Positions 1-64,000 of a stretch of 64,000 bases of DNA are shown here, piece after piece. Source of the stretch: Methanoregula boonei 6A8 (lineage in GTDB: Archaea > Halobacteriota > Methanomicrobia > Methanomicrobiales > Methanospirillaceae). The stretch spans positions 558,001 to 622,000 of the forward strand of contig NC_009712.1 of NCBI RefSeq assembly GCF_000017625.1, in the 5' to 3' direction. Made by a program: the position numbers and the translations under genes. Under the pieces are notes generated by a model. That model was not told the DNA's origin and made no database searches. It was given only the letters and a program-made list of their open reading frames with translations. The number at the start of each line of letters is the position of its first letter. The first letter of the stretch is position 1.

Positions 1-1150
1 CCTTGACCTTGATAAACTCGTCTTTCATCTCGAGGTCAATGGCACGCTTCTCGGGACCGCACGCGGTCACGCAGAGGCCGCATTTGACACACGTATTGAA
101 GTCGATCGTGTAGATCAGAGGGACGACCTGCGGGTGGTTGATGTAGATCGCTTTTCTCGGCTTCATGCCGATTTCAAACTCGTTGGGCTTGACTACCGGG
201 CAGACTGTATCACAGTCACCGCAGCCGTTGCAGCCGCCGCCCACAATACCCCTGGCTTCCGCTTCCTTGGGGGTCATCACGCCACGGGCCTTCTTTCTGA
301 TGGTGACATCGAAGTTGCCGATGTACCCTTCGACTTCGTGGACTTCAGACCAGGTCATGAGCTCGATCTTGTCGCTCCTGCCGACATCCACCATTTTCGG
401 GGTTAAGATACACTGCGAGCAGTCGAGTGTCGGGAAGGTCTTATCGAGCTGGGACATGCGCCCGCCGATACTCATATCGGATTCGATGAGGTAGGTCTTG
501 ATCCCTGCTGCCGCAAGGTCAAGGGCTGCCTGCATACCGCCGACACCGGCGCCGACGACCATCGCGGTCTTCTCGACCGGCACGGACTTCGGGTAGAGAT
601 CCTGGAGGAGTGCAGCCTTTGCAACAGCAATACGGACTGCGTCCTTTGCCTTTTCGGTGGAACCCTCACGGTCGTGCATGTGCACCCATGAGTTCTGGTC
701 ACGGATGTTGGCCATCTCGAACCGGAAGGGGTTTAAGCCTGCATCCTTGGTTGCCGTCCGGAAGGTCGGCTCGTGGAGACGCGGGGTGCATGCAGCGACA
801 ACGACGCCGGTCAGCTTGTGTTCATGGACTGCCTTACTGATGACGGTCTGCCCGGGCATTGAGCACATGTACTTATAATTGTCAACATAGGCCACATTGG
901 GGATGGTCTTGGCATATTCCTCGACTGCCGGAATATCCATTGACCCGGCAATGTTGGTACCGCAGTGGCAGATGAAAACACCGATCCGGGCCTCCTGCTT
1001 TGTGGTTGAGCCTGCTGCCGCTGGTGCACTGGCAGCTGCTGCCGGTGCGGGAGCCTGCTTCTTGACTTCCTGTTTCACGGGAGCCTCCTTTTTGGTATCC
1101 TGCTTCTTGGTTTCGGTCTTTTTAGCAGTAGTTTTCTTCTTTTCAACCAT
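1..1150 (-). CDS. hdrA: CoB-CoM heterodisulfide reductase subunit A (HdrA), N-terminal part; runs off the left edge
   Basis: HdrA is the FAD and iron-sulfur subunit of the soluble heterodisulfide reductase, which bifurcates electrons between ferredoxin and the CoM-S-S-CoB disulfide. About 383 codons are visible. After a Lys/Ala/Pro-rich leader of about 55 residues comes the HdrA start (IGVFICHCGTNIAG), then the dinucleotide-binding GAGVGGMQAALDLA, the LDCSQCILTPKM segment, and ferredoxin motifs CNGCGDCDTVCP and CVKCGLCVTACG. Two adjacent ATGs lie at 1153 and 1150. The second sits better behind the AGGTGG ribosome-binding site. The gene is 11 bp downstream of hdrB and last in a five-gene minus-strand operon. 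The leader is unusual; most HdrA proteins begin close to the CHCG motif. The C-terminus is outside the window. Confidence 0.95.
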   Translation of the reverse strand, partial: MVEKKKTTAKKTETKKQDTKKEAPVKQEVKKQAPAPAAAASAPAAAGSTTKQEARIGVFICHCGTNIAGSMDIPAVEEYAKTIPNVAYVDNYKYMCSMPGQTVISKAVHEHKLTGVVVAACTPRLHEPTFRTATKDAGLNPFRFEMANIRDQNSWVHMHDREGSTEKAKDAVRIAVAKAALLQDLYPKSVPVEKTAMVVGAGVGGMQAALDLAAAGIKTYLIESDMSIGGRMSQLDKTFPTLDCSQCILTPKMVDVGRSDKIELMTWSEVHEVEGYIGNFDVTIRKKARGVMTPKEAEARGIVGGGCNGCGDCDTVCPVVKPNEFEIGMKPRKAIYINHPQVVPLIYTIDFNTCVKCGLCVTACGPEKRAIDLEMKDEFIKVK

Positions 1151-1161
1151 CATTCCCACCT

Positions 1162-2085
1162 CTAGAGCACCTTCTGCAGGAATGGTTCACAGCTGATCGC
1201 GTGCAGGTCAAGCCCGAGTTCCTGCGGGCTCATTCCCTGTGCAAGGCCGAGCAGTTCGGCGAAGTGCAGCACGGGCAGGCCGTAACTGACACCGAACTTC
1301 TCCTGGATCTCGATCTGGCCGCGGTCGAACTGGAGCTGGCAGAACGGACAGATATCCGTAAGAGCGTCCACCTTTACCTCTTTGAGGTTGATCAGCTTTT
1401 CGTTGGTGATATCCAGCGAGTGGACAATGTCGTATCCGCGGACACCGCCGCCGGCACCGCAGCACTGCATCTTGTTGCGGTACTCGACCGGGGTTGCGCC
1501 AAGGGCTGCAACCAGTTCTTCCATCCAGACCGGGTGCTCGGTGTTTAACATGACCTCTTTCTCGAACTCACGGTCCTTGTGAGGCTTGGTGAGGTGGCAG
1601 CCGTAGTGGACGGCGATACGGGCACCGGTCAGGGGGTTGACAACCGTATCCTTGATCTTTGCGACACCGGCATACTTGTCGTTGTAGAGAAGTTCGGCGA
1701 GATGATAGACGTTGATGGTGCCCTTGAACTCCATGTCTACTTCCTTGAGCACTTCGTTGACGCCGTCGCGGAGATCCTGATTGTGCTTGAGCTTGTGGTT
1801 GACTTCCCAGATTGATTTGTAGCAGCCGTTGCAGACCAGTGCGATATCGGTCTTCATCTGCTCGGCGAGCACGAGGTTGCGTGCTGCCATCGCATAGAAG
1901 ACATTCAGGTCAATGGAACCGAAGGCACCGGGGGCAGGGCAGCAGCTTGCACCCTTGAGGGGGACAAGGTCGATGCCCAGTTTCTTGCAACCCTTGATGG
2001 CTGCAGATTCCACGCCCGGGTACCGGTTGGGTGCAATGCAGCCAAGGTATAATGCGAACGTGTGGTTTGCTTTAGATTCAGACAT
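1162..2085 (-). CDS. hdrB: CoB-CoM heterodisulfide reductase subunit B (HdrB)
   Basis: HdrB carries the two noncubane [4Fe-4S] clusters that cleave the CoM-S-S-CoB disulfide at the end of methanogenesis. The 307-residue protein has the normal length and shows both CCG-type cysteine motifs: CNGCYKS with HYGCHL and KMQCCGAGGGVRGYD, plus CPFCQLQFD near the C-terminus and an N-terminal ASCCPAPGAFGS. It is preceded by hdrC with a 6-bp gap and followed by hdrA 11 bp downstream, so the three subunits are co-transcribed in the order C-B-A. Confidence 0.96.
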   Translation of the reverse strand: MSESKANHTFALYLGCIAPNRYPGVESAAIKGCKKLGIDLVPLKGASCCPAPGAFGSIDLNVFYAMAARNLVLAEQMKTDIALVCNGCYKSIWEVNHKLKHNQDLRDGVNEVLKEVDMEFKGTINVYHLAELLYNDKYAGVAKIKDTVVNPLTGARIAVHYGCHLTKPHKDREFEKEVMLNTEHPVWMEELVAALGATPVEYRNKMQCCGAGGGVRGYDIVHSLDITNEKLINLKEVKVDALTDICPFCQLQFDRGQIEIQEKFGVSYGLPVLHFAELLGLAQGMSPQELGLDLHAISCEPFLQKVL

Positions 2086-2091
2086 GCTCCC

Positions 2092-2673
2092 TTATCCCTC
2101 CCTTTCCTTGATGATCCGGTCCGCATTTTCCTTGAGATGATAGTGGTCAAGGATCTTCCGGATTGCGGGCATGTACTCAGGGTACATGTGGGTGGTCGGC
2201 GGGTCCCGGGTCAGGCCGAGTTTCTCGCGGGCTGCACGGTTGACATCGTTGTTTGGCACACCGTGGCCGGAGGCATAGATTGCCGTTACTGTCTTGAGGA
2301 AGTTTACCGGTATAATATCGTGGGTGAATGCCATATTCCTCATGGACATGATAACATCGGTCGGTGCAATATCCCGCGGGCACCGGTCGGTGCAGCTGTA
2401 GCAGGTTGTGCAGAGCCAGAGATCAGGGTCGGTGAGCGCCTCGGTTTCAAAGCCAAGGACTGCCCTCCGCATAAACTTGCGGATCCGGTAGGTGCTTCGG
2501 GGTGCTGACGGGCACGAGCCGGTGCAGGTACCACACTGGTAGCACATATGGGCAATAGTGCGTGATGAAGCCTCAACCCTCTTCATAAAATCGGCAGTCG
2601 AGTCTTCACGGTAGTAGCGCTGATCGTGGAGTTTCTTCTCCAGCGCTTCCGGGTAACCTTTTGTTCTTACCAT
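2092..2673 (-). CDS. hdrC: CoB-CoM heterodisulfide reductase subunit C (HdrC)
   Basis: HdrC is the small electron-transfer subunit that links HdrA to HdrB through two [4Fe-4S] clusters. The 193-residue protein has both ferredoxin-type motifs, CYQCGTCTGSCP near residue 41 and CTTCYSCTDRCP near residue 85, and the following PTDVIMSMRN stretch usual in the family. It lies 12 bp downstream of the polyferredoxin gene and 6 bp upstream of hdrB, in one minus-strand operon. Confidence 0.95.
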   Translation of the reverse strand: MVRTKGYPEALEKKLHDQRYYREDSTADFMKRVEASSRTIAHMCYQCGTCTGSCPSAPRSTYRIRKFMRRAVLGFETEALTDPDLWLCTTCYSCTDRCPRDIAPTDVIMSMRNMAFTHDIIPVNFLKTVTAIYASGHGVPNNDVNRAAREKLGLTRDPPTTHMYPEYMPAIRKILDHYHLKENADRIIKEREG

Positions 2674-2685
2674 ATTCGTCCTCCC

Positions 2686-3858
2686 TCACGCCTTCTCCAT
2701 CAGTTTTATTCCGACCTGTCCGGCAACGCTTTCCTTAACCTTGGAGGTCCTCTTGGTGAAGAGCTTGTCCTTGATCTTCCTGAAGAGATCCGTCTCCTTG
2801 CCTTTTGTGCGGATACCTGTCCGCTTGAGGATAATGATGTCTTCACCGGGGCAGGCATTCACGCAGGCACCACAGAGGATGCAGTAATCCTTGTTGACTG
2901 CAATGCTTGCCTCGATATGGTGTCCCATTTCTGCTGCCGGCTTCTCGCTCGGGAGATAGATGGCGTTTGCCGGGCAGATCTCGGCACAGGTCGAACAGCC
3001 GCCGGGGCATTTCTCGGCGTGGAATTCGATATCGCCCTCAAAGATCTTCTCGACTGTGATGGCCTCGCTCGGGCAGTTCCGGGAGCACCAGGTGCAGGTG
3101 CAGCAGTTGTCCTGGACAATGCTGACCTTGCCGTCAAGCTTATCGGAAACAATCTCGCGTTCAACGGTGATGCATTCCTGGGGGCAGGCCTCCACGCACA
3201 CCTTGCAGGCGTCGCACTTGGTTTCGTCCCAGATTACATCGCCCTCGACTTTTCCGATCTCAGCTGTATATTCCTTGTGCTTGACCCTGATGGCAGGACA
3301 AAGAGCACCGCAGATGCCACACGTGGTGCATTTTTCTTTGTCTACGGTAAAAGTGGTCTTTGCCTTGAGTGCGGTCTGGCGGTCCTTTGCCCCGGCAACC
3401 GGTCCCTTGTAGGTCCCTTCGTAGGCCGGGACATTCCGGTCGATTGCATCACGCGGGCAGACCTCTTCACAGATCGTGCACCTTACGCACTTTTCTTCGT
3501 TGATCTCTGCCTTCATGTCGTACTGCGGGAATCCCTCTTTTTCTAAGATTGGAAGCCGCTCCTGATTGTCGACTTTCAGAGTCAGTGCATTGAACGGGCA
3601 CATGATCACGCAGACTCCGCAGTACGAGCACTTGGTCTCGTCTACATCGATGGGAGTTGCGTAATTGATGGCACCACGGCGGGATGCACCGACCAGTCCG
3701 AGGACAATTGCCTCCTCTGGGCAGGCGTCGACGCAGATACCGCATCCCGTGCAGGTCTCTGAATTCAGAATCAGGTTGTTCACGTTCTGGAGGAGCCGCT
3801 GCTCCATCACAACGTTGACACCATCCCTCTTTTTGGAAAACTTTGGAAACAATGCCAT
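2686..3858 (-). CDS. Polyferredoxin with eight [4Fe-4S] motifs, FwdF-like
   Basis: This 390-residue electron-transfer protein contains eight Cys motifs, arranged as four double-cluster ferredoxin units. They begin with CTGCGICVDACP (about residue 36) and CSYCGVCVIMCP (about 78) and end with CPGGCSTCAEICP and CILCGACVNACP. Eight clusters in about 390 residues is the architecture of FwdF, the polyferredoxin wire of formylmethanofuran dehydrogenase. MvhB-type polyferredoxins are the alternative. It lies between a FwdG-like ferredoxin and hdrC, so it could carry electrons between Hdr and Fwd. The Lys-rich C-terminal tail of about 45 residues has no cluster motif. The exact family name is inferred. 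Confidence 0.85.
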   Translation of the reverse strand: MALFPKFSKKRDGVNVVMEQRLLQNVNNLILNSETCTGCGICVDACPEEAIVLGLVGASRRGAINYATPIDVDETKCSYCGVCVIMCPFNALTLKVDNQERLPILEKEGFPQYDMKAEINEEKCVRCTICEEVCPRDAIDRNVPAYEGTYKGPVAGAKDRQTALKAKTTFTVDKEKCTTCGICGALCPAIRVKHKEYTAEIGKVEGDVIWDETKCDACKVCVEACPQECITVEREIVSDKLDGKVSIVQDNCCTCTWCSRNCPSEAITVEKIFEGDIEFHAEKCPGGCSTCAEICPANAIYLPSEKPAAEMGHHIEASIAVNKDYCILCGACVNACPGEDIIILKRTGIRTKGKETDLFRKIKDKLFTKRTSKVKESVAGQVGIKLMEKA

Positions 3859-3881
3859 GAAATAACCCTCACGCTGTTCCT

Positions 3882-4148
3882 CTATTGCACCTTTGCCTTT
3901 GCTCTGGTCTCCCAGGGCCCTGTCAGCCTGATATTATCATGCGGACACATCTGGACGCATACCCTGCATCTGGCAGGGAGCACCTCGTTACAGCCCGGGA
4001 GCGTCGGTACACTCTCCCGGACGGTGCAGATAGGTTCGGTTTGCTCCGGAACTACCGGATGCAGTTCCAGCGCGTCCACAGGACATGCAACAACACAATT
4101 GCTACAGCCGGTGCGGTGGTAGGTCTTGATCTGCACAGCAAATACCAT
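3882..4148 (-). CDS. Small two-cluster ferredoxin, FwdG-like; first gene of the hdr operon
   Basis: An 88-residue ferredoxin with motifs CSNCVVACPVDA near the N-terminus and CRVCVQMCPHDN near the C-terminus, separated by a Pro/Val-rich insertion. Size and arrangement fit FwdG/FmdG-type ferredoxins of formylmethanofuran dehydrogenase. The ATG at 4148 was chosen over the upstream ATG at 4190 because a GGTG element lies at suitable spacing and family members start just before the KTYHR..C segment. The polyferredoxin gene follows 23 bp downstream. This gene heads the operon and lies divergently from ftr. Confidence 0.75.
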   Translation of the reverse strand: MVFAVQIKTYHRTGCSNCVVACPVDALELHPVVPEQTEPICTVRESVPTLPGCNEVLPARCRVCVQMCPHDNIRLTGPWETRAKAKVQ

Positions 4149-4223
4149 AATCACACACCCGCTATGATCGATTATAGAATCGATTATCAAAAGAGTGGTG
4201 GAAGTATCTAGATAAATGTTCTG

Positions 4224-4283
4224 AAATATATCGCTGTAACCCGGTCTTTTTATTATTTTTTTTTAATTTTTGTTTATATGCAT
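4224..4283 (-). promoter_or_regulatory. Candidate promoter region of the ferredoxin-hdrCBA operon
   Basis: The AT-rich gap between the ferredoxin gene and ftr holds two minus-strand TATA-like elements, ATATAAAC near 4272-4279 and GATATATTTC near 4224-4233. They would give leaders of about 100 or 55 nt. I cannot tell which is used. Confidence 0.4.
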
Positions 4284-4363
4284 CCTTACCCGGTTAATTA
4301 CAATTGGTATACATTCACGGTGGGTTCCGGTGCGCTCTTAGTAATCCCGTACAATCAAATGAG

Positions 4364-4373
4364 AAAATTTATT
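4364..4373 (+). promoter_or_regulatory. Candidate TATA box of ftr
   Basis: AAAATTTATT at 4364-4373 predicts transcription starting near 4395, about 23 nt before the ftr ATG. The leader would contain a GAGGT Shine-Dalgarno-like element. Confidence 0.45.
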
Positions 4374-4417
4374 CCTGATTATCAAGGTACCTTTGGTAAA
4401 CCTGAGGTTTTGATTCT

Positions 4418-5302
4418 ATGGAAATCAACGGCGTAACAATTGACGATACCTATGCGGAGGCATTCCCCACCTGGGTCTGCCGGGTGATCATCACCGCAGT
4501 GACAAAGGACTGGGCTCTTAAGGCGGCAACAGAAGCAACCGGGTTTGCGACATCTGCGATTGGCTGCCCGTGCGAAGCCGGCATCGAAAGCATCCTTTCC
4601 GGCAGTGAGACCCCCGATGGAAGGCCGGGCGTTTCGATCCTTATCTGCGCAAGCAAGAAAAAACTCAAGGAACAGGTTGTTGAACGCCTTGCCGAGTGCG
4701 TCCTGACGGCCCCCACGACCGCAGTCTTTAACGGCATCACCGACGCTGAGGAAAAAATCCCGGTCAAGCTGCATTTCTTTGGTGACGGGTATGAGTACCA
4801 GAAAGAAGTAGGCGGAAGGAAATGCTGGGTTATCCCGATCATGAACGGCGAATATGTCGGTGAAGAGGAATTCGGCATCGTGAAAGGCGTTGCCGGTGGC
4901 AACTTCTTTATCATGGGCGAGAACCAGATGGCCGCCCTTGTGGCAGCCGAGGCCGCCGTAGATGCAATTGATGAGGTCAAAGGAGTTATCACCAGTTTCC
5001 CCGGTGGGATCGTGGCGAGCGGCTCCAAGGTAGGCAGCCTGAAGTACAAGTTCATGCCCGCATCAACAAACGAGAAGTACTGCCCCACGCTCCGTGAGAA
5101 AGTGGCAGATACCAAGATCCCGGCAGGTGTCAAAGCTGTATACGAGATTGTGATCGATGGCGTTGACGAAAAGAGTGTTGCCGCGGCGATGGGTGCCGGT
5201 GTCAGGGCAGCAGTCAAGGTGCCGGGAGTGAAGTTTATCTCGGCCGGCAACTTCGGCGGGAGCCTTGGGCCGTTCAAGATCGAGCTTTTCAAGGTTATTT
5301 AA
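4418..5302 (+). CDS. ftr: Formylmethanofuran--tetrahydromethanopterin N-formyltransferase (Ftr)
   Basis: Ftr moves the formyl group from formylmethanofuran to tetrahydromethanopterin, the second step of CO2 reduction to methane. The 294-residue protein matches the usual length. It has the typical start ([23 protein letters not shown]), the [15 protein letters not shown] segment, [10 protein letters not shown], the [16 protein letters not shown] region and the C-terminal [14 protein letters not shown]. It is cytoplasmic. It is divergent from the hdr operon and followed by a T-rich stretch, so it is probably transcribed apart from the aks operon downstream. Confidence 0.97.
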
Positions 5303-5315
5303 CCCCCTTTTTTTC
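5303..5315 (+). terminator. T-run terminator after ftr
   Basis: A run of C followed by eight T residues directly after the ftr stop is typical of archaeal oligo-T termination. A new TATA box follows at 5344. Confidence 0.5.
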
Positions 5316-5343
5316 GTGAAAATTTTCTCTCACTCATGGAATC

Positions 5344-5353
5344 TTATAAATAT
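5344..5353 (+). promoter_or_regulatory. TATA box of the nine-gene aks/marker operon
   Basis: TTATAAATAT at 5344-5353 predicts a transcript starting near 5375, which excludes the upstream ATG at 5336 and points to ATG 5396 as the first start codon. No other convincing promoter appears before 14010. Confidence 0.65.
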
Positions 5354-5395
5354 TTTATTGCCGAATCATCTGTTAACGAAAATTTCGGCGATAAT

Positions 5396-6352
5396 ATGAT
5401 CATACTTACACCCGGCGATGTGAAGCAGCGGTTCGGTCCGCTCTTCTCAAAGAAATTTCTGGTGATGGTTGATGAGACGGCCGGGCGGGCCGAGATCCTT
5501 GAGCAGTGTCATGCCCGGGGTACCATTGAGTGGGATGCCATGAACCGTTCCCGTGCCGGAGGTGCCGTGGCAGCGTGTGCCGTTGAGGGAAGCACGATGA
5601 CCATCCAGGCACGGCTTGGGCGATACCCGGTCAATTTCGGGGCTGCTGCCGGCACGATTGGCGGACAGGCACTTGAAGCGGTGGAAGTGAACGGTGATGA
5701 AGTGATAACCACGTGGGCAGGAATCGCCGGTGCCGGTGTAGGAATCGCAGCCTGCCTCCCCCAGGCCCCGGGGGTAATCCGGGCTGAATACCCAAGTGAG
5801 GATGATCTCAAGGTCGGGGGAGCCCGGACCAACCATGTCCGGATTGTCTCACCCCTATACGAGAAGGTATCGTTTGGCATTGATGATACAGATACAAAAC
5901 AGGAGGGTGCCACATGGGTGATGGCCTTAAAGTGTGCGGAGGCCTGTCTCCTTGAAGGAGTGGAGTTCCTTGATATGCGCCTGATCCAGCTCAATCCAGC
6001 CGTCCCCCATAAAACCACGAACTGTGTCGGGTCCGCTCTTAATTTTGCTGCCCGGCCGGGAAGTATCGGAGCACTTCGCGAATTTGTCTGCACGTTTGTG
6101 GAAGAGCATACGTTTTCCAAAGACACCGGTATTGCATTCTCCCGAGGGATCAGGACCGGGCAGGAGTCACCCTTCCATGCGGCCATCAAAACCGAGATCC
6201 TTACTGTGCAAAAGGCCGAAGAAGAGGCACAGCGGCTCGGCATTGAATTTCTCGATCACAATGGCAGAAAGGGACGGATCGGGGCGCTCGGTGCAGTGCT
6301 CTGGGCGGACCGGGGAATCGAAGCGGCGGGACTGTATGGTGAACATCTCTGA
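5396..6352 (+). CDS. TiaS-like DDTD-motif protein, methanogenesis marker 11 type, copy 1
   Basis: A 318-residue protein with FGIDDTDTKQEGATW (about residue 160) and LIQLNPAVPHKTTNCVG (about 195). These resemble the GIDDTD and R-LNP-x-x-P-KT motifs of the kinase-like domain of TiaS, the archaeal tRNA-Ile agmatidine synthetase. A C-terminal GRIGALGAVLW also has a TiaS counterpart. It is paralogous to the next gene. Methanogenesis marker protein 11 is a methanogen-restricted family of this size with no settled function; I place this protein near it by motif. ATG 5396 was preferred to ATG 5336 because a TATA box covers codons 3-6 of the longer form. It overlaps the next gene by 17 bp. Confidence 0.75.
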   Translation: MIILTPGDVKQRFGPLFSKKFLVMVDETAGRAEILEQCHARGTIEWDAMNRSRAGGAVAACAVEGSTMTIQARLGRYPVNFGAAAGTIGGQALEAVEVNGDEVITTWAGIAGAGVGIAACLPQAPGVIRAEYPSEDDLKVGGARTNHVRIVSPLYEKVSFGIDDTDTKQEGATWVMALKCAEACLLEGVEFLDMRLIQLNPAVPHKTTNCVGSALNFAARPGSIGALREFVCTFVEEHTFSKDTGIAFSRGIRTGQESPFHAAIKTEILTVQKAEEEAQRLGIEFLDHNGRKGRIGALGAVLWADRGIEAAGLYGEHL

Positions 6353-7232
6353 TCCCTATGTGATCCGCTACCCGCAGATCGTTGCGGTAGCGGATGAGTC
6401 CGGAAGCAGCGTTGAACTTGTCGAGTTCTTCGATTGTATCGGGGGGGCGATGTGGACCCAGCACCACTATGCCAAGAGCCCTCTGGTTACCGGCGTCCGG
6501 TGCGTGGGCTCCTCTACCCGGTTCCTGCTCCGGCCAGGTACTGTGGATCTTGCGCTCGAAGGATCCCGGTTCCCGGCCGGAATCTCCGGGGTCTCGGTTA
6601 CCGGGGACGAGATCGCGGTGACCTATATCGGTATGGGTGGTGGTGGTGTCGGGGCAACCAGCTGCCGTGCAGCGGCACGGGGCGTGCTCCGGGAACAGTG
6701 CGATCCATCCGGCGGAGGAAAAGTGGCGAGTGCCACGCTTTGGCTGCCCCGCCGGCAGCGGCTCCTGATCGGTGTGGATGATACGGATACTGCTGAGGCG
6801 GGGGCCACATGGACCCTTGTCCACAATATCGCACGGGCCGTGGAGGATGAACAATCCGCATATCTCTCTCATACGATAGTCCAGCTCTTCCCGGTAGCGT
6901 ACCGGACCAAGAACTGCGTAAGCCTGGTAACTGAGTTTGCCACCACCGAACCGGAACGTCTTATCGAACGGTTCAGGGAACTGCTCCAGAAGTACACCCT
7001 CTCACAAAAGACCGGCATGGCAGTTTATACCGGTTTCTCTCCTTCAGATGAACTCGTGGAATACGGGAGGAGCGTAAAACGGGGCGAAGTGGCGCCGGAT
7101 CGCGTGCAGAATATCAGGGATCCCCGTCTCCGTATCGTCATGAACGGTCGGGGGATTACGGGAGCAGTTGCGGCCCTGCCATTCTTTACCCGGTACGAGG
7201 AGGCACTGGAACTATGCAGTGGGAAGAACTAA
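6336..7232 (+). CDS. TiaS-like DDTD-motif protein, methanogenesis marker 11 type, copy 2
   Basis: A 298-residue paralogue of the preceding gene. It keeps LIGVDDTDTAEAGATW (about residue 145), IVQLFPVAYRTKNCVSL and the C-terminal NGRGITGAVAALPFF. The N-terminal half aligns with copy 1 around the GIAGAGVG / GMGGGGVG glycine cluster. The length fits methanogenesis marker protein 11 (TIGR03280-type). The shared acidic DDTD motif suggests ATP-dependent kinase or ligase chemistry. The start at 6336 lies inside copy 1 behind a GGCGGG element, and the stop overlaps the radical SAM start by 19 bp. Two adjacent, coupled paralogues may form a heterodimer, but this is inference. Confidence 0.78.
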   Translation: MVNISDPYVIRYPQIVAVADESGSSVELVEFFDCIGGAMWTQHHYAKSPLVTGVRCVGSSTRFLLRPGTVDLALEGSRFPAGISGVSVTGDEIAVTYIGMGGGGVGATSCRAAARGVLREQCDPSGGGKVASATLWLPRRQRLLIGVDDTDTAEAGATWTLVHNIARAVEDEQSAYLSHTIVQLFPVAYRTKNCVSLVTEFATTEPERLIERFRELLQKYTLSQKTGMAVYTGFSPSDELVEYGRSVKRGEVAPDRVQNIRDPRLRIVMNGRGITGAVAALPFFTRYEEALELCSGKN

Positions 7233-8182
7233 AGGCACAGCTGCTCGAAGCCGGCTCTGCCCGGCTGAGCGGCGAACCCGCGGAAGATTATATTGCCCAG
7301 TCTACCGCAGGGCCGGGAGCCGGAGGAAAAGGGGCGGTCTTCTTTACTATGGGCAGCCACCGGGTCAAGTTTGCGATCAATCCCACATCACCCATCGAAA
7401 TTGTCCACCGGGGAAATGGTGTTGCCGATCTCTATTTCGGGGAACGCCAGATCCCGGGAAATCTCCTGCGGCCGGGGCTTCACTGTCCTGACCAGGCATT
7501 TATCACGGTCACCGAGGGCTGTATTTTTTCCTGTCGCTACTGCTCCGTTCCTCAGATGCCGGCGCGACGCAAGACCGTGGAAGAGATCATGGGGCTGGTA
7601 GAATCGGTCCGGCACCGCATCAGTGCTATCTCTCTTACCAGCGGTGTAATGGGAAGCATTGAGGAGGAAGAGGCCTATGTCTGCGAGGTGATTGATCACC
7701 TGCGGTTCTTTAGCCTGCCTATAGGGGTGTCCGTTTACCCGACTGACCAGACCCCGGGGAGGCTTCGTGCCCTTGGTGTGGCAGAGGTAAAGTTCAACAT
7801 TGAGACGGCCACCCCGGATCTCTTTGCAAAGATCTGTCCCGGGCTCGATTACAATCATGTCTGGCAGGTCCTTGACCGGTCCGTGGAACTCTTTGGGAAA
7901 GGCAGGGTCTTTTCCAATGTCATCGTCGGGCTTGGAGAGACAGATGCAGAGATGGAGGCCTGCATCAACCAGCTCGCCTCACACGGAGTGATCCCGGTGC
8001 TCCGGCCGCTCAACCCAGTTGCAGGTTGTGCCGGGATGCCCCGGCCGCCCGCTGACCGGCTCCGGCGGCTCTTCAGTATCCACCGCCAGGCCCTTGCCCG
8101 GGCTGGACTTGACACTGCCGGGGCCCTTACCATGTGTACAACCTGTGCAGGCTGCGATCTCGTGCCCGGGAGGGACGAATGA
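7214..8182 (+). CDS. Radical SAM protein with an extra C-terminal cysteine motif
   Basis: A 322-residue radical SAM enzyme. The [4Fe-4S]-binding CX3CX2C is in EGCIFSCRYCSVPQ at about residue 102. The barrel continues with SLTSGVMGS, the glycine/acid-rich VKFNIETATPDLF and the SNVIVGLGET strand. The C-terminus has CTTCAGC, a CX2CX2C that could hold a second cluster or a metal. Such extra sites occur in sulfur-inserting and maturation-type radical SAM enzymes, but the substrate is unknown here. A GAGGAGG element precedes the ATG. It is translationally coupled on both sides, between marker 11 copy 2 and the IorA-like gene. Confidence 0.8.
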   Translation: MQWEELKAQLLEAGSARLSGEPAEDYIAQSTAGPGAGGKGAVFFTMGSHRVKFAINPTSPIEIVHRGNGVADLYFGERQIPGNLLRPGLHCPDQAFITVTEGCIFSCRYCSVPQMPARRKTVEEIMGLVESVRHRISAISLTSGVMGSIEEEEAYVCEVIDHLRFFSLPIGVSVYPTDQTPGRLRALGVAEVKFNIETATPDLFAKICPGLDYNHVWQVLDRSVELFGKGRVFSNVIVGLGETDAEMEACINQLASHGVIPVLRPLNPVAGCAGMPRPPADRLRRLFSIHRQALARAGLDTAGALTMCTTCAGCDLVPGRDE

Positions 8183-9450
8183 AGGGGACCGAGGCGCTTG
8201 CCGCGGCCATATCCTCCGGGACGGACCGGCAGTATACCGTCCCGGGGTATCCTATCACGGAACTTGGTGCATTGACCGGGGCCGAGCTGGTCATAAACGA
8301 GAAGACGGCCCTCGAATATGCGCTGGGCGATTCCCTTGCCGGACGGCGCGCAGCAGTGATTGTAAAGCATGTGGGGATGAATGCCTGCGCCGATCCGCTT
8401 GTCCAGGCAACGGTACAGGGTATCCGGGGGGGTGTCCTCCTTGTGGCCGGTGACGATCCCGAGTCAAAAGGCTCCCAGACCGCGCAGGACTCCCGGTATT
8501 ACGGGGAACTGGCGGAACTCCCCGTGATCGAACCCGATGAGAATACCTGTTTTACCGGCGTTGAAGCAGCGCTTACTGCATCAGAGACATTCTCCCGGGT
8601 GGCCCTGCTCCGGCTCACCCCGCATCTGCTGGATGCGGAGGTTGACGGCGAGCCCGTTCCCCGAAACAACAAAAGCGGGAGAATTGCCGATCCGGCCCTG
8701 ACCATGCACGGCAGGGCCACCGCTGCAAACGAGATCTACCGGGCGATGTTTGCCTGGTCGGACGTTTCGCCCCTGAACCGGTGGAAAGGTGGCACTCTGG
8801 GTGCCGGATCTGCCCCGGGTGACTCCCGGATTGTAACGGTCAATCCGGTTTCCTCCCGGGCAAGGGAGATTTCTGAAATTCATGAGATCGGAAGGCCCTT
8901 TGTCCGGGATCACCGCACCGTGGCAGCACCCGGTCCGCAGGGAAAACCGGAATCCCGGAATGATCGGGGGTTCAGCCGGACATTCTGCATAACCTGTCCC
9001 TACCTTCCCCTGTTGCGGCTCTTAAAGGAGCGGGGAATGCAGGTGATCTGCGATGCCGGCTGCTCCGTTTTCAGCCTGAATCCTCCCTACGAGCTGGGTC
9101 TTGCGAGCTATGGCATGGGTGCAAGTATCGCCGTTGCAGCCCGGAGTACGCATGTAGCGCTGATCGGGGACTACGCCCTTCTTCACTCGGGCATCAACGC
9201 CCTTATCGATGTCTATGAAAAGAGGCGTCCTCTTCTCTGCATCGTGATGAAGAATCACTGCGCCGCCATGACCGGAGGCCAGACGGTCAGCGATCCTGTT
9301 CCCTATATTCGCTGGGCTGACCCGGTGGTCTGCCCGGCAGGAGATGAACACCGGCTCCGTGAGGTGATCCGGGCTCCGGATGCGCCGATGACCGTTGTCG
9401 TGGAAGCAGACTGCCCCAAAGGAGCACACCATGAAACCGTGGAATGTTGA
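8179..9450 (+). CDS. IorA-like thiamine-diphosphate protein lacking ferredoxin domains; candidate 2-oxosuberate decarboxylase
   Basis: A 423-residue relative of indolepyruvate ferredoxin oxidoreductase alpha (IorA). The N-terminal pyrimidine-binding domain has INEKTALEYALGDSLAG, KHVGMNACADPL and GGVLLVAGDDPESKGSQTAQ. The C-terminal cofactor-binding domain has FCITCPYLPLL and GDYALLHSG followed by VMKNHCAAMTGGQ. True IorA is about 600 residues and ends with two [4Fe-4S] clusters; these are absent. No iorB-like gene lies alongside, so non-oxidative decarboxylation is more likely than a ferredoxin-linked oxidation. It overlaps the radical SAM gene by ATGA and aksA by 20 bp. This context suggests decarboxylation of 2-oxosuberate to 7-oxoheptanoate in coenzyme B synthesis. 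The fold is clear; the substrate is inference. Confidence 0.75.
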   Translation: MKGTEALAAAISSGTDRQYTVPGYPITELGALTGAELVINEKTALEYALGDSLAGRRAAVIVKHVGMNACADPLVQATVQGIRGGVLLVAGDDPESKGSQTAQDSRYYGELAELPVIEPDENTCFTGVEAALTASETFSRVALLRLTPHLLDAEVDGEPVPRNNKSGRIADPALTMHGRATAANEIYRAMFAWSDVSPLNRWKGGTLGAGSAPGDSRIVTVNPVSSRAREISEIHEIGRPFVRDHRTVAAPGPQGKPESRNDRGFSRTFCITCPYLPLLRLLKERGMQVICDAGCSVFSLNPPYELGLASYGMGASIAVAARSTHVALIGDYALLHSGINALIDVYEKRRPLLCIVMKNHCAAMTGGQTVSDPVPYIRWADPVVCPAGDEHRLREVIRAPDAPMTVVVEADCPKGAHHETVEC

Positions 9451-10561
9451 GATCTGTGACGTAACATTGAGAGACGGGGAGCAGACACCGGGCGTGTCGT
9501 TCTCCTGCGAAGAGAAAGTGGACATTGCCCGGACCCTGGATCGTATCGGGATAGAAGTGATCGAGGCCGGGTTCCCCGCCGTTTCCGAAAATGAAAAGAA
9601 GTGCGTAAAGACCATAGCCGGCCTTGGGCTGGATTCACGGATCTGCGGCTTTGCACGGGCAAAAAAAGAGGATATTGCAACGGCGATCGATTGCGGTGTG
9701 GACATGGTCTCCATCTTCATCCCGACATCGGATCTCCACGTCAGGGTGAAGTTCAAAAAGCCCCGGGAAAATGTGCTTGAGGATGCCCTGGCGATGATCG
9801 ATTTCGCCCGGGATCAGGGGGTGGCCGTACGGTTTGCCGCTGAGGATGCATCACGGACCGATGCGGCTTTTCTCAAGGAGGTCTATGGAAAGGCGGCTGA
9901 TCACGGGGCCGTCCTGCTCAGTTTTGCCGATACGGTGGGTTGCCTGATCCCGGACGAGATGCGCACGATTATGACCGATCTTGTCTCTTCGGTTGACCGG
10001 CCGTTCTGTGCCCACTGCCACAATGATATGGGCTGCGCCGTTGCAAACACGATCACGGCGGCACAGGCAGGGGCCTTCCAGCTTCATACCACGGTAAACG
10101 GTATCGGGGAACGTTCGGGCAATGCTTCTTTAGAAGAGGTCCTGGTTATCCTGCGGACCAAGGGAGGCATAGACCGGTACGATCTCTCACATCTCACTGC
10201 CCTCTCCCGAAAGGTGGAAAAGTATTCCGGGATTGCTCTCCCGAAAAACAAGCCGGTGACCGGGGAACTTGCCTTCTCCCATGAGAGTGGGATCCATATC
10301 GCCGCGATCTTAGAGGATCCTGCGACTTACGAGTACTTCCTCCCTGACATGGTAGGCAGCGAGCGGCACTTCATCCTTGGGAAACACACCGGAAGAAAAG
10401 CGCTTGAGCATGTGCTCTCATCTCTGGGTGAAAACCTTTCCGAGACCCAGGTCTGCCGGGTTCTCGACCTTGTCAAGGAACATTCAGAACAGAAATGCAA
10501 TATCACGCCGGAGATTCTCCGGAAGCTGATCCGGCAGGCACAAAGGGAGGTTTCGTCATGA
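9431..10561 (+). CDS. aksA: Homocitrate synthase-type enzyme AksA (coenzyme B pathway)
   Basis: AksA condenses acetyl-CoA with 2-oxoglutarate and then with the extended 2-oxoacids, giving homocitrate and homologues on the way to 2-oxosuberate. The 376-residue protein has the DRE-TIM signature (ICDVTLRDGEQTPGVSFS), HCHNDMGCAVANTI and NGIGERSGNASLEEV, then the HESGIHIAAI segment. The start at 9431 has an AAAGGAG site 6 bp upstream, inside the preceding gene. The linked aksDEF genes favour AksA over isopropylmalate or citramalate synthase, which share these motifs. Confidence 0.9.
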   Translation: MKPWNVEICDVTLRDGEQTPGVSFSCEEKVDIARTLDRIGIEVIEAGFPAVSENEKKCVKTIAGLGLDSRICGFARAKKEDIATAIDCGVDMVSIFIPTSDLHVRVKFKKPRENVLEDALAMIDFARDQGVAVRFAAEDASRTDAAFLKEVYGKAADHGAVLLSFADTVGCLIPDEMRTIMTDLVSSVDRPFCAHCHNDMGCAVANTITAAQAGAFQLHTTVNGIGERSGNASLEEVLVILRTKGGIDRYDLSHLTALSRKVEKYSGIALPKNKPVTGELAFSHESGIHIAAILEDPATYEYFLPDMVGSERHFILGKHTGRKALEHVLSSLGENLSETQVCRVLDLVKEHSEQKCNITPEILRKLIRQAQREVSS

Positions 10562-11769
10562 GTACCTTGTCTGAACGGATTCTTGGTGCTGCCGCAGGTG
10601 AATATGTTGACCGGAAGGTTGACCGGGCCTATGCCCACGACGGAACCGGTGTCCTTGCCCTGGAAGCCTGGAAAGAGATGGGAAGAGACCGGATGGGAAA
10701 GGAGACCGGATATTATATCCAGTTCGATCATATCGCCCCGGCCAATAATGGCCTTACTGCAACCCTCCAGCATGAACTGCGAAATTTTGCAAAGCGCTCA
10801 TCCATGCATTTCTCTGATGTCGGGTGCGGTATCTGCCACCAGCTGATGGCTGAAGGGGAGGTCCTGCCCGGCGAGATCGCGGTCGGGGCGGACTCGCACA
10901 CCGTTATGCTGGGGGCATTCGGGGCGTTTGCGACCGGTGTGGGGGCAACCGACATGGCGGCAATCTGGCTGACCGGGGAGACCTGGTTTCGGGTCCCCGA
11001 ATCTGTGGGTATCCACCTGACCGGGAATCTGACCGGTGCCGCTGAAGCAAAAGACCTTGCGCTTGCCTACGTGGGAAAACTCGGTACTGACGGCGCAACC
11101 TACCAGGCGCTGGAATTTATCGGTGAAGGGGTACGTCATCTCTCCATGGATGAACGGTTTGTCCTCTCGAATCTCTCGGTTGAGGCCGGGGCAAAGGCCG
11201 GGCTTTTTTATGCTGATGAGGTGACCCTCCGTTACCTCAAGGAGCACGGACTGGATACGGTAAGTCAGGAATATGAGTCATGTTCGTACTGCCGGGAGCT
11301 TGATTTTGATCTCACCGACATCGTACCGCTGGTATCCGTCCCGCACCGGGTGGACACCGTCAAACCCGCGGACGCCGTTGCCGGCGTGCCTCTTGACCAG
11401 GTCTTTGTCGGGACCTGCACGAACGGGCGGTACTCCGATCTTGCCCGGTTTGCCCGGCTTGTGAAGGGAAAGAAAGTGGCGGTCCGGACCCTTGTTGTCC
11501 CGGCATCGGCAGCAATCCTGGAAAAGGCAATCCGTACCGGGGTGCTTGCAGATATCGTTGCGGCAGGGTGCACCATTGGAACACCGGGATGCGGCCCCTG
11601 TCTTGGCTACCACATGGGCGTGCTTGGCGAAGGAGAGATCTGTCTCTCGACTGCCAACCGGAATTTCAAGAACCGCATGGGCGTAGGCGCTGAGATTTAC
11701 CTGGGCTCTGTTGCTACTGCAGCGGCGAGCGCCCTTGTCGGGGAGATCGCGTCACCTGAGGTGGGATAA
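10558..11769 (+). CDS. aksD: Homoaconitase large subunit AksD
   Basis: The large subunit of the aconitase-type hydro-lyase that isomerises homocitrate to homoisocitrate and longer homologues. The 403-residue protein has YIQFDHIAPANN, VGADSHTVMLGAFGAFATGVGATDMAA, VFVGTCTNGR with the first cluster cysteine, and GCTIGTPGCGPCLG with the other two. Length fits the archaeal LeuC/AksD family. It begins with an ATGA overlap with aksA behind GGGAGG and shares one base with aksE. A LeuC role cannot be excluded from sequence alone, but the operon argues for AksD. Confidence 0.9.
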   Translation: MSTLSERILGAAAGEYVDRKVDRAYAHDGTGVLALEAWKEMGRDRMGKETGYYIQFDHIAPANNGLTATLQHELRNFAKRSSMHFSDVGCGICHQLMAEGEVLPGEIAVGADSHTVMLGAFGAFATGVGATDMAAIWLTGETWFRVPESVGIHLTGNLTGAAEAKDLALAYVGKLGTDGATYQALEFIGEGVRHLSMDERFVLSNLSVEAGAKAGLFYADEVTLRYLKEHGLDTVSQEYESCSYCRELDFDLTDIVPLVSVPHRVDTVKPADAVAGVPLDQVFVGTCTNGRYSDLARFARLVKGKKVAVRTLVVPASAAILEKAIRTGVLADIVAAGCTIGTPGCGPCLGYHMGVLGEGEICLSTANRNFKNRMGVGAEIYLGSVATAAASALVGEIASPEVG

Positions 11770-12239
11770 TGCAGGGAAAAGGACCTGCCATATGCCTGCC
11801 GGGAGATATCGATACCGATCTCGTGATCGCCGGCCGGTACCTGCGGACCAAGGACAAGAGTGTATGGGCAACTCATGTACTCGAGGATCTCGACCCCACG
11901 CTTGCACCCCGGCTCAAGGGTGCAGTTATTGTTGCGGGTAAAAATTTCGGGTGCGGGTCCTCCCGGGAGCAGGCAGCCTTTGCCCTCAGGGAAGCCGGCG
12001 TCATCGCGATCATTGCCCCCTCATTTGGCCGTATCTTCTTCCGGAACGCAATTAACATCGGCCTTCCTCTCATCGAATCAACACTAACCTGCACAGAAGG
12101 GACACCGGTGGCATTTGATCTTTCTGCGGGATGGGTTGATACTGAGGGAAAAAGGCATGCGATCCGCCCGTTGTCCGCCCGTATGCAGGAGATCCTCGAG
12201 GCTGGTGGCCTTGTGGAGTACTGGAGGGCTCACCAGTGA
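11769..12239 (+). CDS. aksE: Homoaconitase small subunit AksE
   Basis: The swivel-domain partner of AksD. The 156-residue protein has the characteristic LPGDIDTDLVIAGRYL start, a central GKNFGCGSSREQAAFAL motif that shapes the substrate pocket, and APSFGRIFFRNAINIGLPL. It starts on the last base of the aksD stop codon (TAATG) and ends over the GTG start of the next gene. Confidence 0.92.
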   Translation: MQGKGPAICLPGDIDTDLVIAGRYLRTKDKSVWATHVLEDLDPTLAPRLKGAVIVAGKNFGCGSSREQAAFALREAGVIAIIAPSFGRIFFRNAINIGLPLIESTLTCTEGTPVAFDLSAGWVDTEGKRHAIRPLSARMQEILEAGGLVEYWRAHQ

Positions 12240-13036
12240 TCTTTCCCGAACACTGTAAGTTTGTGGGGGTTGCCGCAGAAAAGCCCTGTGGAGACCGGGT
12301 CTATGTCCTGAGCCGGTATCTCCTGCGGGAGACTGAAGGCGGGTACGAACTCCTCGAAGTGGTCCTTGACCCGGCACAAGACCGCGTCATGCGGGAGATC
12401 ATTTCGTCGCGGGTACTGGCAACACCTGCAGAGATCTTTTCTTACCCGGAAAAGGTGCAGCTCAACGACAGGACCCGGCTCGTGCGGCTTGCACAGGAAA
12501 GCGGGTATCGCTGCACGGTTTTTACCGGCCTTGAGGAGAATATGACCTTTGTTCTCGATCCCGATCTCTCGGGATTTCTCACCCTCCATGTCTATGATGT
12601 TCTCCCTCCCCGGCCAACGCTTTCGGCGAGCCTTAAGGAAATGGAGGCACTTGGTCTCTTTGGGGAACTATCAGTGATCTTCGATCACCATATCCGCGAT
12701 ATCACCACCGTGCCGGCGGATGTCTATCCCTGCCGGGCTGCCGGGTACACAAGGACACTGGATGCCGATCCTCTGCGGGGCGGCGAACGGGTGGCCGGGT
12801 GTCTTACGGCACAACAGTTCTGCACGGAATGTTATGGTACTGACTTTACGCTCGAAAACATCTGTCCTCTTGAGCAGATAGCAGAAGAACCCTTTATTGC
12901 CCGGTGCTGCCGGGCCGAGCGCGAAGGTGTGGGTACCTGGAACGGGAAGTTCGGGGCGATCGTACACTGGGGCGCGAGCCCTGCCAAGATCGCCCGCTCG
13001 GTACAGGAAGTGGTCAGCCGGTGGAGTGCCCGATGA
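12236..13036 (+). CDS. Uncharacterised Cys-rich protein embedded in the aks operon
   Basis: I do not recognise a functional family. The 266-residue protein uses a GTG start that overlaps the aksE stop, and its own stop overlaps the aksF ATG. It is therefore fully coupled between two coenzyme B genes. There is no signal peptide or membrane segment. The middle contains FDHHIRDITT. The last third is cysteine-rich: CLTAQQFCTECYG, then ENICPLEQ and ARCCRAE, then WNGKFGAIVHWG. The clustered Cys/His residues could bind metal or an iron-sulfur cluster. The position suggests a dedicated coenzyme B step such as thiol introduction, but nothing in the sequence proves it. Confidence 0.7.
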   Translation: MIFPEHCKFVGVAAEKPCGDRVYVLSRYLLRETEGGYELLEVVLDPAQDRVMREIISSRVLATPAEIFSYPEKVQLNDRTRLVRLAQESGYRCTVFTGLEENMTFVLDPDLSGFLTLHVYDVLPPRPTLSASLKEMEALGLFGELSVIFDHHIRDITTVPADVYPCRAAGYTRTLDADPLRGGERVAGCLTAQQFCTECYGTDFTLENICPLEQIAEEPFIARCCRAEREGVGTWNGKFGAIVHWGASPAKIARSVQEVVSRWSAR

Positions 13037-14010
13037 CGCGGATCGCGATTGTTGAAGGTGACGGGATCGGCCATGAGGTGATCCCGGTAGCACATCAGGC
13101 GCTCGAACTGCTCCATCCCGAGTATGATTACTTCCCGGTGGATGTCGGGTACGGGCGCTGGGAGCAAACCGGCTGTCCCTGTGCCGATGCCGATATCGCG
13201 GCCTTGAAAACTGCCGATGCTGTTCTCTTTGGGGCCGTCACGACCCCTCCTATGAGGGATTATCAGAGCGTTGTCCTGCGGATCAGGAAGGCCCTCGACC
13301 TGTACGCAAACCTGCGGCCGGTGAAAAGCGACGGTTTTGATATCCTGATCGTACGTGAGAATACCGAGGGGATGTACTCGGGGATTGAGGAGATCGGCCC
13401 GGATCGGGCAACAACGCTGCGGGTGGTAAGCCGGACGGGTACCGAGAGGATTGTGCGGGCCGCGATCCGGTGCGCCGGGCAGCGCCGGGGGAAACTGACC
13501 ATCGGGCACAAGGCGAACGTGCTCAAATCCGATGTCTTTTTCCGGGACATCTGTATAGCGGAGGCACAGAACGCCGGGGTTGAATATAATGACAAATATA
13601 TCGACGCCCTTGGCCTTGACATCCTCCAGCATCCCGGCGCATACGATGTGGTTGTAACCACGAACATATTCGGCGACATCATCTCGGATGTCTCCTCGTA
13701 CCTTGTCGGGGGACTGGGCCTGGTGCCGAGCGCCAATATCGGCGACCGGTATGCACTCTTTGAACCGGTGCATGGCAGCGCCCCGGATATTGCCGGTAAG
13801 AACATCGCAAACCCCATTGCGGCCTTACGGAGCGCGGCAATGCTTCTTGCCCACATCGGGGATCAGGAAGGTGCCGAGCGGATTGAATCCGCCATAGGTA
13901 CCGTCATTTCTTCTGGTATCCTGACCCGGGATATCGGGGGATCGGCCGGGACATGGGAGTTTGGCGAAGCAGTCCTCAAAGCTCTGGGAAATTGCCCGGT
14001 TGGCCGCTGA
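13033..14010 (+). CDS. aksF: Homoisocitrate dehydrogenase AksF
   Basis: AksF oxidatively decarboxylates homoisocitrate and its homologues, closing each round of chain extension to 2-oxosuberate. The 325-residue protein has the isocitrate/isopropylmalate dehydrogenase signature: AIVEGDGIGHEV at the start, ENTEGMYSGIE, the catalytic HKANVLK, NIFGDIISD and FEPVHGSAPDIAGK for NAD binding. It starts with an ATGA overlap with the upstream gene and is last in the operon, followed by a hairpin and T-run. Confidence 0.92.
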   Translation: MTRIAIVEGDGIGHEVIPVAHQALELLHPEYDYFPVDVGYGRWEQTGCPCADADIAALKTADAVLFGAVTTPPMRDYQSVVLRIRKALDLYANLRPVKSDGFDILIVRENTEGMYSGIEEIGPDRATTLRVVSRTGTERIVRAAIRCAGQRRGKLTIGHKANVLKSDVFFRDICIAEAQNAGVEYNDKYIDALGLDILQHPGAYDVVVTTNIFGDIISDVSSYLVGGLGLVPSANIGDRYALFEPVHGSAPDIAGKNIANPIAALRSAAMLLAHIGDQEGAERIESAIGTVISSGILTRDIGGSAGTWEFGEAVLKALGNCPVGR

Positions 14011-14020
14011 GCCATTGTAC

Positions 14021-14040
14021 GGGAAAAATCCCCTTTTTTT
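14021..14040 (+). terminator. Terminator of the aks operon
   Basis: GGGA-AAAA-TCCC can form a short stem and is followed by seven or more T residues, 11 bp after the aksF stop. The next gene is on the other strand. Confidence 0.55.
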
Positions 14041-14068
14041 AAGCAGATATCCGGATGTAATCCCGTGA

Positions 14069-14425
14069 TCATGCCGGAAGTCCCCGTCTGGTCAGTGAAT
14101 CTGCACAGAGATGGAGCAGGTACCCAAGGGTAAACGCGGATAGGGCATAGATTACGGTCCGGTACGGAATCTCCGGCAGTAAAAACAGCAGTGCGGCAAG
14201 GCAGAACACCGCTGCCGACCCTGTTAATGCCCGTTTGCTGTGGAAGAATCCCCGGTGCCGCGAACTTGTGGGTCTCTCCAGCAGGTCTGGCATCAGCGAA
14301 CCGGTGAAAACAGCACATAACCCAAGGAACACCAGCCCCGGGGACATCCCGTACAGCTGGCTTTCCAGCCCGGCATAGAGACAGAATGCCAGGACTCCGA
14401 TTGCAAGATGTACGCCTCTTCTCAT
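14069..14425 (-). CDS. YdjM-like (DUF457) membrane-bound metal-dependent hydrolase, short form
   Basis: A 118-residue membrane protein of the YdjM/LexA-binding inner-membrane hydrolase family. It has three to four hydrophobic segments and the family motifs GSLMPDLLE, HRGFFHS and GYLLHLCADSLTRRG, whose Asp and His residues form the presumed metal site. The protein is shorter than many bacterial members but contains all three motifs. It stands alone, convergent with aksF. Substrate is unknown. Confidence 0.75.
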   Translation of the reverse strand: MRRGVHLAIGVLAFCLYAGLESQLYGMSPGLVFLGLCAVFTGSLMPDLLERPTSSRHRGFFHSKRALTGSAAVFCLAALLFLLPEIPYRTVIYALSAFTLGYLLHLCADSLTRRGLPA

Positions 14426-14447
14426 TGCAAGAGATCTTCCTCTAATT

Positions 14448-14465
14448 GGGCGTTAATAAACGCCC
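14448..14465. promoter_or_regulatory. Perfect 7-bp inverted repeat upstream of the YdjM-like gene
   Basis: GGGCGTT-AATA-AACGCCC lies 23 bp upstream of the ATG at 14425. It could be a protein-binding site or a leader hairpin. The remaining sequence from 14466 to 14692 holds no gene that I can support. Confidence 0.35.
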
Positions 14466-14692
14466 GCCGGGTGCCGTGAAAGTAGGTGCCGTCACACGCT
14501 GCCCCCCTGCCGTCAATGGGCATTGCCGGTTTTGTATAAACCTGCATACAGTTTATTTGCCTGTGATAGGGGAAATCGCATCCCCTGAAAAAACAACCGT
14601 GAGATTGGGGTTTTTGAAGATCATAGTGGGTAAGACAAGGGAAAAAACCGGGACCGGAAAGAGGAGATTCTGGAAACGGGCGGAGTGTGTGC

Positions 14693-15175
14693 CTACCGTA
14701 CCACACGGTATCCTGCACGGGAAAATACTTCTTCTACGTGTGCTTCCCATGCAGACTCACTTGGGATATCCACGCCTGCCACTTCCTGCCTCCAGATCCC
14801 GTGGAGGCCGGCATCCTGTGTGGAGAGAACGCGTGACCGGTCCGGAACCTTTCCGCAGGGGACGCCCTCCCTGTCGAGAATAAGAACACGGAAACAGTCA
14901 TACTGGCGGCAGAGATCGGGGCGGGTTCCATGAACCGTGCAGCAGGCCTCGTGCGGTTTGTGGAACCTGAGGAACGGGCAGGCCATCGGGCGGATTGCCA
15001 TGATATCCTGCGTGCAGAAGAGATCTGCCTTATCCGGGTCAAGGGTAACCCTCCGTTCCTCACCGGTGACGGAGAACCGGATCCGGAACCTCACCGGATC
15101 GATCCGCTCTTCGATCCCGATGATCTCTCCCATGTAACTGCAGCATTCGCCGCACTGCTGACACCGGAATGCCAT
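14693..15175 (-). CDS. YkgJ-family cysteine cluster protein
   Basis: A 160-residue protein of the YkgJ/CxxCxxCC zinc- or iron-chelating family. The N-terminus has CQQCGECCSYMG. The second half has CPFLRFH, CCTVHGTRPDLCRQYDC, which together supply the eight-cysteine set. The family is widespread and its members may bind an iron-sulfur cluster or zinc; their reaction is not defined. A second, longer member occurs at 53792. Confidence 0.8.
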   Translation of the reverse strand: MAFRCQQCGECCSYMGEIIGIEERIDPVRFRIRFSVTGEERRVTLDPDKADLFCTQDIMAIRPMACPFLRFHKPHEACCTVHGTRPDLCRQYDCFRVLILDREGVPCGKVPDRSRVLSTQDAGLHGIWRQEVAGVDIPSESAWEAHVEEVFSRAGYRVVR

Positions 15176-15491
15176 TGAGGGTCGCCCTTTTTAGTGAGTG
15201 TGGCGGGGACAGGGATTAAGATGGTGAAATGAATGCGGGAATGATCCCCTCCGTATGGTTCCATTACGGTGATCCTGTGATTCGCGTGGATCCTCATGGA
15301 GCAGGTGTGTTGTTTGCGGACGAGGGGGGTAGGGGGTACCCCCCCACCCGTTTTAATATGAGAGTGAGGTCACCCCCACCCTGCAGTTGCGGACTCGGCC
15401 GGGGTTTCCCTTTCAGACCATCCGTCTCCAAAGATCCAATCCGTAAATTATACAACCGATCCGGTTCGATTATTGTGGTTAGGAACGACGC
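15176..15491. other. Non-coding gap with a G-run/C-run palindrome
   Basis: No supported gene in this 316-bp gap. It contains GAGGGGGGTAG followed by the 12-bp palindrome GGGGGTACCCCC (15332-15343). The GAGGGGGGTAG 11-mer recurs in the repeat region at 27575, so this may be a dispersed copy. An AAATTATAC TATA box near 15446-15454 predicts a start near 15476 for the downstream gene. Confidence 0.5.
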
Positions 15492-16064
15492 ATGGATATT
15501 GGTACCTTTTGGTCAGTAGCCGCGATACCCCTCCTCATCCTTGTAGCCCGGATCGCCGAGGCAAGCCTTGAATCAGTCAGGACAATCTACATCAGCAAAG
15601 GCCATGCGAACCTCGCAGCATATGTCGGCATCGTTAAGACGGGGATCTGGCTGATCTCCACCGGCCTTGTGCTCACCGACCTGATGCAGTTCTGGAACCT
15701 TTTTGCGTACCTTGCCGGCTACGGCATGGGGACGGTGCTGGGTATGGAAATCGAGAACCTTATCTCGATCGGGTACGTGATTGTCCGACTCATTACCCCC
15801 TCCGATCCGCAGGCGCTCATGTCCCGCCTCTCCACGCTGGGGTATGGCATGACCCGGATCGAGGGCACCGGCAGTTTTTCCGGTTCGGTCAGCATCATCT
15901 TTATGATCGTACCGAGAAAGGAGCTCTCCCGCCTGCTCTCTATTATATCCCGGGAATACCCGGACCTCCTCTATACTATCGAGGATGTGCGGAATATCAA
16001 GGACGGGGCACGGATCTTTTACCAGGACCCCAAACGCCGGATCCTCAGTTTCTTTGGGATGTAA
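15492..16064 (+). CDS. UPF0316 / DUF2179-type membrane protein
   Basis: A 190-residue protein with three N-terminal transmembrane segments (about residues 5-100), including RIAEASLESVRTIYISKG and LAGYGMGTVLGMEIE, which are typical of UPF0316. A soluble C-terminal DUF2179 domain of about 80 residues follows. DUF2179 is a ligand-binding-like module found in membrane proteins of unknown function. AGGA lies upstream of the ATG. Confidence 0.8.
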   Translation: MDIGTFWSVAAIPLLILVARIAEASLESVRTIYISKGHANLAAYVGIVKTGIWLISTGLVLTDLMQFWNLFAYLAGYGMGTVLGMEIENLISIGYVIVRLITPSDPQALMSRLSTLGYGMTRIEGTGSFSGSVSIIFMIVPRKELSRLLSIISREYPDLLYTIEDVRNIKDGARIFYQDPKRRILSFFGM

Positions 16065-16136
16065 ACAGATCAATGTCACGACCGGAGGGTCTATCATTCC
16101 CGCCTCCCTTTACCTGCCTAAAGGCAGGAATCCCGT

Positions 16137-16628
16137 ATGATACAGAATACGCCAAAGACAGAAGGCGGGGCAGGAGTTGTGCCGATCTTTGATCCAGAGA
16201 CCGGCCGCGTGGAAGAACGGACGGTCATCCAGAAAACCGATGCTGAATGGCAGGCGCAGCTGACCCCGGAACAGTTCTCGGTTGCGCGAAAACAGGGAAC
16301 GGAGTATGCGTTCACCGGGAAATACCATGACTGCAAGGCGCCCGGCACGTACTGCTGTGCCTGCTGCGGCACACCGCTCTTCTCCTCGGACACCAAGTTT
16401 GATTCCGGTACCGGCTGGCCGAGTTTTTCTGCACCGGTATCGCCCCTTAATGTCCGTACCCATACCGACCGGTCCAACGGCATGGTCCGGACGGAGGTGC
16501 TTTGCGCACGGTGCAGGGCACATCTGGGGCACGTCTTTGACGATGGCCCAAAGCCAACCGGCAAGCGCTACTGCATGAACTCGGCGGCGCTGGATCTCCA
16601 CGTGGCACCCGGTGAAAAGACATGCTGA
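16137..16628 (+). CDS. msrB: Peptide-methionine (R)-S-oxide reductase MsrB
   Basis: MsrB reduces methionine-R-sulfoxide in oxidised proteins. The 163-residue protein has two zinc-binding CXXC pairs ([10 protein letters not shown] and [15 protein letters not shown]), the GTGWPSF substrate loop and the catalytic Cys in [10 protein letters not shown] second thiol near the N-terminal part of the domain and the terminal KTC may serve recycling. It is cytoplasmic and monocistronic, as expected for an oxidative-stress defence gene of a strict anaerobe. Confidence 0.93.
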
Positions 16629-16723
16629 TTCCAGTGTACCGTGCACTCGGTACTATTGTGTTTAAGGGCCCCGTCTGCCCCAGCCTTTATGAGACGCTCC
16701 ATCCCAGTTCTTAACCGTAGTAC

Positions 16724-17281
16724 ATGGATCTTCTCACCAGCAGCCTTATCGGGATCGGGCTCTCGATGGACTGTTTTGCCGTCGCTCTTGCGATCGGGAC
16801 ATCAGAACGCCTGCCTCTGGTCAGATCCGCCTTGGTCATTGCCGCAAGTTTTGGCATTTTCCAGGCCGGGATGACCATTGCCGGCTGGATTGCCGGTGCA
16901 TCCCTGTACACGGAAATATCCTCCTACGGTTCCTGGATTGCGTTCCTGCTGCTTGCCGGTATCGGAATAAAGATGATTTATGATGGTATCAGGGAGGAAC
17001 ATGAGCCAACCCTCTCCGGTCTCCACGCAATCCCGGTTATCCTCCTGTCCCTTGCCACCAGTATCGATGCGTTTGCTGCCGGGGTCTCGTTTGGGGTGCT
17101 CGGAAGTACCGTCCTCATGCCGGCGCTTGCAATAGGTCTCGTCTGTTTTGTCGTCTCCTGTGCCGGCGTATTCTGCGGTATGCGGCTTGAGAAGCTTCTC
17201 GGAAACAGGACGGAAATATTCGGTGGCGTGATTCTCATCCTGATCGGTATCCAGATCCTTACAGATATCCTGCCCCTATAG
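16724..17281 (+). CDS. mntP: MntP-type manganese efflux pump
   Basis: A 185-residue, six-transmembrane protein of the MntP (YebN/DUF204) family. It has both copies of the family repeat signature: GLSMDCFAVALAIGTS in the first half and ATSIDAFAAGVSFGVL in the second, whose acidic residues lie in the ion path. Mn2+ export is known for bacterial members and is inferred here. No linked regulator is seen. Confidence 0.85.
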   Translation: MDLLTSSLIGIGLSMDCFAVALAIGTSERLPLVRSALVIAASFGIFQAGMTIAGWIAGASLYTEISSYGSWIAFLLLAGIGIKMIYDGIREEHEPTLSGLHAIPVILLSLATSIDAFAAGVSFGVLGSTVLMPALAIGLVCFVVSCAGVFCGMRLEKLLGNRTEIFGGVILILIGIQILTDILPL

Positions 17282-17363
17282 ATGCCGGTGTATCGGTATC
17301 CCTGTGGGCTCCATTTCGTCCGCGGTATTTATATCGTTATTTCGCGGACGATGAATGAAGAGC

Positions 17364-17945
17364 ATGGAAAAAAAGGAGAACCTGGCAGAACTGGAGCGTA
17401 TCATCGGGTACCATTTTTTCGAGCAGCAGCACCTGATCCGGGCGCTCACCCACTCCGCGTACGCAAACGAGGTGATCCAGAAAAACCGGATCTGCCTGAC
17501 CCAGGATGCCTACAGCACGCTTGGCGATGCCGTGCTCAAGACCAGCCTGATCCTGTTTTTGATGGAAAAAGGGCTCCAGGAGAAGGGCGCAATCACCCGG
17601 GCAAAGGAGCAGCTCGAAGATAACGCAAGCCTTGCACAGATCGGCCGGCGCCTGAAGATCCGGCGGTTTGTCCGGCTGGGCCGGGGGGAAAAGGATCTCT
17701 GGAAATCGGGCGAGGATACAATCCTTGCCGATACCGTGGAGGCCATTATCGGTGCTGTCTATCTGGACAGCGACGCCAGCCTTGGCGTGGTCCGGCAGTG
17801 CATCGGGGCATGGCTCGAACCCGAGCTGGCCCGGGTCCGGCGGGAAGAGCCTCCGCGGGAGAAGGTCAGAGTTCCTCCTTTCTCGATCTCCAGACGTGCA
17901 CGACCCAGAGGAACGAAACGGCGGTCGCAACAATCGTCGAAGTAG
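17364..17945 (+). CDS. RNase III-domain protein with an altered active-site signature and no dsRNA-binding domain
   Basis: A 193-residue protein with the RNase III fold: LTHSAYANE, then TQDAYSTLGDAVLK in place of the usual NERLEFLGDAVL, and DTVEAIIGAVYLDSD. The Asp of LGD and the Asp/Glu of DTVEA are kept. The first metal-binding Glu aligns with Ser, so cleavage may be weakened or altered. There is no dsRNA-binding domain; the C-terminus is an Arg/Lys-rich tail. A TATTTATATC box at 17326-17335 places transcription near 17357, so ATG 17364 is preferred to 17355. The last 80 bp overlap the convergent CorA-like gene. Confidence 0.75.
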   Translation: MEKKENLAELERIIGYHFFEQQHLIRALTHSAYANEVIQKNRICLTQDAYSTLGDAVLKTSLILFLMEKGLQEKGAITRAKEQLEDNASLAQIGRRLKIRRFVRLGRGEKDLWKSGEDTILADTVEAIIGAVYLDSDASLGVVRQCIGAWLEPELARVRREEPPREKVRVPPFSISRRARPRGTKRRSQQSSK

Positions 17946-18975
17946 CCAGGAGCGGAATGTACCACCACTGGGCGGCCATCTGCCCGCCCATGACGCCGCT
18001 GCCGGCTATTGTGGCTATGGTATTTGGCACCAGGAACGCTGTGCCAAGGACAGTAAGATAGGCAGTAACGAGAGCGAACCGGTTGTTGAGGCTCTGGAGC
18101 TGGTTGTTGTAGATGCTCTGCATCACTTCAAGTCCTGATGCAAGGACATTGGACATCTGTTCCGATAACTCGATGTGGCGTTCTATATTGTCTGAAAGGA
18201 TCCCGATCCTTCCCAGCAGCTTCTCGTCGTTGGTGATCAGGTCTGCATCACCGTACTGGAGCGAGTTTATCACGTCTTTTGTGGCCCAGAGCACGTTGAG
18301 GTAATCGATCAGCACGTGCTTCATCCGGTAGATCCGGTGGGCGATCTGCCGTTTTGCAATGTTTTCTTCGATCAGGGATTTGCTGATCGCATCCCCATGC
18401 ATCTCGATCTCCCGGAGGTACTCGAAGTTCCGGTCATTGTTCTCGTCAATGATCCGTTCGAGCATGAGGGTGATCTTGTCGCAGGTGCATGCGGAGCTGA
18501 TGCGCTTGAAGAATGGCTGGGCATATCGGGAGAACCGGAGCAGGCGGTTGATATCCTCGGAATGGACGGTCAGGATAAAATTTTCCCGGATCAGGACAAA
18601 GAGCGGGTGGACCGTCATATTGTCGTTTTTCATGGTCACCGAGGGGAGCATAATCCCCAGCTCTGTATCGTAGTCCTCGTAGGCCGAGTAAAACCCGGTC
18701 GAGAGCTTGGGGATTGGGAGCTTGGAGAAGCCAGCCTGCTGAGCGATCCTTTCTATCTCCCCGGCGTCGTCTTTGGTGCTGTAATCGATCCAGGCAATGC
18801 TCGCCTCGGGAAGAGCGGCAAAATACTCTTCCAGCGGACGGTCGATAAGCCGGTCAATCCGGCCGTCCCTGGTGAGAATAATGCAGAAGTTAAGCGGGCC
18901 GGGGCTCATGGCCTGCGGGGATGGTTCTTTTTGGGTATCCTGCGGTTCTTCGGATGGTGTGCCTTGTTCCGGCAT
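17866..18975 (-). CDS. CorA-like membrane protein without the GMN signature
   Basis: A 369-residue protein with a large acidic N-terminal cytoplasmic domain, a long helical region and two C-terminal transmembrane helices (about residues 310-335 and 345-365), as in CorA/ZntB metal channels. The conserved loop motif GMN between the helices is replaced by SGVMGGQM, so Mg2+ selectivity may be lost. Start at 18975 was chosen because AGGAG lies 9 bp upstream. The longer open frame upstream is antisense to the peroxiredoxin gene. The 3' end overlaps the RNase III-like gene tail to tail. Confidence 0.7.
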   Translation of the reverse strand: MPEQGTPSEEPQDTQKEPSPQAMSPGPLNFCIILTRDGRIDRLIDRPLEEYFAALPEASIAWIDYSTKDDAGEIERIAQQAGFSKLPIPKLSTGFYSAYEDYDTELGIMLPSVTMKNDNMTVHPLFVLIRENFILTVHSEDINRLLRFSRYAQPFFKRISSACTCDKITLMLERIIDENNDRNFEYLREIEMHGDAISKSLIEENIAKRQIAHRIYRMKHVLIDYLNVLWATKDVINSLQYGDADLITNDEKLLGRIGILSDNIERHIELSEQMSNVLASGLEVMQSIYNNQLQSLNNRFALVTAYLTVLGTAFLVPNTIATIAGSGVMGGQMAAQWWYIPLLATSTIVATAVSFLWVVHVWRSRKEEL

Positions 18976-19140
18976 AAATGGCATCTCCTGTGTCTCTCCG
19001 GTGAGATCCGGAGCATATCTGTGCTGTTTTCTTATTGCAATCCGGCGGGGATAAACATGCCCGCGGGCCGGGGGCAGGGTACTTCCGCGATGCGAACGCT
19101 CATATCCCATGGGGTAGATTCCCCCTATACAGGTGACATG

Positions 19141-19629
19141 ATGGAGCAGCAGCAACTGATCAGGACCGGCGATCCGGCGCGGAATTTCGAACTTAAAGAC
19201 CAGAACGATAGCACGTTCGATCTCTTCGAACAGTCCGGGAAAAAAGTCCTCCTCTCCTTCCATCCCCTTGCATGGACGCCCTACTGCTCCGCCCAGATGA
19301 AATCGCTTGAGGAGAACCGGGATATCCTTGCCTCGCTTGGCACCATGGCAGTCGGGCTCAGCGTTGATACCGTTCCCTGCAAGAAGGCCTGGGCCGAGAA
19401 CCTGGGGATCACCCACACGCCCCTGCTCTGCGATTTCTGGCCCCACGGCCATGTTGCCATGACCTACGGGATCTTCCGGGATGCAAACGGGTTCTCTGAG
19501 CGGGCCAATATTATCATCGATGAGAACCGGAAGGTTACCTTTGTAAAGATCTATCCGCTTCACAGCGTTCCCGATATCCAGGAGATCATCACGTTCCTTC
19601 AGCATCCAACGAACTTACGGGCGTCTTGA
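19141..19629 (+). CDS. Peroxiredoxin (AhpC/TSA-like, thiol peroxidase)
   Basis: A 162-residue peroxiredoxin that reduces peroxides with a reactive cysteine. The peroxidatic Cys lies in FHPLAWTPYCSAQM with the required Thr three residues earlier. A second Cys in SVDTVPCKKAWAE could resolve the disulfide. The adjoining strand NIIIDENRKV and FVKIYP are typical. ATG 19141 follows AGGTGA; ATG 19138 is the alternative. It is divergent from the CorA-like gene. Confidence 0.88.
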   Translation: MEQQQLIRTGDPARNFELKDQNDSTFDLFEQSGKKVLLSFHPLAWTPYCSAQMKSLEENRDILASLGTMAVGLSVDTVPCKKAWAENLGITHTPLLCDFWPHGHVAMTYGIFRDANGFSERANIIIDENRKVTFVKIYPLHSVPDIQEIITFLQHPTNLRAS

Positions 19630-19773
19630 CAGGGGTTCCAGCGGTATGTCGTGTCGGGGGAGTAAGTAGTTTTCCGCGCTTCCCGTTTTCATCCGGAAAC
19701 CTCGTCTGTGGAACTTGGGATTTGCAGACCCCTTTCCATAATTCTCATATCTCCCGGCATCCAATGCTCCCGT

Positions 19774-20205
19774 ATGACTCCGCACTTCTCGTTAAAACGG
19801 ATCCTGTTATGCACTCTTGTTCTGGCCTTGGCAGTTGCGATGCCTGTATCGGCAATGGTTGGATCTATAGCCAACGCACCGGTTCCAACCGCAACGACAA
19901 ATGCCACGTCCATCTCTTCGGTGACCACAACGGTAACAACGGCTTCTTCAACAACGGTACCCTTGGCAACAACCGCGGCGGCCGGCACGGCTGCGCTCTC
20001 GGTAAACGGTACCCCTGCCACGGTTCCCCCGACCACGATCCCGACTACTTCAATTACCGCTAGCGCGCAACCAACTCTGCAGGCCGCTTCCTCCTCCTCA
20101 CCTGAGGCAACCCCGACAACCACGCAGTCGCCGGTCTTTGTCCCAACCATTCTTGCTGGTATTGGCATTGCCGGACTGTGTGTTCTCCTGATGCGGCGGC
20201 ACTGA
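19774..20205 (+). CDS. Thr/Ser-rich secreted surface protein with C-terminal anchor
   Basis: A 143-residue protein with a signal peptide (ILLCTLVLALAVAMPVSA), a Thr/Ser/Pro/Ala-rich central region of about 85 residues that is probably O-glycosylated, and a C-terminal hydrophobic helix followed by MRRH. This is the layout of archaeal cell-surface stalk proteins. No enzymatic domain is visible. The start was moved to 19774 to put Lys-Arg directly before the signal helix. Confidence 0.65.
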   Translation: MTPHFSLKRILLCTLVLALAVAMPVSAMVGSIANAPVPTATTNATSISSVTTTVTTASSTTVPLATTAAAGTAALSVNGTPATVPPTTIPTTSITASAQPTLQAASSSSPEATPTTTQSPVFVPTILAGIGIAGLCVLLMRRH

Positions 20206-20245
20206 AGGGTTTTTAAAATCCCCTTTACGGCATGAACCGGAAAAC

Positions 20246-22168
20246 TTATGTCCGGGGCTGCTGCTGGGTGGCGCAATGGAAGGTTCCATACCCTTCCACC
20301 ATGGCCCGGGCATTTACTCCCATGACCGTCCGGTCCGGGAAAAGTTCCTGGAGGATCCGGAGCGCTTCTTTGTCCTGGGGATCATCAAAGACCGGGACAA
20401 TGACCACGGTATTGCCGATGTAGAAATTCGTGTAACTGGCCGGGCACCGGTCTTCCTCGCTCATTACCGGGGCCGGCATGGGGAGTTTTATAATAGTAAA
20501 GGGGTTGCCTTCCTGGTCAGTTGCAGCCCGGAGGATCTCGTAATTCTCGTTGAGTGCAGCGTAATTTTCATCCTTCGGGTTTTCCTCATAGGCACAGACG
20601 ATCGTGGTGGGAGAGACAAACCGGGCAATATCATCAACATGCCCGTCCGTATCATCGCCGGCCACTCCCCGGTTGAGCCAGAGGATCTTTACTACGCCAA
20701 GGTATTCTTTGAGATATTCCTCGATCTCGTCTTTGGTGAGCTCCGGGTTCCGGTTCCGGTTTAAGAGGCAGGCCTGCGTGGTCAGCACCGTGCCCCGCCC
20801 GTTGGTATCGATCGATCCTCCTTCAAGGATAATGCCCGGTGTAAAGACGGGCAGGCCAAGCCACCGGTTCATGTCATCGGGAACATGCCCGTCAGCGATC
20901 TGGTCCGGGTATTTCTCTCCCCAGGCATTGAACCTCCAGTGCACCATTGCCGACCGTTTCAGCGCCGGGTTTACCACGAACGTCGGGCCATAATCGCGGA
21001 TCCAGACATCGGCATACTGGATCGTCCGCAGCGTCACCCGGGACAGGTCTACCCCGGCAGTACGGAGGCGTGCCTTTACCATCCTGTTTGCCATGGGTGT
21101 GGGAACAAAGAGTTCCACCCGTTCCGAAGGGGCTATCCCGGCAATGAACCGGATGTATGCCTCCTCAACCCTGTCAAGGTCGGGAAAGGTGAATTTGTTG
21201 TGCGGCCACGAGAGCCAGACTGCCTCATGCGGTTCCCATTCGGCGGGCATGGAATACCCCAGCTTTCTCGGCGTATCCCCTTTGCGGGGAATGGGTGCCG
21301 TTGCATCGTGTTCAGGTACCCGTGCGCAGACGGCGCCATACGTGTCCGGGCGGCGGTTCCGGAAAAATCCCCAGGAGTCTCGGATCGATTCATTTAGCTC
21401 CAGGTCTGCCGTAGCCGTGATCGTTTCGTTTGCATCGCCGGCCCGGGCCAGCACTTTCCCAAATGCGTCGCAGATAAAGGATCCCCCGAAAAACCGGATG
21501 TTTCCTTCCCCGCCGGCACGGTTGACAGCGGCAATATGCACGCTGTTTGCTATAGCATGGCTGCGCTGGATGATCTCCCATGCCTCCTGCCAGTCCCCTT
21601 CGGAGGGTTGTTCGGTGCAGGGATTCCCTATCGCCGTCGGGTAGAAGATGATCTCCGCACCCTCAAGGGAGACGCACCGTGCCGCTTCGGGGAACCACTG
21701 GTCGTAGCAGATAAGAACGGCGATCTTCCCGTACCGGGTGGCATGCACGGCATAGTGGTTGCCGGGATAGAAATACCCTTTTTCAAAGAATTTCGGGTCC
21801 TGAGGGATATGGACCTTGTAATAGGGCGCATGGAGACTGCCGTCGGCATCGATAACAACTGCCGCGTTCTCCAGGTGACCCAGGGGAGATCGTTCAAAGA
21901 CCGGGACAATGATAACTGCCTTGTACTCCTTTGCAATCCGGGTAAATACGTCAGTTGATTCGCCGGGGATCGTCTCTGCAAGCGATTGTACGGGAGTGCC
22001 GATCTGCTGGGGAAAGTACCGGGTACGGAAGAGTTCGGGAAGGCAGATAAATTGTGCCCCGTTTTGCGCCGCTTTTTCCACACGCTCACGTGCCTCGTTG
22101 AGGTTCCTGTCCGGATCCGGTCCGATCTCCATCTGGATGAGTGCAATGGTACGGGTAGTCTCTGGCAT
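20246..22168 (-). CDS. Bifunctional N-carbamoylputrescine amidase-agmatine deiminase fusion (AguB-AguA)
   Basis: A 640-residue fusion. Residues 1 to about 295 are a nitrilase-fold amidase with the Glu-Lys-Cys triad in CLPELFRTRYF, YYKVHIP and VLICYDQWFPEAAR, as in AguB. Residues about 305-640 are an agmatine deiminase (PAD family): PAEWEPHEAVWLSWP, WIRDYGPTFVVN, LEGGSIDTNGRGT, DGHVDDIARF and the C-terminal nucleophile in TFHCATQQQP. Together the halves convert agmatine to N-carbamoylputrescine and then to putrescine. The two are separate genes in plants and most bacteria. The join is a short Pro/Lys-rich linker near residue 298. It is not in an operon. Confidence 0.92.
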   Translation of the reverse strand: MPETTRTIALIQMEIGPDPDRNLNEARERVEKAAQNGAQFICLPELFRTRYFPQQIGTPVQSLAETIPGESTDVFTRIAKEYKAVIIVPVFERSPLGHLENAAVVIDADGSLHAPYYKVHIPQDPKFFEKGYFYPGNHYAVHATRYGKIAVLICYDQWFPEAARCVSLEGAEIIFYPTAIGNPCTEQPSEGDWQEAWEIIQRSHAIANSVHIAAVNRAGGEGNIRFFGGSFICDAFGKVLARAGDANETITATADLELNESIRDSWGFFRNRRPDTYGAVCARVPEHDATAPIPRKGDTPRKLGYSMPAEWEPHEAVWLSWPHNKFTFPDLDRVEEAYIRFIAGIAPSERVELFVPTPMANRMVKARLRTAGVDLSRVTLRTIQYADVWIRDYGPTFVVNPALKRSAMVHWRFNAWGEKYPDQIADGHVPDDMNRWLGLPVFTPGIILEGGSIDTNGRGTVLTTQACLLNRNRNPELTKDEIEEYLKEYLGVVKILWLNRGVAGDDTDGHVDDIARFVSPTTIVCAYEENPKDENYAALNENYEILRAATDQEGNPFTIIKLPMPAPVMSEEDRCPASYTNFYIGNTVVIVPVFDDPQDKEALRILQELFPDRTVMGVNARAMVEGYGTFHCATQQQPRT

Positions 22169-22315
22169 GCGCGCAAATGTCCCTGCTCTAATGGGTTATT
22201 TCTCCAGCGATATCAGGTTATCCAAATTCTGTCGGACAGCTGCCCGGGATCCGTTGGACTCCCTCCAATAACCGGCCCTGCATCAACAGCCAAAAAAAAA
22301 GAGGATGATGGGGCC

Positions 22316-23425
22316 TTATTCCAGCGTGCGCCGGTAAGTGACAACGCCAAGGATGATCATGGCGGTCGAAAAGATCAGGAGGGCAATAAGATCGATCCCG
22401 ATCACGTTGAGTCCCTGGTTCCTGAGGATGATGCTCCGCAGAGCATTGACCCCGTAATATTCCGGATTGATGGTGGTAATCCAGCGCAGCCAGCCCGGCA
22501 TGCCGGTCACTGGGTAGAATGCGCCCGAGGTCATGAAAAGGATCAGGTTGAGGAAGACAATGACCGACTGGTACTCCTGCTGGGCCGAGAACCGGGAGGC
22601 AAAGGAGACCACAAGGCTTGTCACTCCCACGCAGGCAATGAAGATCACGAGCAGGACCAGCAGGAAATCCTGGAAACTCTGGAGGATGATACCCGTGACC
22701 AGCAGGTCTATCCAGAAGATGGTAAAGCCCGCAACAAATGCCCGTACGGTGCCGCTGGCAATGATCCCCACGACGATACTGGAGCGTTTGATCGGGGTGA
22801 CCAGGTATCCCTCGTGGATACCGTTCTCCCGGTCCCTGATGAGTGCGAGCCCGCCGCCAAATGAGGTTGCGGAGAAGATCGCCATCATGATTACGCCCAC
22901 GCCAAAGAACTGGATATACTTGATATCACCGTAGATTTTATCGACAGTAATCGGGTTATTTGCCCCAAGGCCCTGCAGGACCGATGTCACTGCCTCTTCA
23001 ACGAGCGAGGGGGTCACAGAATCGGAACTGTCCACGTACAGCCGTACTGCGTTATCGTTTGAGACAGAAGCGGGAAATACGACTACTGCCGATATTTTCC
23101 CGTTCGCCAAATCCTGTTTGGCCTGGACTTCATCGGTATATACGGTGACATCCAGCAGTTTTTCTGCATCGTTATTACTTCCCTGGCTGATGTGGTTGAG
23201 CTGGTATGCGGCACTGGTAAAGAGCGGCGTATCGTTATACGGTGGAACTTCCTGAACTACCCCCACCGGGATGTGGGTGAGGGTTCCTCCCATCGCGTTC
23301 CCGAAGACCACCAGGTACATGATGGGCATAAGGAGCGTCATCATGATGATGAACGGGTTACTCAGAAATTTCTTGATGTCCCGCCGGAATATGGCAATGG
23401 CGCTCTTGAGTATCCCGGGCATCAT
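22316..23425 (-). CDS. ABC-2 type exporter permease
   Basis: A 369-residue DrrB/YhfE-type permease: one N-terminal helix, an extracytoplasmic loop of about 150 residues, then five to six helices including the ABC-2 signature region near MTSGAFYPVTGMPGWLRW. It overlaps the ATPase gene by an ATGA. Together they would form an exporter for a drug, lipid or surface compound; the substrate is unknown. Confidence 0.88.
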   Translation of the reverse strand: MMPGILKSAIAIFRRDIKKFLSNPFIIMMTLLMPIMYLVVFGNAMGGTLTHIPVGVVQEVPPYNDTPLFTSAAYQLNHISQGSNNDAEKLLDVTVYTDEVQAKQDLANGKISAVVVFPASVSNDNAVRLYVDSSDSVTPSLVEEAVTSVLQGLGANNPITVDKIYGDIKYIQFFGVGVIMMAIFSATSFGGGLALIRDRENGIHEGYLVTPIKRSSIVVGIIASGTVRAFVAGFTIFWIDLLVTGIILQSFQDFLLVLLVIFIACVGVTSLVVSFASRFSAQQEYQSVIVFLNLILFMTSGAFYPVTGMPGWLRWITTINPEYYGVNALRSIILRNQGLNVIGIDLIALLIFSTAMIILGVVTYRRTLE

Positions 23426-24546
23426 GGCCCTCGCCTCCTGCCGCCGGGGCCGGCCGCATCATTCTCTTCCCCGCTGCCGTTATCCAGGCCCTTTCCCGTC
23501 AGGTAGATGAAGATATCCTCAAGCGAGGGGGACCGGATCGAAATAGAGATCACCGGTATCCGGTACTTATCAAATACGCCGAGGATGGAAAGTATTGCCT
23601 GGCTGCCGTTTGTTGCCGAGATCGTCACGTTGTGCTCCACAACCGTTACTGCATTGACCAGATCGAGCGTGCGGATCTCTTCTTCTGCAAGGGGATCCAT
23701 GTGATCGATACTGATTTCGATGAGGTCGCCAGCGGGGATCAGCTTCCTGAGGTTTTCCATGGTATCCAGGGCGATCAGTTTGCCGCGCTCCACAAACGCG
23801 ATACGGCCGCAGAGTTTTTCAGCCTCATCCATGTAATGGGTGGTAAGGATGATCGTGGTGTTCTCCCGGTTGAGCATCATGATCTGCTGCCAGACCTCCC
23901 TGCGGGCCTCAGGGTCAAGACCGATGGTGGGCTCGTCCAGGAACAGGATGAGCGGGCGGTGGATGAATGCCCGGACAATCTCGAGCTTGCGTTTCATTCC
24001 TCCCGAGAATGTGGCGACCGGCATGTAGGCCCGGTCGGCAAGGCCGGCCATGGTCAGAAGTTCCATGATCCGGGCCGGCAGGGTGCTGTCCGGGACGTTC
24101 TGGAGTTTTCCGTAGAATTCGAGATTGTCGTATGCGGTTAATTCCAGGTCGCTTGTATAGTTCTGGGGACAGACGCCAATGATAGCCCGGATGCTCTCCG
24201 GATCTCTGGTGATATCGTAATTATTGACAAATGCCTGGCCGGAGGTCGGGGCTAGCAGGGTTGTGAGGATCCGGATAAGCGTACTCTTCCCGGCCCCGTT
24301 TGATCCAAGCAGCCCGAAGATCTCCCCGCGTTTTACCTCAAAGGAGACGTCATTTACGGCGATAACCGTTTTGATCTTGCTTTTGAAGACCTTGGAAAGG
24401 TGTTCGATGCGTATGATCTCCGAACCATCCGTGCTCACCTGGTGCACCTGCGGGTTCCCAAATGGACTTACTGATGTCCCGGTTGGGGACTCAGGGAACG
24501 CCGGCGCAGCCGGTACGAGATCTTTTTTGTGTCCAAAGAGTGGCAT
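23422..24546 (-). CDS. ABC transporter ATP-binding protein (drug-export type)
   Basis: A 374-residue ATPase. After a Pro-rich leader of about 45 residues it has Walker A (GLLGSNGAGKSTL), the Q-loop (GVCPQNYTSD), the signature FSGGMKRKLEI, Walker B (LILFLDEPTIGLD) and the His switch (TTHYMDEAEKLC). A DUF4162-like C-terminal domain follows (SLEDIFIYLTG). ATG 24546 lies 6 bp after the MarR stop behind GGTG; a longer frame would overlap the regulator. The N-terminal leader is unusual. Confidence 0.9.
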   Translation of the reverse strand: MPLFGHKKDLVPAAPAFPESPTGTSVSPFGNPQVHQVSTDGSEIIRIEHLSKVFKSKIKTVIAVNDVSFEVKRGEIFGLLGSNGAGKSTLIRILTTLLAPTSGQAFVNNYDITRDPESIRAIIGVCPQNYTSDLELTAYDNLEFYGKLQNVPDSTLPARIMELLTMAGLADRAYMPVATFSGGMKRKLEIVRAFIHRPLILFLDEPTIGLDPEARREVWQQIMMLNRENTTIILTTHYMDEAEKLCGRIAFVERGKLIALDTMENLRKLIPAGDLIEISIDHMDPLAEEEIRTLDLVNAVTVVEHNVTISATNGSQAILSILGVFDKYRIPVISISIRSPSLEDIFIYLTGKGLDNGSGEENDAAGPGGRRRGP

Positions 24547-24551
24547 CGTTT

Positions 24552-24995
24552 TCACCCTGCCTGAAGTGATGAAAGGATCCGGTACGTATCTTCCAGCGCT
24601 GTACACAGTTTCCCGATATCGCTGTCGCTTAAGCCGGACAGGTTCTTCTTAAGATCGTTTTTGAACCAGGTGATCGATTGCCGGAGATATTTTTTCCCTT
24701 TTTCGGTTATGGCAAGCTTGATCACCCGGCGGTCGTCAGGATCCGGCCGGCGTTCCACCAGGCCGTCGGCGATCATCTGGTCGGCAAGCCTCGTCATGTA
24801 AGGCCGCGAGATATAGAGGCGGCTGCCGATCTCGGACATGGTCAGGGATCCTGCTTTCGTTAGGATCCCCAGTGTATGTACCTGGGCCAGCTGGATGCCG
24901 GCAATCGGGGGCCGGTGCCGGATCACGTTCTTGTAATACAGGGGAATGAGCGCGAGAAGTGCGTCGGCTGTGCGGTCCCGCATGTCCTGGGTCAT
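24552..24995 (-). CDS. MarR-family transcriptional regulator
   Basis: A 147-residue winged-helix regulator with the MarR core: LTMSEIGSRLYISRPYMTRLADQM recognition region, then the wing VERRPDPDDRRVIKLAITEKGKK. It is first in an operon with the ABC exporter and is therefore the probable controller of that exporter, responding to a transported or related ligand. Confidence 0.9.
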   Translation of the reverse strand: MTQDMRDRTADALLALIPLYYKNVIRHRPPIAGIQLAQVHTLGILTKAGSLTMSEIGSRLYISRPYMTRLADQMIADGLVERRPDPDDRRVIKLAITEKGKKYLRQSITWFKNDLKKNLSGLSDSDIGKLCTALEDTYRILSSLQAG

Positions 24996-25040
24996 CTGGT
25001 GTCCACTTCCTGAGGTAGTTTTGCGGTTTAATGGTTAAAT

Positions 25041-25063
25041 AAGTGAACTATTTTGCAAGTGAA
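25041..25063. promoter_or_regulatory. Direct repeat in the MarR operon promoter, candidate operator
   Basis: AAGTGAA occurs at 25041-25047 and again at 25057-25063 with a 16-bp period. It lies over an AT-rich minus-strand TTATTTAA element that would be the promoter of the regulator. Autoregulation by MarR at this site is plausible. Confidence 0.35.
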
Positions 25064-25144
25064 TTATCCTCGCGCTGTGGCAGAACCGGGTCCGGGGGGG
25101 CCGGACCACCCCGATGGTCACTGCCCATTACCGCTCCTGCTGAG

Positions 25145-25777
25145 TCAGAGAATATCGCTGGTGATAAAGAGGGAGGCGATCATTACCCCCCCGAATGCCG
25201 CGATCACAAAGCCTGCGAGCCGGTTTATCAGGTGCAGGCGCTCCCGGGTCAGGTACTCCCGCATGGAGCCCAGCGTCCCGCATAAAAAGATCCACCAGCC
25301 GATCTCTCCTAAAAAGACCCCGGTGACAAAGAGCGCAGGAGTGACCCCGGTAGTCCCGCTGAGCACCACGCCAAAACCCGGTATAATGATGGTAAAAAAA
25401 ACGATGGTGAGCGGGTTTGCAAGCGTGATGGCAAGCATCGTGGAATAATCCGTGATAAAGGACTCGCTTTCCGGTGCAGGGGAAATCTCCGGGGGCCCGG
25501 CAAGGAAGATCTTAATGCCCACCACAATAAGGGCAAGCCCGCCAAACAGGCGGAAGAACCACTGGCGGGCAAGCAGGAAATCGGAGATGAGGGCGAGGCC
25601 AAAGGCAGTTACGGCTGCATAAATGGTATCGGCAGTGGCAATACCCAGCCCCGACGCAATGCCGTGCAGGCGCCCGTAGGCAAGCGAACGCTGGATGCAG
25701 ACAAACGCGATGGGCCCGACCGGCGCCGCAAGCGCAATACCGATGATAATGCCATTAATAAATGCCCCGGTCTCCAC
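25145..25777 (-). CDS. LysE-family amino-acid exporter
   Basis: A 210-residue membrane protein with six hydrophobic segments and the LysE/RhtB start, GIALAAPVGPIAFVCIQRSLAYGR, followed by GIATADTIYAAVTAFG and TLANPLTIVFF. Members export amino acids or related small molecules. The gene is monocistronic and its substrate is not determinable here. Confidence 0.87.
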   Translation of the reverse strand: METGAFINGIIIGIALAAPVGPIAFVCIQRSLAYGRLHGIASGLGIATADTIYAAVTAFGLALISDFLLARQWFFRLFGGLALIVVGIKIFLAGPPEISPAPESESFITDYSTMLAITLANPLTIVFFTIIIPGFGVVLSGTTGVTPALFVTGVFLGEIGWWIFLCGTLGSMREYLTRERLHLINRLAGFVIAAFGGVMIASLFITSDIL

Positions 25778-25936
25778 GTGCCTGCCCTCTTGGTGCGATC
25801 CTTGCGGGTTACCGCATGTACCGTTACCTGTTGCATGTCCGGTCTCATCAATCTGTCACTCCGGGGTCGGGCGTTCTTTTCCCGGCCAACCAGCATCCGG
25901 AACCGGTGAAAAAAAAGTGCTACGGAAAAAAGGGGG

Positions 25937-26155
25937 TTAGTTCAGGAGGAAGCGCCACGCAAGTCCGGTGATACAGATTGCAGAACAGGCAATGACCAGT
26001 ACGATATTGAGTTTTTTTTCGCGGTTGGTCATATCAGCCCAGCTGGGCCGCTGCAGCTTTGCGAGGTACCCGATAAAGATGCCTATTGCCGTACCTGCCA
26101 TGAGCCCGATAACCGTGACCATGCCAACAGACAAAAAATCCGTGTACATTCCCAT
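25937..26155 (-). CDS. Small two-helix membrane protein
   Basis: About 72 residues with two transmembrane helices (about residues 8-30 and 48-70), separated by a basic loop containing RPSWADMTNREKK. A CTTTATATG box at 26183-26191 on the minus strand predicts a transcript starting near 26161, so the ATGs at 26155 or 26149 are the likely starts, and the longer open frame is not. No family recognised. Confidence 0.6.
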   Translation of the reverse strand: MGMYTDFLSVGMVTVIGLMAGTAIGIFIGYLAKLQRPSWADMTNREKKLNIVLVIACSAICITGLAWRFLLN

Positions 26156-26333
26156 CTCTCCATCGTTGGTTTGTGCTGCCGGCATATAAAGCACCCCGGG
26201 GCGGGACAAACCGGGTAACTTCCTCACCTGTAACCTCCCGGGCCGGTCTGCACAAGAGCGATATAAGGTTTTATCGTGCTTCGGGAACAATGGTACTGCC
26301 ATATCGCGAATCTTTCATACGGAGGCGCGAAGC

Positions 26334-27401
26334 ATGATTTCACTCCGGTTTTACCGCATCTATGATATCGGTCGGGAGATCGATATCGACTGGCTGGAAA
26401 AGTCCCTTGCCCGGAATTATTTTACTGCCCGTACCAGTTTTGTCCGGGTCAAGCCCAAGTCCATTATGATCGAGTCGTCCCCGCTCCTGATCCGCATGCT
26501 GCCGGTCACGGTGGAACGGGAAGGGCGCTCGTACGAGTTCTCCGCAGTTGCCCGTGTCTATGATATCGGCGTCATCAGCCTCTGTTTCATCTACGATGAC
26601 GAGCAGGCAGATCACCGGGAACTCGAGGAGATCGCGTTCCGGTTTGCCGGCCAGGAAGGGCTCTCGGATTTCTTCCTCCAGTACCTCAATACACTCGGGG
26701 AGATCATCAAGCCGCATATCAAGAATTTCGCGATTGATCCGGACTTTTACGAGGATTACACGATCTACGTGACCGACCGGCGGGACGACACCATCGACCC
26801 GGTGCCGCTCCTGCTGGGGGACCGGACCTGTGTCTCGCCCCAGATCCGGGAGGATATCATAAAGAATTCCCTCAGTTATTCAAACGAGGATCTTGCCGTG
26901 ATCTCGTGGGATTCTGCCCTGCTGTGCGGCCCCGAGAGCCCGACCGATATTATCGATCTCATCGAGTTTGCAAACGTGCAGGTGCTCGAACTCCGGTACT
27001 ATGACCGGGAGCTGACCCGTGAGATGGCGCGGATGTACGACGATATCGAGCATGCGGACCGGTTGTCCTGGTTTAACCGGGGCGGCCAGTACCATGCCAT
27101 CATGAAACACCAGATGAAAACGTCCGCGGAGATCTCGGAGACGATCGAGAAGGTTGACAACCTGATCAAGGTGACCGAGGATGTCTATTATGCCCGTGTC
27201 TATGCAGCAGCCCTGAAGATCCTGCGAAGTGGCCAGTGGAGCGAGAGCGTGAGCCGGAAGATCGACGTGATCCGGGAGAACTACTCGATGCTCTCCGATG
27301 AGGTCAGGATCCAGCACTCCCATTTCCTTGAGTGGGTGGTGATCCTGCTTATTGCCTTTGAGATCGTGGTGATGCTCTGGGAGCGGGTATTCGCGGGATA
27401 A
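26334..27401 (+). CDS. RMD1/YagE family (DUF155) protein
   Basis: A 355-residue protein of the RMND1/Rmd1/YagE family, which includes eukaryotic mitochondrial translation-associated proteins. It has a soluble N-terminal domain with RVYDIGVISLCF, a helical region with EIANVQVLELRYYD-like sequence, and a C-terminal helix (HFLEWVVILLIAFEIVVML) that is the family signature. An ATATAAGG box lies near 26259 and a GGAGGCG site upstream of the ATG. Archaeal function is unknown. Confidence 0.8.
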   Translation: MISLRFYRIYDIGREIDIDWLEKSLARNYFTARTSFVRVKPKSIMIESSPLLIRMLPVTVEREGRSYEFSAVARVYDIGVISLCFIYDDEQADHRELEEIAFRFAGQEGLSDFFLQYLNTLGEIIKPHIKNFAIDPDFYEDYTIYVTDRRDDTIDPVPLLLGDRTCVSPQIREDIIKNSLSYSNEDLAVISWDSALLCGPESPTDIIDLIEFANVQVLELRYYDRELTREMARMYDDIEHADRLSWFNRGGQYHAIMKHQMKTSAEISETIEKVDNLIKVTEDVYYARVYAAALKILRSGQWSESVSRKIDVIRENYSMLSDEVRIQHSHFLEWVVILLIAFEIVVMLWERVFAG

Positions 27402-27574
27402 CGGCCCGGACGCTTTCTTTTTTGTATGCGGGATGCGCGGTCCCTAAAAAATATTTTTATGGAGCCGAAAAACCGGAAGGGAGCCGGCTTTCTCTAACTC
27501 TCAACGATTATACGTCCATACCTCATTGCACGGACGTGCAGTATGCCTTGATCCCTGTCTCGTTTGCTCCCAGA

Positions 27575-27668
27575 CATGAGGGGGGTAGTTCCCCTTCACA
27601 ATAGATCAAGGGGGTCCGGCTTTTTTTGTGCTGACCCCCCCAATGGAGAGGAGGGGGGTATTTTCGAT
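27575..27668. repeat. G/C-run imperfect repeat, copy 1
   Basis: First copy of a roughly 90-bp imperfect direct repeat. The shared core is TCAAGGGGGTCCGGC, then a T7 run, then a C-run and a GGAG..GGGG stretch. GGGGGTC pairs with GACCCCC across the T-run, so each copy can form a hairpin. Confidence 0.65.
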
Positions 27669-27799
27669 CCGCGAATTTCTCAAGCGACTCCCCTTTTTGA
27701 TCATGGTAAGGGAGTCCCCCTGATTATGGTGTAAAGGGGGATCCCCGATCCCCTCTCGCCTGATCCTTCAGTGGAAACGTAGGTTATGGAACTGGAATA

Positions 27800-27892
27800 T
27801 GCAAAGTGGGTCCCCTTTTGCATGGGTTCAAGGGGGTCCGGCCATTTTTTTGCGAGAACCCCACATGGGGGGAGGGGTGTGATCTATTTTTT
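27800..27892. repeat. G/C-run imperfect repeat, copy 2
   Basis: Second copy, about 225 bp downstream of the first, with the same TCAAGGGGGTCCGGC core, T7 run, C-run and GGGGAGGGG tail. Its hairpin stem is shorter. The intervening DNA has related GGGAGTCCCC and GGGGGATCCCC elements. Confidence 0.65.
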
Positions 27893-28036
27893 TAAAGGAG
27901 GAGTCCCTGATCGTGATGGTGGGTGGGGGTGGCTGATCCTGCTGAGGGGGATGAGGAACCCCTCCCCCTATTTGCGCTCCGCCCGGCCCCTGCCCCCACC
28001 GGCATCTTCATTATTCCGGTCAGCCATCATTCACCC

Positions 28037-28522
28037 ATGAATATGCCCCGGTCCCGCACCGCCATCCTCTTTATCGCCTGCATTGCCCTCCCCCTCATCG
28101 TAGGGGTTGCAGGCTCCGTATTTACGGTCGGCAGCATTGCCGGCTGGTATGTCGGGCTCAATAAACCCGTCTTTACCCCGCCGGCCTGGGTTTTTGCCCC
28201 GGCCTGGACTGTCCTGTATATTCTCATGGGATGCGCCCTCTTTTTTGTCGTAAAAGAAGGGACGGGGACATCCCTTGCCCGGCAGGGCCTCATCCTCTTT
28301 TTCGCCCAGCTTGCCCTCAACTTTGGCTGGTCGCTGGTCTTCTTTGGCATTCACGCCGTTGCCGCTGCGCTTGCCGTGCTCCTGCTCCTCATTGTCCTTA
28401 TCGCAGCAACAACGCTTGTCTTCCGGCGCATCTCGGTGCCGGCCGCATGGCTCCTTGTCCCGTATCTTGTCTGGTGCTGCTTTGCCGCAAGCTTAAATGC
28501 CGGCATCCTGCTGCTCAACTGA
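28037..28522 (+). CDS. tspO: TspO/MBR family protein
   Basis: A 161-residue, five-helix membrane protein of the TspO (tryptophan-rich sensory protein) family. It has the diagnostic GWYVGLNKPVFTPPAWVF, PAWTVLYILMG and LNFGWSLVFFG segments and ends LNAGILLLN. TspO binds tetrapyrroles and may act in stress sensing. ATG 28037 matches the usual N-terminus. It is monocistronic. Confidence 0.9.
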   Translation: MNMPRSRTAILFIACIALPLIVGVAGSVFTVGSIAGWYVGLNKPVFTPPAWVFAPAWTVLYILMGCALFFVVKEGTGTSLARQGLILFFAQLALNFGWSLVFFGIHAVAAALAVLLLLIVLIAATTLVFRRISVPAAWLLVPYLVWCCFAASLNAGILLLN

Positions 28523-28642
28523 CCAATCAGCTGCGCTAAATGGAGACTTCCTTAAAAACAGATGCGCACTGCCGGAAACGGATACGCCGGCCGGGCAGGG
28601 GGAACGGCAGCAAATGAAACGATACCGTTGCAGACTGCCCGC

Positions 28643-28810
28643 CTAGGGCTCGCGCGGATGCGGGGATTTGACGCCGCAGAGCTGGCCGGTTGCAGAAATG
28701 TCATATGAAGCAAGGAGTTTTTCGTCGGTGATATCGGTCTCCTTTATTCCGATGCGGGTCAGCTTATCCCGAATCCTGCGGATCTTGTTCTCGTTAGTCT
28801 GCATGTACAT
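28643..28810 (-). CDS. Possible small protein of 55 residues
   Basis: An open frame starting at ATG 28810 (or 28804) and ending at TAG 28643. It is rich in charged residues in its first half (NKIRRIRDKLTRIGIKETD) and ends with one Cys and a Pro/His/Arg tail. Codon use resembles neighbouring genes. There is no close Shine-Dalgarno sequence and no recognised family, so the call is tentative. Confidence 0.45.
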   Translation of the reverse strand: MYMQTNENKIRRIRDKLTRIGIKETDITDEKLLASYDISATGQLCGVKSPHPREP

Positions 28811-28898
28811 ACTCTGTGCTGCCTGACTCCAAAAAGGAATGTTACGCGGTAAAGTACGGCAGCTTTAAAAAAAAAGCCGTAAATCGGGAAAAAAAGGT

Positions 28899-29294
28899 TC
28901 AGAGGTACCGGTTCTTCCGGAGCCAGTCTACCTGGGGCGGGAGGTACCGGTAGATAATATCGCACTTGTCGTCCTGGAAGTTCCAGGGGACAATAATCAG
29001 GGTATCCCCTTCCCGGATCCAGACACGCTTTTTTATCTTCCCCTTGATCCGGCCCATCCGGGTAACCCCGTCAAAGCACCGCACCCGGATATGGTTTGCT
29101 CCCATCATCAGGTCGGCAGAGCCGAACATCTCGTTGTTCCATTTCTTGGGCAGCCGGACACGGACCACAGGCGTACCGTCGGGATTTACGGCTCCCGTCT
29201 CTTCAAAGCCGGTATCGGCTTTTTTCTTGTTATTATCGGTGATGCCACCAACTCCGTGTATATAAACGTCGTTGCAAATAATTAACATATCCAT
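28899..29294 (-). CDS. Translation initiation factor aIF1A
   Basis: aIF1A binds the A site of the small ribosomal subunit and helps start-codon selection. The S1/OB-fold core is clear: VVRVRLPKKWNNEMFGSADLMMGANHIRVRCFDGVTRMGRIKGKIKKRVWIREGDTLI (shown here only as its landmarks VRVRLP, ADLMMGANHIRVRC and RVWIREGD). The start is uncertain. ATG 29294 gives an untypical N-terminus, and a strong TATA box lies inside it (29259-29266), with no ATG, GTG or TTG in frame between the predicted transcript start and the core. Confidence 0.88.
   Translation of the reverse strand: MDMLIICNDVYIHGVGGITDNNKKKADTGFEETGAVNPDGTPVVRVRLPKKWNNEMFGSADLMMGANHIRVRCFDGVTRMGRIKGKIKKRVWIREGDTLIIVPWNFQDDKCDIIYRYLPPQVDWLRKNRYL
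29259..29266 (-). promoter_or_regulatory. TATA box within the apparent 5' end of the aIF1A frame
   Basis: TTTATATA on the minus strand predicts transcription starting near 29236, downstream of every in-frame ATG before the conserved core. It may be a chance match or may mark a non-canonical start. Confidence 0.4.
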
Positions 29295-29345
29295 CCGTGC
29301 CCCTGCATCCATGCGGCATGTACACGTATGCGTGTTTTTTTCCCG

Positions 29346-30443
29346 TCACCGACACGAGCCAAAGAGGGTTTGCTGCCGGGAGTCCTGGTGTCTCAGGGTG
29401 GAGAGCCTCAGGCCGAGCCTGCGGATCGGTTTTCCGTCCCAGAGCTCGCGGAGCAGTTCGCCGGCAGCGGCGCGGATCGCGGCCTCGTCGTTGTGGTAGT
29501 GGAGGAGGGATCTTGCTTTTGTCTTTGAGACAAACCCTGCGTACCTGACCCGGATCGTGACGGTCTTAAACTGCAGTGCCTCGTCGGCAATCGCCTGCGC
29601 TACTTCGCGGACAAGGAGTTCCATGGTGGCGGCAATCTCTTTTGGATCCTCGGTATCGTTCGCAAAGGTGGTCTCTTTTGAGATGGATTTGACCCCGTCG
29701 CGCTCGACCACCTCGCTGTTATCGTGACCAAGCGCTGCCTCCCGGAGCAGGCCCGCTGACCTCCCGAATGCCCCGACAAGGACCTGGATATCGCAGGTGG
29801 CAAGGTTGCCAATCGTTGTAATCCCGAGCGCTTCAATCTGCGCCCCGGTCTTTCCCCCGATCCCGGGGATTTTCCGGATCGGGAGCGGCGCGAGGAAATC
29901 CCGGGCCGAATCTGGTGTTACAACGGTCATACCGTCGGGCTTCTGGTGCCCCGAGGCGATCTTTGCCACGATCTTTGACGGGGCAACCCCAAGCGAACAG
30001 GTGATCCCGACCCGATCCCGTATTGTCTGCTTGAGCCGGACCGCCAGATCCCGTGCCGTATCAAAGCTCCTGACCGGGCTGATGTCAAGGAACGCCTCAT
30101 CGATACTCACCTGCTGAACCCGGTAGCCGGTCTCCTTGAAGATCCCCATGATCTCCGCGGATACTGCTGCGTACCGGGCCATGTCCGGGCGGAGGTATAC
30201 TGCACCAGGGCAGAGGCGGTATGCCTGCGAGATGGGCATTGCGGATCTCACGCCAAACGCCCGGGCCTCGTACGAGGCAGTGGAGACCACGCCCCGCCCG
30301 GCCCCGCCTTGCGGATCGGCACCGACGACCACCGCTTTTCCCGCAATTTCGGGATGGTCGTGCATCTCCACGGCTGCATAGAAGCAGTCCATGTCGGCGT
30401 GCAGGACGATCCGCTGCCCTGCATCCCCCGTCTGTCCGTCCAT
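29346..30443 (-). CDS. dinB: DNA polymerase IV (DinB, Y-family translesion polymerase)
   Basis: A 365-residue Y-family polymerase. Catalytic acidic residues lie in LHADMDCFYAAVE and VSIDEAFLDIS. Other landmarks are the STASYEARAFGVRSAMP finger, CSLGVAPSKIVAKIAS and the helix-hairpin-helix IPGIGGKT. The C-terminus has QQTLFGS, a PCNA-interacting (PIP) motif. It lies 33 bp downstream of nreA behind GGAGGT, so the two are probably co-transcribed. Confidence 0.95.
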   Translation of the reverse strand: MDGQTGDAGQRIVLHADMDCFYAAVEMHDHPEIAGKAVVVGADPQGGAGRGVVSTASYEARAFGVRSAMPISQAYRLCPGAVYLRPDMARYAAVSAEIMGIFKETGYRVQQVSIDEAFLDISPVRSFDTARDLAVRLKQTIRDRVGITCSLGVAPSKIVAKIASGHQKPDGMTVVTPDSARDFLAPLPIRKIPGIGGKTGAQIEALGITTIGNLATCDIQVLVGAFGRSAGLLREAALGHDNSEVVERDGVKSISKETTFANDTEDPKEIAATMELLVREVAQAIADEALQFKTVTIRVRYAGFVSKTKARSLLHYHNDEAAIRAAAGELLRELWDGKPIRRLGLRLSTLRHQDSRQQTLFGSCR

Positions 30444-30476
30444 TCACCAGACCTCCATACCCACGGCGGGGATCTC

Positions 30477-31688
30477 TTACCCGGTCCCCTCTGCCCCGTC
30501 TGGCAGTGACGGGACCTTCTTGTGTGGCGTAAAGTCGCTGAGCGTGCACTGCTTCTGCCGGAGGCTGTCCTGTAAAAGCGTTGTTTCGGTGACAAAGCGC
30601 TGTACGGGCAGGGTGAAGCGCTCCGCCACATGGCCGAGCGCCCCTTTGAGATCCTCGAACTCCTTGGGCGGCTCCTGCATTGCGCTCCGCACGTTCTCCC
30701 GGACATTGAAGACCCCCATCGGGACATAACCGGGCAGGGCCTCGCGCAGCACGATCACACCTGCCTGCCGCTGTTCGCGGGCGAGTTCCTCAAGCACCGC
30801 CATCTTGCAGGAATAGTAGCAACCGCCAAGCGAAGAGTAGCCGGTCTTTCGCTTGAAGCCCTCGTAATCGGAGAAGACGTACTCCTCGTTCCCGAGCACG
30901 TGCAAAAAGGCCTCGGTCCACTCGTACTGCCACGCGGTCGGGAGGAGGATCACCGCGTACCGGTTGTTCAGGCTCGCATACTCGTACAGCCGTACGGTAT
31001 CGATTACCGGGCACTGCTTCACGTTTTTGAGCAGGTGGTCCCCGATCATCGTGTCGCATGCGGTAATTGACCAGCGGGTCGGGACAAGGTGCCGGTTCCC
31101 TCCATGGCCCATGGTCCCGGCCGAGAACGCCTTCTGGATCGTGGAGAATGCCATGCCCTGCCGGTGGAGGCCGAGGATGGCGTCCCTTGAGAGGAGATCG
31201 GTATCATAGAACACCTTTTCAAGGGAAGAGTCCCAGCGCTCTTCCTCGATCTCGAAGCGTTCGAGCGGGGCGCTGGGCCCAAAAGGTGTATGCTCCTCGG
31301 AAAACGAGAAACCGGCCGGGGTGGTCTCAAACGAGGCTTCGCTCTCGATGGAGTGTTCCGAGAGCACGATTTCCTGGAGTTTTTCCACGAACCGGTTGTC
31401 GAGGTCAAAGGCATTGTTGAGCCGTTTTCCTCTCACCAGGTTCATCCGGTACCCGATGATCTCTTCCTGCGAGCACCGGGAAATCCACTCCTCGGGCCGG
31501 TCCATGATGCCCGTGTCACCGTGCATCGGTGCGATCATCGGGCCCGCATAGATGTCCGGGTAGTTGTAGCTCCCGATAAAGACTGATGGTGGGGAACTGC
31601 CAGCCAGCTCCTTTCCCACCTCCACCGACTTCATCTGCATGGTCGCAGCGGTGAGTTGTTTTAAGTACGCCCCTTTGCCCAGGATCAT
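30477..31688 (-). CDS. NreA-type DNA repair protein
   Basis: A 403-residue member of the archaeal Nre family (DUF650/DUF651). Landmarks are [15 protein letters not shown] near the N-terminus, [24 protein letters not shown] and [21 protein letters not shown]. It ends with QKQCTLSDF, which fits the C-terminal PIP box by which NreA binds PCNA. The N-terminal zinc-finger cysteines seen in some members are not present. A TATA box at 31714-31722 places transcription near 31692, so ATG 31688 is chosen over GTG 31709. It heads an operon with dinB. Confidence 0.85.
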
Positions 31689-31710
31689 GCGTTGGAGAGA
31701 GATCCGCACC

Positions 31711-31725
31711 GGGATATTAAATCCC
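31711..31725 (-). promoter_or_regulatory. Promoter of nreA-dinB with an inverted repeat over the TATA box
   Basis: GGGAT-ATTAA-ATCCC encloses ATTTAATAT on the minus strand. The 5-bp arms flank the TATA element, so a repressor bound here would block TBP. The predicted leader is about 4 nt. Confidence 0.45.
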
Positions 31726-31849
31726 TTGGTAACGCGGCATGAAAGTGAATGTCCCGGTTATGGGGACCGGACAAACCTTTATGAACGCTGCGTACGCGAT
31801 CTCTTGATGTATAAACCCCGGGTACCGGGATTTTCCTGAGGTTGTTGCT

Positions 31850-32377
31850 GTGTTCGATATGCTTTTTGCGCCCACCTGGTCGCCGTACATTGCCGGCGCC
31901 GGCATCGGCATCCTTGTCTGCCTGTCGTTTCTTATGTGTAACCGTCCGCTTGGGACCTCATCGGCCTATGCAAAGGCCTGGGGCCTCCTGGAGAAAGCCG
32001 TTGATCCGGCGGTTGAGGAAAAGAAGGAGTTTTACCGCGAGGAGATCCCGCCCCGGGTGGACGGGGTGCTGATGCTCCTGCCCGGGATCCTTATCGGGGC
32101 ATTCCTCTCGGCCGCGCTCTCGGGCCAGCTCCACCTTTCCTTGGTACCCCTGCTCTGGGCGGGCGCATTTGGAAACAACGCGATCCTCCGGGTCGTCGTG
32201 GCATTTCTTGGCGGGATCGTCCTTGCCTTCGGGGCGCGCTGGGCCGGCGGGTGCACGAGCGGCCATGGCATCAGCGGCACCAGCCAGCTTGCACTCTCCA
32301 GTATCGTCTCTGCAGCCTGCTTCTTTATCGGCGGGATCATCACTGCGTTCCTGCTCTTCCATGGCTCGGGGGTGTGA
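31850..32377 (+). CDS. YeeE/YedE-family half transporter, first half
   Basis: A 175-residue membrane protein with about five helices and the YeeE/YedE signature RWAGGCTSGHGISGTSQLAL, whose Cys is part of the sulfur-relay path in thiosulfate transporters such as TsuA. The start is GTG 31850 behind TGAGGT. Together with the next gene it makes up one full-size transporter, probably for a reduced sulfur compound. Confidence 0.82.
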   Translation: MFDMLFAPTWSPYIAGAGIGILVCLSFLMCNRPLGTSSAYAKAWGLLEKAVDPAVEEKKEFYREEIPPRVDGVLMLLPGILIGAFLSAALSGQLHLSLVPLLWAGAFGNNAILRVVVAFLGGIVLAFGARWAGGCTSGHGISGTSQLALSSIVSAACFFIGGIITAFLLFHGSGV

Positions 32378-32383
32378 GGAGCA

Positions 32384-32944
32384 ATGTCCCTATGCACCCG
32401 GATCCACAATGACGGTAAAACTCAGCTGGTGCTTGGCCTGTGCATCGGCATCCTGTTCGGTTTCCTTCTCCAGAAAGGCGGCGTGACCAGCTACGATGTG
32501 ATTGTGGGCCAGCTCCTGCTCGAAAATTTCACCGTGGTCAAAGTGATGCTTTCCGCGGTCATTGTTGCGATGATCGGCATCCACCTCCTGGTCCGGTTTG
32601 GGTACGCAGAACTCCATGTCCATCCCGGTTCATGGGGATCGAACCTGATCGGGGGGCTCATCTTCGGGGTTGGATTTGCCCTGCTCGGGCTCTGTCCCGG
32701 GACGGTGGCAGGGGCGGCGGGAACCGGAGCGCTCGATGCGCTTGTCGGGGGAATCCCCGGCATGCTGGTGGGCTCCGGGCTTTTTATCAGCCTGTACCCG
32801 AAGATAAAACCCATCCTCTGCCGGGCGCCGTTTGCGGCCCAGACACTTCCTGAATTCCTGCACCTGAACCGGTGGATCGTGATTGTCGTGGTGGAGGTTT
32901 GCATGATCGGCATCCTCCTCCTGTTTGCCGGCATCGGGTTGTAA
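32384..32944 (+). CDS. YeeE/YedE-family half transporter, second half
   Basis: A 186-residue membrane protein with about five helices. GILFGFLLQKGGVTSYD and GVGFALLGLCPGTVAGAAGTGALDAL are the second-half YeeE/YedE motifs, including the conserved Cys of LCPGT. It starts 6 bp after the first half. Sulfur import would serve cysteine, coenzyme M and coenzyme B synthesis, but the cargo is inferred. Confidence 0.82.
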   Translation: MSLCTRIHNDGKTQLVLGLCIGILFGFLLQKGGVTSYDVIVGQLLLENFTVVKVMLSAVIVAMIGIHLLVRFGYAELHVHPGSWGSNLIGGLIFGVGFALLGLCPGTVAGAAGTGALDALVGGIPGMLVGSGLFISLYPKIKPILCRAPFAAQTLPEFLHLNRWIVIVVVEVCMIGILLLFAGIGL

Positions 32945-33034
32945 ACCGGAAATGAGATCCTTCTTTCCCATTTCCTCCACAAGATCTTACCAGCCCGGTA
33001 CAAACCCCTCCTTTACGAAAAAGAGTACGCTAAC

Positions 33035-33328
33035 ATGATTCCTGTCTCACTTATTTCTGTAGCGATTGGCCTCTATGTGGTCGTAAACGCCAGCGTGTTC
33101 TGCCTGTACGGGTACGACAAGCACGCTGCCCGGACCGGCCGGTGGCGGATTCCCGAATCCACCCTGCTTGGTTCTGCGCTCATCGGACCGTTTGGCGCTT
33201 TCGGGGCAATGCTCCTCTTCCGGCACAAGACCCGGAAACGGAAATTTCTCCTGGTGCCGGTTTTTCTGATGCTCCATATCATCGGAATCCTGTACCTGGC
33301 AGGAGTGCCTGTTCTTCCTGTGCCGTGA
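33035..33328 (+). CDS. DUF1294 small membrane protein
   Basis: A 97-residue protein with three hydrophobic segments and the DUF1294 signature: YGYDKHAARTGRWRIPESTLL followed by GAFGAMLLFRHKTRKRKF. DUF1294 is often joined to cold-shock domains in bacteria; here it is alone. Function unknown. Confidence 0.83.
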   Translation: MIPVSLISVAIGLYVVVNASVFCLYGYDKHAARTGRWRIPESTLLGSALIGPFGAFGAMLLFRHKTRKRKFLLVPVFLMLHIIGILYLAGVPVLPVP

Positions 33329-33389
33329 GCGGGGAGCACCCGAGGGAACCCTGCTCCTTTAATACCGGTGCTGGTCAAACCTCCTTTGC

Positions 33390-33878
33390 ATGCGGACCAA
33401 CAGGCACCAGTACTTCCTTGACCTTGCCCAGCGGTGCGCCAACCAGGGCACCTGCCTGCGGCGCAACTTCGGCGCGATCATCGTGGACGAATACAATACG
33501 ATCGTCTCCACCGGTTACACTGGTGCCCCGCGCAAGCAGATGGACTGCACGGAACTCAACCGCTGCTGGAGAAAGGACCACAATATCCCCTCGGGCTCTA
33601 ACTACGAGCGGTGCCGGAGCGTGCACGCCGAGATGAACGCCATGCTCCAGGCAGGCAAGCTCGCCCGGGGCTGCACGCTCTACCTTGCGGGCTTCGATGT
33701 CTCCACCGGCGAACTCACCCAGATCTGGCCCTGCTTTTTGTGCTCCAAGATGATTGTCAACAGCGGGATCACCAATGTCATCATGCGGACAACCCCGGAC
33801 GAGTTTAAGGAGATGGACCCCATGGTGCTCTACCAGATGCGGAGCCGGGAATCGCTCGGGGATGACAGCCCCTCATAA
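33390..33878 (+). CDS. dCMP deaminase-type cytidine deaminase
   Basis: A 162-residue zinc enzyme of the ComEB/dCMP deaminase family, which makes dUMP from dCMP for thymidylate synthesis. It has RCANQGTCLRRNFGAIIV, the zinc and proton-shuttle motif SVHAEMNAML and the PCXXC site in WPCFLCSKMI. The N-terminal region with TGYTGAPRKQMDC is typical. It is monocistronic. Confidence 0.9.
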   Translation: MRTNRHQYFLDLAQRCANQGTCLRRNFGAIIVDEYNTIVSTGYTGAPRKQMDCTELNRCWRKDHNIPSGSNYERCRSVHAEMNAMLQAGKLARGCTLYLAGFDVSTGELTQIWPCFLCSKMIVNSGITNVIMRTTPDEFKEMDPMVLYQMRSRESLGDDSPS

Positions 33879-34003
33879 TATTTTTTGGCCCGGTGCCGAT
33901 AGCAAACACCGGTGAACGGGAACTCCGGCCGGATTAACACCCTAGCCCGGACACGTATAGTTCACAAAACCTATGCTTCCCGGCCTCCTATCCTTACCTG
34001 AAC

Positions 34004-34816
34004 ATGCCCGACCGCTGTATTCCCGTGGTGCTTGTCCATGGCTGGAAGAGCCATCCCGGAATCTGGAACCGGCTTTTCCCCCGGCTCCGCGAACAGGATA
34101 TCCCGGTCTGGACCTTCGATTACACTTCGCTTGACGGGGCCCTCATGGAAGAACTTGCAGGAGCCTTGGGCGGATTTATCGCTGCACGGAGAAAGGAGGA
34201 GAACTATACCGGTAGCATCGATATGGTCTGCCACTCCATAGGCTCCTGTGTTGCCCGCTTTTTGCTTGAAGTAAACGATGGCCCCGCAAGAAGCGGGCGG
34301 GTGCGCCAGCTCATCGCGATCGGCCCGCCCAACAACGGCTCTGCCCTTGCCGAACTCTTCTGCGATCCGGTGATCGGGCCGGAGATCACGTGCCGCCTCA
34401 CCGATACCTTTGTACCCCGAAACTTCGATCCCGCTGCTGACTCAATAGTCCAGGCCTGCCGCCCGGGGAGCGCGACCATGGCTGCCCTGCGGGCAGCCGG
34501 CCTCCGTCCCGATATCGCCTACCGGGTCATCTGTGCGGAGAACATCGCCCGTACCCCCTTGTTTTTTCCCTGCCTTGAGGGGAAGACCTTCGAGTTACAA
34601 CAGGATGGCGGGTGGGAGATGACCTTTGCCGGCGACGGCATCGTACCGCACGCGGACTCCGTTCTTCCCGGTGCAACGCTGGATATCGTGCCGGCACTCC
34701 CGTCTGCCCTCAAAGAGGATCCCGGGCGGTACTGCCACCTCCAGCTGCCCCGGGCTCCCGAGGTAGTGGACCGGGTCATGGCATACCTGCGCCCGGGCCC
34801 GGCGGTCCCGGACTGA
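34004..34816 (+). CDS. Alpha/beta-hydrolase, lipase-like
   Basis: A 270-residue alpha/beta-hydrolase. The oxyanion region is VVLVHGWKSHPGIW, and the nucleophile elbow is MVCHSIGSCVARF, where Cys replaces the usual first Gly of GXSXG. Candidate acid and base are in FAGDGIVPHADS and the terminal CHLQLP. No signal peptide, so cytoplasmic. It resembles bacterial triacylglycerol lipases and acyltransferases; substrate unknown. Confidence 0.78.
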   Translation: MPDRCIPVVLVHGWKSHPGIWNRLFPRLREQDIPVWTFDYTSLDGALMEELAGALGGFIAARRKEENYTGSIDMVCHSIGSCVARFLLEVNDGPARSGRVRQLIAIGPPNNGSALAELFCDPVIGPEITCRLTDTFVPRNFDPAADSIVQACRPGSATMAALRAAGLRPDIAYRVICAENIARTPLFFPCLEGKTFELQQDGGWEMTFAGDGIVPHADSVLPGATLDIVPALPSALKEDPGRYCHLQLPRAPEVVDRVMAYLRPGPAVPD

Positions 34817-34837
34817 CCGGATCTCCCGCCGGTGTTC

Positions 34838-35368
34838 TTACGGGGACCCCTCCTCGCGCGCAGTCCTCTTTGCCTCGTTGTACAGCGAGACAAGCGAGAT
34901 GCTGATCAGGTTGAGCGTGGTTGCCGCATACCACAGGGCGGACTCGATCGGCGTCATCTGCGTGATCCAGCCCGACCAGAGCATGAGGCAAATGATCGAA
35001 AAAGAGATCAGGGTGTCGGCAGCAAGAAAGACCATCGGACGGTGCAAAAACCTCCCGATCTCGGCAAGTGTGCAGTACTCTAAGGGCGTGGGAACATGCA
35101 GGAGATCGCCTGTTGCCCGCAGTGCATTCATGGCAAAATCAACGATAGCCCAGCCGAGCACCAGCCACCCGAATGCGGCAAGGGGGGGATTTGAGAGTGT
35201 CCCGGCCTGGATGGCAGCTATGCCAAAGAGCCCCTTGAAAGTACAGAATGGAAGGCCGATGGTCAGCGTGAGAAAGAACGGCCGGACAAAGAACTGCTGG
35301 ATGCGATCCGCCGGGTGGACAGAGGGGCAGGGTGTATCCCCCTTAAAGTCCGGGTTTTCTAGAGTCAT
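34838..35368 (-). CDS. Uncharacterised multi-pass membrane protein
   Basis: About 176 residues with four hydrophobic segments, and an ending rich in Arg/Glu (YNEAKRTAREEGSP). Notable features are RPFFLTLTIGLPF and a predicted amphipathic stretch with RATGDLLHVPTPLEYC. ATG 35368 was preferred to 35398 because upstream residues look non-conserved. No family recognised. Confidence 0.6.
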   Translation of the reverse strand: MTLENPDFKGDTPCPSVHPADRIQQFFVRPFFLTLTIGLPFCTFKGLFGIAAIQAGTLSNPPLAAFGWLVLGWAIVDFAMNALRATGDLLHVPTPLEYCTLAEIGRFLHRPMVFLAADTLISFSIICLMLWSGWITQMTPIESALWYAATTLNLISISLVSLYNEAKRTAREEGSP

Positions 35369-35490
35369 GGATAGGGTGGAAATAGTGAGCGGTGCCACTG
35401 GCCCGGCGGATCTCAGGTATCTGTTCCGGTGAGCATTGGTGCGGGGAGGTTAAAAGATGACGGTCCCGCCCCGGCAATGGTCACAAGCGT

Positions 35491-35498
35491 GGTTTTAT
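35491..35498 (+). promoter_or_regulatory. TATA box of the His-rich protein gene
   Basis: GGTTTTAT at 35491-35498 places transcription near 35522, 3 nt before ATG 35525. This supports the plus-strand reading over the overlapping minus-strand frame. Confidence 0.45.
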
Positions 35499-35524
35499 CT
35501 TTGCGGAACGGTGAATCCTTGGCT

Positions 35525-35842
35525 ATGTCACCACGACACGAACCGGAACCAACACCCCACGATCATAAGAAACACGATAACAGCTCCCATGAGGATCACC
35601 CTGACAGCCCGGATAAAACCCGCCATGCCGAGTTGCAGGCGCATCATGCCGGGGCCGGCCCTGCCATCCATCCCTCCCACCATCCGCAGAAGAAAGCAGA
35701 ACTCCCGCCCCGGCACCATCCCCATACCGGCCCGGAGAACAAGGCCTTAAACCAGGATCACGGCACACACGAGGATCGGCCGCGGCCCGGAAAGATTGCC
35801 AAGAAAGAAGAGCCCGCACGGTCCGGAAAATCGCCCCGGTAA
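35525..35842 (+). CDS. Small His-rich, highly charged protein
   Basis: A 105-residue hydrophilic protein with about 18 His residues, beginning RHEPEPTPHDHKKHDNSSHEDH and ending in a Lys/Arg/Pro-rich tail. There is no membrane segment. The His-rich stretch resembles the metal-binding leader of copper/zinc P-type ATPases, but no ATPase follows. It could be a free metal buffer or a relic. The plus-strand start is supported by a TATA box, though the opposite strand also has a short frame with a hydrophobic segment. Confidence 0.5.
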   Translation: MSPRHEPEPTPHDHKKHDNSSHEDHPDSPDKTRHAELQAHHAGAGPAIHPSHHPQKKAELPPRHHPHTGPENKALNQDHGTHEDRPRPGKIAKKEEPARSGKSPR

Positions 35843-35972
35843 CCCCGGACCATAACGGGTATGCTGCTGCCCCCCTCGCACTGCTGCCTTCCATCAGGGA
35901 GAAAAAGGAAAAACTATTCCGGACCCGGAGAATTGCCGTTACCGGCGCCCGGCGGTACACGTATGACAGGAT

Positions 35973-36737
35973 CTAGCGGTATCGCACTGCACATACCCCG
36001 GCCCCGAGTGCAAGGATGAGTATAGCACTATCCAGCGGTGCTGTGGTGGTCGCAGGGACCGTGGTGGCCGGGGTTGCGACCGGCGTTGTTTCCGTTGGCG
36101 TGGGTGTCGGGGTTGGTGTCGGAACCGTCGTGGGCGGGAACGTTGGCCGCGGCGGGCGGCTGCCACTGGCATAGATCGACATCGATCCGCCGGTCACCGT
36201 GGTGCCGCCCTGCTGGACAAGGAGGGTATTGTTGTTGACCGAGGTCGGGTTCTCTACCCGCACGGAATATGAGCGCAGGGCCGTATTTACCGATGTCTCA
36301 AATGCCACAACTGCCTGGCCCGAATCGTCGGTGGTCACGAGCGCATAGTAACTGGTGCAAGGCACGAGTGAGGACGATGGCGCCACATCATCGAGAATGG
36401 TTCTCCCGTTCCCGTTGTAATATTTGTACGACCCTATCGTGTACGGCCCGTTATCCGGATCCTGCTGGACATTTGCCTGGTTGGCAACGATCACCGGGGG
36501 CTCATCGTATGCCTCTCCAGACAGCGACCAGGTCCCGGTCAGCCAGACATAATAGGCAGTGTCCGGGTTCCCGGTGATATCGACCGTGAACTGGTGACCG
36601 CGGACGATCGACCCGGACAGGTCGGCAATTGTATAATCTGCCGATACGGAAACACAGAGCAGGCATACACAGAATGCCGACAGGATGAGCATACGGTGGT
36701 TCGGGAGTCCCGGGATACCGGCCGCGTTTTTTTCCAT
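35973..36737 (-). CDS. DUF3821 secreted surface protein
   Basis: A 254-residue exported protein. A signal peptide (MLILSAFCVCLLCVSVSADY) precedes a DUF3821 domain (LSGSIVRGHQFTVDITG, TAYYVWLTGTW, about 150 residues). A Pro/Thr linker and a C-terminal hydrophobic helix ending AVRYR follow. DUF3821 is a Methanomicrobiales surface-protein domain. ATG 36737 was chosen to keep a normal signal-peptide length. Confidence 0.8.
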   Translation of the reverse strand: MEKNAAGIPGLPNHRMLILSAFCVCLLCVSVSADYTIADLSGSIVRGHQFTVDITGNPDTAYYVWLTGTWSLSGEAYDEPPVIVANQANVQQDPDNGPYTIGSYKYYNGNGRTILDDVAPSSSLVPCTSYYALVTTDDSGQAVVAFETSVNTALRSYSVRVENPTSVNNNTLLVQQGGTTVTGGSMSIYASGSRPPRPTFPPTTVPTPTPTPTPTETTPVATPATTVPATTTAPLDSAILILALGAGVCAVRYR

Positions 36738-36853
36738 ATGTGTGTCATTTCTGCCCTTACTGCATAAAAATATGTGCGGGGCGTTAAAAGCCTCCAATTT
36801 GCCCGGCATCAAAGCGATGATCTTTAAACGTTACATTTACCAATCAGGATCGT

Positions 36854-37810
36854 ATGCATGCCATCGAGGTTTCACACCTCAAAAAGACGTTTGGCACCCT
36901 GACCGCGCTCAATGATATCAGTTTCTGTGTCGAGGAGGGGGAAACCTTTGGGTTCCTTGGCCCAAATGGCGCAGGAAAGACCACCACGATCCGGATCCTC
37001 ACCGGGATCTCGTATCCGACCGCAGGAACCGCCTCCATCTTTGGCCATGACATCGGGCGCGAGACCATTGCGGCCCGGCAGTCCATGGGGATTGTCTCCG
37101 AGACTTCCAATGTTTACGACGACCTGACCGCCTGGCAGAATATGATCTTTTCTGCTGAGCTCTACCACGTGAGCCGGGAGGTGCGCGAGAAGAAGGCAAA
37201 AGAACTCCTCACCACGTTTGACCTGTACGAGCGGCGCAACGACAAGGCGCGGGGTTTTTCGAAAGGCATGAAACGGCGCCTGACCATCGCAATGGGCCTG
37301 GTCAACAGCCCCCGCCTCCTCTTCCTTGACGAACCAACCTCCGGCCTTGATGTCCAGAGCAACCTGATCATCCGTGATGTGGTCACGGGGCTTATCGGTG
37401 AAGGTGTCACCGTGTTTTTAACTACCCATAACATCGAGGAGGCCAACATGATGTGCGACCGGGTGGGGATCGTTAACCGGGGCACGATTGCTGCAATCGA
37501 TGCGCCGGAACGGCTGAAAAAGACGATCCAGAGCGTCCAGTCGATTGTGCTCTCGTTCGATCGGACCGCTGCCGGCCAGCTTGATGATCTCCATCACCTT
37601 GCCATGGTCAACGATGCCGTAAAGGAAGGGGACAAGTTCCGGCTTTATACCGAGGATCCCGCAACGGTGATCGAAGCGGTGATGGAGTACGCCCGGGCAG
37701 GCGGCCTGAGAGTGCTCAGTATCTCCACGCTGGGTCCGAGTCTTGAGGATGTGTTCATCAAACTGACCGGCCTGCAAAGGACCGGGGGGGTTGTCCATGC
37801 CATCGACTGA
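36854..37810 (+). CDS. ABC transporter ATP-binding protein
   Basis: A 318-residue ATPase with Walker A (GFLGPNGAGKTTT), signature FSKGMKRRLTIAMGLV, Walker B (LLFLDEPTSGLD) and His switch (TTHNIEEANMMC). The C-terminal domain ends SLEDVFIKLTG. It overlaps the following permease gene by 14 bp, and the two form an ABC-2 type exporter. Confidence 0.92.
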   Translation: MHAIEVSHLKKTFGTLTALNDISFCVEEGETFGFLGPNGAGKTTTIRILTGISYPTAGTASIFGHDIGRETIAARQSMGIVSETSNVYDDLTAWQNMIFSAELYHVSREVREKKAKELLTTFDLYERRNDKARGFSKGMKRRLTIAMGLVNSPRLLFLDEPTSGLDVQSNLIIRDVVTGLIGEGVTVFLTTHNIEEANMMCDRVGIVNRGTIAAIDAPERLKKTIQSVQSIVLSFDRTAAGQLDDLHHLAMVNDAVKEGDKFRLYTEDPATVIEAVMEYARAGGLRVLSISTLGPSLEDVFIKLTGLQRTGGVVHAID

Positions 37811-38576
37811 AGGCAGGAATCCCGCAGGTGCTTGGGTCCTGCGGCTCCAGCATGAACTTTCTGCAGCGTGGGCGATCTCGCGCAAGGACATGATCACCTA
37901 CTATATCAAACCAAACATCATCGTCTCGGGTATCCTCTTCCCGCTTTTCATGTTCCTTGCCTTTGCCATAGGAAAGAACGCCCCGCCCGGCACCCTGATC
38001 CCGGGCCTGATCGCGATCACCCTGCTCTTCTCGGCATCCTCGATAGAACCGGTCTCGATCCCCATTGAGCGCCGGGTCAAAACCTTTGACCGGCTCCTTT
38101 CTGCACCCATCTCGCTCCATTCGCTGGTTTTTGGGGAGAGTATGAGCGGTTTTCTCTACAGCCTGGGGATCGCCTGTCTCCCCCTCCTTATCGGGATCGT
38201 TGCCTTTGGTACACCGATCCAGAATGTCCCGGTCCTTATTATTGCGATGGCGCTGACCGCGTTCTGCTTTGCCACTCTGGGGACCCTCTTTGCCGCATAC
38301 CCGACCGAGAACGTCGGGGAGGTCATGTCCATGCTCAACACGGTCCGGTTGCCGCTCATCTTTATCTCCGGCGTGTTCATCCCGATTTCGGAGATACCGC
38401 AGATCGGTCAGGTCATTGCCCTCTTCTCTCCCCTGACCTATGGCAACGATATGATCACGTATGCATATACCGGGACATCGCTTTTCTCACCGGTGTGGGA
38501 TGTTGTTGCGCTTTTTATTTTCATCCTGCTCTTCCAGTTCGTGGCAAACCGGCTTTATAAGAAGTTTAACGAATAG
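37797..38576 (+). CDS. ABC-2 type permease
   Basis: A 259-residue membrane protein with six helices and ABC-2 features: SAWAISRKDMITYYIKPNII, IPIERRVKTFDRLLSAPIS and LPLIFISGVFIPISEIP. ATG 37797 is preferred to the in-frame TTG at 37791. It is coupled to the ATPase gene; cargo unknown. Confidence 0.88.
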   Translation: MPSTEGRNPAGAWVLRLQHELSAAWAISRKDMITYYIKPNIIVSGILFPLFMFLAFAIGKNAPPGTLIPGLIAITLLFSASSIEPVSIPIERRVKTFDRLLSAPISLHSLVFGESMSGFLYSLGIACLPLLIGIVAFGTPIQNVPVLIIAMALTAFCFATLGTLFAAYPTENVGEVMSMLNTVRLPLIFISGVFIPISEIPQIGQVIALFSPLTYGNDMITYAYTGTSLFSPVWDVVALFIFILLFQFVANRLYKKFNE

Positions 38577-38686
38577 GGCGGAAGGGAAAAATCAGGAATA
38601 TCATTTCCTTTTTTTAGGGACATTACCAAAAGGGCGAGAAGGAAAAAAGCGGGAAATTTTTCCAGAGATTGATAGGTACCTGCTGC

Positions 38687-38764
38687 TCATGCGTAGGGCA
38701 GGTGCTGTACAACAGTCTGGAGAATAGCAACTATCAGATTCAAAAACCAGGTCCAGTCGAACAT
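38687..38764 (-). CDS. 25-residue hydrophobic peptide with a perfect Shine-Dalgarno sequence
   Basis: The frame begins MFDWTWFLNLIV, continues as a single hydrophobic helix and ends HLPYA, then TGA. AAGGAGGTGA (38769-38778, minus strand) lies 4 nt before the ATG and is a full match to the anti-Shine-Dalgarno sequence. A GATTAAATAATATT box (38807-38820) would start the transcript near 38788. Promoter, leader, ribosome site, frame and stop are all in order for a very short gene. It is probably membrane-inserted. I know no matching family; a regulatory or toxin-like peptide is possible. Confidence 0.6.
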   Translation of the reverse strand: MFDWTWFLNLIVAILQTVVQHLPYA

Positions 38765-38806
38765 CCCGTCACCTCCTTTTTTGTAGTATGACGGAGAATG
38801 GCCTGC

Positions 38807-38820
38807 AATATTATTTAATC
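38807..38820 (-). promoter_or_regulatory. TATA box of the 25-codon gene
   Basis: GATTAAATAATATT on the minus strand, about 26 bp before the predicted transcript start at 38788. The leader of about 24 nt carries the Shine-Dalgarno sequence. The rest of the gap, 38821-39040, shows no gene. Confidence 0.5.
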
Positions 38821-39040
38821 TTTCCCGTTTGATCTGCGCTTGACACAAGCGTATTTTCAGAAATTAGAAGTATTTTTGCGGCAAAATAGATGGCGTGAAG
38901 GATCATTACAGATCGCAGCCCCCGGGGATATCCCTTTTTTCTAAATATATAGTCTCCTCCCTCAATCGGGGCAGTACAGAACCGGGTACGTTCCCGGAAC
39001 CCGGTGGCGTGGGATCGTTTCAGAAAAGGAACGATATCCC

Positions 39041-39364
39041 TTACATCTTGGACTGGTCAAAGGTGATGTTTGCCCCTGCCGGGACCTTTGACCGTTTGCC
39101 TTTGGGGAAGAATCCTTTGGATTTTTCCTTGTGGGCTTTCTTATCGGGGTCTGCAGCTTTTTTTGCCTCTTCCTCGGCGTAGATGCCAAGGAAGCAGTCA
39201 ACCGGGTTCTTATTGCCCTGGCAGAGATCGTTCTTTTTATCCTCGCATTCGCTGCAGTCAGGGACATGGCTGGGGAGAAGGTGGGGAAAATGGATCTTCC
39301 AGAGCTCCGGGTCGATCTTTCCTTCTTCAAGGAATTTTTTCACATGCCGCGGCGTGTATTTCAT
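39041..39364 (-). CDS. Small Lys-rich protein with a Cys cluster
   Basis: A 107-residue protein. The first half has RHVKKFLEEGKIDPELWKI and a cysteine group CSECEDKKNDLC..NPVDCF, which could bind zinc or iron. The second half is a Lys/Ala/Glu-rich helix followed by a basic tail. Codon use looks normal. It lies about 100 bp downstream of the TerY-P kinase gene on the same strand. No family recognised. Confidence 0.65.
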   Translation of the reverse strand: MKYTPRHVKKFLEEGKIDPELWKIHFPHLLPSHVPDCSECEDKKNDLCQGNKNPVDCFLGIYAEEEAKKAADPDKKAHKEKSKGFFPKGKRSKVPAGANITFDQSKM

Positions 39365-39468
39365 TGCTCATTCTATTGTACCGGAGATTTCTTATCTGTA
39401 TCTCAGGAAACCGGGATCCACCCTCTTTGTTTTGGGAGAAAAAAGGGAACCTCTCCGGCCCTTTGTGT

Positions 39469-41460
39469 TCAGAACAATTTTCCTGCGAGCGTGACCGCAG
39501 ACAGGTTTGCGTGGGCCTGTGCAAGATCCCGTGCACTTTTCTCTATGATTGGTTGGAACTTGCCCCGGTTTTTGAGGATCCTCTGCTGGATCGCGTACAG
39601 TTTTTCGATACCCCCTAATATTTCGCGCTCGGCCGGCCGTATCTTTGGCTGGAACGTATGGATAAGACCCTGGATATCGGACGCGGAAGCACGCTTCTCC
39701 TCGTCAAAGACAAACCTGCCCTCCTGCTGCTTTCTCCAGCTCACCAGTTCATGTGCGAGCGCAGCGTCAAAGCCCGGGATAGTCTGGATTCTGTGCGGAT
39801 CGATGTCTGCTGCGGTCTCGATACCAAAAGAGCGCAGGGCAGCCCGCCGGTTCTCGGTAAGGCGGGGCGAGGAGCAGGCATCGAGGTGGCAGTTTTCCAG
39901 GAATTTCTTTTCCTGGCGCTCTTTTGAGGTACGCTGGAGCGCGGAAAGTGCATTCCTGTACTCCTGTTCGATTGCCTCGTATCTCTGTTTGGCGTGCGTG
40001 AGGGCGCTGAGCTGGGCCGTAAATTCCGCATCCCCGGCTTCGGCCTTCCATTTCTTCTCCCAGAGCTGCCAGCTGTACCGGGCATCCTCAAAGGATTTTT
40101 TCCGCTGTTTTCTCTCTGCCTTGTCCCTGCCCGGGATCACAAACAGGAGCCCTGCGATAGCTGCGGGGACTAGGCTGAGCAGATCGTCCGGACGGGAAAA
40201 TCCCTGCCCGTTGGCAAACAGGGCAAGAACAATGACTGCGCTTGCGGCAAGGAGTAGTACCTGGGATGCCTGCCGTATCTTTCCCAGCCTTACTGCCCGG
40301 GCAACTCCGGGCGGGAACGGTGCCGGCATGCAGCGGTAATTCCGGGGGTTGATCTCGGGGATCGGACCCGGGGGTTTTATCGCAAGGACCTTCTGCCACT
40401 CTGAGGCAATATCGATCCGGGATATGGTGTCCGCACTCAGGAACAAAAGGATGCCGGAGCTGTTCTCAAGACCGCACCACGGGCAGGCCGCAAGGCCGGA
40501 ATAGAAGGTGTGCATGGACTCTGTAGGGCATTTCTTGAGCCGTTTTTCCAGCGCATCGAGCAGGTTCCACCAGTCATTTGCGCTTGGCCTCCCCCAGGAC
40601 TGGATTCCTGACTCGGTGAATGCCTGCTCAAAGAGGCTGGCGATCTCCCCGGGGACGACCGAAAGCCCGACCGCATTGGGCGGGGGGGCCATAGCCTTCT
40701 GCGCCGCATTCCTGCCAAACGCGAACCGGTGTTCTGCAATTGCCCGTTCGATCGGCATGTCGTCGTTTCCCTTGTACACCCCGGAGAACGGGTGCCTGCC
40801 CATGAAGAGCAGCAGAAAGATCAGGATGGCAAGCCCGAAATTGTCATGGTTCTGGGAGCGGAGCATTTTGAAGTCTTTTGACTTCTGGAGCTCAGGCGGC
40901 GTGAATTGGGCTACCCCTACTTCGCAGAAATAGGTCTTGTTATGGGCCTGGACCTGGAACGAGTCGCAGTCGATGAGCCGGACACAGGCTTTCTTTGTAA
41001 CCAGGATGTTTCCTTCATTAACATCCCCGACAACATAGCCGTACTTGTGGATGATATAGAACGCTGCGGCAAGGTTCTTAGCGGTTCGCACCAGGAACTT
41101 CCAGTCAGCGTTCGGGAATGACTCCTTGCGGTGCGAAGGGCCGTACACCCGGTGGATCGGCTCGCAGTCGGTGATCCGCGGCATGATAAACCCGCAAACC
41201 GGGCCATTCCTGCCGTTATGGAGCAGGTCAAGGGGCCAGGCGGCAAATTCTTTCAGTTCCTCGTTGCAGCCGCTCACCATCACCCGGAGTTTCTCCTGGC
41301 GTTCCGCGCTGAGCGGTTTGTGGTAAATCTTTGCCAGCACGTCTTTCCGGTGAGGTGCTATCTCGTACACATCGCCTTCGCCACCGCTGCCAACTTTTTT
41401 ACCCAGACTCACGGGACTGCCCCTGCTGTCAAAGAGGTGATTGTGTGGTGACGGGCTCAT
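39469..41460 (-). CDS. TerY-P triad protein kinase (YegI-like) with HHH domain
   Basis: A 663-residue kinase. The N-lobe has GSGGEGDVYEI and AKIYHKP. The catalytic loop reads YVVGDVNEGNILV (Gly replacing the Arg of HRD) and the metal-binding DFG is LIDCDSF. A CPWCGLE zinc-type pair follows near residue 318, then two membrane helices (about 425-470), a coiled-coil and a helix-hairpin-helix-like segment with IQTIPGFDAALAHELV. This is the architecture of the kinase in TerY-phosphorylation triads. It is third in an operon after the VWA and PP2C genes. Confidence 0.85.
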   Translation of the reverse strand: MSPSPHNHLFDSRGSPVSLGKKVGSGGEGDVYEIAPHRKDVLAKIYHKPLSAERQEKLRVMVSGCNEELKEFAAWPLDLLHNGRNGPVCGFIMPRITDCEPIHRVYGPSHRKESFPNADWKFLVRTAKNLAAAFYIIHKYGYVVGDVNEGNILVTKKACVRLIDCDSFQVQAHNKTYFCEVGVAQFTPPELQKSKDFKMLRSQNHDNFGLAILIFLLLFMGRHPFSGVYKGNDDMPIERAIAEHRFAFGRNAAQKAMAPPPNAVGLSVVPGEIASLFEQAFTESGIQSWGRPSANDWWNLLDALEKRLKKCPTESMHTFYSGLAACPWCGLENSSGILLFLSADTISRIDIASEWQKVLAIKPPGPIPEINPRNYRCMPAPFPPGVARAVRLGKIRQASQVLLLAASAVIVLALFANGQGFSRPDDLLSLVPAAIAGLLFVIPGRDKAERKQRKKSFEDARYSWQLWEKKWKAEAGDAEFTAQLSALTHAKQRYEAIEQEYRNALSALQRTSKERQEKKFLENCHLDACSSPRLTENRRAALRSFGIETAADIDPHRIQTIPGFDAALAHELVSWRKQQEGRFVFDEEKRASASDIQGLIHTFQPKIRPAEREILGGIEKLYAIQQRILKNRGKFQPIIEKSARDLAQAHANLSAVTLAGKLF

Positions 41461-41473
41461 GGGTGTCTCTGGC

Positions 41474-42241
41474 TCACGGTACGTTTACGGCGAGGACAAG
41501 GGTCTTGTCATCGTCGCTTCGGGCATTCACATCGTCACTGGAAAGCAGTTTCACGAGATGTGTGGTGAGATCCACGCAGCCTCCTTTTTCAGAATTTTTC
41601 CTGAGCGCGGCAAAAAGGGGCCGGAAGAAGCCCTCGTGCACGGTGCGGGTGGAAAACGACAGCACGAGGTTCTGGAGGCCATCGGTAAAGATCGCAATTT
41701 CGCCCGGTAGGTTTTCCCGGCGATCGATCCTGATATGGTCCAGGAAATCATCGTCAGAGACAAAAAAGGTCATATTCGCATATTCTCCCTGCTCCGGCCA
41801 AAAAACGGTATGGTACCCGGCATCATCCCCGGTTACGATGCATCCGTCACCGATCTGGAAAAAGAGTACGTGCTCACCGGAAATGACAACCCCGATCAGC
41901 GTGCAGGCGTAATCTTTGAGCCTCTGCCCCTCTTCCTGCGCACGGGCAAGTATCGCCTCCCGGGAGGCGGAGATCCAAGTCCTGATATCATCGTCAGTGA
42001 CCCGGGAGAGAGGATCGCCTTTCCGGATCGCAGCGAGGATCTGGAGATACAGGATTTCGCAGGCAATCTCCGCACCGGTACCACCCCGGGTGGTGCTGCC
42101 TGCTCCATCGGCGGCAAGGCCGATAAAAAAATCCCGGTCCGCGAACGTAACGGCTCCGGCACGGCAATAGTCCTGTCCCGGCTCGTTACGGTCGCTGTGG
42201 GATTTTCCCGTGACCGACAAGGAGAGGTGCTTCCAGCTCAT
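41474..42241 (-). CDS. PP2C-type protein phosphatase of the TerY-P triad
   Basis: A 255-residue PP2C phosphatase. Acidic metal-binding motifs are seen in [26 protein letters not shown] and the C-terminal [20 protein letters not shown] is the PP2C core strand. Start ATG 42241 overlaps the VWA-gene stop by ATGA. It probably reverses the action of the kinase encoded 13 bp downstream. Confidence 0.86.
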
Positions 42242-42912
42242 ATCTCGCTCCACCCTGATGGTGGAGAAAGCAGGATCCGGTCGCCCGGGTTGCTCCGGGA
42301 GGCCGATTTCATGGAATTGGAGAGCCACTGGAAGAATTCCCGGAATTTGAGGCCCTGGAGCTTAAGCGGTTGGCGGACCGTGAGCTGCCGGAGCACCGCC
42401 ATATCCGCATTCTGGACCCCGACGGCAAAGAAGGCAAAGGACTTGGAACTTTCTCCCTCCCGGACCGCTGCTGCCGCACGCTGCCACTCATCGGTCGGTG
42501 AACCATCGGTGATCAGGAATATCCAGGGCCGGTAAAAAGAGATGCCGTTTGCCCGGTATTCGTCTTTGCGTTTCCGCACCATGTCGATCCCCTTTGTAAT
42601 CGCCTCCCCAAGCGGCGTGTCTCCTTCGGCTTCAAGGGTGGGGTCAAGGAAGAAGTCCGCAGTGTTGAACTCGGAGATGACCCGGACCGGCCCAAAGGAG
42701 ACGAGCGCTACCTCAACCCGTTTTACGGCAAGCGAGTCTCCCTGGAGTTCCTCGTAAAAGGCTCGCAGGCCGGCATTGAGTTCTGCAATAGGTTTTCCGG
42801 CCATGGAGCCGGAGGTGTCCAGTAACAGGAGGCAGGGACACCGGGGCTCGGGATTTTCAGCAAAGGTAACGGGGCCCAGCGGCTGCTGGTCATACATGGA
42901 GTCGTCACTCAT
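42238..42912 (-). CDS. TerY-like VWA-domain protein
   Basis: A 224-residue von Willebrand A domain. The MIDAS metal site is complete: [21 protein letters not shown] and [11 protein letters not shown]. It ends in [13 protein letters not shown], close to TerY of tellurium-resistance loci. ATG 42912 is first after a TATA-like GATATACAC at 42953-42965 (minus). It heads the triad operon. No terB, terC, terD or terZ gene is nearby. Confidence 0.87.
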
Positions 42913-43176
42913 CGGGTCTCTCTCCGTACGTACGTAGATTTTCAACGGCAAAGTGTATATCTTTGTTGAGATCCGCCAGTCTTTCCAGGGATTTTGCAGT
43001 CTGAAAACAGGTCGGGAAAAGAATACGTGTTCCCCCTTTTGCCGTGGAGGGATACTTTTTTTCGTTTTTTTCATCGGGATGTGATGTTTGCATTCGATTA
43101 ACATTGAGCAAAATTCTTTGGACTGGAGCAAAAGTTAGCTACGCTTCGGAAGAGGTGTTAAAAAAATGGAGGGTCA

Positions 43177-44736
43177 TTACTGTTTTCGGTACAGGTCAAT
43201 ACCGGCAATAACTCCGCAACCGATAAGGGCTGCAATCAGGTCAAAACCCGGCGATTTAGGGGTCGGTGTTGCCGTGGCAATGGCCTGTTGCTTTGCCAGC
43301 CAGGCATCCACAGAAGAAGTTGTGGATTGTGCAGCGGCAACTGCAAAGGTGGGTGCCGTTGTATACGCGGTTGTGGGGGCCGTTGCCATCGCTGATGAGC
43401 CAACCGTTATGGTCTGGGAAGCGGTATTTGTGCTGCTTCCTTCGGCGTTCGTGGCAGTAAGGGTGGCGGTATAGGTGCCTGATGTCGTATATTCGTGTGA
43501 GGGATTCTGGGCAGTGCCGGTACTTCCGTCCCCAAAGTTCCACACCCAGGATGTGGGCGACCCCGTGGAAGTATCGGTAAACTGGACGGTGAGGGGTGCG
43601 GCACCACTGAGCGATGATGCAGTGAACGCTGCAACAGGTATGGTAGGTCCGACTATGATGTATCCGGTCAGGGTTGTTGCATTTGTGCCAATCGAATTCT
43701 CTTCTGTCAGGGTCACTGAGTACGTCCCATTGGTTACATAGGTATTAGTCGGATTCTGCAGCGTACTGGTATTGCCATCCCCGAAGTTCCAGTCCCATGT
43801 TGCCGGGGAGCCGGTTGACTCATCTGTAAATGTTACTTCCAGCGGAGCCGTCCCGGATGTGGGTGAGGCGATAAAGAGGGGTAGCGGGACGGTAGTTGCT
43901 GTAGCCGCAAAGGTGTATTTGTCCCCGGCTACTGATGAGGATGTGCCACTGGGTGTTGTCACGAGGACATCAACCTGTTCGGCGGTGGAGATGGCCGGCG
44001 TGGTTGCGGTGATTTCTGTATCGCTGACAACGGTAAAACTGGTTACTGCAGTCCCCCCTATGGTTATTCCTGTTGCTCCGGTAAAGCCTGTCCCGGTGAT
44101 GGTTATCGAAGTGCCTGTGGAAAGTGGGCCATAAGTGGGGGAGATGCTTGTCACGGACGGGACGGTCGTTGTGACAGTCCCCGCGCTTACCGTTATCGTG
44201 GTGGTCTGAGTGCTGGTTGCGCTGGGAAGCGTGCCTCCATCCCCGATACTGAGGGTGACCGTGTAGGTTCCTGCAGTCGTGTACGCATATGACGGGTTTT
44301 CATTGGTACTTGAATCGCCATCTCCAAAGTTCCAGTCCCATGTTGTTGGAGAGCCGGTGGATGTATCCTCAAACTGCACGGTGAGTGGCGCAGTACCCGA
44401 AGTGGGAGATGCAGTGAATGAGGCAACCAGCGGGGTTGCCGTAGTTGTCGTTGCTACTGTAGTAGCCGTGGTAGTTACTGCAGTAGTGGCAGTCGTAGTC
44501 GGAGTAGCCGTAGCCGTGGTAGTTACTGCAGTAGTGGCGGTTGTAGTCGGAGTAGCCGTAGCCGTGGTAGTTACTATAGTCGTGGCAGTCGTAGTTGGAG
44601 TAGCCGTAGCCGTGGTAGTGACGGCTGTAGTTGTAGTAGTAGCGGTAGTGTTGTTATCCGCACCGACTGGTATAACAACGCAGGCAAGACAAACCAATAC
44701 CACAAATCCCGTGAGGAAAATGAAACGGGTATTCAC
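43177..44736 (-). CDS. PKD/IPT-repeat surface protein with Thr-rich stalk and PGF-type C-terminus
   Basis: A 519-residue cell-surface protein with a GTG start and a signal peptide (FIFLTGFVVLVCLACVVIPVGA). Then come a Thr/Ala stalk of 16-residue repeats, one PKD domain (WDWNFGDGDSSTNENP), an IPT/TIG domain (SISPTYGPLSTGTSITITG) and two further PKD domains (WDWNFGDGNTSTLQNP and WVWNFGDGSTGTAQNP). It ends with SPGFDLIAALIGCGVIAGI and YRKQ, which resembles the PGF-CTERM signal processed by archaeosortase. Probably exported, glycosylated and lipid-anchored. Confidence 0.88.
   Translation of the reverse strand: MNTRFIFLTGFVVLVCLACVVIPVGADNNTTATTTTTAVTTTATATPTTTATTIVTTTATATPTTTATTAVTTTATATPTTTATTAVTTTATTVATTTTATPLVASFTASPTSGTAPLTVQFEDTSTGSPTTWDWNFGDGDSSTNENPSYAYTTAGTYTVTLSIGDGGTLPSATSTQTTTITVSAGTVTTTVPSVTSISPTYGPLSTGTSITITGTGFTGATGITIGGTAVTSFTVVSDTEITATTPAISTAEQVDVLVTTPSGTSSSVAGDKYTFAATATTVPLPLFIASPTSGTAPLEVTFTDESTGSPATWDWNFGDGNTSTLQNPTNTYVTNGTYSVTLTEENSIGTNATTLTGYIIVGPTIPVAAFTASSLSGAAPLTVQFTDTSTGSPTSWVWNFGDGSTGTAQNPSHEYTTSGTYTATLTATNAEGSSTNTASQTITVGSSAMATAPTTAYTTAPTFAVAAAQSTTSSVDAWLAKQQAIATATPTPKSPGFDLIAALIGCGVIAGIDLYRKQ
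44465..44620 (-). repeat. 48-bp tandem repeat encoding the Thr stalk
   Basis: Three and a part copies of a 48-bp unit encoding VTTTATATPTTTATTA. The copies are nearly identical at DNA level, so copy number could change by slippage. Confidence 0.75.
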
Positions 44737-45298
44737 CGGCCATCACCGGGAATTTCATCAAGTATCCAGTGCTCTGTGATCAGGCCAAACATGCTACATA
44801 ATCCTGTGCGCGATGTCACGTCCCCGATAAATTTCCCCACGCCGGGTTGTAGTGGTACCCTCAGTGAGATTATTGGTGACTCCTCGCGTCTTTTTGTAAA
44901 TTATAATTAACATTTTGTACTATAAACATTCTGCTTTTTCGGCATCAACTGCGTCCAGCCGAGTCAGAGCATTTCCGGTGCCCCACATAACAGCTCTGGA
45001 TTTATTTTCCCGGATTGGGCTGCATTTTTTGATTTATATTTGTATAATGAATATTATGCCAATCCGGCAAATTGATCATCCTTTTATACCCCTTTGCTTC
45101 CAGTGGAGATCGAATAGATATGTCCCCGTTTTACGCATAATGCCCGGATCCGCCTTTGTTTAAATAGTGTTTATATGCGGGCTGTGTCAGGATGCACAAC
45201 GCCCGGGAAAGGTACGAAACATGCCCGCTTATTGCTGGTTGAGGGATCCCTCCCCCAACCCTATGTCCCGACCCAAAGATTAACAAAAATCCCCACGC
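44737..45298. other. 562-bp AT-rich intergenic region
   Basis: No gene that I can support; an open frame on the minus strand from 46024 is antisense to the downstream gene. The region has several TATA-like elements, including GTTTATATGC at 45168-45177. This one could start a transcript near 45200, leaving a leader of about 100 nt before the hydrolase gene. Confidence 0.45.
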
Positions 45299-46162
45299 AT
45301 GTTTCACGTGAGTACCGCAGAAATGAAATATCCGTTTCTCATATCGATTCCGCATGGTGGAACCGAGATCCCAAAAGAGGTTGCAGGCAGGTTTGCTCTT
45401 ACGGACCAGGAACTCCTGTGGTACTGTGACCCTGAGACCCGGATTCTCTTTGATTTTGGAAGATCCGTGGAATGTACGATCGATACTCCCGTGTCCCGTA
45501 TGGTGGTAGATCTCAACCGTCCGCCGCTGCCCCTTCCCCCCAAGGACCCGGATGGGATTATCAAGGTCCGGACAATCGACGGCAAACAGGTGTACCTGCC
45601 CGGCCAGATCCCGGATCTGAACCTTATCCACCAAATGATGCTCAAATGGTATTTCCCGTATCACCAGCGCATTGATGAGCTTATTGACCGTCATCCTGTA
45701 CGCATTTCGTTTGACTGCCATTCGATGCTGCCGTACGGCTCTGCCGAACAGGCTGATGCGGGCAGGGACCGGCCGTTGATCTGCCTGGGAAATTATGGCG
45801 ACGGGCAGGGCCGGGCGCGACCCGGGGGCATCACTACGTGTCCTGCGGCCTGGATTCGCAGTCTTGCCGATGAGTTTGAGCGGGAGTTTCCCGGCCCGGG
45901 AAATGTTGCAATCAACACGCCCTTCTCCGGAGGATTTATTTCCAACGCTCATTACTGGAGAAAGGGTATCCCCTGGATCCAGATAGAGGTTAACCGGGCC
46001 TTGTATGAATCTGAGAGTATTCACTCCTCCCGGTTATCGGTGACGAAATCACAGATTCCTGAGTTACAGGACCGGATCCGGGAGATCCTGGCCCGGTTCT
46101 GGGAGGGGATTTCTGACAGTGACCTTGCAGAAAAGAACCGCCGAACCGGGGATTTTCCGTAA
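45299..46162 (+). CDS. N-formylglutamate amidohydrolase family protein
   Basis: A 287-residue member of the FGase family. It has LISIPHGGTEIPKEV near the start, SRMVVDLNRPPLP, FDCHSMLPYGSAEQ and a C-terminal INTPFSGGFIS with WIQIEVNRALY. These hold the His/Glu metal site. The bacterial enzyme hydrolyses N-formylglutamate in histidine breakdown; in a methanogen another formyl- or acyl-amide is equally likely. ATG 45299 is used; ATG 45323 is an alternative nearer the conserved region. Confidence 0.83.
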   Translation: MFHVSTAEMKYPFLISIPHGGTEIPKEVAGRFALTDQELLWYCDPETRILFDFGRSVECTIDTPVSRMVVDLNRPPLPLPPKDPDGIIKVRTIDGKQVYLPGQIPDLNLIHQMMLKWYFPYHQRIDELIDRHPVRISFDCHSMLPYGSAEQADAGRDRPLICLGNYGDGQGRARPGGITTCPAAWIRSLADEFEREFPGPGNVAINTPFSGGFISNAHYWRKGIPWIQIEVNRALYESESIHSSRLSVTKSQIPELQDRIREILARFWEGISDSDLAEKNRRTGDFP

Positions 46163-46378
46163 TATGGTGATGGAGATCTCTTCAGGATCTGCACTATTAT
46201 GTCTCATTTGCCGGGCCGGCAGGAGATATCGTTCTCTGACGGGGAGCAATTACTACGGGAAAAACATCTGCCTTTTTTATACATCCGGGTATTATCCATT
46301 GGCCATTTACCAAACAACCTGAAAATCCCGGGATCACAGGATATACAATTAAATGGGATCAGATGAGAACAATCGATA

Positions 46379-49039
46379 ATGATTTCCCTGCTCTATGTCG
46401 ATGACGAGCCGGCACTTCTGGATTTGTGCCGGTTGTTTCTGGAGCAGGAAGGAGACATTTCAGTCAGTACCGCCGGATCGGTAGAGGAAGCACTCGCCCG
46501 CATTGCCGCCGGTACTTTTGATGCCATCATCTCCGATTACCAGATGCCGGAGATTGATGGTATCACGTTTCTTCGTACCATTCGTCGGCAGTACCCGGAT
46601 ATGCCGTTTATCCTTTTTACCGGCCGGGGCCGGGAAGAAGTTGTCATCGAGGCAATTAACAGCGGGGTGGACTCGTATGTCCAGAAAGGCGGCGATTCAC
46701 GGGCACAGTTCAAGGAGCTTTCCCACCTCATCCGGCAGATCGTGCGGAGGCGTAAGGCTGAATCCGGACTGCGACAGATGAAGTTTTCCGTTGACCACGC
46801 TTCGGAAGGCATCATCTGGCTGAGGGGGAGTGGCGAGATTGCCTATTTCAATGAGGCCATCTGCGCCATGCTTGGGTATACGCCACGAGAATTTTCCGGG
46901 CTCTCGGTTGTAGACATCAGGCCGGGATTGTCCCGGCAATCCTTATCTTCTGCATGGGATCGTATTCTCTCCCGGAAGTGTGCTTCTATCGAAGAGATGC
47001 TCCTTAAAAAGGATGGCTCCACCCTGCCGGTGGAACTTGTGCTCAGCTATAATGAGCAGGGTCCGGATCCGCTGATTTTTGTATTTGTACGGGATATCAG
47101 CGAACGCCGGCGTTCTGAGGAGAGCCTCAAGAAAGCCGTTTGCCAGTTGATCCAGATGGAAGATGACCTGCACCGGCAATTCGAAGATCTCAAAAAGAGC
47201 GATCATGCAATGCGGGAGATTGGCCAGAGGTACCAGATGCTCTCTGCCGTGTCCAAAGACTGGATCTGGGAGATCGATACAGATTGTCGCATAACCTATT
47301 CGGGTCCTCAGGTACAGGCTCTCCTTGGATTTGATCCTGCAGCTCTTGCCGGAAAGTGTTTTTCTGATCTTCTGGTACCAGCGTGTGCCCTGTGGGCCTC
47401 ATCAGAGCTGTCCGGTCTTATGGCAAAAAAAGAGGTGTTCCACTCGCTCATCGTACGTGCGTTGCACCGTGAAGGTCGGGAGGTCCTGCTTGCCCTCACC
47501 GGGATACCCCTGCATTCTGCGGAGGGAACGTTTTGTGGGTTTTACGGTATCGCGCGGGACGTCTCGGAGGAAAAAACCCCGGATATCCTTCTGCCGTCCA
47601 GAACCCTGCTGGAACAAGCCGGCGATGCTATCTTTGTAACCGATGTACAGACGGGTGTAATCATTGATGCAAACCGGAATGCGCTCAACTTGGTGAATCG
47701 GACGCTCCCGGAAGTCTGTGCACTGCAGGAGTCCGCACTGTATTCTTCCCCAAGGAGCGGGCAAACGGACGAGCCCCTGCGGCTCCGCGACAATGACGAG
47801 CAGGGCACAAGCGAAGAAGTGCTCGTGGACAAGGAGGGTAACCCGATCCCGGTTATTGTCAGTACCCGGGTACTACAGGTAGGCGACCGCCGGATCCGTA
47901 TCGGGATTTATCATGATATATCGGACCTGCGGTCAATAGAATCAGCTCTTCGCGAGAAAGCCGGCGAGCTTGACCGGTTCTTTGCTTCGGGTCCCGACAT
48001 GTTCTGCATTCTCAATACCGATGGCCGGATTGTCCGACTTAACCCGGCGGGTGAAGCCCTTCTTGGCTGTACTACCGGTCCGGGAGCAGAGCACTCCCTG
48101 CCGGAGCTCCTGCATCCTGATGATCGCGCTGACCTGCACTATCTCCTTATGCATATGGGCTCCGGGGGTAAGGCAAGCACCTTTGTCAACCGGGTGGTTC
48201 AGCCGGATGGCTCGTCCCGCTGGCTTGAATGGCGGGCATTCCTGTCTGAAAAAAACCAGATTTATGCCATCGCCCGGGACTTCACCGGGCAGAAACGTGC
48301 TGAGCAGGCACTTGCCCTTGCCAACCGGAAACTCAGCCTGCTTACCGATCTTACCCGCCACGATATCCGGAACAAACTGGCTGTGCTCACCGGGTACCTC
48401 GACCTTTTCCGGAGCTGCCCGGCAGAACCGTACTTCTCCCTGTATACAGAAAAGATCAACGAGACGGTTGCTGCCATCACCGCCCAGCTGGAATTCATCA
48501 GGATCTACCAGAAACTCGGATCCGCAGAACCGGCATGGTTCAACGTGAATCAGGTATTTTCCGGAGCCTGCCGGCAGCGGGAAATACCTGCTGTTATCGT
48601 TTCTTCATCTCCGGATAGCTGGGAGATCTTTGCCGACCCGCTTATCGACCGGGTCTTTTCGACCCTTGTGGACAATGCGTTCCGCTATGGTGCAACCCTT
48701 ACAAAAATCCAGCGCAGTGCACATGAATCCCCTGAGGGACTGGTTGTCGTTATCGAGGATAACGGGATAGGGATTGCCCAGGAAAAGAAAGAACAGATAT
48801 TCGAAAAAGAGGCCGGGAAAGCCTGCGGCCAGACCCACAGCCTGTTCCTTGCCCGCGAGATCCTTTCGATCACGGGGATTACCCTGCGTGAGACCGGCAG
48901 GGCGGGTAAGGGTGCACGTTTTGAGATGCAGGTGCCAAAAGGAATGTACCGGCTGCGCGAACCGGAGCCGGATCAAAAAGATATGCCGGTTTTTGCCCCA
49001 GACTTTATCACTCCCCCGCGACATAACCACACATTATGA
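46379..49039 (+). CDS. Hybrid sensor histidine kinase: receiver, PAS domains, kinase
   Basis: An 886-residue protein. Residues 1-120 are a receiver domain (VDDEP, phospho-acceptor Asp53 in SDYQMPEIDG). Four PAS-like domains follow (about 135-255, 285-405, 410-530 and 535-650), most ending in RDIS/RDVS/HDIS/RDFT linkers. The transmitter begins at about residue 660 with LTRHDIRNKLAVLTGY (phospho-His), and the ATPase domain has DNAFRYG and DNGIGIA. There is no membrane segment, so it is a cytoplasmic sensor. It overlaps the next gene by ATGA. Confidence 0.92.
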   Translation: MISLLYVDDEPALLDLCRLFLEQEGDISVSTAGSVEEALARIAAGTFDAIISDYQMPEIDGITFLRTIRRQYPDMPFILFTGRGREEVVIEAINSGVDSYVQKGGDSRAQFKELSHLIRQIVRRRKAESGLRQMKFSVDHASEGIIWLRGSGEIAYFNEAICAMLGYTPREFSGLSVVDIRPGLSRQSLSSAWDRILSRKCASIEEMLLKKDGSTLPVELVLSYNEQGPDPLIFVFVRDISERRRSEESLKKAVCQLIQMEDDLHRQFEDLKKSDHAMREIGQRYQMLSAVSKDWIWEIDTDCRITYSGPQVQALLGFDPAALAGKCFSDLLVPACALWASSELSGLMAKKEVFHSLIVRALHREGREVLLALTGIPLHSAEGTFCGFYGIARDVSEEKTPDILLPSRTLLEQAGDAIFVTDVQTGVIIDANRNALNLVNRTLPEVCALQESALYSSPRSGQTDEPLRLRDNDEQGTSEEVLVDKEGNPIPVIVSTRVLQVGDRRIRIGIYHDISDLRSIESALREKAGELDRFFASGPDMFCILNTDGRIVRLNPAGEALLGCTTGPGAEHSLPELLHPDDRADLHYLLMHMGSGGKASTFVNRVVQPDGSSRWLEWRAFLSEKNQIYAIARDFTGQKRAEQALALANRKLSLLTDLTRHDIRNKLAVLTGYLDLFRSCPAEPYFSLYTEKINETVAAITAQLEFIRIYQKLGSAEPAWFNVNQVFSGACRQREIPAVIVSSSPDSWEIFADPLIDRVFSTLVDNAFRYGATLTKIQRSAHESPEGLVVVIEDNGIGIAQEKKEQIFEKEAGKACGQTHSLFLAREILSITGITLRETGRAGKGARFEMQVPKGMYRLREPEPDQKDMPVFAPDFITPPRHNHTL

Positions 49040-49929
49040 TCCGTGAAACGCCACAGGATTTCCTGGATGTCCTCAAATCCTACATCCCCGATCCCAACAG
49101 GCCGGTTGGCGTGGCCCGGCAGGAATTCTCGGAATTTCTTCTTGAGTTTCAGACCGATGAACGCCCGGCAGTCGAGCAGGTTGCGATCCGGGACGATTTA
49201 CGGGGTGTATGGTGTTCGGTTCCCGAAGGAGTCCCGGATCAGACCCTCCTCTTCTTTCATGGGGGTTTTTTCTCGGCAGGGTCCACTGCGGATCACTTGG
49301 GGTTTTGTGCGGAACTTGCCCGGGCCTCAAAATCCCGGGTTTTTTCTGTAGATTACCGGCTGGCACCTGAGCATCCCTTCCCTGCAGCGGCAAAGGATGC
49401 ACTCGATGCGTACCGCTATCTGGCGAGCCACGGCTGCCCCCCCCATCGTATCATCCCGGTGGGGATATCCTCCGGTGGCACTCTGGTGCTTAATCTGCTG
49501 CTGTTGCTGCGCGAGCAGCACCTGCAGATGCCGCCGGCAGCCGCCTGCTTGTCGCCCTTTGTCGACTTTTCCTTAGACAAAGACCCCTCGGCAGCTGACA
49601 ATGCAGGAGACTGGCTTACGATTGCGCGCCTTGCTGCGATCCGGGCCCAGTATCTGGTGGGAACCGATCCCGGCGATCCCCGGGCATCTCCGGTCCATGC
49701 GAACCTGTCCGGGTTCCCCCGGCTCTATATCCAGGCAGGCTCCGGAGAACTCATTTTTGATGATATCTCTGCGTTTGCAAAGAATGCAAAATGGGCAGGG
49801 ATCCAGGTAAGGTTTGAGATCTGGGAAGGCATGTTCCATCTCTGGCAGCTCTTCGGTATGCAGGTTCCCGAGGCGCGCGATGCGGTCGGTCGTACCGGGA
49901 ACTTTGTAAAGGAGACGTTCGGGCGATAA
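49036..49929 (+). CDS. Alpha/beta-hydrolase of the HSL/acetyl-esterase type
   Basis: A 297-residue esterase with the HSL-family oxyanion motif FFHGGFFSAGS and YRLAPEHPFPAAAKD. The nucleophile Ser is in VGISSGGTLVLN, and acid and base are near GSGELIFDD and GMFHLWQLF. It starts inside the stop of the sensor kinase gene, so translation is coupled. Its substrate could be a lipid ester. The coupling suggests, but does not prove, a signalling link. Confidence 0.87.
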   Translation: MIRETPQDFLDVLKSYIPDPNRPVGVARQEFSEFLLEFQTDERPAVEQVAIRDDLRGVWCSVPEGVPDQTLLFFHGGFFSAGSTADHLGFCAELARASKSRVFSVDYRLAPEHPFPAAAKDALDAYRYLASHGCPPHRIIPVGISSGGTLVLNLLLLLREQHLQMPPAAACLSPFVDFSLDKDPSAADNAGDWLTIARLAAIRAQYLVGTDPGDPRASPVHANLSGFPRLYIQAGSGELIFDDISAFAKNAKWAGIQVRFEIWEGMFHLWQLFGMQVPEARDAVGRTGNFVKETFGR

Positions 49930-49963
49930 AGAGTACTTTTGGCTGGGGAACCCCAAAAATCCG

Positions 49964-50500
49964 TTTTTTTAAAATCCTCAGCAGCCGGGTCACACTCTTT
50001 CCGAAATCTTCAGTTTGTGACACGCTCATTTTTTCAAATCTTCAGCTGCTGATTGACAGATTTTCTAAAATCTTCCGTTCGTGACCCTTTCTTTTTTACA
50101 AATCCCCAGCAGCTGAGTAGAACATTTTCTAAAATCTTCAGCTCCCAATGCGCTTTTTTTTGAAAATGTTTTGCTCCTTCTTCGCTCTTTTTTCTGCAAA
50201 TGTTTGGGTCGCTATCACCCTCCGTCAGAAAATGTGATGATTATTTGTGGGTTGGCAGAGTTTGGTGCAGAATCGTATCGATCTTTTTTAAAAATCTTCA
50301 GTAACTGGATAGCCGATTTTCCGGAATCCTCAGCTCGCGCCCCGCTCATTTTTTGAAATCCTCAGCAGCTGAGCCACACATTTTTTAAAATCTTCAGCTC
50401 GTGTCCAACTCTTTTTTACAAATGCTTAGCCGCTGAGTGGTAGATTTTCCGGCATCATCAGCTTGCGCCCCGAACGTTTTTTAAATTTTTTTTGCTGATT
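49964..50500. repeat. Degenerate tandem repeat of about 31-33 bp
   Basis: About fourteen units of the form T(4-7)-NN-AAATC-NTCAGC then a variable half. Two unit types alternate: one continuing AGCTGAG-N-ACACAT and one continuing TCGTG-N-CC-GCTCAT, giving a higher-order period near 64 bp. Units from 49964 to 50155 and 50285 to 50500 are clear; 50155-50285 is more diverged. There are no constant repeats with unique spacers, so it is not a CRISPR array. The whole gap 49930-50628 has no gene. Confidence 0.8.
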
Positions 50501-50628
50501 CCAGCGCGCCTGGTAGTTCCGGGTGGGAATTCTGTTTTACCCTTTTTGCTTTTCTCGTCGATCCCGCCTAAAATGCGGGAACGGAGCAAAAAAAAACATT
50601 CATGCCGTAGGATGGCACATAGTGGAAT

Positions 50629-51483
50629 ATGATAGATAGGATTATTCGTAGTTTCGAACTCGTCAAGGCGAGCTGGCGGATCCTGATGGAGGATAAAAAA
50701 CTCCTTGCGTTCCCCATCCTTTCCGGCCTTGTCACCCTCCTTGTCATTGCAACATTTGTCATACCGCTGATCCTCTCGAACAGCGCTTATTCACTTTCGA
50801 CAAACAGCGTTGCCGGTATCGTGCTGCTGTTCCTCTTCTATGTGGTCAGCTACTTTGTCGTGATTTTCTTTAACGTCGGCCTTATCAGCTGCGTCCAGGC
50901 AAAGCTGAACGGGAAAGACATGTCCGTAGGGGAAGGACTCTCTGCGGCAGGACGCCACCTTGGAGCCATCCTTGCATGGGCAATCGTTGCAGCAACGGTC
51001 GGCCTTATCCTGCGCATGATCGAAGACCGGGCGGGATTCCTTGGCCAGATCGCCGCTGCGGTTGTCGGTGGTGTCTGGAGCCTGGTGACCCTCTTTGTGG
51101 TGCCGGTGCTCGCATTCGAGGACAAGGGAGTGTTTGCCGCGATGAAGGAATCATTAGAACTCTTCAAGAAGACCTGGGGAGAGAGCGTTGTCGGGACGAT
51201 CTCGATCACGCTCGTCTTTGCCGCAGTCGGTTTTGTCGGGGTTCTCCTCTTCCTTGCGACTCTCTTTATAGGTAATCCGACACTCATTATCGCAGCACTT
51301 GTTCTCCTCCTTGTCCTGATCGTGGTCCTTGCCATCTTGGCCTCTGCCATGCAGGGAATTTTCACCGTTGCCCTGTACACGTATGCAAAGACCGGTTCAG
51401 CCCCGGGTGTTTTCCCGCCAGGCTCGGTCGAAGGTGCCTTTGCTCCCTCAGCCCAGCAGCAGTTTGGCCCGGGTAACATCTGA
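50629..51483 (+). CDS. DUF6159-type membrane protein
   Basis: A 284-residue protein with six predicted membrane helices. It begins MIDRIIRSFELVKASWRIL with EDKKLLAFPILS, the characteristic DUF6159 start. A soluble loop between helices 2 and 3 has AKLNGKDMSVGEGLSAAGRHL. It ends in a Gly/Pro/Gln-rich tail. The function of this family is unknown. It follows the tandem repeat region. Confidence 0.8.
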   Translation: MIDRIIRSFELVKASWRILMEDKKLLAFPILSGLVTLLVIATFVIPLILSNSAYSLSTNSVAGIVLLFLFYVVSYFVVIFFNVGLISCVQAKLNGKDMSVGEGLSAAGRHLGAILAWAIVAATVGLILRMIEDRAGFLGQIAAAVVGGVWSLVTLFVVPVLAFEDKGVFAAMKESLELFKKTWGESVVGTISITLVFAAVGFVGVLLFLATLFIGNPTLIIAALVLLLVLIVVLAILASAMQGIFTVALYTYAKTGSAPGVFPPGSVEGAFAPSAQQQFGPGNI

Positions 51484-51559
51484 ATATCCTTTTTTCGTTT
51501 TTACTACCTGTGTCAGGGATTAACAGGAAGAATGTTTCACCGGATTCCCGGGACCATCA

Positions 51560-53743
51560 TTGGCCAGAAAACAAAAGAACAACACTTTTGCGTATCGTGT
51601 GACAAACAGGGTCATGATGCGCATACCGGGGTCGTGGCAGAGAATATCGATCAGGACAAAGATTCTGATTGTTTTTTTATCCCTCTCCATGGTCGCACTC
51701 GGTATCCTCGGGTACGCTGCTTTCTCGACCATGAGCGACATGGGGTCATATGCCCTTACGAGCAGCGGGCAGCTGGGTGATCGTGCGGTATCCGACAGCA
51801 CCACAGCCCTTGAAGCAAATGCCGAGGCCTCGCTTGTGCGGCTTGCAACCGACCAGGCCGATATAAGTAACGTTGTCTTTTCCCAGGTTGACGGGGAGAT
51901 GGATACGCTTGCCGGGTATGCAGCAACTGTCAGGGCCGGACCTGCCACAACCCGTCCGCTCTATGACCAGTCAGAGCGCCCGCAGGATCCCGGTTCTTCC
52001 TCGGCATATGTCCTCTCTCCCGGTGTCACCAGGGCTGGTGTTGAAAACGAACTCTATTCCCTTGCTTCGCTTGATGACGTGATGGGTCCGATGCTTGCAT
52101 CGGATCCCCGGATCACCCAGATCTATGTTGGCACGGGAAGCGGTATCCTGTATGTCCATCCGTGGCTCAATACAATCCCCTCGTCGTACGATCCCCGGAC
52201 CCGGGACTGGTATATCCGTGCGGTGCAGTCCGGTGATCTTTCCTGGTCCGACCCGTACATCGATGCTTCCGGCAAGGGCCTGATGGTCACCTGTTCGCGG
52301 CCGGTTCCTGCCTCCACCGGGAACTCCACCTGGGTCGTTGCCGCCGATGTCACCCTTTCTACAGTGAATGCGGAGATCATCAATACGCAGATCGGGGACC
52401 AGGGATATGCCATGCTGATCGATGACCGGGGCAATGTCATTGCACGCCCGGGAATCTCTGCAGGTGAGAAAGGGTGGGATGAATCGTTTGAGATGGAAAA
52501 TCTCCTGACAAGCAATAACTCCGCTCTTGCTGCTGTTGCACAGAATATGATGGCCGGCCAGACCGGTATCGCCCGGGTACCGTTTAGCGACGGGGAAAAG
52601 TACGTTGCCTACGCCCCGGTAAAGAGTGTCAACTGGAGCGTTGCCCTTGTTGTGCCGGTGGATGAGGTGATTGCCCCGGCAGAAAATACCCGGGGGCAGA
52701 TCGTCAATGCTACCAGTGATACCGGGGTTCACTTAAACCAGACGATGAACTCGGCAAAAGGTCTCTTTATCGCCCTTTTTGTCCTGCTCTTTGTCATGGT
52801 TGCGGGTCTGTCCGTTCTCTTCTCTCAGGTAATCACCCGCCCGGTTGCGGCGCTCAAGCGCGGCTCTGAAGCAATAGGTGCAGGGGATCTCGGGTACCGG
52901 GTTGAGATTCACACCGGGGACGAGTTCGAGGACCTTGCACATTCGTTCAATACGATGGCTGCCGATCTCAAGGAGCACATGGACGAACTGGAGCGGACCA
53001 CTGCCGAAAAAGAACGGTTTGCAAAGGAACTTGAGATTGCCAAGGGGATCCAGCAGAGTTTCCTTCCGGATACCGCACCGGACATTGCCGGCATCGAAAT
53101 AGCAGCAAAAAATATTCCTGCCCTTGAGGTTGGCGGTGATTTCTACGATTTCATCCCGCTCGGGAAGGACCGGTGGGGCCTGGTGATCGCTGATGTCTCC
53201 GGCAAAGGTGTGCCCGCCGCGCTCTTCATGGCATTGTCCCGTACCCTTATCCGGGCAAGTACCCTCGCAAATGCAGACCCGGCGGTGGCGATCGGGCATG
53301 CAAACCAGCTGATCTGTGAGGATTCAAAGACAGACATGTTTGTCACGCTCTTCTATGCGATCCTTGATTCCCGCGCAATGACGCTTGATTATGTGAATGC
53401 CGGTCACAACCCTCCCCTGCTTCTCAAGGGGACCTCGTCGGATGTCGTCCTCCTCAAAGCCCGGGGCATCGCGCTTGGGTTAACCGATGAGATGGATCTC
53501 CAGTCTGCCAGGATGGATCTCCGGCCCGGCGATGTGCTCGTGCTTTACACGGATGGCGTGACCGAAGCAATCAACGATCATGAAGAGGAATTTGGCGAGC
53601 AGCGCCTTCTTTCCGTTATCATGGAGAACCGCACACTTCCTGCCGCAGAACTGCTCGAGAAGATCCTTAATGCTATCAGTACATTTGCCGGCAACCGCCC
53701 CCAGCATGACGATATCACGCTTTTGATCCTGCACGCTGTATAA
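51560..53743 (+). CDS. Membrane PP2C/SpoIIE-type phosphatase with Cache and HAMP domains
   Basis: A 727-residue receptor phosphatase. A membrane helix near residues 33-55 is followed by an extracellular dCache sensor (about 60-395, with DPRTRDWYIRAVQSG and DPYIDASGKG). A second helix (about 405-430), a HAMP segment (ITRPVAALKRGSEAIGAGDLG), a short coiled coil and a SpoIIE domain complete it. The SpoIIE domain has GGDFYDFIPL, IADVSGKGVPAALFM, NAGHNPP, YTDGVTEA and QHDDITLLIL. The start is TTG 51560 or ATG 51614. It may control a partner-switching system, though no anti-sigma-type gene is adjacent. Confidence 0.88.
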   Translation: MARKQKNNTFAYRVTNRVMMRIPGSWQRISIRTKILIVFLSLSMVALGILGYAAFSTMSDMGSYALTSSGQLGDRAVSDSTTALEANAEASLVRLATDQADISNVVFSQVDGEMDTLAGYAATVRAGPATTRPLYDQSERPQDPGSSSAYVLSPGVTRAGVENELYSLASLDDVMGPMLASDPRITQIYVGTGSGILYVHPWLNTIPSSYDPRTRDWYIRAVQSGDLSWSDPYIDASGKGLMVTCSRPVPASTGNSTWVVAADVTLSTVNAEIINTQIGDQGYAMLIDDRGNVIARPGISAGEKGWDESFEMENLLTSNNSALAAVAQNMMAGQTGIARVPFSDGEKYVAYAPVKSVNWSVALVVPVDEVIAPAENTRGQIVNATSDTGVHLNQTMNSAKGLFIALFVLLFVMVAGLSVLFSQVITRPVAALKRGSEAIGAGDLGYRVEIHTGDEFEDLAHSFNTMAADLKEHMDELERTTAEKERFAKELEIAKGIQQSFLPDTAPDIAGIEIAAKNIPALEVGGDFYDFIPLGKDRWGLVIADVSGKGVPAALFMALSRTLIRASTLANADPAVAIGHANQLICEDSKTDMFVTLFYAILDSRAMTLDYVNAGHNPPLLLKGTSSDVVLLKARGIALGLTDEMDLQSARMDLRPGDVLVLYTDGVTEAINDHEEEFGEQRLLSVIMENRTLPAAELLEKILNAISTFAGNRPQHDDITLLILHAV

Positions 53744-53791
53744 GGGCGGAGGAATCTCTCCGTTCACACATCATGAATCCTGTTTTTGGCC

Positions 53792-54523
53792 TTATGATTC
53801 CCGGGGTGCGGGTTTGGGGAAAACCTGGCATTTTTCGAATTGCCCGCCGGTATATACCATGACGGTGAGAGGACTGCCCTTTTTGAACTGGCGCATGCGG
53901 TCATCGTACACTTTCTGGACATGCCGGAGCTGGTGCCGCGCAAACCATTGTTGCACACATTCCAGGAATGCAATCTGGTGGTCGAGGAAGGCATGTTCGT
54001 ATTCCATGGTCTCCCGGGCCAGGGTACGGCTTTCCTCATCGGTAATTTTTGCGTTGTATTTACCATGCTTTTCAAAACCGGAGATCTGGCGCCAGTCTAT
54101 GATCCCGTCTTCATCCGGCTCCCGGTGGAGCATGTATGGGTAGATACGGCATATGGCAAACCTCCGGTCATAGATTGTGCACCTGCCATTTTCAAGGAAC
54201 CAGCAGGATCCCTCTTTATCGTCTTTGACTTTCAGGGCATAGCCGGAGACATAGAATGTACCGTGCTGGTCGCAGAACTCGGGATCCGGGGCGGGTTCGA
54301 GTGCATCAGGATCGATTGCACGTGCCGTGGCTACCTCCTGCTCCAGCAGGAAGACGTGACCGTTGAATGCCCGGGTACAGCATTTCGCACAGTATGTGCA
54401 CCGGAAGCCTACATCCCGGATGATACCTGAAAGACGGTCAGGGGGGTAACTAAAGAGGGCATTTTTTTCAGCAGTAAGTGCAGCGATGCGGTACGGGATA
54501 GGAACAAGAGATACGATAACCAC
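53792..54523 (-). CDS. YkgJ-family cysteine cluster protein, long form
   Basis: A 243-residue protein with the CxxCxxCC motif CTYCAKCCTRAF near residue 42, then CDQHGTFYVSG, GSCWFLENGRCTIYDRRFAICRIYPYMLHRE, which supply the other cysteines of the cluster. The C-terminal 90 residues are family-specific. The start is uncertain because the first 35 residues look unconserved. Metal or iron-sulfur binding is expected, with no defined reaction. Confidence 0.82.
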   Translation of the reverse strand: MVIVSLVPIPYRIAALTAEKNALFSYPPDRLSGIIRDVGFRCTYCAKCCTRAFNGHVFLLEQEVATARAIDPDALEPAPDPEFCDQHGTFYVSGYALKVKDDKEGSCWFLENGRCTIYDRRFAICRIYPYMLHREPDEDGIIDWRQISGFEKHGKYNAKITDEESRTLARETMEYEHAFLDHQIAFLECVQQWFARHQLRHVQKVYDDRMRQFKKGSPLTVMVYTGGQFEKCQVFPKPAPRES

Positions 54524-54782
54524 CCGGTCTATGCATGGGTTGGGATGCCGGAGATATGACTTTTATGCTATTTCTTTTTGATCGCAGGTGCTTTCCACGA
54601 GGATCTGCTGCACACACGGTCTTCTCAGATAATGGTTCGTGCAGCCGGTCTGTCCCTCACTAACTTCACGGGAGCGCTCGGAAATTGCAGGAGTGATAAA
54701 TCAGGGGAATGATACCGGAATAATAATCCAATAAACTTCGAAGATTCCTGAATATATTTCCCATAAATTTTTTTGGATGGTT
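54524..54782. other. Non-coding gap
   Basis: AT-rich 259 bp between two minus-strand genes. I see no gene, tRNA or clear repeat. Confidence 0.5.
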
Positions 54783-55067
54783 TTAGAGAACATCCCGTAA
54801 GAGAGCAATATTTTTTTCCAGTTTTGCAATTATTTTCTCGCTGGCACGGCTCCTTGGGGCTTTTTCTTCTGCTCCAGCGGTTTCCAGGCCGTATTTTACA
54901 AATATTTCGCCGTCCGTGTTAACATAGATAGTATTCAGAACCTGGTTATCCCTGAGTCGATCAAAATCGCCGATCCCTTTCTGGGAGAGGAGTTCCCGTA
55001 TTCTCTTTACTTTCCCGCGTTCGTAAGCACTCAGGTTTCTGGAACCTTTTGGGCGTCCTCGTGGCAT
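54783..55067 (-). CDS. Small AT-hook-like DNA-binding protein
   Basis: A 94-residue basic protein beginning MPRGRPKGSRNLSAYERGK, which contains the AT-hook core GRPKG. A helical C-terminus ends ASEKIIAKLEKNIALLRDVL. A CTTATATATA box at 55091-55100 predicts transcription within 2 nt of ATG 55067, so it is effectively leaderless. This rejects the longer frame that starts at 55184. It may be a chromatin or regulatory protein. Confidence 0.65.
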   Translation of the reverse strand: MPRGRPKGSRNLSAYERGKVKRIRELLSQKGIGDFDRLRDNQVLNTIYVNTDGEIFVKYGLETAGAEEKAPRSRASEKIIAKLEKNIALLRDVL

Positions 55068-55224
55068 ATTTAAGAAATTTTGTCTTGATCTATATATAAG
55101 AATAGGGTTATCGCGGAGGTCGATGTTGTCCGCAATATACACTACAAAACATTCGCCGGGGCCTCCCTGAAAAATTAATCGCATTTGCGCAGGATATTTC
55201 CCAAAAAAACTGCATATATATGAG

Positions 55225-55268
55225 TTCCCGCGGGAAACCGGAATTAAAAAAAGATACGCGCGGGAAAC
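55225..55268. repeat. Two GCGGGAAAC elements, one within a 12-bp palindrome
   Basis: GCGGGAAAC occurs at 55230-55238 and 55260-55268, 30 bp apart. The first is in the palindrome TTCCCGCGGGAA (55225-55236). This resembles origin-recognition-box cores (TTCC-N-GGAAAC), but no G-run follows. A repressor site for the flanking small genes is an alternative. Confidence 0.45.
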
Positions 55269-55297
55269 AACGGCTCTAAAAAAAAAATGGTGGTATA

Positions 55298-55762
55298 TCA
55301 GGAACCTACCATTATGGGCGTCTGCTTCTCGGGGATCTTCTTCTGGACCGGGGGTTTCTGGAGATGTTCCGGGTGAACCGGATCTTTGGCTTTCTCATCA
55401 GGATGCCCGGTCATGAGCCGGTTCTGGTGTTCGAGTGCCTGGAGAATCTGCCTGCTTATTTCAAGATTTTCTCTGGTGAGCGCCGCAATATCTGTCATAA
55501 TTTTTGTCTGATCGGCAATGAGGGACTGAATCTCCCGTGTGGCTGCGGTTCCGGTTTCTGCCTGGGGAAGGGTCAGCTGCCTTTTTTTTGCAAATTCGCT
55601 CCGCCGTTTCCATATCTTGCTGATGCTGTCGAGACCTTTTTTTGTGTCCGGGAATACCTTGAGGTACTGCTCATAAAATTCGCGGCTGTCCCTGGACCTG
55701 AGGACGAGGTCGATCTCTGCTTCCTCGACCACCTGGTATTTTCTGGCTGGATTTTTCTGCAT
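55298..55762 (-). CDS. Uncharacterised protein with a coiled-coil segment
   Basis: A 154-residue hydrophilic protein. The first 65 residues are basic and helical, with SREFYEQYLKVFPDTKKGLDSISKIW and RRSEFAKKRQ. A coiled coil follows (about residues 75-115), then a Pro/Lys/Gln-rich tail. It could be a small DNA- or partner-binding protein. It lies upstream, on the same strand, of the AT-hook-like gene. No family recognised. Confidence 0.6.
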   Translation of the reverse strand: MQKNPARKYQVVEEAEIDLVLRSRDSREFYEQYLKVFPDTKKGLDSISKIWKRRSEFAKKRQLTLPQAETGTAATREIQSLIADQTKIMTDIAALTRENLEISRQILQALEHQNRLMTGHPDEKAKDPVHPEHLQKPPVQKKIPEKQTPIMVGS

Positions 55763-55990
55763 AACGATACAGTCTCTAAGTCATCCCTTGCGGGAAAAAA
55801 GAATTGTGGTTTGGGGGTACGGGTTTTTCCTCCATAGTTTCCCCGGGTCGCCAAATCAGTCCTTGCCTCAGGGAAGTCAGGATAGGGTTGCAACGGGGGC
55901 AGACGTTCGGATCACGACCGGGAGGTATCGGATCTTCATTTTCACCCTGCATGCAGTACTGCCTAAAGAGCCGACCCTGTACCTTTGTGC

Positions 55991-56446
55991 ATGGCGCTTG
56001 AAGATATCCTTGAATACGTAAGTGTCGCGCTGGTTATCGGTTTTTTCCTCGGCCTGCTTTTTATGAGAGCGCAGTTTCGGACAGTCGAGGCCCGGTACCG
56101 TGCCGATCTTGAACGCTGGAAAGCAGAATCTGCCGCCGAGATCCGCAAAGACTCTGTCAACCGCTCCCGTTTCACCCTGAAAGGCAGGATTGCCGAGCAG
56201 ATGGCACCCCTGCTGCCCTCATTTGGGTATCTTCCTGCCGATGCCCGGTTCATCGGATCTCCTGTAGATTACATTATTTTTGATGGCCTTTCATCGGTTG
56301 CCGATGAAAAAGGATCGGATATCCGGATTATCTTTATGGATGTGAAACAGGGAAGTGCGACCCTCTCCCGTACCCAGCGGGTGATAAAGAAAGCCGTGGA
56401 GGAAAAGGCGGTTACCTGGCAGACCCTTCATCTGGAGGATGAATGA
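55991..56446 (+). CDS. Membrane-tethered endonuclease related to archaeal Holliday junction resolvases
   Basis: A 151-residue protein. An N-terminal hydrophobic helix (VSVALVIGFFLGLLFM) is followed by a coiled-coil-like stretch and an Endonuc_Holl-type nuclease domain. KGRIAEQMAPLLPSFGYLPADARFIGSPVDYIIFDG and IIFMDVKQGSATLSRTQR carry the Glu-Asp-(D/E)xK nuclease core. ATG 55991 is preferred to the TTG two codons earlier. A membrane-anchored DNA-cleaving role is inferred. Confidence 0.78.
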   Translation: MALEDILEYVSVALVIGFFLGLLFMRAQFRTVEARYRADLERWKAESAAEIRKDSVNRSRFTLKGRIAEQMAPLLPSFGYLPADARFIGSPVDYIIFDGLSSVADEKGSDIRIIFMDVKQGSATLSRTQRVIKKAVEEKAVTWQTLHLEDE

Positions 56447-56614
56447 CCGGAAGTTCCGGATAAATAGCGCACGTTGAAGGACCAATAAAGAACATCCTCG
56501 TCTATCTATAGGATCGCCAAATCGCATCAAGAAGGAATGATACCTCTGATGCTTTTGGTCTCTTGCGAATCGGGAGTCAGATTACCTCTCGCAATACAGG
56601 GGATAAAAAAAAGA

Positions 56615-57112
56615 TTAGTTGTAAGATCGGAAGGGGACATACTGATCGTATATCTTAACCCGGTCGCCCTGAGGAGTGATCACCCAGACTTCTGCCCGGT
56701 CATTATTCCCGGTAGTGCCCGGGAGACTGACGGTCTGGCCTACGGACATAGGCTGTGTAAAATTGCCGTTCTCCACAGTACCATCGGAGCGGGTGAGCTG
56801 GACATCGATTTCCGGAATTAAATTCATGCCCATGCCGCCATTGAAGGTGTAAACTACCTCCGGATCGATGGCCTTTCCATTACTGTTTACCTGAACCTGG
56901 ACAGCCCAGTTTGCCTGCAGTGTCTGGGTGGGTCCCGGTGTGGCGGGGACAAAGGTTGTCGGAACCGCTGTGGTCGTGGCTACCGGCACCGGGGTAGTCG
57001 CCTCGGCTGTGGGGGCCGGGGTTGCCTGCGGTGCGGTCGGCTGGGTACAGCCGGCAACGATAAGCAAAAGCATCAGGAATACGATGCCACCAAGGATCAT
57101 CTTTGCATTCAT
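56615..57112 (-). CDS. Lipoprotein with a C-terminal immunoglobulin-like domain
   Basis: A 165-residue secreted protein with a lipoprotein signal (FLMLLLIVAGC) and a Pro/Thr/Ala-rich linker to about residue 65. A beta-rich domain contains VVYTFNGGMGMNLIPEIDVQLTRSDG and SVGQTVSLPGT. A TTTATAAAC box (57164-57171) gives a leader of about 30 nt. Likely surface-exposed; function unknown. Confidence 0.75.
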   Translation of the reverse strand: MNAKMILGGIVFLMLLLIVAGCTQPTAPQATPAPTAEATTPVPVATTTAVPTTFVPATPGPTQTLQANWAVQVQVNSNGKAIDPEVVYTFNGGMGMNLIPEIDVQLTRSDGTVENGNFTQPMSVGQTVSLPGTTGNNDRAEVWVITPQGDRVKIYDQYVPFRSYN

Positions 57113-57195
57113 GCAAAAGGGTTCGGTTTGCGAGATATTGAGGATTGTGCCGTTTCCCTTATGTTTATAAAAAAAAAGATCCTGTTTTTTCCCGG

Positions 57196-58794
57196 TTACG
57201 GGTGCCGGCCCTGTGCCGGCTCTATTGCCGTGGAGAGTCCCCGGATCGTCCGCTCTTTCATAATCGTATAGACCTCACCCGCATACTCCCGGGGTACTTC
57301 GACAAAGGAATATGTATCGAGGATCCTTATTGCGCCGATGTATTTTCCCGGGATACCTGTTTCCCCGGCAATGGCCCCGACAATATCCTTGGGTGCCACC
57401 TTGTGGTCGCGGCCGATACCCAGGAAAAATCTTACCATGCCTGATTCTGCACCGGTATCCCCGAAATCCTTCGGAACCGCGTGCTCGGTATGGGAATCGC
57501 TTCCCTGTTCCAGGCGTATTTTTAAAAGGGCTGCAGCGATCTCAAGCGTGGTGAGATCCCCTTCGCTCTCCTGCTCAACAATCCGGGCATACGGCTCGGT
57601 ACCTCCCTTCTGGATGGTCTCGCGTACCTCTTCGAGTATAGTCTTTGTTTTTTGCTCGACCACATCGTCAGCCGTGGGCAGGGGTTTTCTGGGGATCTGG
57701 ACTTTTATGTATTTCTGGATCTCGCGGAGCTTGGTGAAATCGCGGGACGTAACAAAGGTGATCGCCCGCCCGCTCTTTCCTGCCCTCCCCGTCCTGCCAA
57801 TCCGGTGGATGTAGTAATCAACGTCCTGCGGGACATCATAGTTGATCACCATGTCCACATCTTCGACATCTATTCCGCGCGCAGCAACATCGGTTGCGAT
57901 CAGGATATCGATGGTACCCTTCCGGAACCCTCCCATGACCCGGTCGCGCTGGGACTGTTTCATATCCCCGTGGAGCTCTTCTGCGCGGTAACCCCGTGCC
58001 CGGATGCGGCCGGCAAGGTCTTCTGCGCCCCGTTTTGTGTTGCAGAAAATGATAGCAAGCTGCGGGTCAACGACATCGATCACCCGGCAGAGAGAATCGA
58101 GCTTGTCCCGGTCCCTGACTTCAATATAGGACTGCTCGATCGCAGGAACGGTGAGCTCCTGGTACTCGACCCGGACAAATTCGGGACGGTTCTGGAACCT
58201 TTTTGAGATCTCGATGATCGGCTTGGGGAGCGTTGCAGAGAAGAGAAGCGTCTGGCGTTTCTGGGGTACGCGCTTTAAAATGAGCTCGATATCGTCCCGG
58301 AATCCCATGTCAAGCATCTGGTCCGCCTCGTCGAGCACAACCATCGAGACATGGTCAAGTGAGAGGGTACGGCGCTTGAGGTGATCCATCACACGCCCGG
58401 GAGTGCCAATCACAATGTGGACACCGTTTGCAAGGGCCTTGAGCTGGCGTTCTATGGGCTGGCCGCCATAGACCGGGAGAACGGAGATTTTTGGGAGGTA
58501 GGCGAGGAGATGGGAAAATTCCTCGGCGATCTGGATGGCGAGTTCCCGGGTGGGGCACAGAACGATGACCTGCACGACCCGTTGTGAAGCATCGATATTT
58601 TCTATAACGGGGATGCCAAACGCGGAGGTCTTTCCGGTACCGGTCTGTGCCTGCGCGGTCACATCGCGGCCGGCCTGGATAAGGGGAATGGCAAGTGCCT
58701 GGATGGGGGTGGGCTCTTCAAAGCCCATATTTTCTATGGCTTTCGCGATCTCTTTTGAGAGGGAGAGATCGGAAAACTGCAATCTTGTATTCAT
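57196..58794 (-). CDS. DEAD-box RNA helicase with C-terminal DbpA-type RNA-binding domain
   Basis: A 532-residue ATP-dependent RNA helicase. It has the Q motif (GFEEPTPIQALAIP), motif I (AQAQTGTGKTSAFG), Ia (PTRELAIQ), DEAD box (VVLDEADQMLD), motif III (FSATLP), V (ATDVAARGIDV) and VI (HRIGRTGRAGKSG). Residues about 455-525 form a DbpA-type RNA-binding domain (RFFLGIGRDHKVAPKDIVGAI). CsdA/DeaD-like proteins unwind structured RNA, especially rRNA in the cold. It is monocistronic. Confidence 0.95.
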   Translation of the reverse strand: MNTRLQFSDLSLSKEIAKAIENMGFEEPTPIQALAIPLIQAGRDVTAQAQTGTGKTSAFGIPVIENIDASQRVVQVIVLCPTRELAIQIAEEFSHLLAYLPKISVLPVYGGQPIERQLKALANGVHIVIGTPGRVMDHLKRRTLSLDHVSMVVLDEADQMLDMGFRDDIELILKRVPQKRQTLLFSATLPKPIIEISKRFQNRPEFVRVEYQELTVPAIEQSYIEVRDRDKLDSLCRVIDVVDPQLAIIFCNTKRGAEDLAGRIRARGYRAEELHGDMKQSQRDRVMGGFRKGTIDILIATDVAARGIDVEDVDMVINYDVPQDVDYYIHRIGRTGRAGKSGRAITFVTSRDFTKLREIQKYIKVQIPRKPLPTADDVVEQKTKTILEEVRETIQKGGTEPYARIVEQESEGDLTTLEIAAALLKIRLEQGSDSHTEHAVPKDFGDTGAESGMVRFFLGIGRDHKVAPKDIVGAIAGETGIPGKYIGAIRILDTYSFVEVPREYAGEVYTIMKERTIRGLSTAIEPAQGRHP

Positions 58795-59009
58795 ATCGCA
58801 CGACTATTTGGCGCGTGGGCTCTTAAGATGGTACCCCTGTTCTGCGATCCGGATGAAGCCGGATTTCGAATTTTTAACGCTTGCTCGTTTCCCCGGGTCT
58901 TCCCGGTCCGTGAGTTTCCTTCAGGATCCTCAAGTATCTCCGGGGCTACTAACGGTATTATGAGCGGGTGATGCCAACGGGAAGTATTCTCAGATTTACG
59001 GAGAGATCC

Positions 59010-59582
59010 ATGAAAGTTGTTGCATTTAACGGGAGTGCCCGCAAGGACGGGAACACGGCAATTCTTGTGCGGGAAGTGTTTAAGGAACTCGAAAAATCTG
59101 GAATTGAAACCGAGATCGTGCAGCTTGCGGGAAAGAAAGTTCACGGGTGCACGGCCTGCATGAAATGCATGGAGAAGAAGGACCGCCGCTGTGTGATCGA
59201 AGATTTTGCAAACGAGTGTATTGCAAAGATGGATGAGGCAGAGGGGATCATCCTTGCCTCCCCGACGTACTTCTCTGATGTGACTGCGGAGATGAAAGCC
59301 CTGATCGACAGGTCCGGTTTTGTTGCCATGGCAAACGGCAGCATGTTCCGCCGCAAGGTAGGGGCAGCGGTTGTGGCAGTCCGCCGGGGCGGGGCAATTC
59401 ACACGTTTGATACGATCAATCACTTCTTCTTCATCAGCCAGATGGTAGTCCCGGGCTCATGCTACTGGAACGTAGGGATTGGCCTTGCACCTGGCGATGT
59501 GGAAAAAGACAATGAAGGGCTTGAGACCATGAAGGTGCTGGGCGAAAACATGGCATGGGCCATGAAAAAACTTAATAAATAA
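59010..59582 (+). CDS. Iron-sulfur flavoprotein (NADPH-dependent FMN reductase family)
   Basis: A 190-residue flavodoxin-fold protein with GSARKDGNTAILV for FMN phosphate binding and a Cys motif CTACMKCMEKKDRRC near residues 48-62. That matches the [4Fe-4S] site of archaeal Isf proteins, which pass electrons to oxygen or peroxide. PTYFSDVTAEMKALIDR is the second flavin loop. ATG 59010 follows GGAGAG. It is cytoplasmic. Confidence 0.85.
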   Translation: MKVVAFNGSARKDGNTAILVREVFKELEKSGIETEIVQLAGKKVHGCTACMKCMEKKDRRCVIEDFANECIAKMDEAEGIILASPTYFSDVTAEMKALIDRSGFVAMANGSMFRRKVGAAVVAVRRGGAIHTFDTINHFFFISQMVVPGSCYWNVGIGLAPGDVEKDNEGLETMKVLGENMAWAMKKLNK

Positions 59583-59620
59583 CTTTTTTGGCATTGCATC
59601 CCCGGGAATGTCCCGGCTGC

Positions 59621-61066
59621 TTATCCTTTCCAGCATTCAAGCGCACTCGTGTTGTCGTTGATCCTGCTATGGTGCCGGCTGTAGATGACATAGATTACGA
59701 GGCCGACGGTGAGCCAGAGCACAAAGCGCAGGTGAGTGACGAGCGGGAGTGCGAGGATCAGGAGTCCGCAGGAAAGAATGCAGAGAATTGGGACGAGGGG
59801 GACAAGCGGGCACCGGAAAGGCCGTGGAAACGACGGTTTCGTGTACCGGAGCACGATCACACCCAGAGACACGATGATGAATGCGGCAAGCGTCCCGATG
59901 TTCACTAGCTCGGCTATTGTGGTGAGCGGAAGGAATCCGGCAAGGAGTGCCGTGACCGTGCCGACAAGAAGGGTAACCTTGACCGGTGTCCGGTATACCG
60001 GGTGGATCTGCCGGAATATCCCGGGAAGCAACCCGTCACGGGACATGGCAAAGAAGATCCGGGTCTGGCCGTACAGGAGGACAATGATAACCGAAGTGAT
60101 GCCGCAGATTGCCCCGACTGAGATGAGCGCCGATCCCCATGAGATCCCGATCTGTTCAAGGGCAAATGCAACCGGCGCGCTTGTCCCGGCAAAGAGCGAG
60201 TACGGAACTATCCCGGTGAGCACAGCGGAGACCGCAATATAGAGTACTGTCGCAATGGCAAGTGAAGAGAGAATCCCGAGGGGCACATCCCTTGTTGGGT
60301 TTTGAACCTCTTCTGCCGCGGTTGAGACTGCATCGAACCCGATGTAGGCAAAAAAGACGATTGCGGCCCCGGTGATAACCCCGTTCCAGCCAAACGGCAT
60401 GAATGGCACCCAGTTGGCCGGCTGGATGTGACCAAAGGCCAGGTACAGGAAAAGGAGGATTACCCCCAGTTTTATGGCGACGATTACTGTGGTCACCCGG
60501 GCACTCTCACGTACCCCGATGATGAGCAGGAGCGTTACAAGGCCGATGATTACCATTGCCGGGATATTGACAAGTCCCCCACTGGTCCCGGGGGGATTCA
60601 CAAGCATTGCAGGTAACGTGATCCCGGCCCCTGCTGCAAGGCTGGTGACATATCCCGACCAGCCGACTGCAACTGCCGCTATCGAGACCGCGTATTCGAG
60701 GATCAGGTCCCACCCGATGATCCAGGCCCAGATCTCACCAAGCGACGCGTAGCTGTACGTGTATGCGCTTCCGGCAACCGGGACCATTGCGGCAAACTCC
60801 GCGTACGCAAGGGCTGCAAAAGCACAGACAATACCGGCGATGACAAAGGAAATGACCAGGGCCGGGCCGGAATAATTGGCTGCGACTACCCCGGTGATGA
60901 CAAAGATACCGGTACCGATAATGGCGCCAATGCCCATGAGCGTGAGATCGAGGGGCGAAAGCACTTTCCTGAGCGCATGCTCGCCGCTGGTACACTCCAT
61001 GAGTTTGTCAATGGTCTTGGTCCTGAAGGCCTGGGTACCCTTCGGGATAAGCGCCCGTAGATCCAT
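59621..61066 (-). CDS. APC-superfamily amino-acid permease
   Basis: A 481-residue transporter with twelve helices. It has the APC signature LTLMGIGAIIGTGIFVITGVVAA near residue 40, ALAYAEFAAMVPVAGSAYTYSYA, and FFAYIGFDAVSTAAEEVQNPTRDVP. It resembles cationic amino-acid transporters (CAT/YfnA). It ends RHHSRINDNTSALECWKG. The substrate cannot be assigned. Confidence 0.93.
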   Translation of the reverse strand: MDLRALIPKGTQAFRTKTIDKLMECTSGEHALRKVLSPLDLTLMGIGAIIGTGIFVITGVVAANYSGPALVISFVIAGIVCAFAALAYAEFAAMVPVAGSAYTYSYASLGEIWAWIIGWDLILEYAVSIAAVAVGWSGYVTSLAAGAGITLPAMLVNPPGTSGGLVNIPAMVIIGLVTLLLIIGVRESARVTTVIVAIKLGVILLFLYLAFGHIQPANWVPFMPFGWNGVITGAAIVFFAYIGFDAVSTAAEEVQNPTRDVPLGILSSLAIATVLYIAVSAVLTGIVPYSLFAGTSAPVAFALEQIGISWGSALISVGAICGITSVIIVLLYGQTRIFFAMSRDGLLPGIFRQIHPVYRTPVKVTLLVGTVTALLAGFLPLTTIAELVNIGTLAAFIIVSLGVIVLRYTKPSFPRPFRCPLVPLVPILCILSCGLLILALPLVTHLRFVLWLTVGLVIYVIYSRHHSRINDNTSALECWKG

Positions 61067-61210
61067 AGGTCTACCTGAGTGATCTGCGTCCGGGTTAATA
61101 GAAGAAACGGAATCCGTAACGGGAACAGATACAAAAGGAGATTTCCGACCTCCGTCCCCTCTAAAAAAACAACGCGGTCTTGGCGGCAGGCATCAGGTTA
61201 CGAGGTTTTT

Positions 61211-61954
61211 TTAGACCTCTATAGTCAGATCGTCTTCCGATACCAGAAGTCCCGGGCATTCCTTTTCGAACTGCGCCTTTAACGCCCGGCGTTCCTCCAG
61301 CGTCTTATATACCTCTGCCCCAAAATGCGTCAGCGCCAGACGTTTTGCCCCGGCCCGCCGGGCAACCTCAATTGCATCCTCCGGGTTCATATGGGGCCAG
61401 AGCGGACTTTTCTCCCCCGGTTTTAACCCGCACTCCGTAATAAGAAGATCGGCATCACGCGCGAGTGAGACTGCATTGTCGCAGAGTCCTGTATCCGTGC
61501 AGTAGGTCACTACCTTGTTATCGATCTCGAACCGGTACCCCGTGCAGGGCACCGGGTGGACAAGGGGCAGGCAGGTTACCTTAAAGGGGAGTTCATGCAC
61601 GCCTTCCTTTAGTTCTTTTACGGTGACGGCAAAGGGGACCCGGTCAAGCGGTACCGTGTAGGGTTCGCGGAGGAGTCCTGCAAGGTCTGCGGTTGTCCCC
61701 ACTCCCCCGCAGATGGAGAGGCCTTTTTTGAACCGGAATTTTACCAGCGTGTGAAGACCTTCGGTATGGTCGAGGTGGAAGTGGCTGAGAAACAAAAAGG
61801 CCGGTTTGTCCTGCGTCATGTACCGGTCGGCTTTTGCAATCCCGTTCCCCGCGTCAAGGATGATATCGTAATCCCGTGCCGTGATCAGCGCGGATACGGT
61901 ATTTCCCGTGAGAGAATCATACCAGCCGTTTGTCCCAAGGAAGGTGACCTGCAT
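61211..61954 (-). CDS. MBL-fold metallohydrolase, RNase Z-like
   Basis: A 247-residue metallo-beta-lactamase fold protein with the zinc motif SHFHLDHTEGL, further ligands in LVHPV and TDTGLCDN, and ALTHFGAEVY. It begins MQVTFLGTNGWYDSLTGNT, a start seen in RNase Z-like and phosphodiesterase-type members. It is shorter than typical tRNase Z (about 300). The substrate is unknown. Confidence 0.85.
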   Translation of the reverse strand: MQVTFLGTNGWYDSLTGNTVSALITARDYDIILDAGNGIAKADRYMTQDKPAFLFLSHFHLDHTEGLHTLVKFRFKKGLSICGGVGTTADLAGLLREPYTVPLDRVPFAVTVKELKEGVHELPFKVTCLPLVHPVPCTGYRFEIDNKVVTYCTDTGLCDNAVSLARDADLLITECGLKPGEKSPLWPHMNPEDAIEVARRAGAKRLALTHFGAEVYKTLEERRALKAQFEKECPGLLVSEDDLTIEV

Positions 61955-62090
61955 GAACGGAAGTTAACCCTCTTCCCTCATCAAGATGGCAGGTACTCTC
62001 ATTTTTACCGGAACAGATGAACGGGATTTTTATCCCACCCGGCGGATAGTAAAATCAGGTCCGGTGCAAATGGCCCCGGAGGAACTTCTC

Positions 62091-62963
62091 ATGAAAAACC
62101 ACGTATGTCTTGTCCTGTGTGCTGCCCTGCTTATTCTCGCTGCATGCGTTATCCCGGCCGGTGCGGTTGTCCTTGAAGTTACGGTTAAAGGTACGGTGTC
62201 TGATCTTTCTCCTGTAAACAATACCCTGACCCTTGCCTCCCCGTCCCAGTATGGATGTGATTATGGTAATGGCACATCAGCCCCTGTCTGCTCGTGGACG
62301 CCGCTCAACGTTACGACCATTTCTGGTACCGTCCCCGATCCGGCTGCATTTACCGTTTTTGCCAACGGGAATCAGGCTGTGGCCGTCAGCCTTGGCGGAA
62401 CGGGCGGGACCTGGATTTCGCTTGCGAAACTTTACGGATCCGGGACATCTGCGGATGAGGCAACCGATGAAATTGGCGATATCGGGAGTCTCCCTGTTCA
62501 GCTCATCGGAGATTACGCCGTAAGCGAAATCACCTCCCCCAACTGCTCTTCCTGCACCGGCACGACCTGCACGGCGACTTCCTCGAACGTGACGATCGCG
62601 AGCGGGAACATAACCGTGGCGCAGCAGACCCTCAGTGCCGGCCAGTCGCTCTTTTTCAACGGCAGGAACGATGCATCGAGCGTGAACGTCACCTTGGTAA
62701 GGGGACAGGCTCTCTCTTCATCCTGCCCCGGGAATACCGGCCTTATCGGTGGTGTCCAGCCAATCTCCGATTATATCGTGCACGTGGTTCCCCCGCTTTC
62801 TGTCACGGCAACGAATCCGGGATCAGGTACACCGGCCGCGACAGAATCGTATGCTCCTGTGGCAGCAACCACCCCCCAGTCTGCCCTCCCCTTTGCGGCC
62901 TTGAGTGCTCTTGGGCTGGGCATTGCCGCTCTCTGTATTGCCGGCCGGCGCCGCAGGGACTAG
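62091..62963 (+). CDS. Secreted surface protein with C-terminal anchor
   Basis: A 290-residue exported protein with a signal peptide (HVCLVLCAALLILAACVIPAGA), a beta-rich domain of about 220 residues with several cysteines (CSSCTGTTC), an Ala/Thr/Pro linker and a C-terminal helix followed by GRRRRD. ATG 62091 has GGAGG at proper spacing. A TTTTTATCC element near 62029 may be its TATA box. Likely part of the cell surface; no known domain recognised. Confidence 0.7.
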   Translation: MKNHVCLVLCAALLILAACVIPAGAVVLEVTVKGTVSDLSPVNNTLTLASPSQYGCDYGNGTSAPVCSWTPLNVTTISGTVPDPAAFTVFANGNQAVAVSLGGTGGTWISLAKLYGSGTSADEATDEIGDIGSLPVQLIGDYAVSEITSPNCSSCTGTTCTATSSNVTIASGNITVAQQTLSAGQSLFFNGRNDASSVNVTLVRGQALSSSCPGNTGLIGGVQPISDYIVHVVPPLSVTATNPGSGTPAATESYAPVAATTPQSALPFAALSALGLGIAALCIAGRRRRD

Positions 62964-63074
62964 AACCCTGCGGATCACGCTCTTTCTTTTTTGTCCGATC
63001 ACAACTTCCATGTGCCGAGAAGCCGCAATCCTTAATCAGGTACGATGATCCCCCTACAGGAGCACGATTAATCC

Positions 63075-63920
63075 ATGGCACCGGTAAAAGTTGGCGTGCA
63101 TGTCTCCATTGCCGGCTCGCTCGATCTCGCGGTTGACCGGGCAAAAGATGCAGGCTGCGACGTTTTCCAGATGTTCTCCCGTAATCCCCGGGGATGGGGA
63201 TACAAACCCCTGTCCGAGGGAGATTGTGATCTCTACAAAAAGAAGATCGCAGCCACCGGCCTCCTCCCGGTTGACCATATGCCCTATCTTCCGAATCTGG
63301 CCTCGCCAAAAACGGAGATCTGGGAAAAGTCCGTCCAGACTCTGAATGCCGAGCTTGACCGGTGCAACAGGCTGGGCATTCCCTACCTGGTCACCCATCT
63401 CGGCCACCATCTTGGGGACGGGATTGCGGGTGGCAGGGCCCGGGTCATAAAAGCCATAAATACCGTCCTTGCCTCATCGGAATCGGGAACAATGCTGCTT
63501 TTAGAGAATACCGCCGGGGAGAAGAACAGCGTTGGCAGCAGTTTCGAGCACATCGGTGCGATACTTGCGGGGCTTTCCGATGAGAAAAGGATCGGAGTCT
63601 GTTTCGATACCTGCCACGCGTTTGCCGCGGGTTACGAGCTGCGGACCAGGGAGGGAATTACCTCCACCCTTGCACAGTTCGATGAGCAGGTCGGGATTTC
63701 CCGTCTTCGCGTTATCCATCTCAACGACACCAAAGGTGATCTCGGGAGCGGCCTAGACCGGCACGAGCACATCGGGATGGGGTTTATTAGTGAAGACGGA
63801 TTCCGGCACATCCTGCACAACCCGGTCTTTGCGCGCCTCCCGCTTGTCTGCGAAACACCGGTGGACGAACGAAGGGATGATCGCGGCAATATCGCAAAGG
63901 TCCGTGAACTGGCCGCCTAA
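63075..63920 (+). CDS. nfo: Endonuclease IV (AP endonuclease)
   Basis: A 281-residue TIM-barrel AP endonuclease that cuts 5' to abasic sites in base-excision repair. Landmarks are VGVHVSIAGSLDLAVDRA, QMFSRNPRGW, THLGHHLGDG, LLLENTAGEKNSVGS, CFDTCHAFAAGYELR, HLNDTKGDLGSGLDRHEHIGMG and CETPVDE. These supply the three-zinc site. Usual length. Confidence 0.95.
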   Translation: MAPVKVGVHVSIAGSLDLAVDRAKDAGCDVFQMFSRNPRGWGYKPLSEGDCDLYKKKIAATGLLPVDHMPYLPNLASPKTEIWEKSVQTLNAELDRCNRLGIPYLVTHLGHHLGDGIAGGRARVIKAINTVLASSESGTMLLLENTAGEKNSVGSSFEHIGAILAGLSDEKRIGVCFDTCHAFAAGYELRTREGITSTLAQFDEQVGISRLRVIHLNDTKGDLGSGLDRHEHIGMGFISEDGFRHILHNPVFARLPLVCETPVDERRDDRGNIAKVRELAA

Positions 63921-63953
63921 AAAATTCCCGGTACCGGGAACCATCTGCATGCC

Positions 63954-64000
63954 TTACGGCAGTGCTTTAATCTTCCCGGTCGGGTAGAGGATCCGGGGGA
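63954..64000 (-). CDS. Possible 3' end of a gene entering from the right edge
   Basis: On the minus strand a 15-codon open segment ends RILYPTGKIKALP then TAA at 63954-63956. It is convergent with nfo and separated by 33 bp. The residues look like a normal protein C-terminus, but the fragment is too short to name. Confidence 0.35.
   Translation of the reverse strand, partial: PRILYPTGKIKALP

Follow-up and report, generated by a model that had tools for sequence, protein, structure and literature searches.

Candidate genes for the late steps of coenzyme B synthesis in a conserved nine-gene operon of Methanoregula boonei

Nine consecutive genes in the analysed window, a stretch of 64,000 nucleotides from the genome of Methanoregula boonei 6A8, very probably constitute a single operon for the synthesis of coenzyme B, the cofactor needed for methane release. 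To our knowledge, this coenzyme is used by all methane-producing and methane-oxidising archaea, and we know of no genes assigned to its synthesis beyond 2-oxosuberate. Four genes of the operon are shared with the known Aks pathway. As the initial annotation had stated, genes 5, 6, 7 and 9 fall into the Aks families and account for 2-oxosuberate; by homology and context, their products would lengthen 2-oxoglutarate to this compound by known chemistry. For the reactions downstream of 2-oxosuberate, the operon supplies candidates. A scheme in which the Aks reactions are succeeded by genes 4, 8 and 2, together with genes 3 and 1, appears reasonably likely from the sequence data. A paper from 2025 still calls the coenzyme B pathway unknown (PMC12068725), and in the literature on coenzyme B genes, DUF7714 and XcbA we found nothing that assigns the late steps.

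The nine open reading frames are complete and occupy positions 5396-14010 of the plus strand (Table 1). Both structural observations of the initial annotation, overlap at every junction and only one visible promoter, were borne out. The overlaps at the eight junctions from gene 1 to gene 9 are 17, 19, 4, 20, 4, 1, 4 and 4 bp. In the region 5303-14010, TTATAAAT is the sole octamer with at least seven of eight matches to the TATA consensus set, besides its own one-base shift (7/8), and it is probably the single promoter of the operon. A sigma-70 promoter scan was also run, the model of which is uninformative for an archaeon. Gene 1 could start at an ATG at 5336, but its relatives begin at the ATG at 5396 (MIxLTP).

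Table 1. Features of the operon and its flanks (positions in the window)
Feature	Position	Strand	Assignment	Basis
TATA box	5344..5351	+	TTATAAAT	8/8 matches to TATA consensus set; 52 nt upstream of gene 1 ATG
Gene 1	5396..6352	+	class II Mmp11-like, TiaS kinase (TCKD) domain	TIGR03280 180.9 bits; PF22641 53 bits
Gene 2	6336..7232	+	Mmp11 class I (Mmp11-I), TiaS-like ATP-dependent enzyme	TIGR03280 333.9 bits
Gene 3	7214..8182	+	radical SAM protein, C-terminal CxxCxxC	PF04055; distant LipS2/BioB/LipA kin
Gene 4	8179..9450	+	TPP enzyme	TPP_enzyme_C; IOR-alpha-like without ferredoxin domain
Gene 5	9431..10561	+	AksA, homocitrate-type synthase (LeuA-type)	LEU1_arch family 436 bits
Gene 6	10558..11769	+	AksD, homoaconitase large subunit (LeuC-type)	IPMI_arch above cut-off
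Gene 7	11769..12239	+	AksE, homoaconitase small subunit (LeuD-type)	LEUD_arch above cut-off
Gene 8	12236..13036 (GTG start)	+	DUF7714, XcbA homologue	PF24830 292.6 bits; NF052538 49.7 bits
Gene 9	13033..14010	+	AksF, homoisocitrate dehydrogenase (LeuB-type)	LEU3_arch 371 bits; Iso_dh
Terminator-like hairpin	about 14021..14040	+	GGGAAAAATCCCC, then T7	sequence reading and short fold

Gene order was compared in 46 Methanomicrobiales loci. The block gene 2-gene 3-gene 4-aksA-aksD-aksE-gene 8-aksF is kept in the same order and on one strand in 38 of them, and the nine-gene arrangement is for this reason far beyond chance. Gene 1 heads the block in 24 of these 38 loci; the others either have all nine genes in rearranged form (3/46) or are reduced (5/46). 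Directly upstream of the block, most Methanomicrobiales loci carry ftr. The associations recur in other orders: Methanocellales have mmp11-rSAM...TPP-aksA-aksD-aksE-aksF-DUF7714, and Methanosarcinaceae and Methanotrichaceae have aksE-DUF7714-aksF. Mmp11 neighbours the TPP gene in Methanosarcinaceae and aksE in ANME-2; in Methanobrevibacter, aksD/aksE/aksF lie in its vicinity, as do aksD/aksE in Thermoplasmata. Linkage of the orphan genes to aks in relatives, on which the initial annotation had made its reading depend, is thus present. Among 246 Halobacteriota genomes, DUF7714 was found in 121 and Mmp11-I in 140. Orthologues of gene 4 were absent from the Methanobacteriota and Thermoplasmata samples searched, gene 3 was not found in the Methanobacteriota samples, and DUF7714 was not found in M. 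jannaschii. If the assignments of genes 4 and 8 are right, these lineages must use other enzymes for the respective steps.

Natural losses speak for a coenzyme B function and divide the operon further; the genome-wide absences rest on sequence searches of genomes. Methanomicrobium mobile requires coenzyme B (PMC10658910). Mmp11-I, the radical SAM protein, the TPP enzyme, AksF and AksA were not found in the genome of strain BP, and its locus consists of ftr-gene 1-gene 8, aksD and aksE being gone from it as well, while congeners have all nine genes. Genes 2, 3 and 4 have therefore been lost with the Aks genes in a coenzyme B auxotroph, and genes 1 and 8 are retained. The same set is missing in a Methanocorpusculum from goat colon, where an 86-residue remnant of the radical SAM gene persists, and M. 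petauri and its kin have lost only aks and the TPP gene. In these nested losses, aks plus TPP and Mmp11-I plus radical SAM behave as separate units. Gene 4 is missing from all 11 aks-less genomes and disappears together with aks in every loss seen. Where the coenzyme B genes are lost, DUF7714 is only 46-50% identical to its counterparts in congeners, compared with 74-84% among the congeners themselves; in the same comparison ftr reaches 82-86% and gene 1 79-83%. Omega values of 0.07-0.16 nevertheless indicate purifying selection on gene 8 in M. mobile and its relatives, pointing to a role outliving coenzyme B synthesis. Since M. mobile is auxotrophic for many other compounds as well, gene losses in this organism are not specific to coenzyme B.

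Gene 4 is likely to decarboxylate 2-oxosuberate, a reaction that would yield 7-oxoheptanoate. The protein matches PF02775 (TPP-binding) above the cut-off, and its NEK motif with the catalytic Glu is invariant in 15 proteins. It resembles the alpha subunit of indolepyruvate ferredoxin oxidoreductase in its TPP fold and PP/TPP halves, but lacks the C-terminal ferredoxin domain: with 423 aa it is shorter than IorA of the same genomes (about 600-650 aa), stops after the TPP domain and scores 139.8 bits against the 650.9 bits of TIGR03336. The IOR/PFOR proximal-cluster cysteines are retained (conserved CxxC...C...C), so an oxidative reaction would also fit. In the coenzyme M pathway, the corresponding decarboxylation is carried out by sulfopyruvate decarboxylase (ComDE), of which gene 4 is not an orthologue.

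For gene 8 we favour, with moderate confidence, the role of the thiol-forming enzyme of coenzyme B, as it shares homology with XcbA, which is encoded in bacterial coenzyme M clusters. We take XcbA to catalyse an aldehyde-to-thiol reaction on sulfoacetaldehyde. Earlier work supports that reaction only indirectly (PMC11507031). The homology to XcbA of Xanthobacter autotrophicus Py2 (Xaut_5070) is full-length, C166, C189, C210, C224 and C225 are invariant in 15 aligned proteins (three of them bacterial), and both genes lie inside a thiol-cofactor cluster. Plasmid-borne relatives of DUF7714 adjoin phosphosulfolactate synthase in Xanthobacter Py2, Nocardioides JS614, M. chubuense and Methylocystis. 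Against the XcbA family NF052538 (cut-off 150), the window protein and its relatives (40-114 bits) stay below the threshold, and no related solved structure turned up in a fold search with the DUF7714 model (pLDDT 91). Gene 8 would differ from XcbA in its substrate, exchanging the aldehyde oxygen of 7-oxoheptanoate for sulfur to give 7-mercaptoheptanoate; the five cysteines may be cluster ligands or a sulfur relay. The survival of DUF7714 in auxotrophs raised the idea that it is their coenzyme M synthase. This is not favoured: M. boonei, which needs coenzyme M, has no MMP16, yet DUF7714 lies inside the aks operon. MMP16/ComF and COG1900 have been proposed as possible coenzyme B enzymes (PMC12068725). 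Their aldehyde-to-thiol chemistry (COG1900 being L-aspartate semialdehyde sulfurtransferase) is alike, but their protein family is unrelated to DUF7714, and MMP16 was not found in several genomes with a complete coenzyme B operon, M. boonei included.

Genes 1 and 2 share the TCKD kinase domain (PF22641, 53.2 and 45.5 bits, cut-off 27). Gene 2 passes the curated cut-off of TIGR03280 (methanogenesis marker protein 11, 255.8 bits); gene 1 fails it and, in the tree, branches apart as a class II clade. The fold of gene 2 matches the TiaS structure 3amt over the kinase domain (E 1e-7). Like TiaS (tRNA(Ile2) agmatidine synthetase), Mmp11 has a kinase domain with a GIDDTD motif, and the invariant Thr of its GATW motif aligns with what is presumably the autophosphorylated Thr18 of TiaS. 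Unlike TiaS, it has its own N-terminal domain and no C-terminal tRNA-binding part; the full TiaS architecture is missing (equivalog cut-off 600 bits; gene 1 scores 45.5, gene 2 is unlisted), and TiaS is encoded separately in the genomes. The ATP-dependent kinase domain of gene 2 might activate a carboxyl or hydroxyl group, leading to the threonine amide and/or the phosphate, and we only tentatively propose gene 2 as the amide ligase and/or threonine kinase of coenzyme B. Gene 1 is dispensable, and an essential step is not supported for it: several genera whose aks operons are complete do not have it, and it is kept, without acceleration, in auxotrophs. It could conceivably be an accessory protein, perhaps with kinase activity and an additional part in salvage.

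Among characterised families, LipS2, lipoyl synthase and biotin synthase come closest to gene 3, which stays below all their equivalog cut-offs (LipS2 65 of 270 bits, LipA 28, BioB 28). Gene 3 is paired with Mmp11-I in distant archaea, including the non-methanogenic Ferroglobus and Geoglobus. An involvement of gene 3 in coenzyme B is on balance favoured, and it may act with gene 2 in some step. The initial annotation had taken all five orphan genes as the missing half of the pathway, matched to four reactions (decarboxylation, thiol introduction, amide bond formation and phosphorylation). Gene 1 is not supported as an essential step, and the Archaeoglobi pair weakens an exclusive role of genes 2 and 3; the idea of five dedicated enzymes was dropped on these two grounds, and the simple count is also weakened. 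What stands is the loss of genes 2, 3 and 4 with aks in the auxotroph; for gene 8, the coenzyme M cluster homology fits the thiol step and its sharp divergence in auxotrophs speaks for a coenzyme B role, while its retention there counts against one.

The operon could instead join two pathways, with Aks and genes 4 and 8 making coenzyme B and the Mmp11-I/radical SAM pair, merely co-regulated, making another compound, such as a thiol cofactor distinct from coenzyme B or a modification common to methanogens and some Archaeoglobi. The nested losses separate the pair from aks plus TPP. The pair occurs in Ferroglobus placidus and in Geoglobus, in which searches found no short AksA-type gene, and four Geoglobus loci have it upstream of genes for cysteate synthase, a fused ComDE and an SsuA-like protein. 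However, Mmp11-I is beside or near aks in Methanobrevibacter, ANME-2 and Methanocellales, and in two lineages the pair was lost only from genomes already without aks; we regard this explanation as rather unlikely. Mere grouping of unrelated methanogenesis genes for co-expression, for which the upstream ftr might speak, is highly improbable: M. mobile keeps ftr while the rest is lost, the loss tracks the coenzyme B boundary, and the links between aks, mmp11, TPP and DUF7714 recur without ftr in other orders.

Two further alternatives concern single steps, and we consider both improbable. The radical SAM protein may insert the sulfur, with DUF7714 doing something else, e.g. coenzyme thiol handling in salvage. 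The kinship of gene 3, its three C-terminal cysteines, which could bind an auxiliary cluster, and the retention of DUF7714 in auxotrophs agree with this, but bacterial coenzyme M clusters with the DUF7714 homologue contain no such radical SAM gene, and earlier isotope work reportedly indicates an aldehyde route to 7-mercaptoheptanoate. Similarly, gene 4 may be an oxidoreductase converting 2-oxosuberate into an activated C7 acid, as its IOR-alpha homology and proximal-cluster pattern would allow; the missing ferredoxin domain and the lack of a gamma-type subunit in the operon argue for the simple decarboxylase.

The operon and the natural knockouts provide a short list of candidates with a testable order of steps, and a probable role for one universal methanogenesis marker protein. 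They also connect the making of coenzyme M in bacteria with that of coenzyme B in archaea. It is a speculative extension, and a doubtful one, that the thiols of both coenzymes are made by homologous enzymes (XcbA/DUF7714), that the TiaS fold was recruited for the amide or phosphate of coenzyme B and that Mmp11/radical SAM serves a related thiol cofactor in Geoglobus and Ferroglobus. M. mobile is a ready bioassay, and the enzymes on the list would be potential points of attack for methane mitigation.

The eight junctions between the nine genes all overlap (by 17, 19, 4, 20, 4, 1, 4 and 4 bp), and a perfect TATA octamer lies 52 nt 5' of the first start. No second site with at least 7 of 8 matches was found in the 8.7 kb scanned (G+C 58%), so that the initial annotation was right about both the overlap at every junction and the single visible promoter. 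A hairpin followed by T7 lies 3' of the last gene. The region is part of a closed genome of 2,542,943 bp.

Genes of the operon (+ strand) and the upstream ftr gene
Gene	Position	Assignment	Basis or location
ftr	4418-5302	Ftr	upstream of operon
g1	5396-6352	class II Mmp11-like	family searches
g2		Mmp11	family searches
g3		radical SAM (rSAM)	family searches
g4		TPP enzyme	family searches
g5		AksA	subfamily-level match and context; Aks equivalog cut-off not reached
g6		AksD	subfamily-level match and context
g7		AksE	subfamily-level match and context
g8		DUF7714	family searches
g9	ends 14010	AksF	subfamily-level match and context; Aks equivalog cut-off not reached

The order g2-g3-g4-aksA-aksD-aksE-g8-aksF on one strand was found in 38 of the 46 Methanomicrobiales loci read, with g1 heading the block in 24 of these 38; three of the 46 carry all nine genes rearranged, and the remainder are reduced. 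Methanocellales cluster mmp11, rSAM, TPP, aksA, aksD, aksE, aksF and DUF7714. Nearly all Methanosarcinaceae and Methanotrichaceae loci contain aksE-DUF7714-aksF, with mmp11-TPP at a separate site, and in ANME-2 an aksE-type gene adjoins mmp11. Outside Halobacteriota, Mmp11 lies near aksD-aksE-aksF in Methanobrevibacter (ribH in between) and class II Mmp11 near aksD-aksE in a Thermoplasmata methanogen. The comparison of neighbourhoods across methanogens proposed earlier thus finds the five non-Aks genes linked to aks in relatives, and given this range of lineages they are no local accident. DUF7714 occurs in 121 of 246 Halobacteriota genomes and Mmp11 class I in 140 of the same set, the extra genomes including Archaeoglobi; the control genome of M. 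jannaschii has Mmp11 and lacks DUF7714. Orthologues of g4, separated from IorA (600-650 residues) by length and score, are present in Halobacteriota methanogens and relatives and were not found in the Methanobacteriota or Thermoplasmata sampled. Those of g3 are similarly distributed, with distant matches in some Thermoplasmata.

Natural knockouts exist. Coenzyme B is among the growth requirements of Methanomicrobium mobile (review PMC10658910, citing Kuhner 1991). In strain BP (genome G271, recognised by a pattern scan giving organism names and by sequence identity) the locus is reduced to ftr-g1-DUF7714, with 168 bp from the g1 stop to the DUF7714 ORF start, and two rumen MAGs share this state; aksD and aksE are missing from the locus, and genome-wide searches found no Mmp11 class I, rSAM, AksF or AksA, and IorA as the sole TPP enzyme. 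Three congeners keep all nine genes. Independently, a goat-colon Methanocorpusculum (genome G278, locus L123) retains g1 and DUF7714, separated by a 100-codon ORF whose last part aligns with the rSAM N-terminus (86 columns, 52% identity, E 4e-28), the catalytic part being missing; this truncated remnant shows loss in place. In a third state, seen in M. petauri (G127), genome G191, Ca. M. faecipullorum, termite Methanocalculaceae MAGs and Ca. Methanorbis, aksA, aksF and TPP are gone, Mmp11 class I and rSAM are kept, and DUF7714 is kept in every case in which its stretch of the locus could be read; remaining AksA- or AksF-type matches in some of these genomes have scores typical of LeuA/LeuB or of another homocitrate-type synthase. 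Loss is thus nested, beginning with aks and TPP and proceeding to Mmp11-I and rSAM, while g1 and DUF7714 remain. In all six species read of the genus containing Methanomicrobium, an aldehyde dehydrogenase gene lies directly 3' of the coenzyme B operon (L099:10518-11930, L068:11481-12881), and it persists once the operon is lost.

None of the 11 aks-less genomes tested has the TPP enzyme g4. The protein carries the TPP domain with an invariant NEK motif and is without the ferredoxin domain of IOR-alpha. It is a strong, natural candidate for the 2-oxosuberate decarboxylase, and is proposed to do for coenzyme B what ComDE does for coenzyme M. The reaction could conceivably be oxidative rather than a plain decarboxylation; g4 retains cysteines that might bind a proximal cluster.

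Gene 8 matches the NCBIfam XcbA family weakly over its full length (49.7 bits, relatives up to 114, cut-off 150). By tblastn, DUF7714 was found on plasmids of bacteria that oxidise alkenes or are methanotrophs (Nocardioides JS614, Mycolicibacterium chubuense NBB4, Methylocystis iwaonis), each time adjoining phosphosulfolactate synthase and lyases of coenzyme M synthesis. Xaut_5070 of Xanthobacter Py2, reached by way of the bacterial homologue, lies immediately 5' of the phosphosulfolactate synthase gene, and five cysteines are invariant across the alignment of DUF7714 and bacterial homologues. XcbA, reportedly studied by Wu in 2022, is reported to take sulfoacetaldehyde as its substrate in the final reaction of coenzyme M synthesis. 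An indirect pointer to the same role is found in PMC11507031. The parallel step in coenzyme B synthesis is 7-oxoheptanoate to 7-mercaptoheptanoate, for which g8 is, by analogy, a moderately supported candidate. The predicted fold is a confident model, and a fold search found no solved relative. On the Methanomicrobium mobile branch DUF7714 underwent an abrupt change, with only 46-50% identity to congeners, versus 74-84% among them, unlike ftr and g1, which are little changed; it is under purifying selection within that clade, and a comparable change is seen in the goat-colon lineage. We read this as loss of the coenzyme B substrate in auxotrophs, the protein being retained for another. Regarding coenzyme M synthase, no MMP16 above the cut-off was found in the M. 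boonei genome, and the MMP16 of Methanomicrobium mobile is strongly diverged (289.6 bits versus ~500 in congeners). Next to the coenzyme M cluster of the Methylocystis iwaonis plasmid lies a nitrilase/MSMEG_0568 radical SAM/AIR-synthase-like cluster (L258:2565-7220).

TiaS uses ATP to activate a carbonyl so that an amine can attack it. Mmp11 contains the TiaS kinase domain by sequence and predicted structure (model pLDDT 92), and the invariant threonine of its GATW motif aligns with TiaS Thr18, the autophosphorylated residue of that enzyme. From TiaS chemistry, coenzyme B amide formation or threonine phosphorylation are natural proposals for g2, with weak to moderate support by analogy. Its partner g3 is distantly related to LipS2, LipA and BioB and has CxxCxxC at the C-terminus; a role for it in coenzyme B synthesis is uncertain. 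The two genes are neighbours in two further genomes as well, both of family f28, which we take to be Syntrophoarchaeia. The strongest evidence against a purely coenzyme B reading of g2 and g3 comes from Archaeoglobi (presumably Ferroglobus placidus and two Geoglobus), where Mmp11-I overlaps or abuts the radical SAM gene. AksA of ~390 residues was not found there, only LeuA/CimA-type proteins of ~500. Ferroglobus is a non-methanogen. At four Geoglobus loci (L280:8777-14675, L281, L282, L292) genes for cysteate synthase, a fused ComDE and an SsuA-like protein come after the pair on the same strand, a gene set that suggests coenzyme M-type synthesis in non-methanogens; the pair may therefore act in thiol-cofactor metabolism beyond coenzyme B. 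The radical SAM gene overlapped by Mmp11 class I in Ferroglobus placidus (L279:8123-10094) is of the MSMEG_0568 type. At four Archaeoglobi-like loci of family f9 (L287, L288, L289, L295) the pair adjoins a gene for McrA thioamidation related to TfuA, as the family test at L287 showed.

Gene 1, a separate clade in the tree, is missing from genomes with a full aks set (G058, G014, G017, Methanosarcina) and is present and not accelerated in the auxotroph Methanomicrobium mobile; it is therefore dispensable for coenzyme B synthesis in general. Our guess is a kinase or ligase finishing salvaged coenzyme B precursors. A third Mmp11-like class has an N-terminal helix-turn-helix in both copies read, L259:9074-10252 (M. 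boonei, about C1:1380074-1381252) and L261 (Methanomicrobium mobile); matches that score as class III were found in all, or almost all, of the Methanomicrobiales surveyed, Methanomicrobium mobile included. It is possibly a regulator derived from the Mmp11/TiaS kinase domain.

A 2025 paper calls the coenzyme B pathway still unknown (PMC12068725), and our literature search, which was not exhaustive, found no paper assigning these genes to it. The initial annotation had read all five non-Aks genes as fitting the missing half of the pathway; this stands in graded form for g4, g8 and g2, is uncertain for g3 and is not supported for g1. The link of these operon genes to coenzyme B is well supported.
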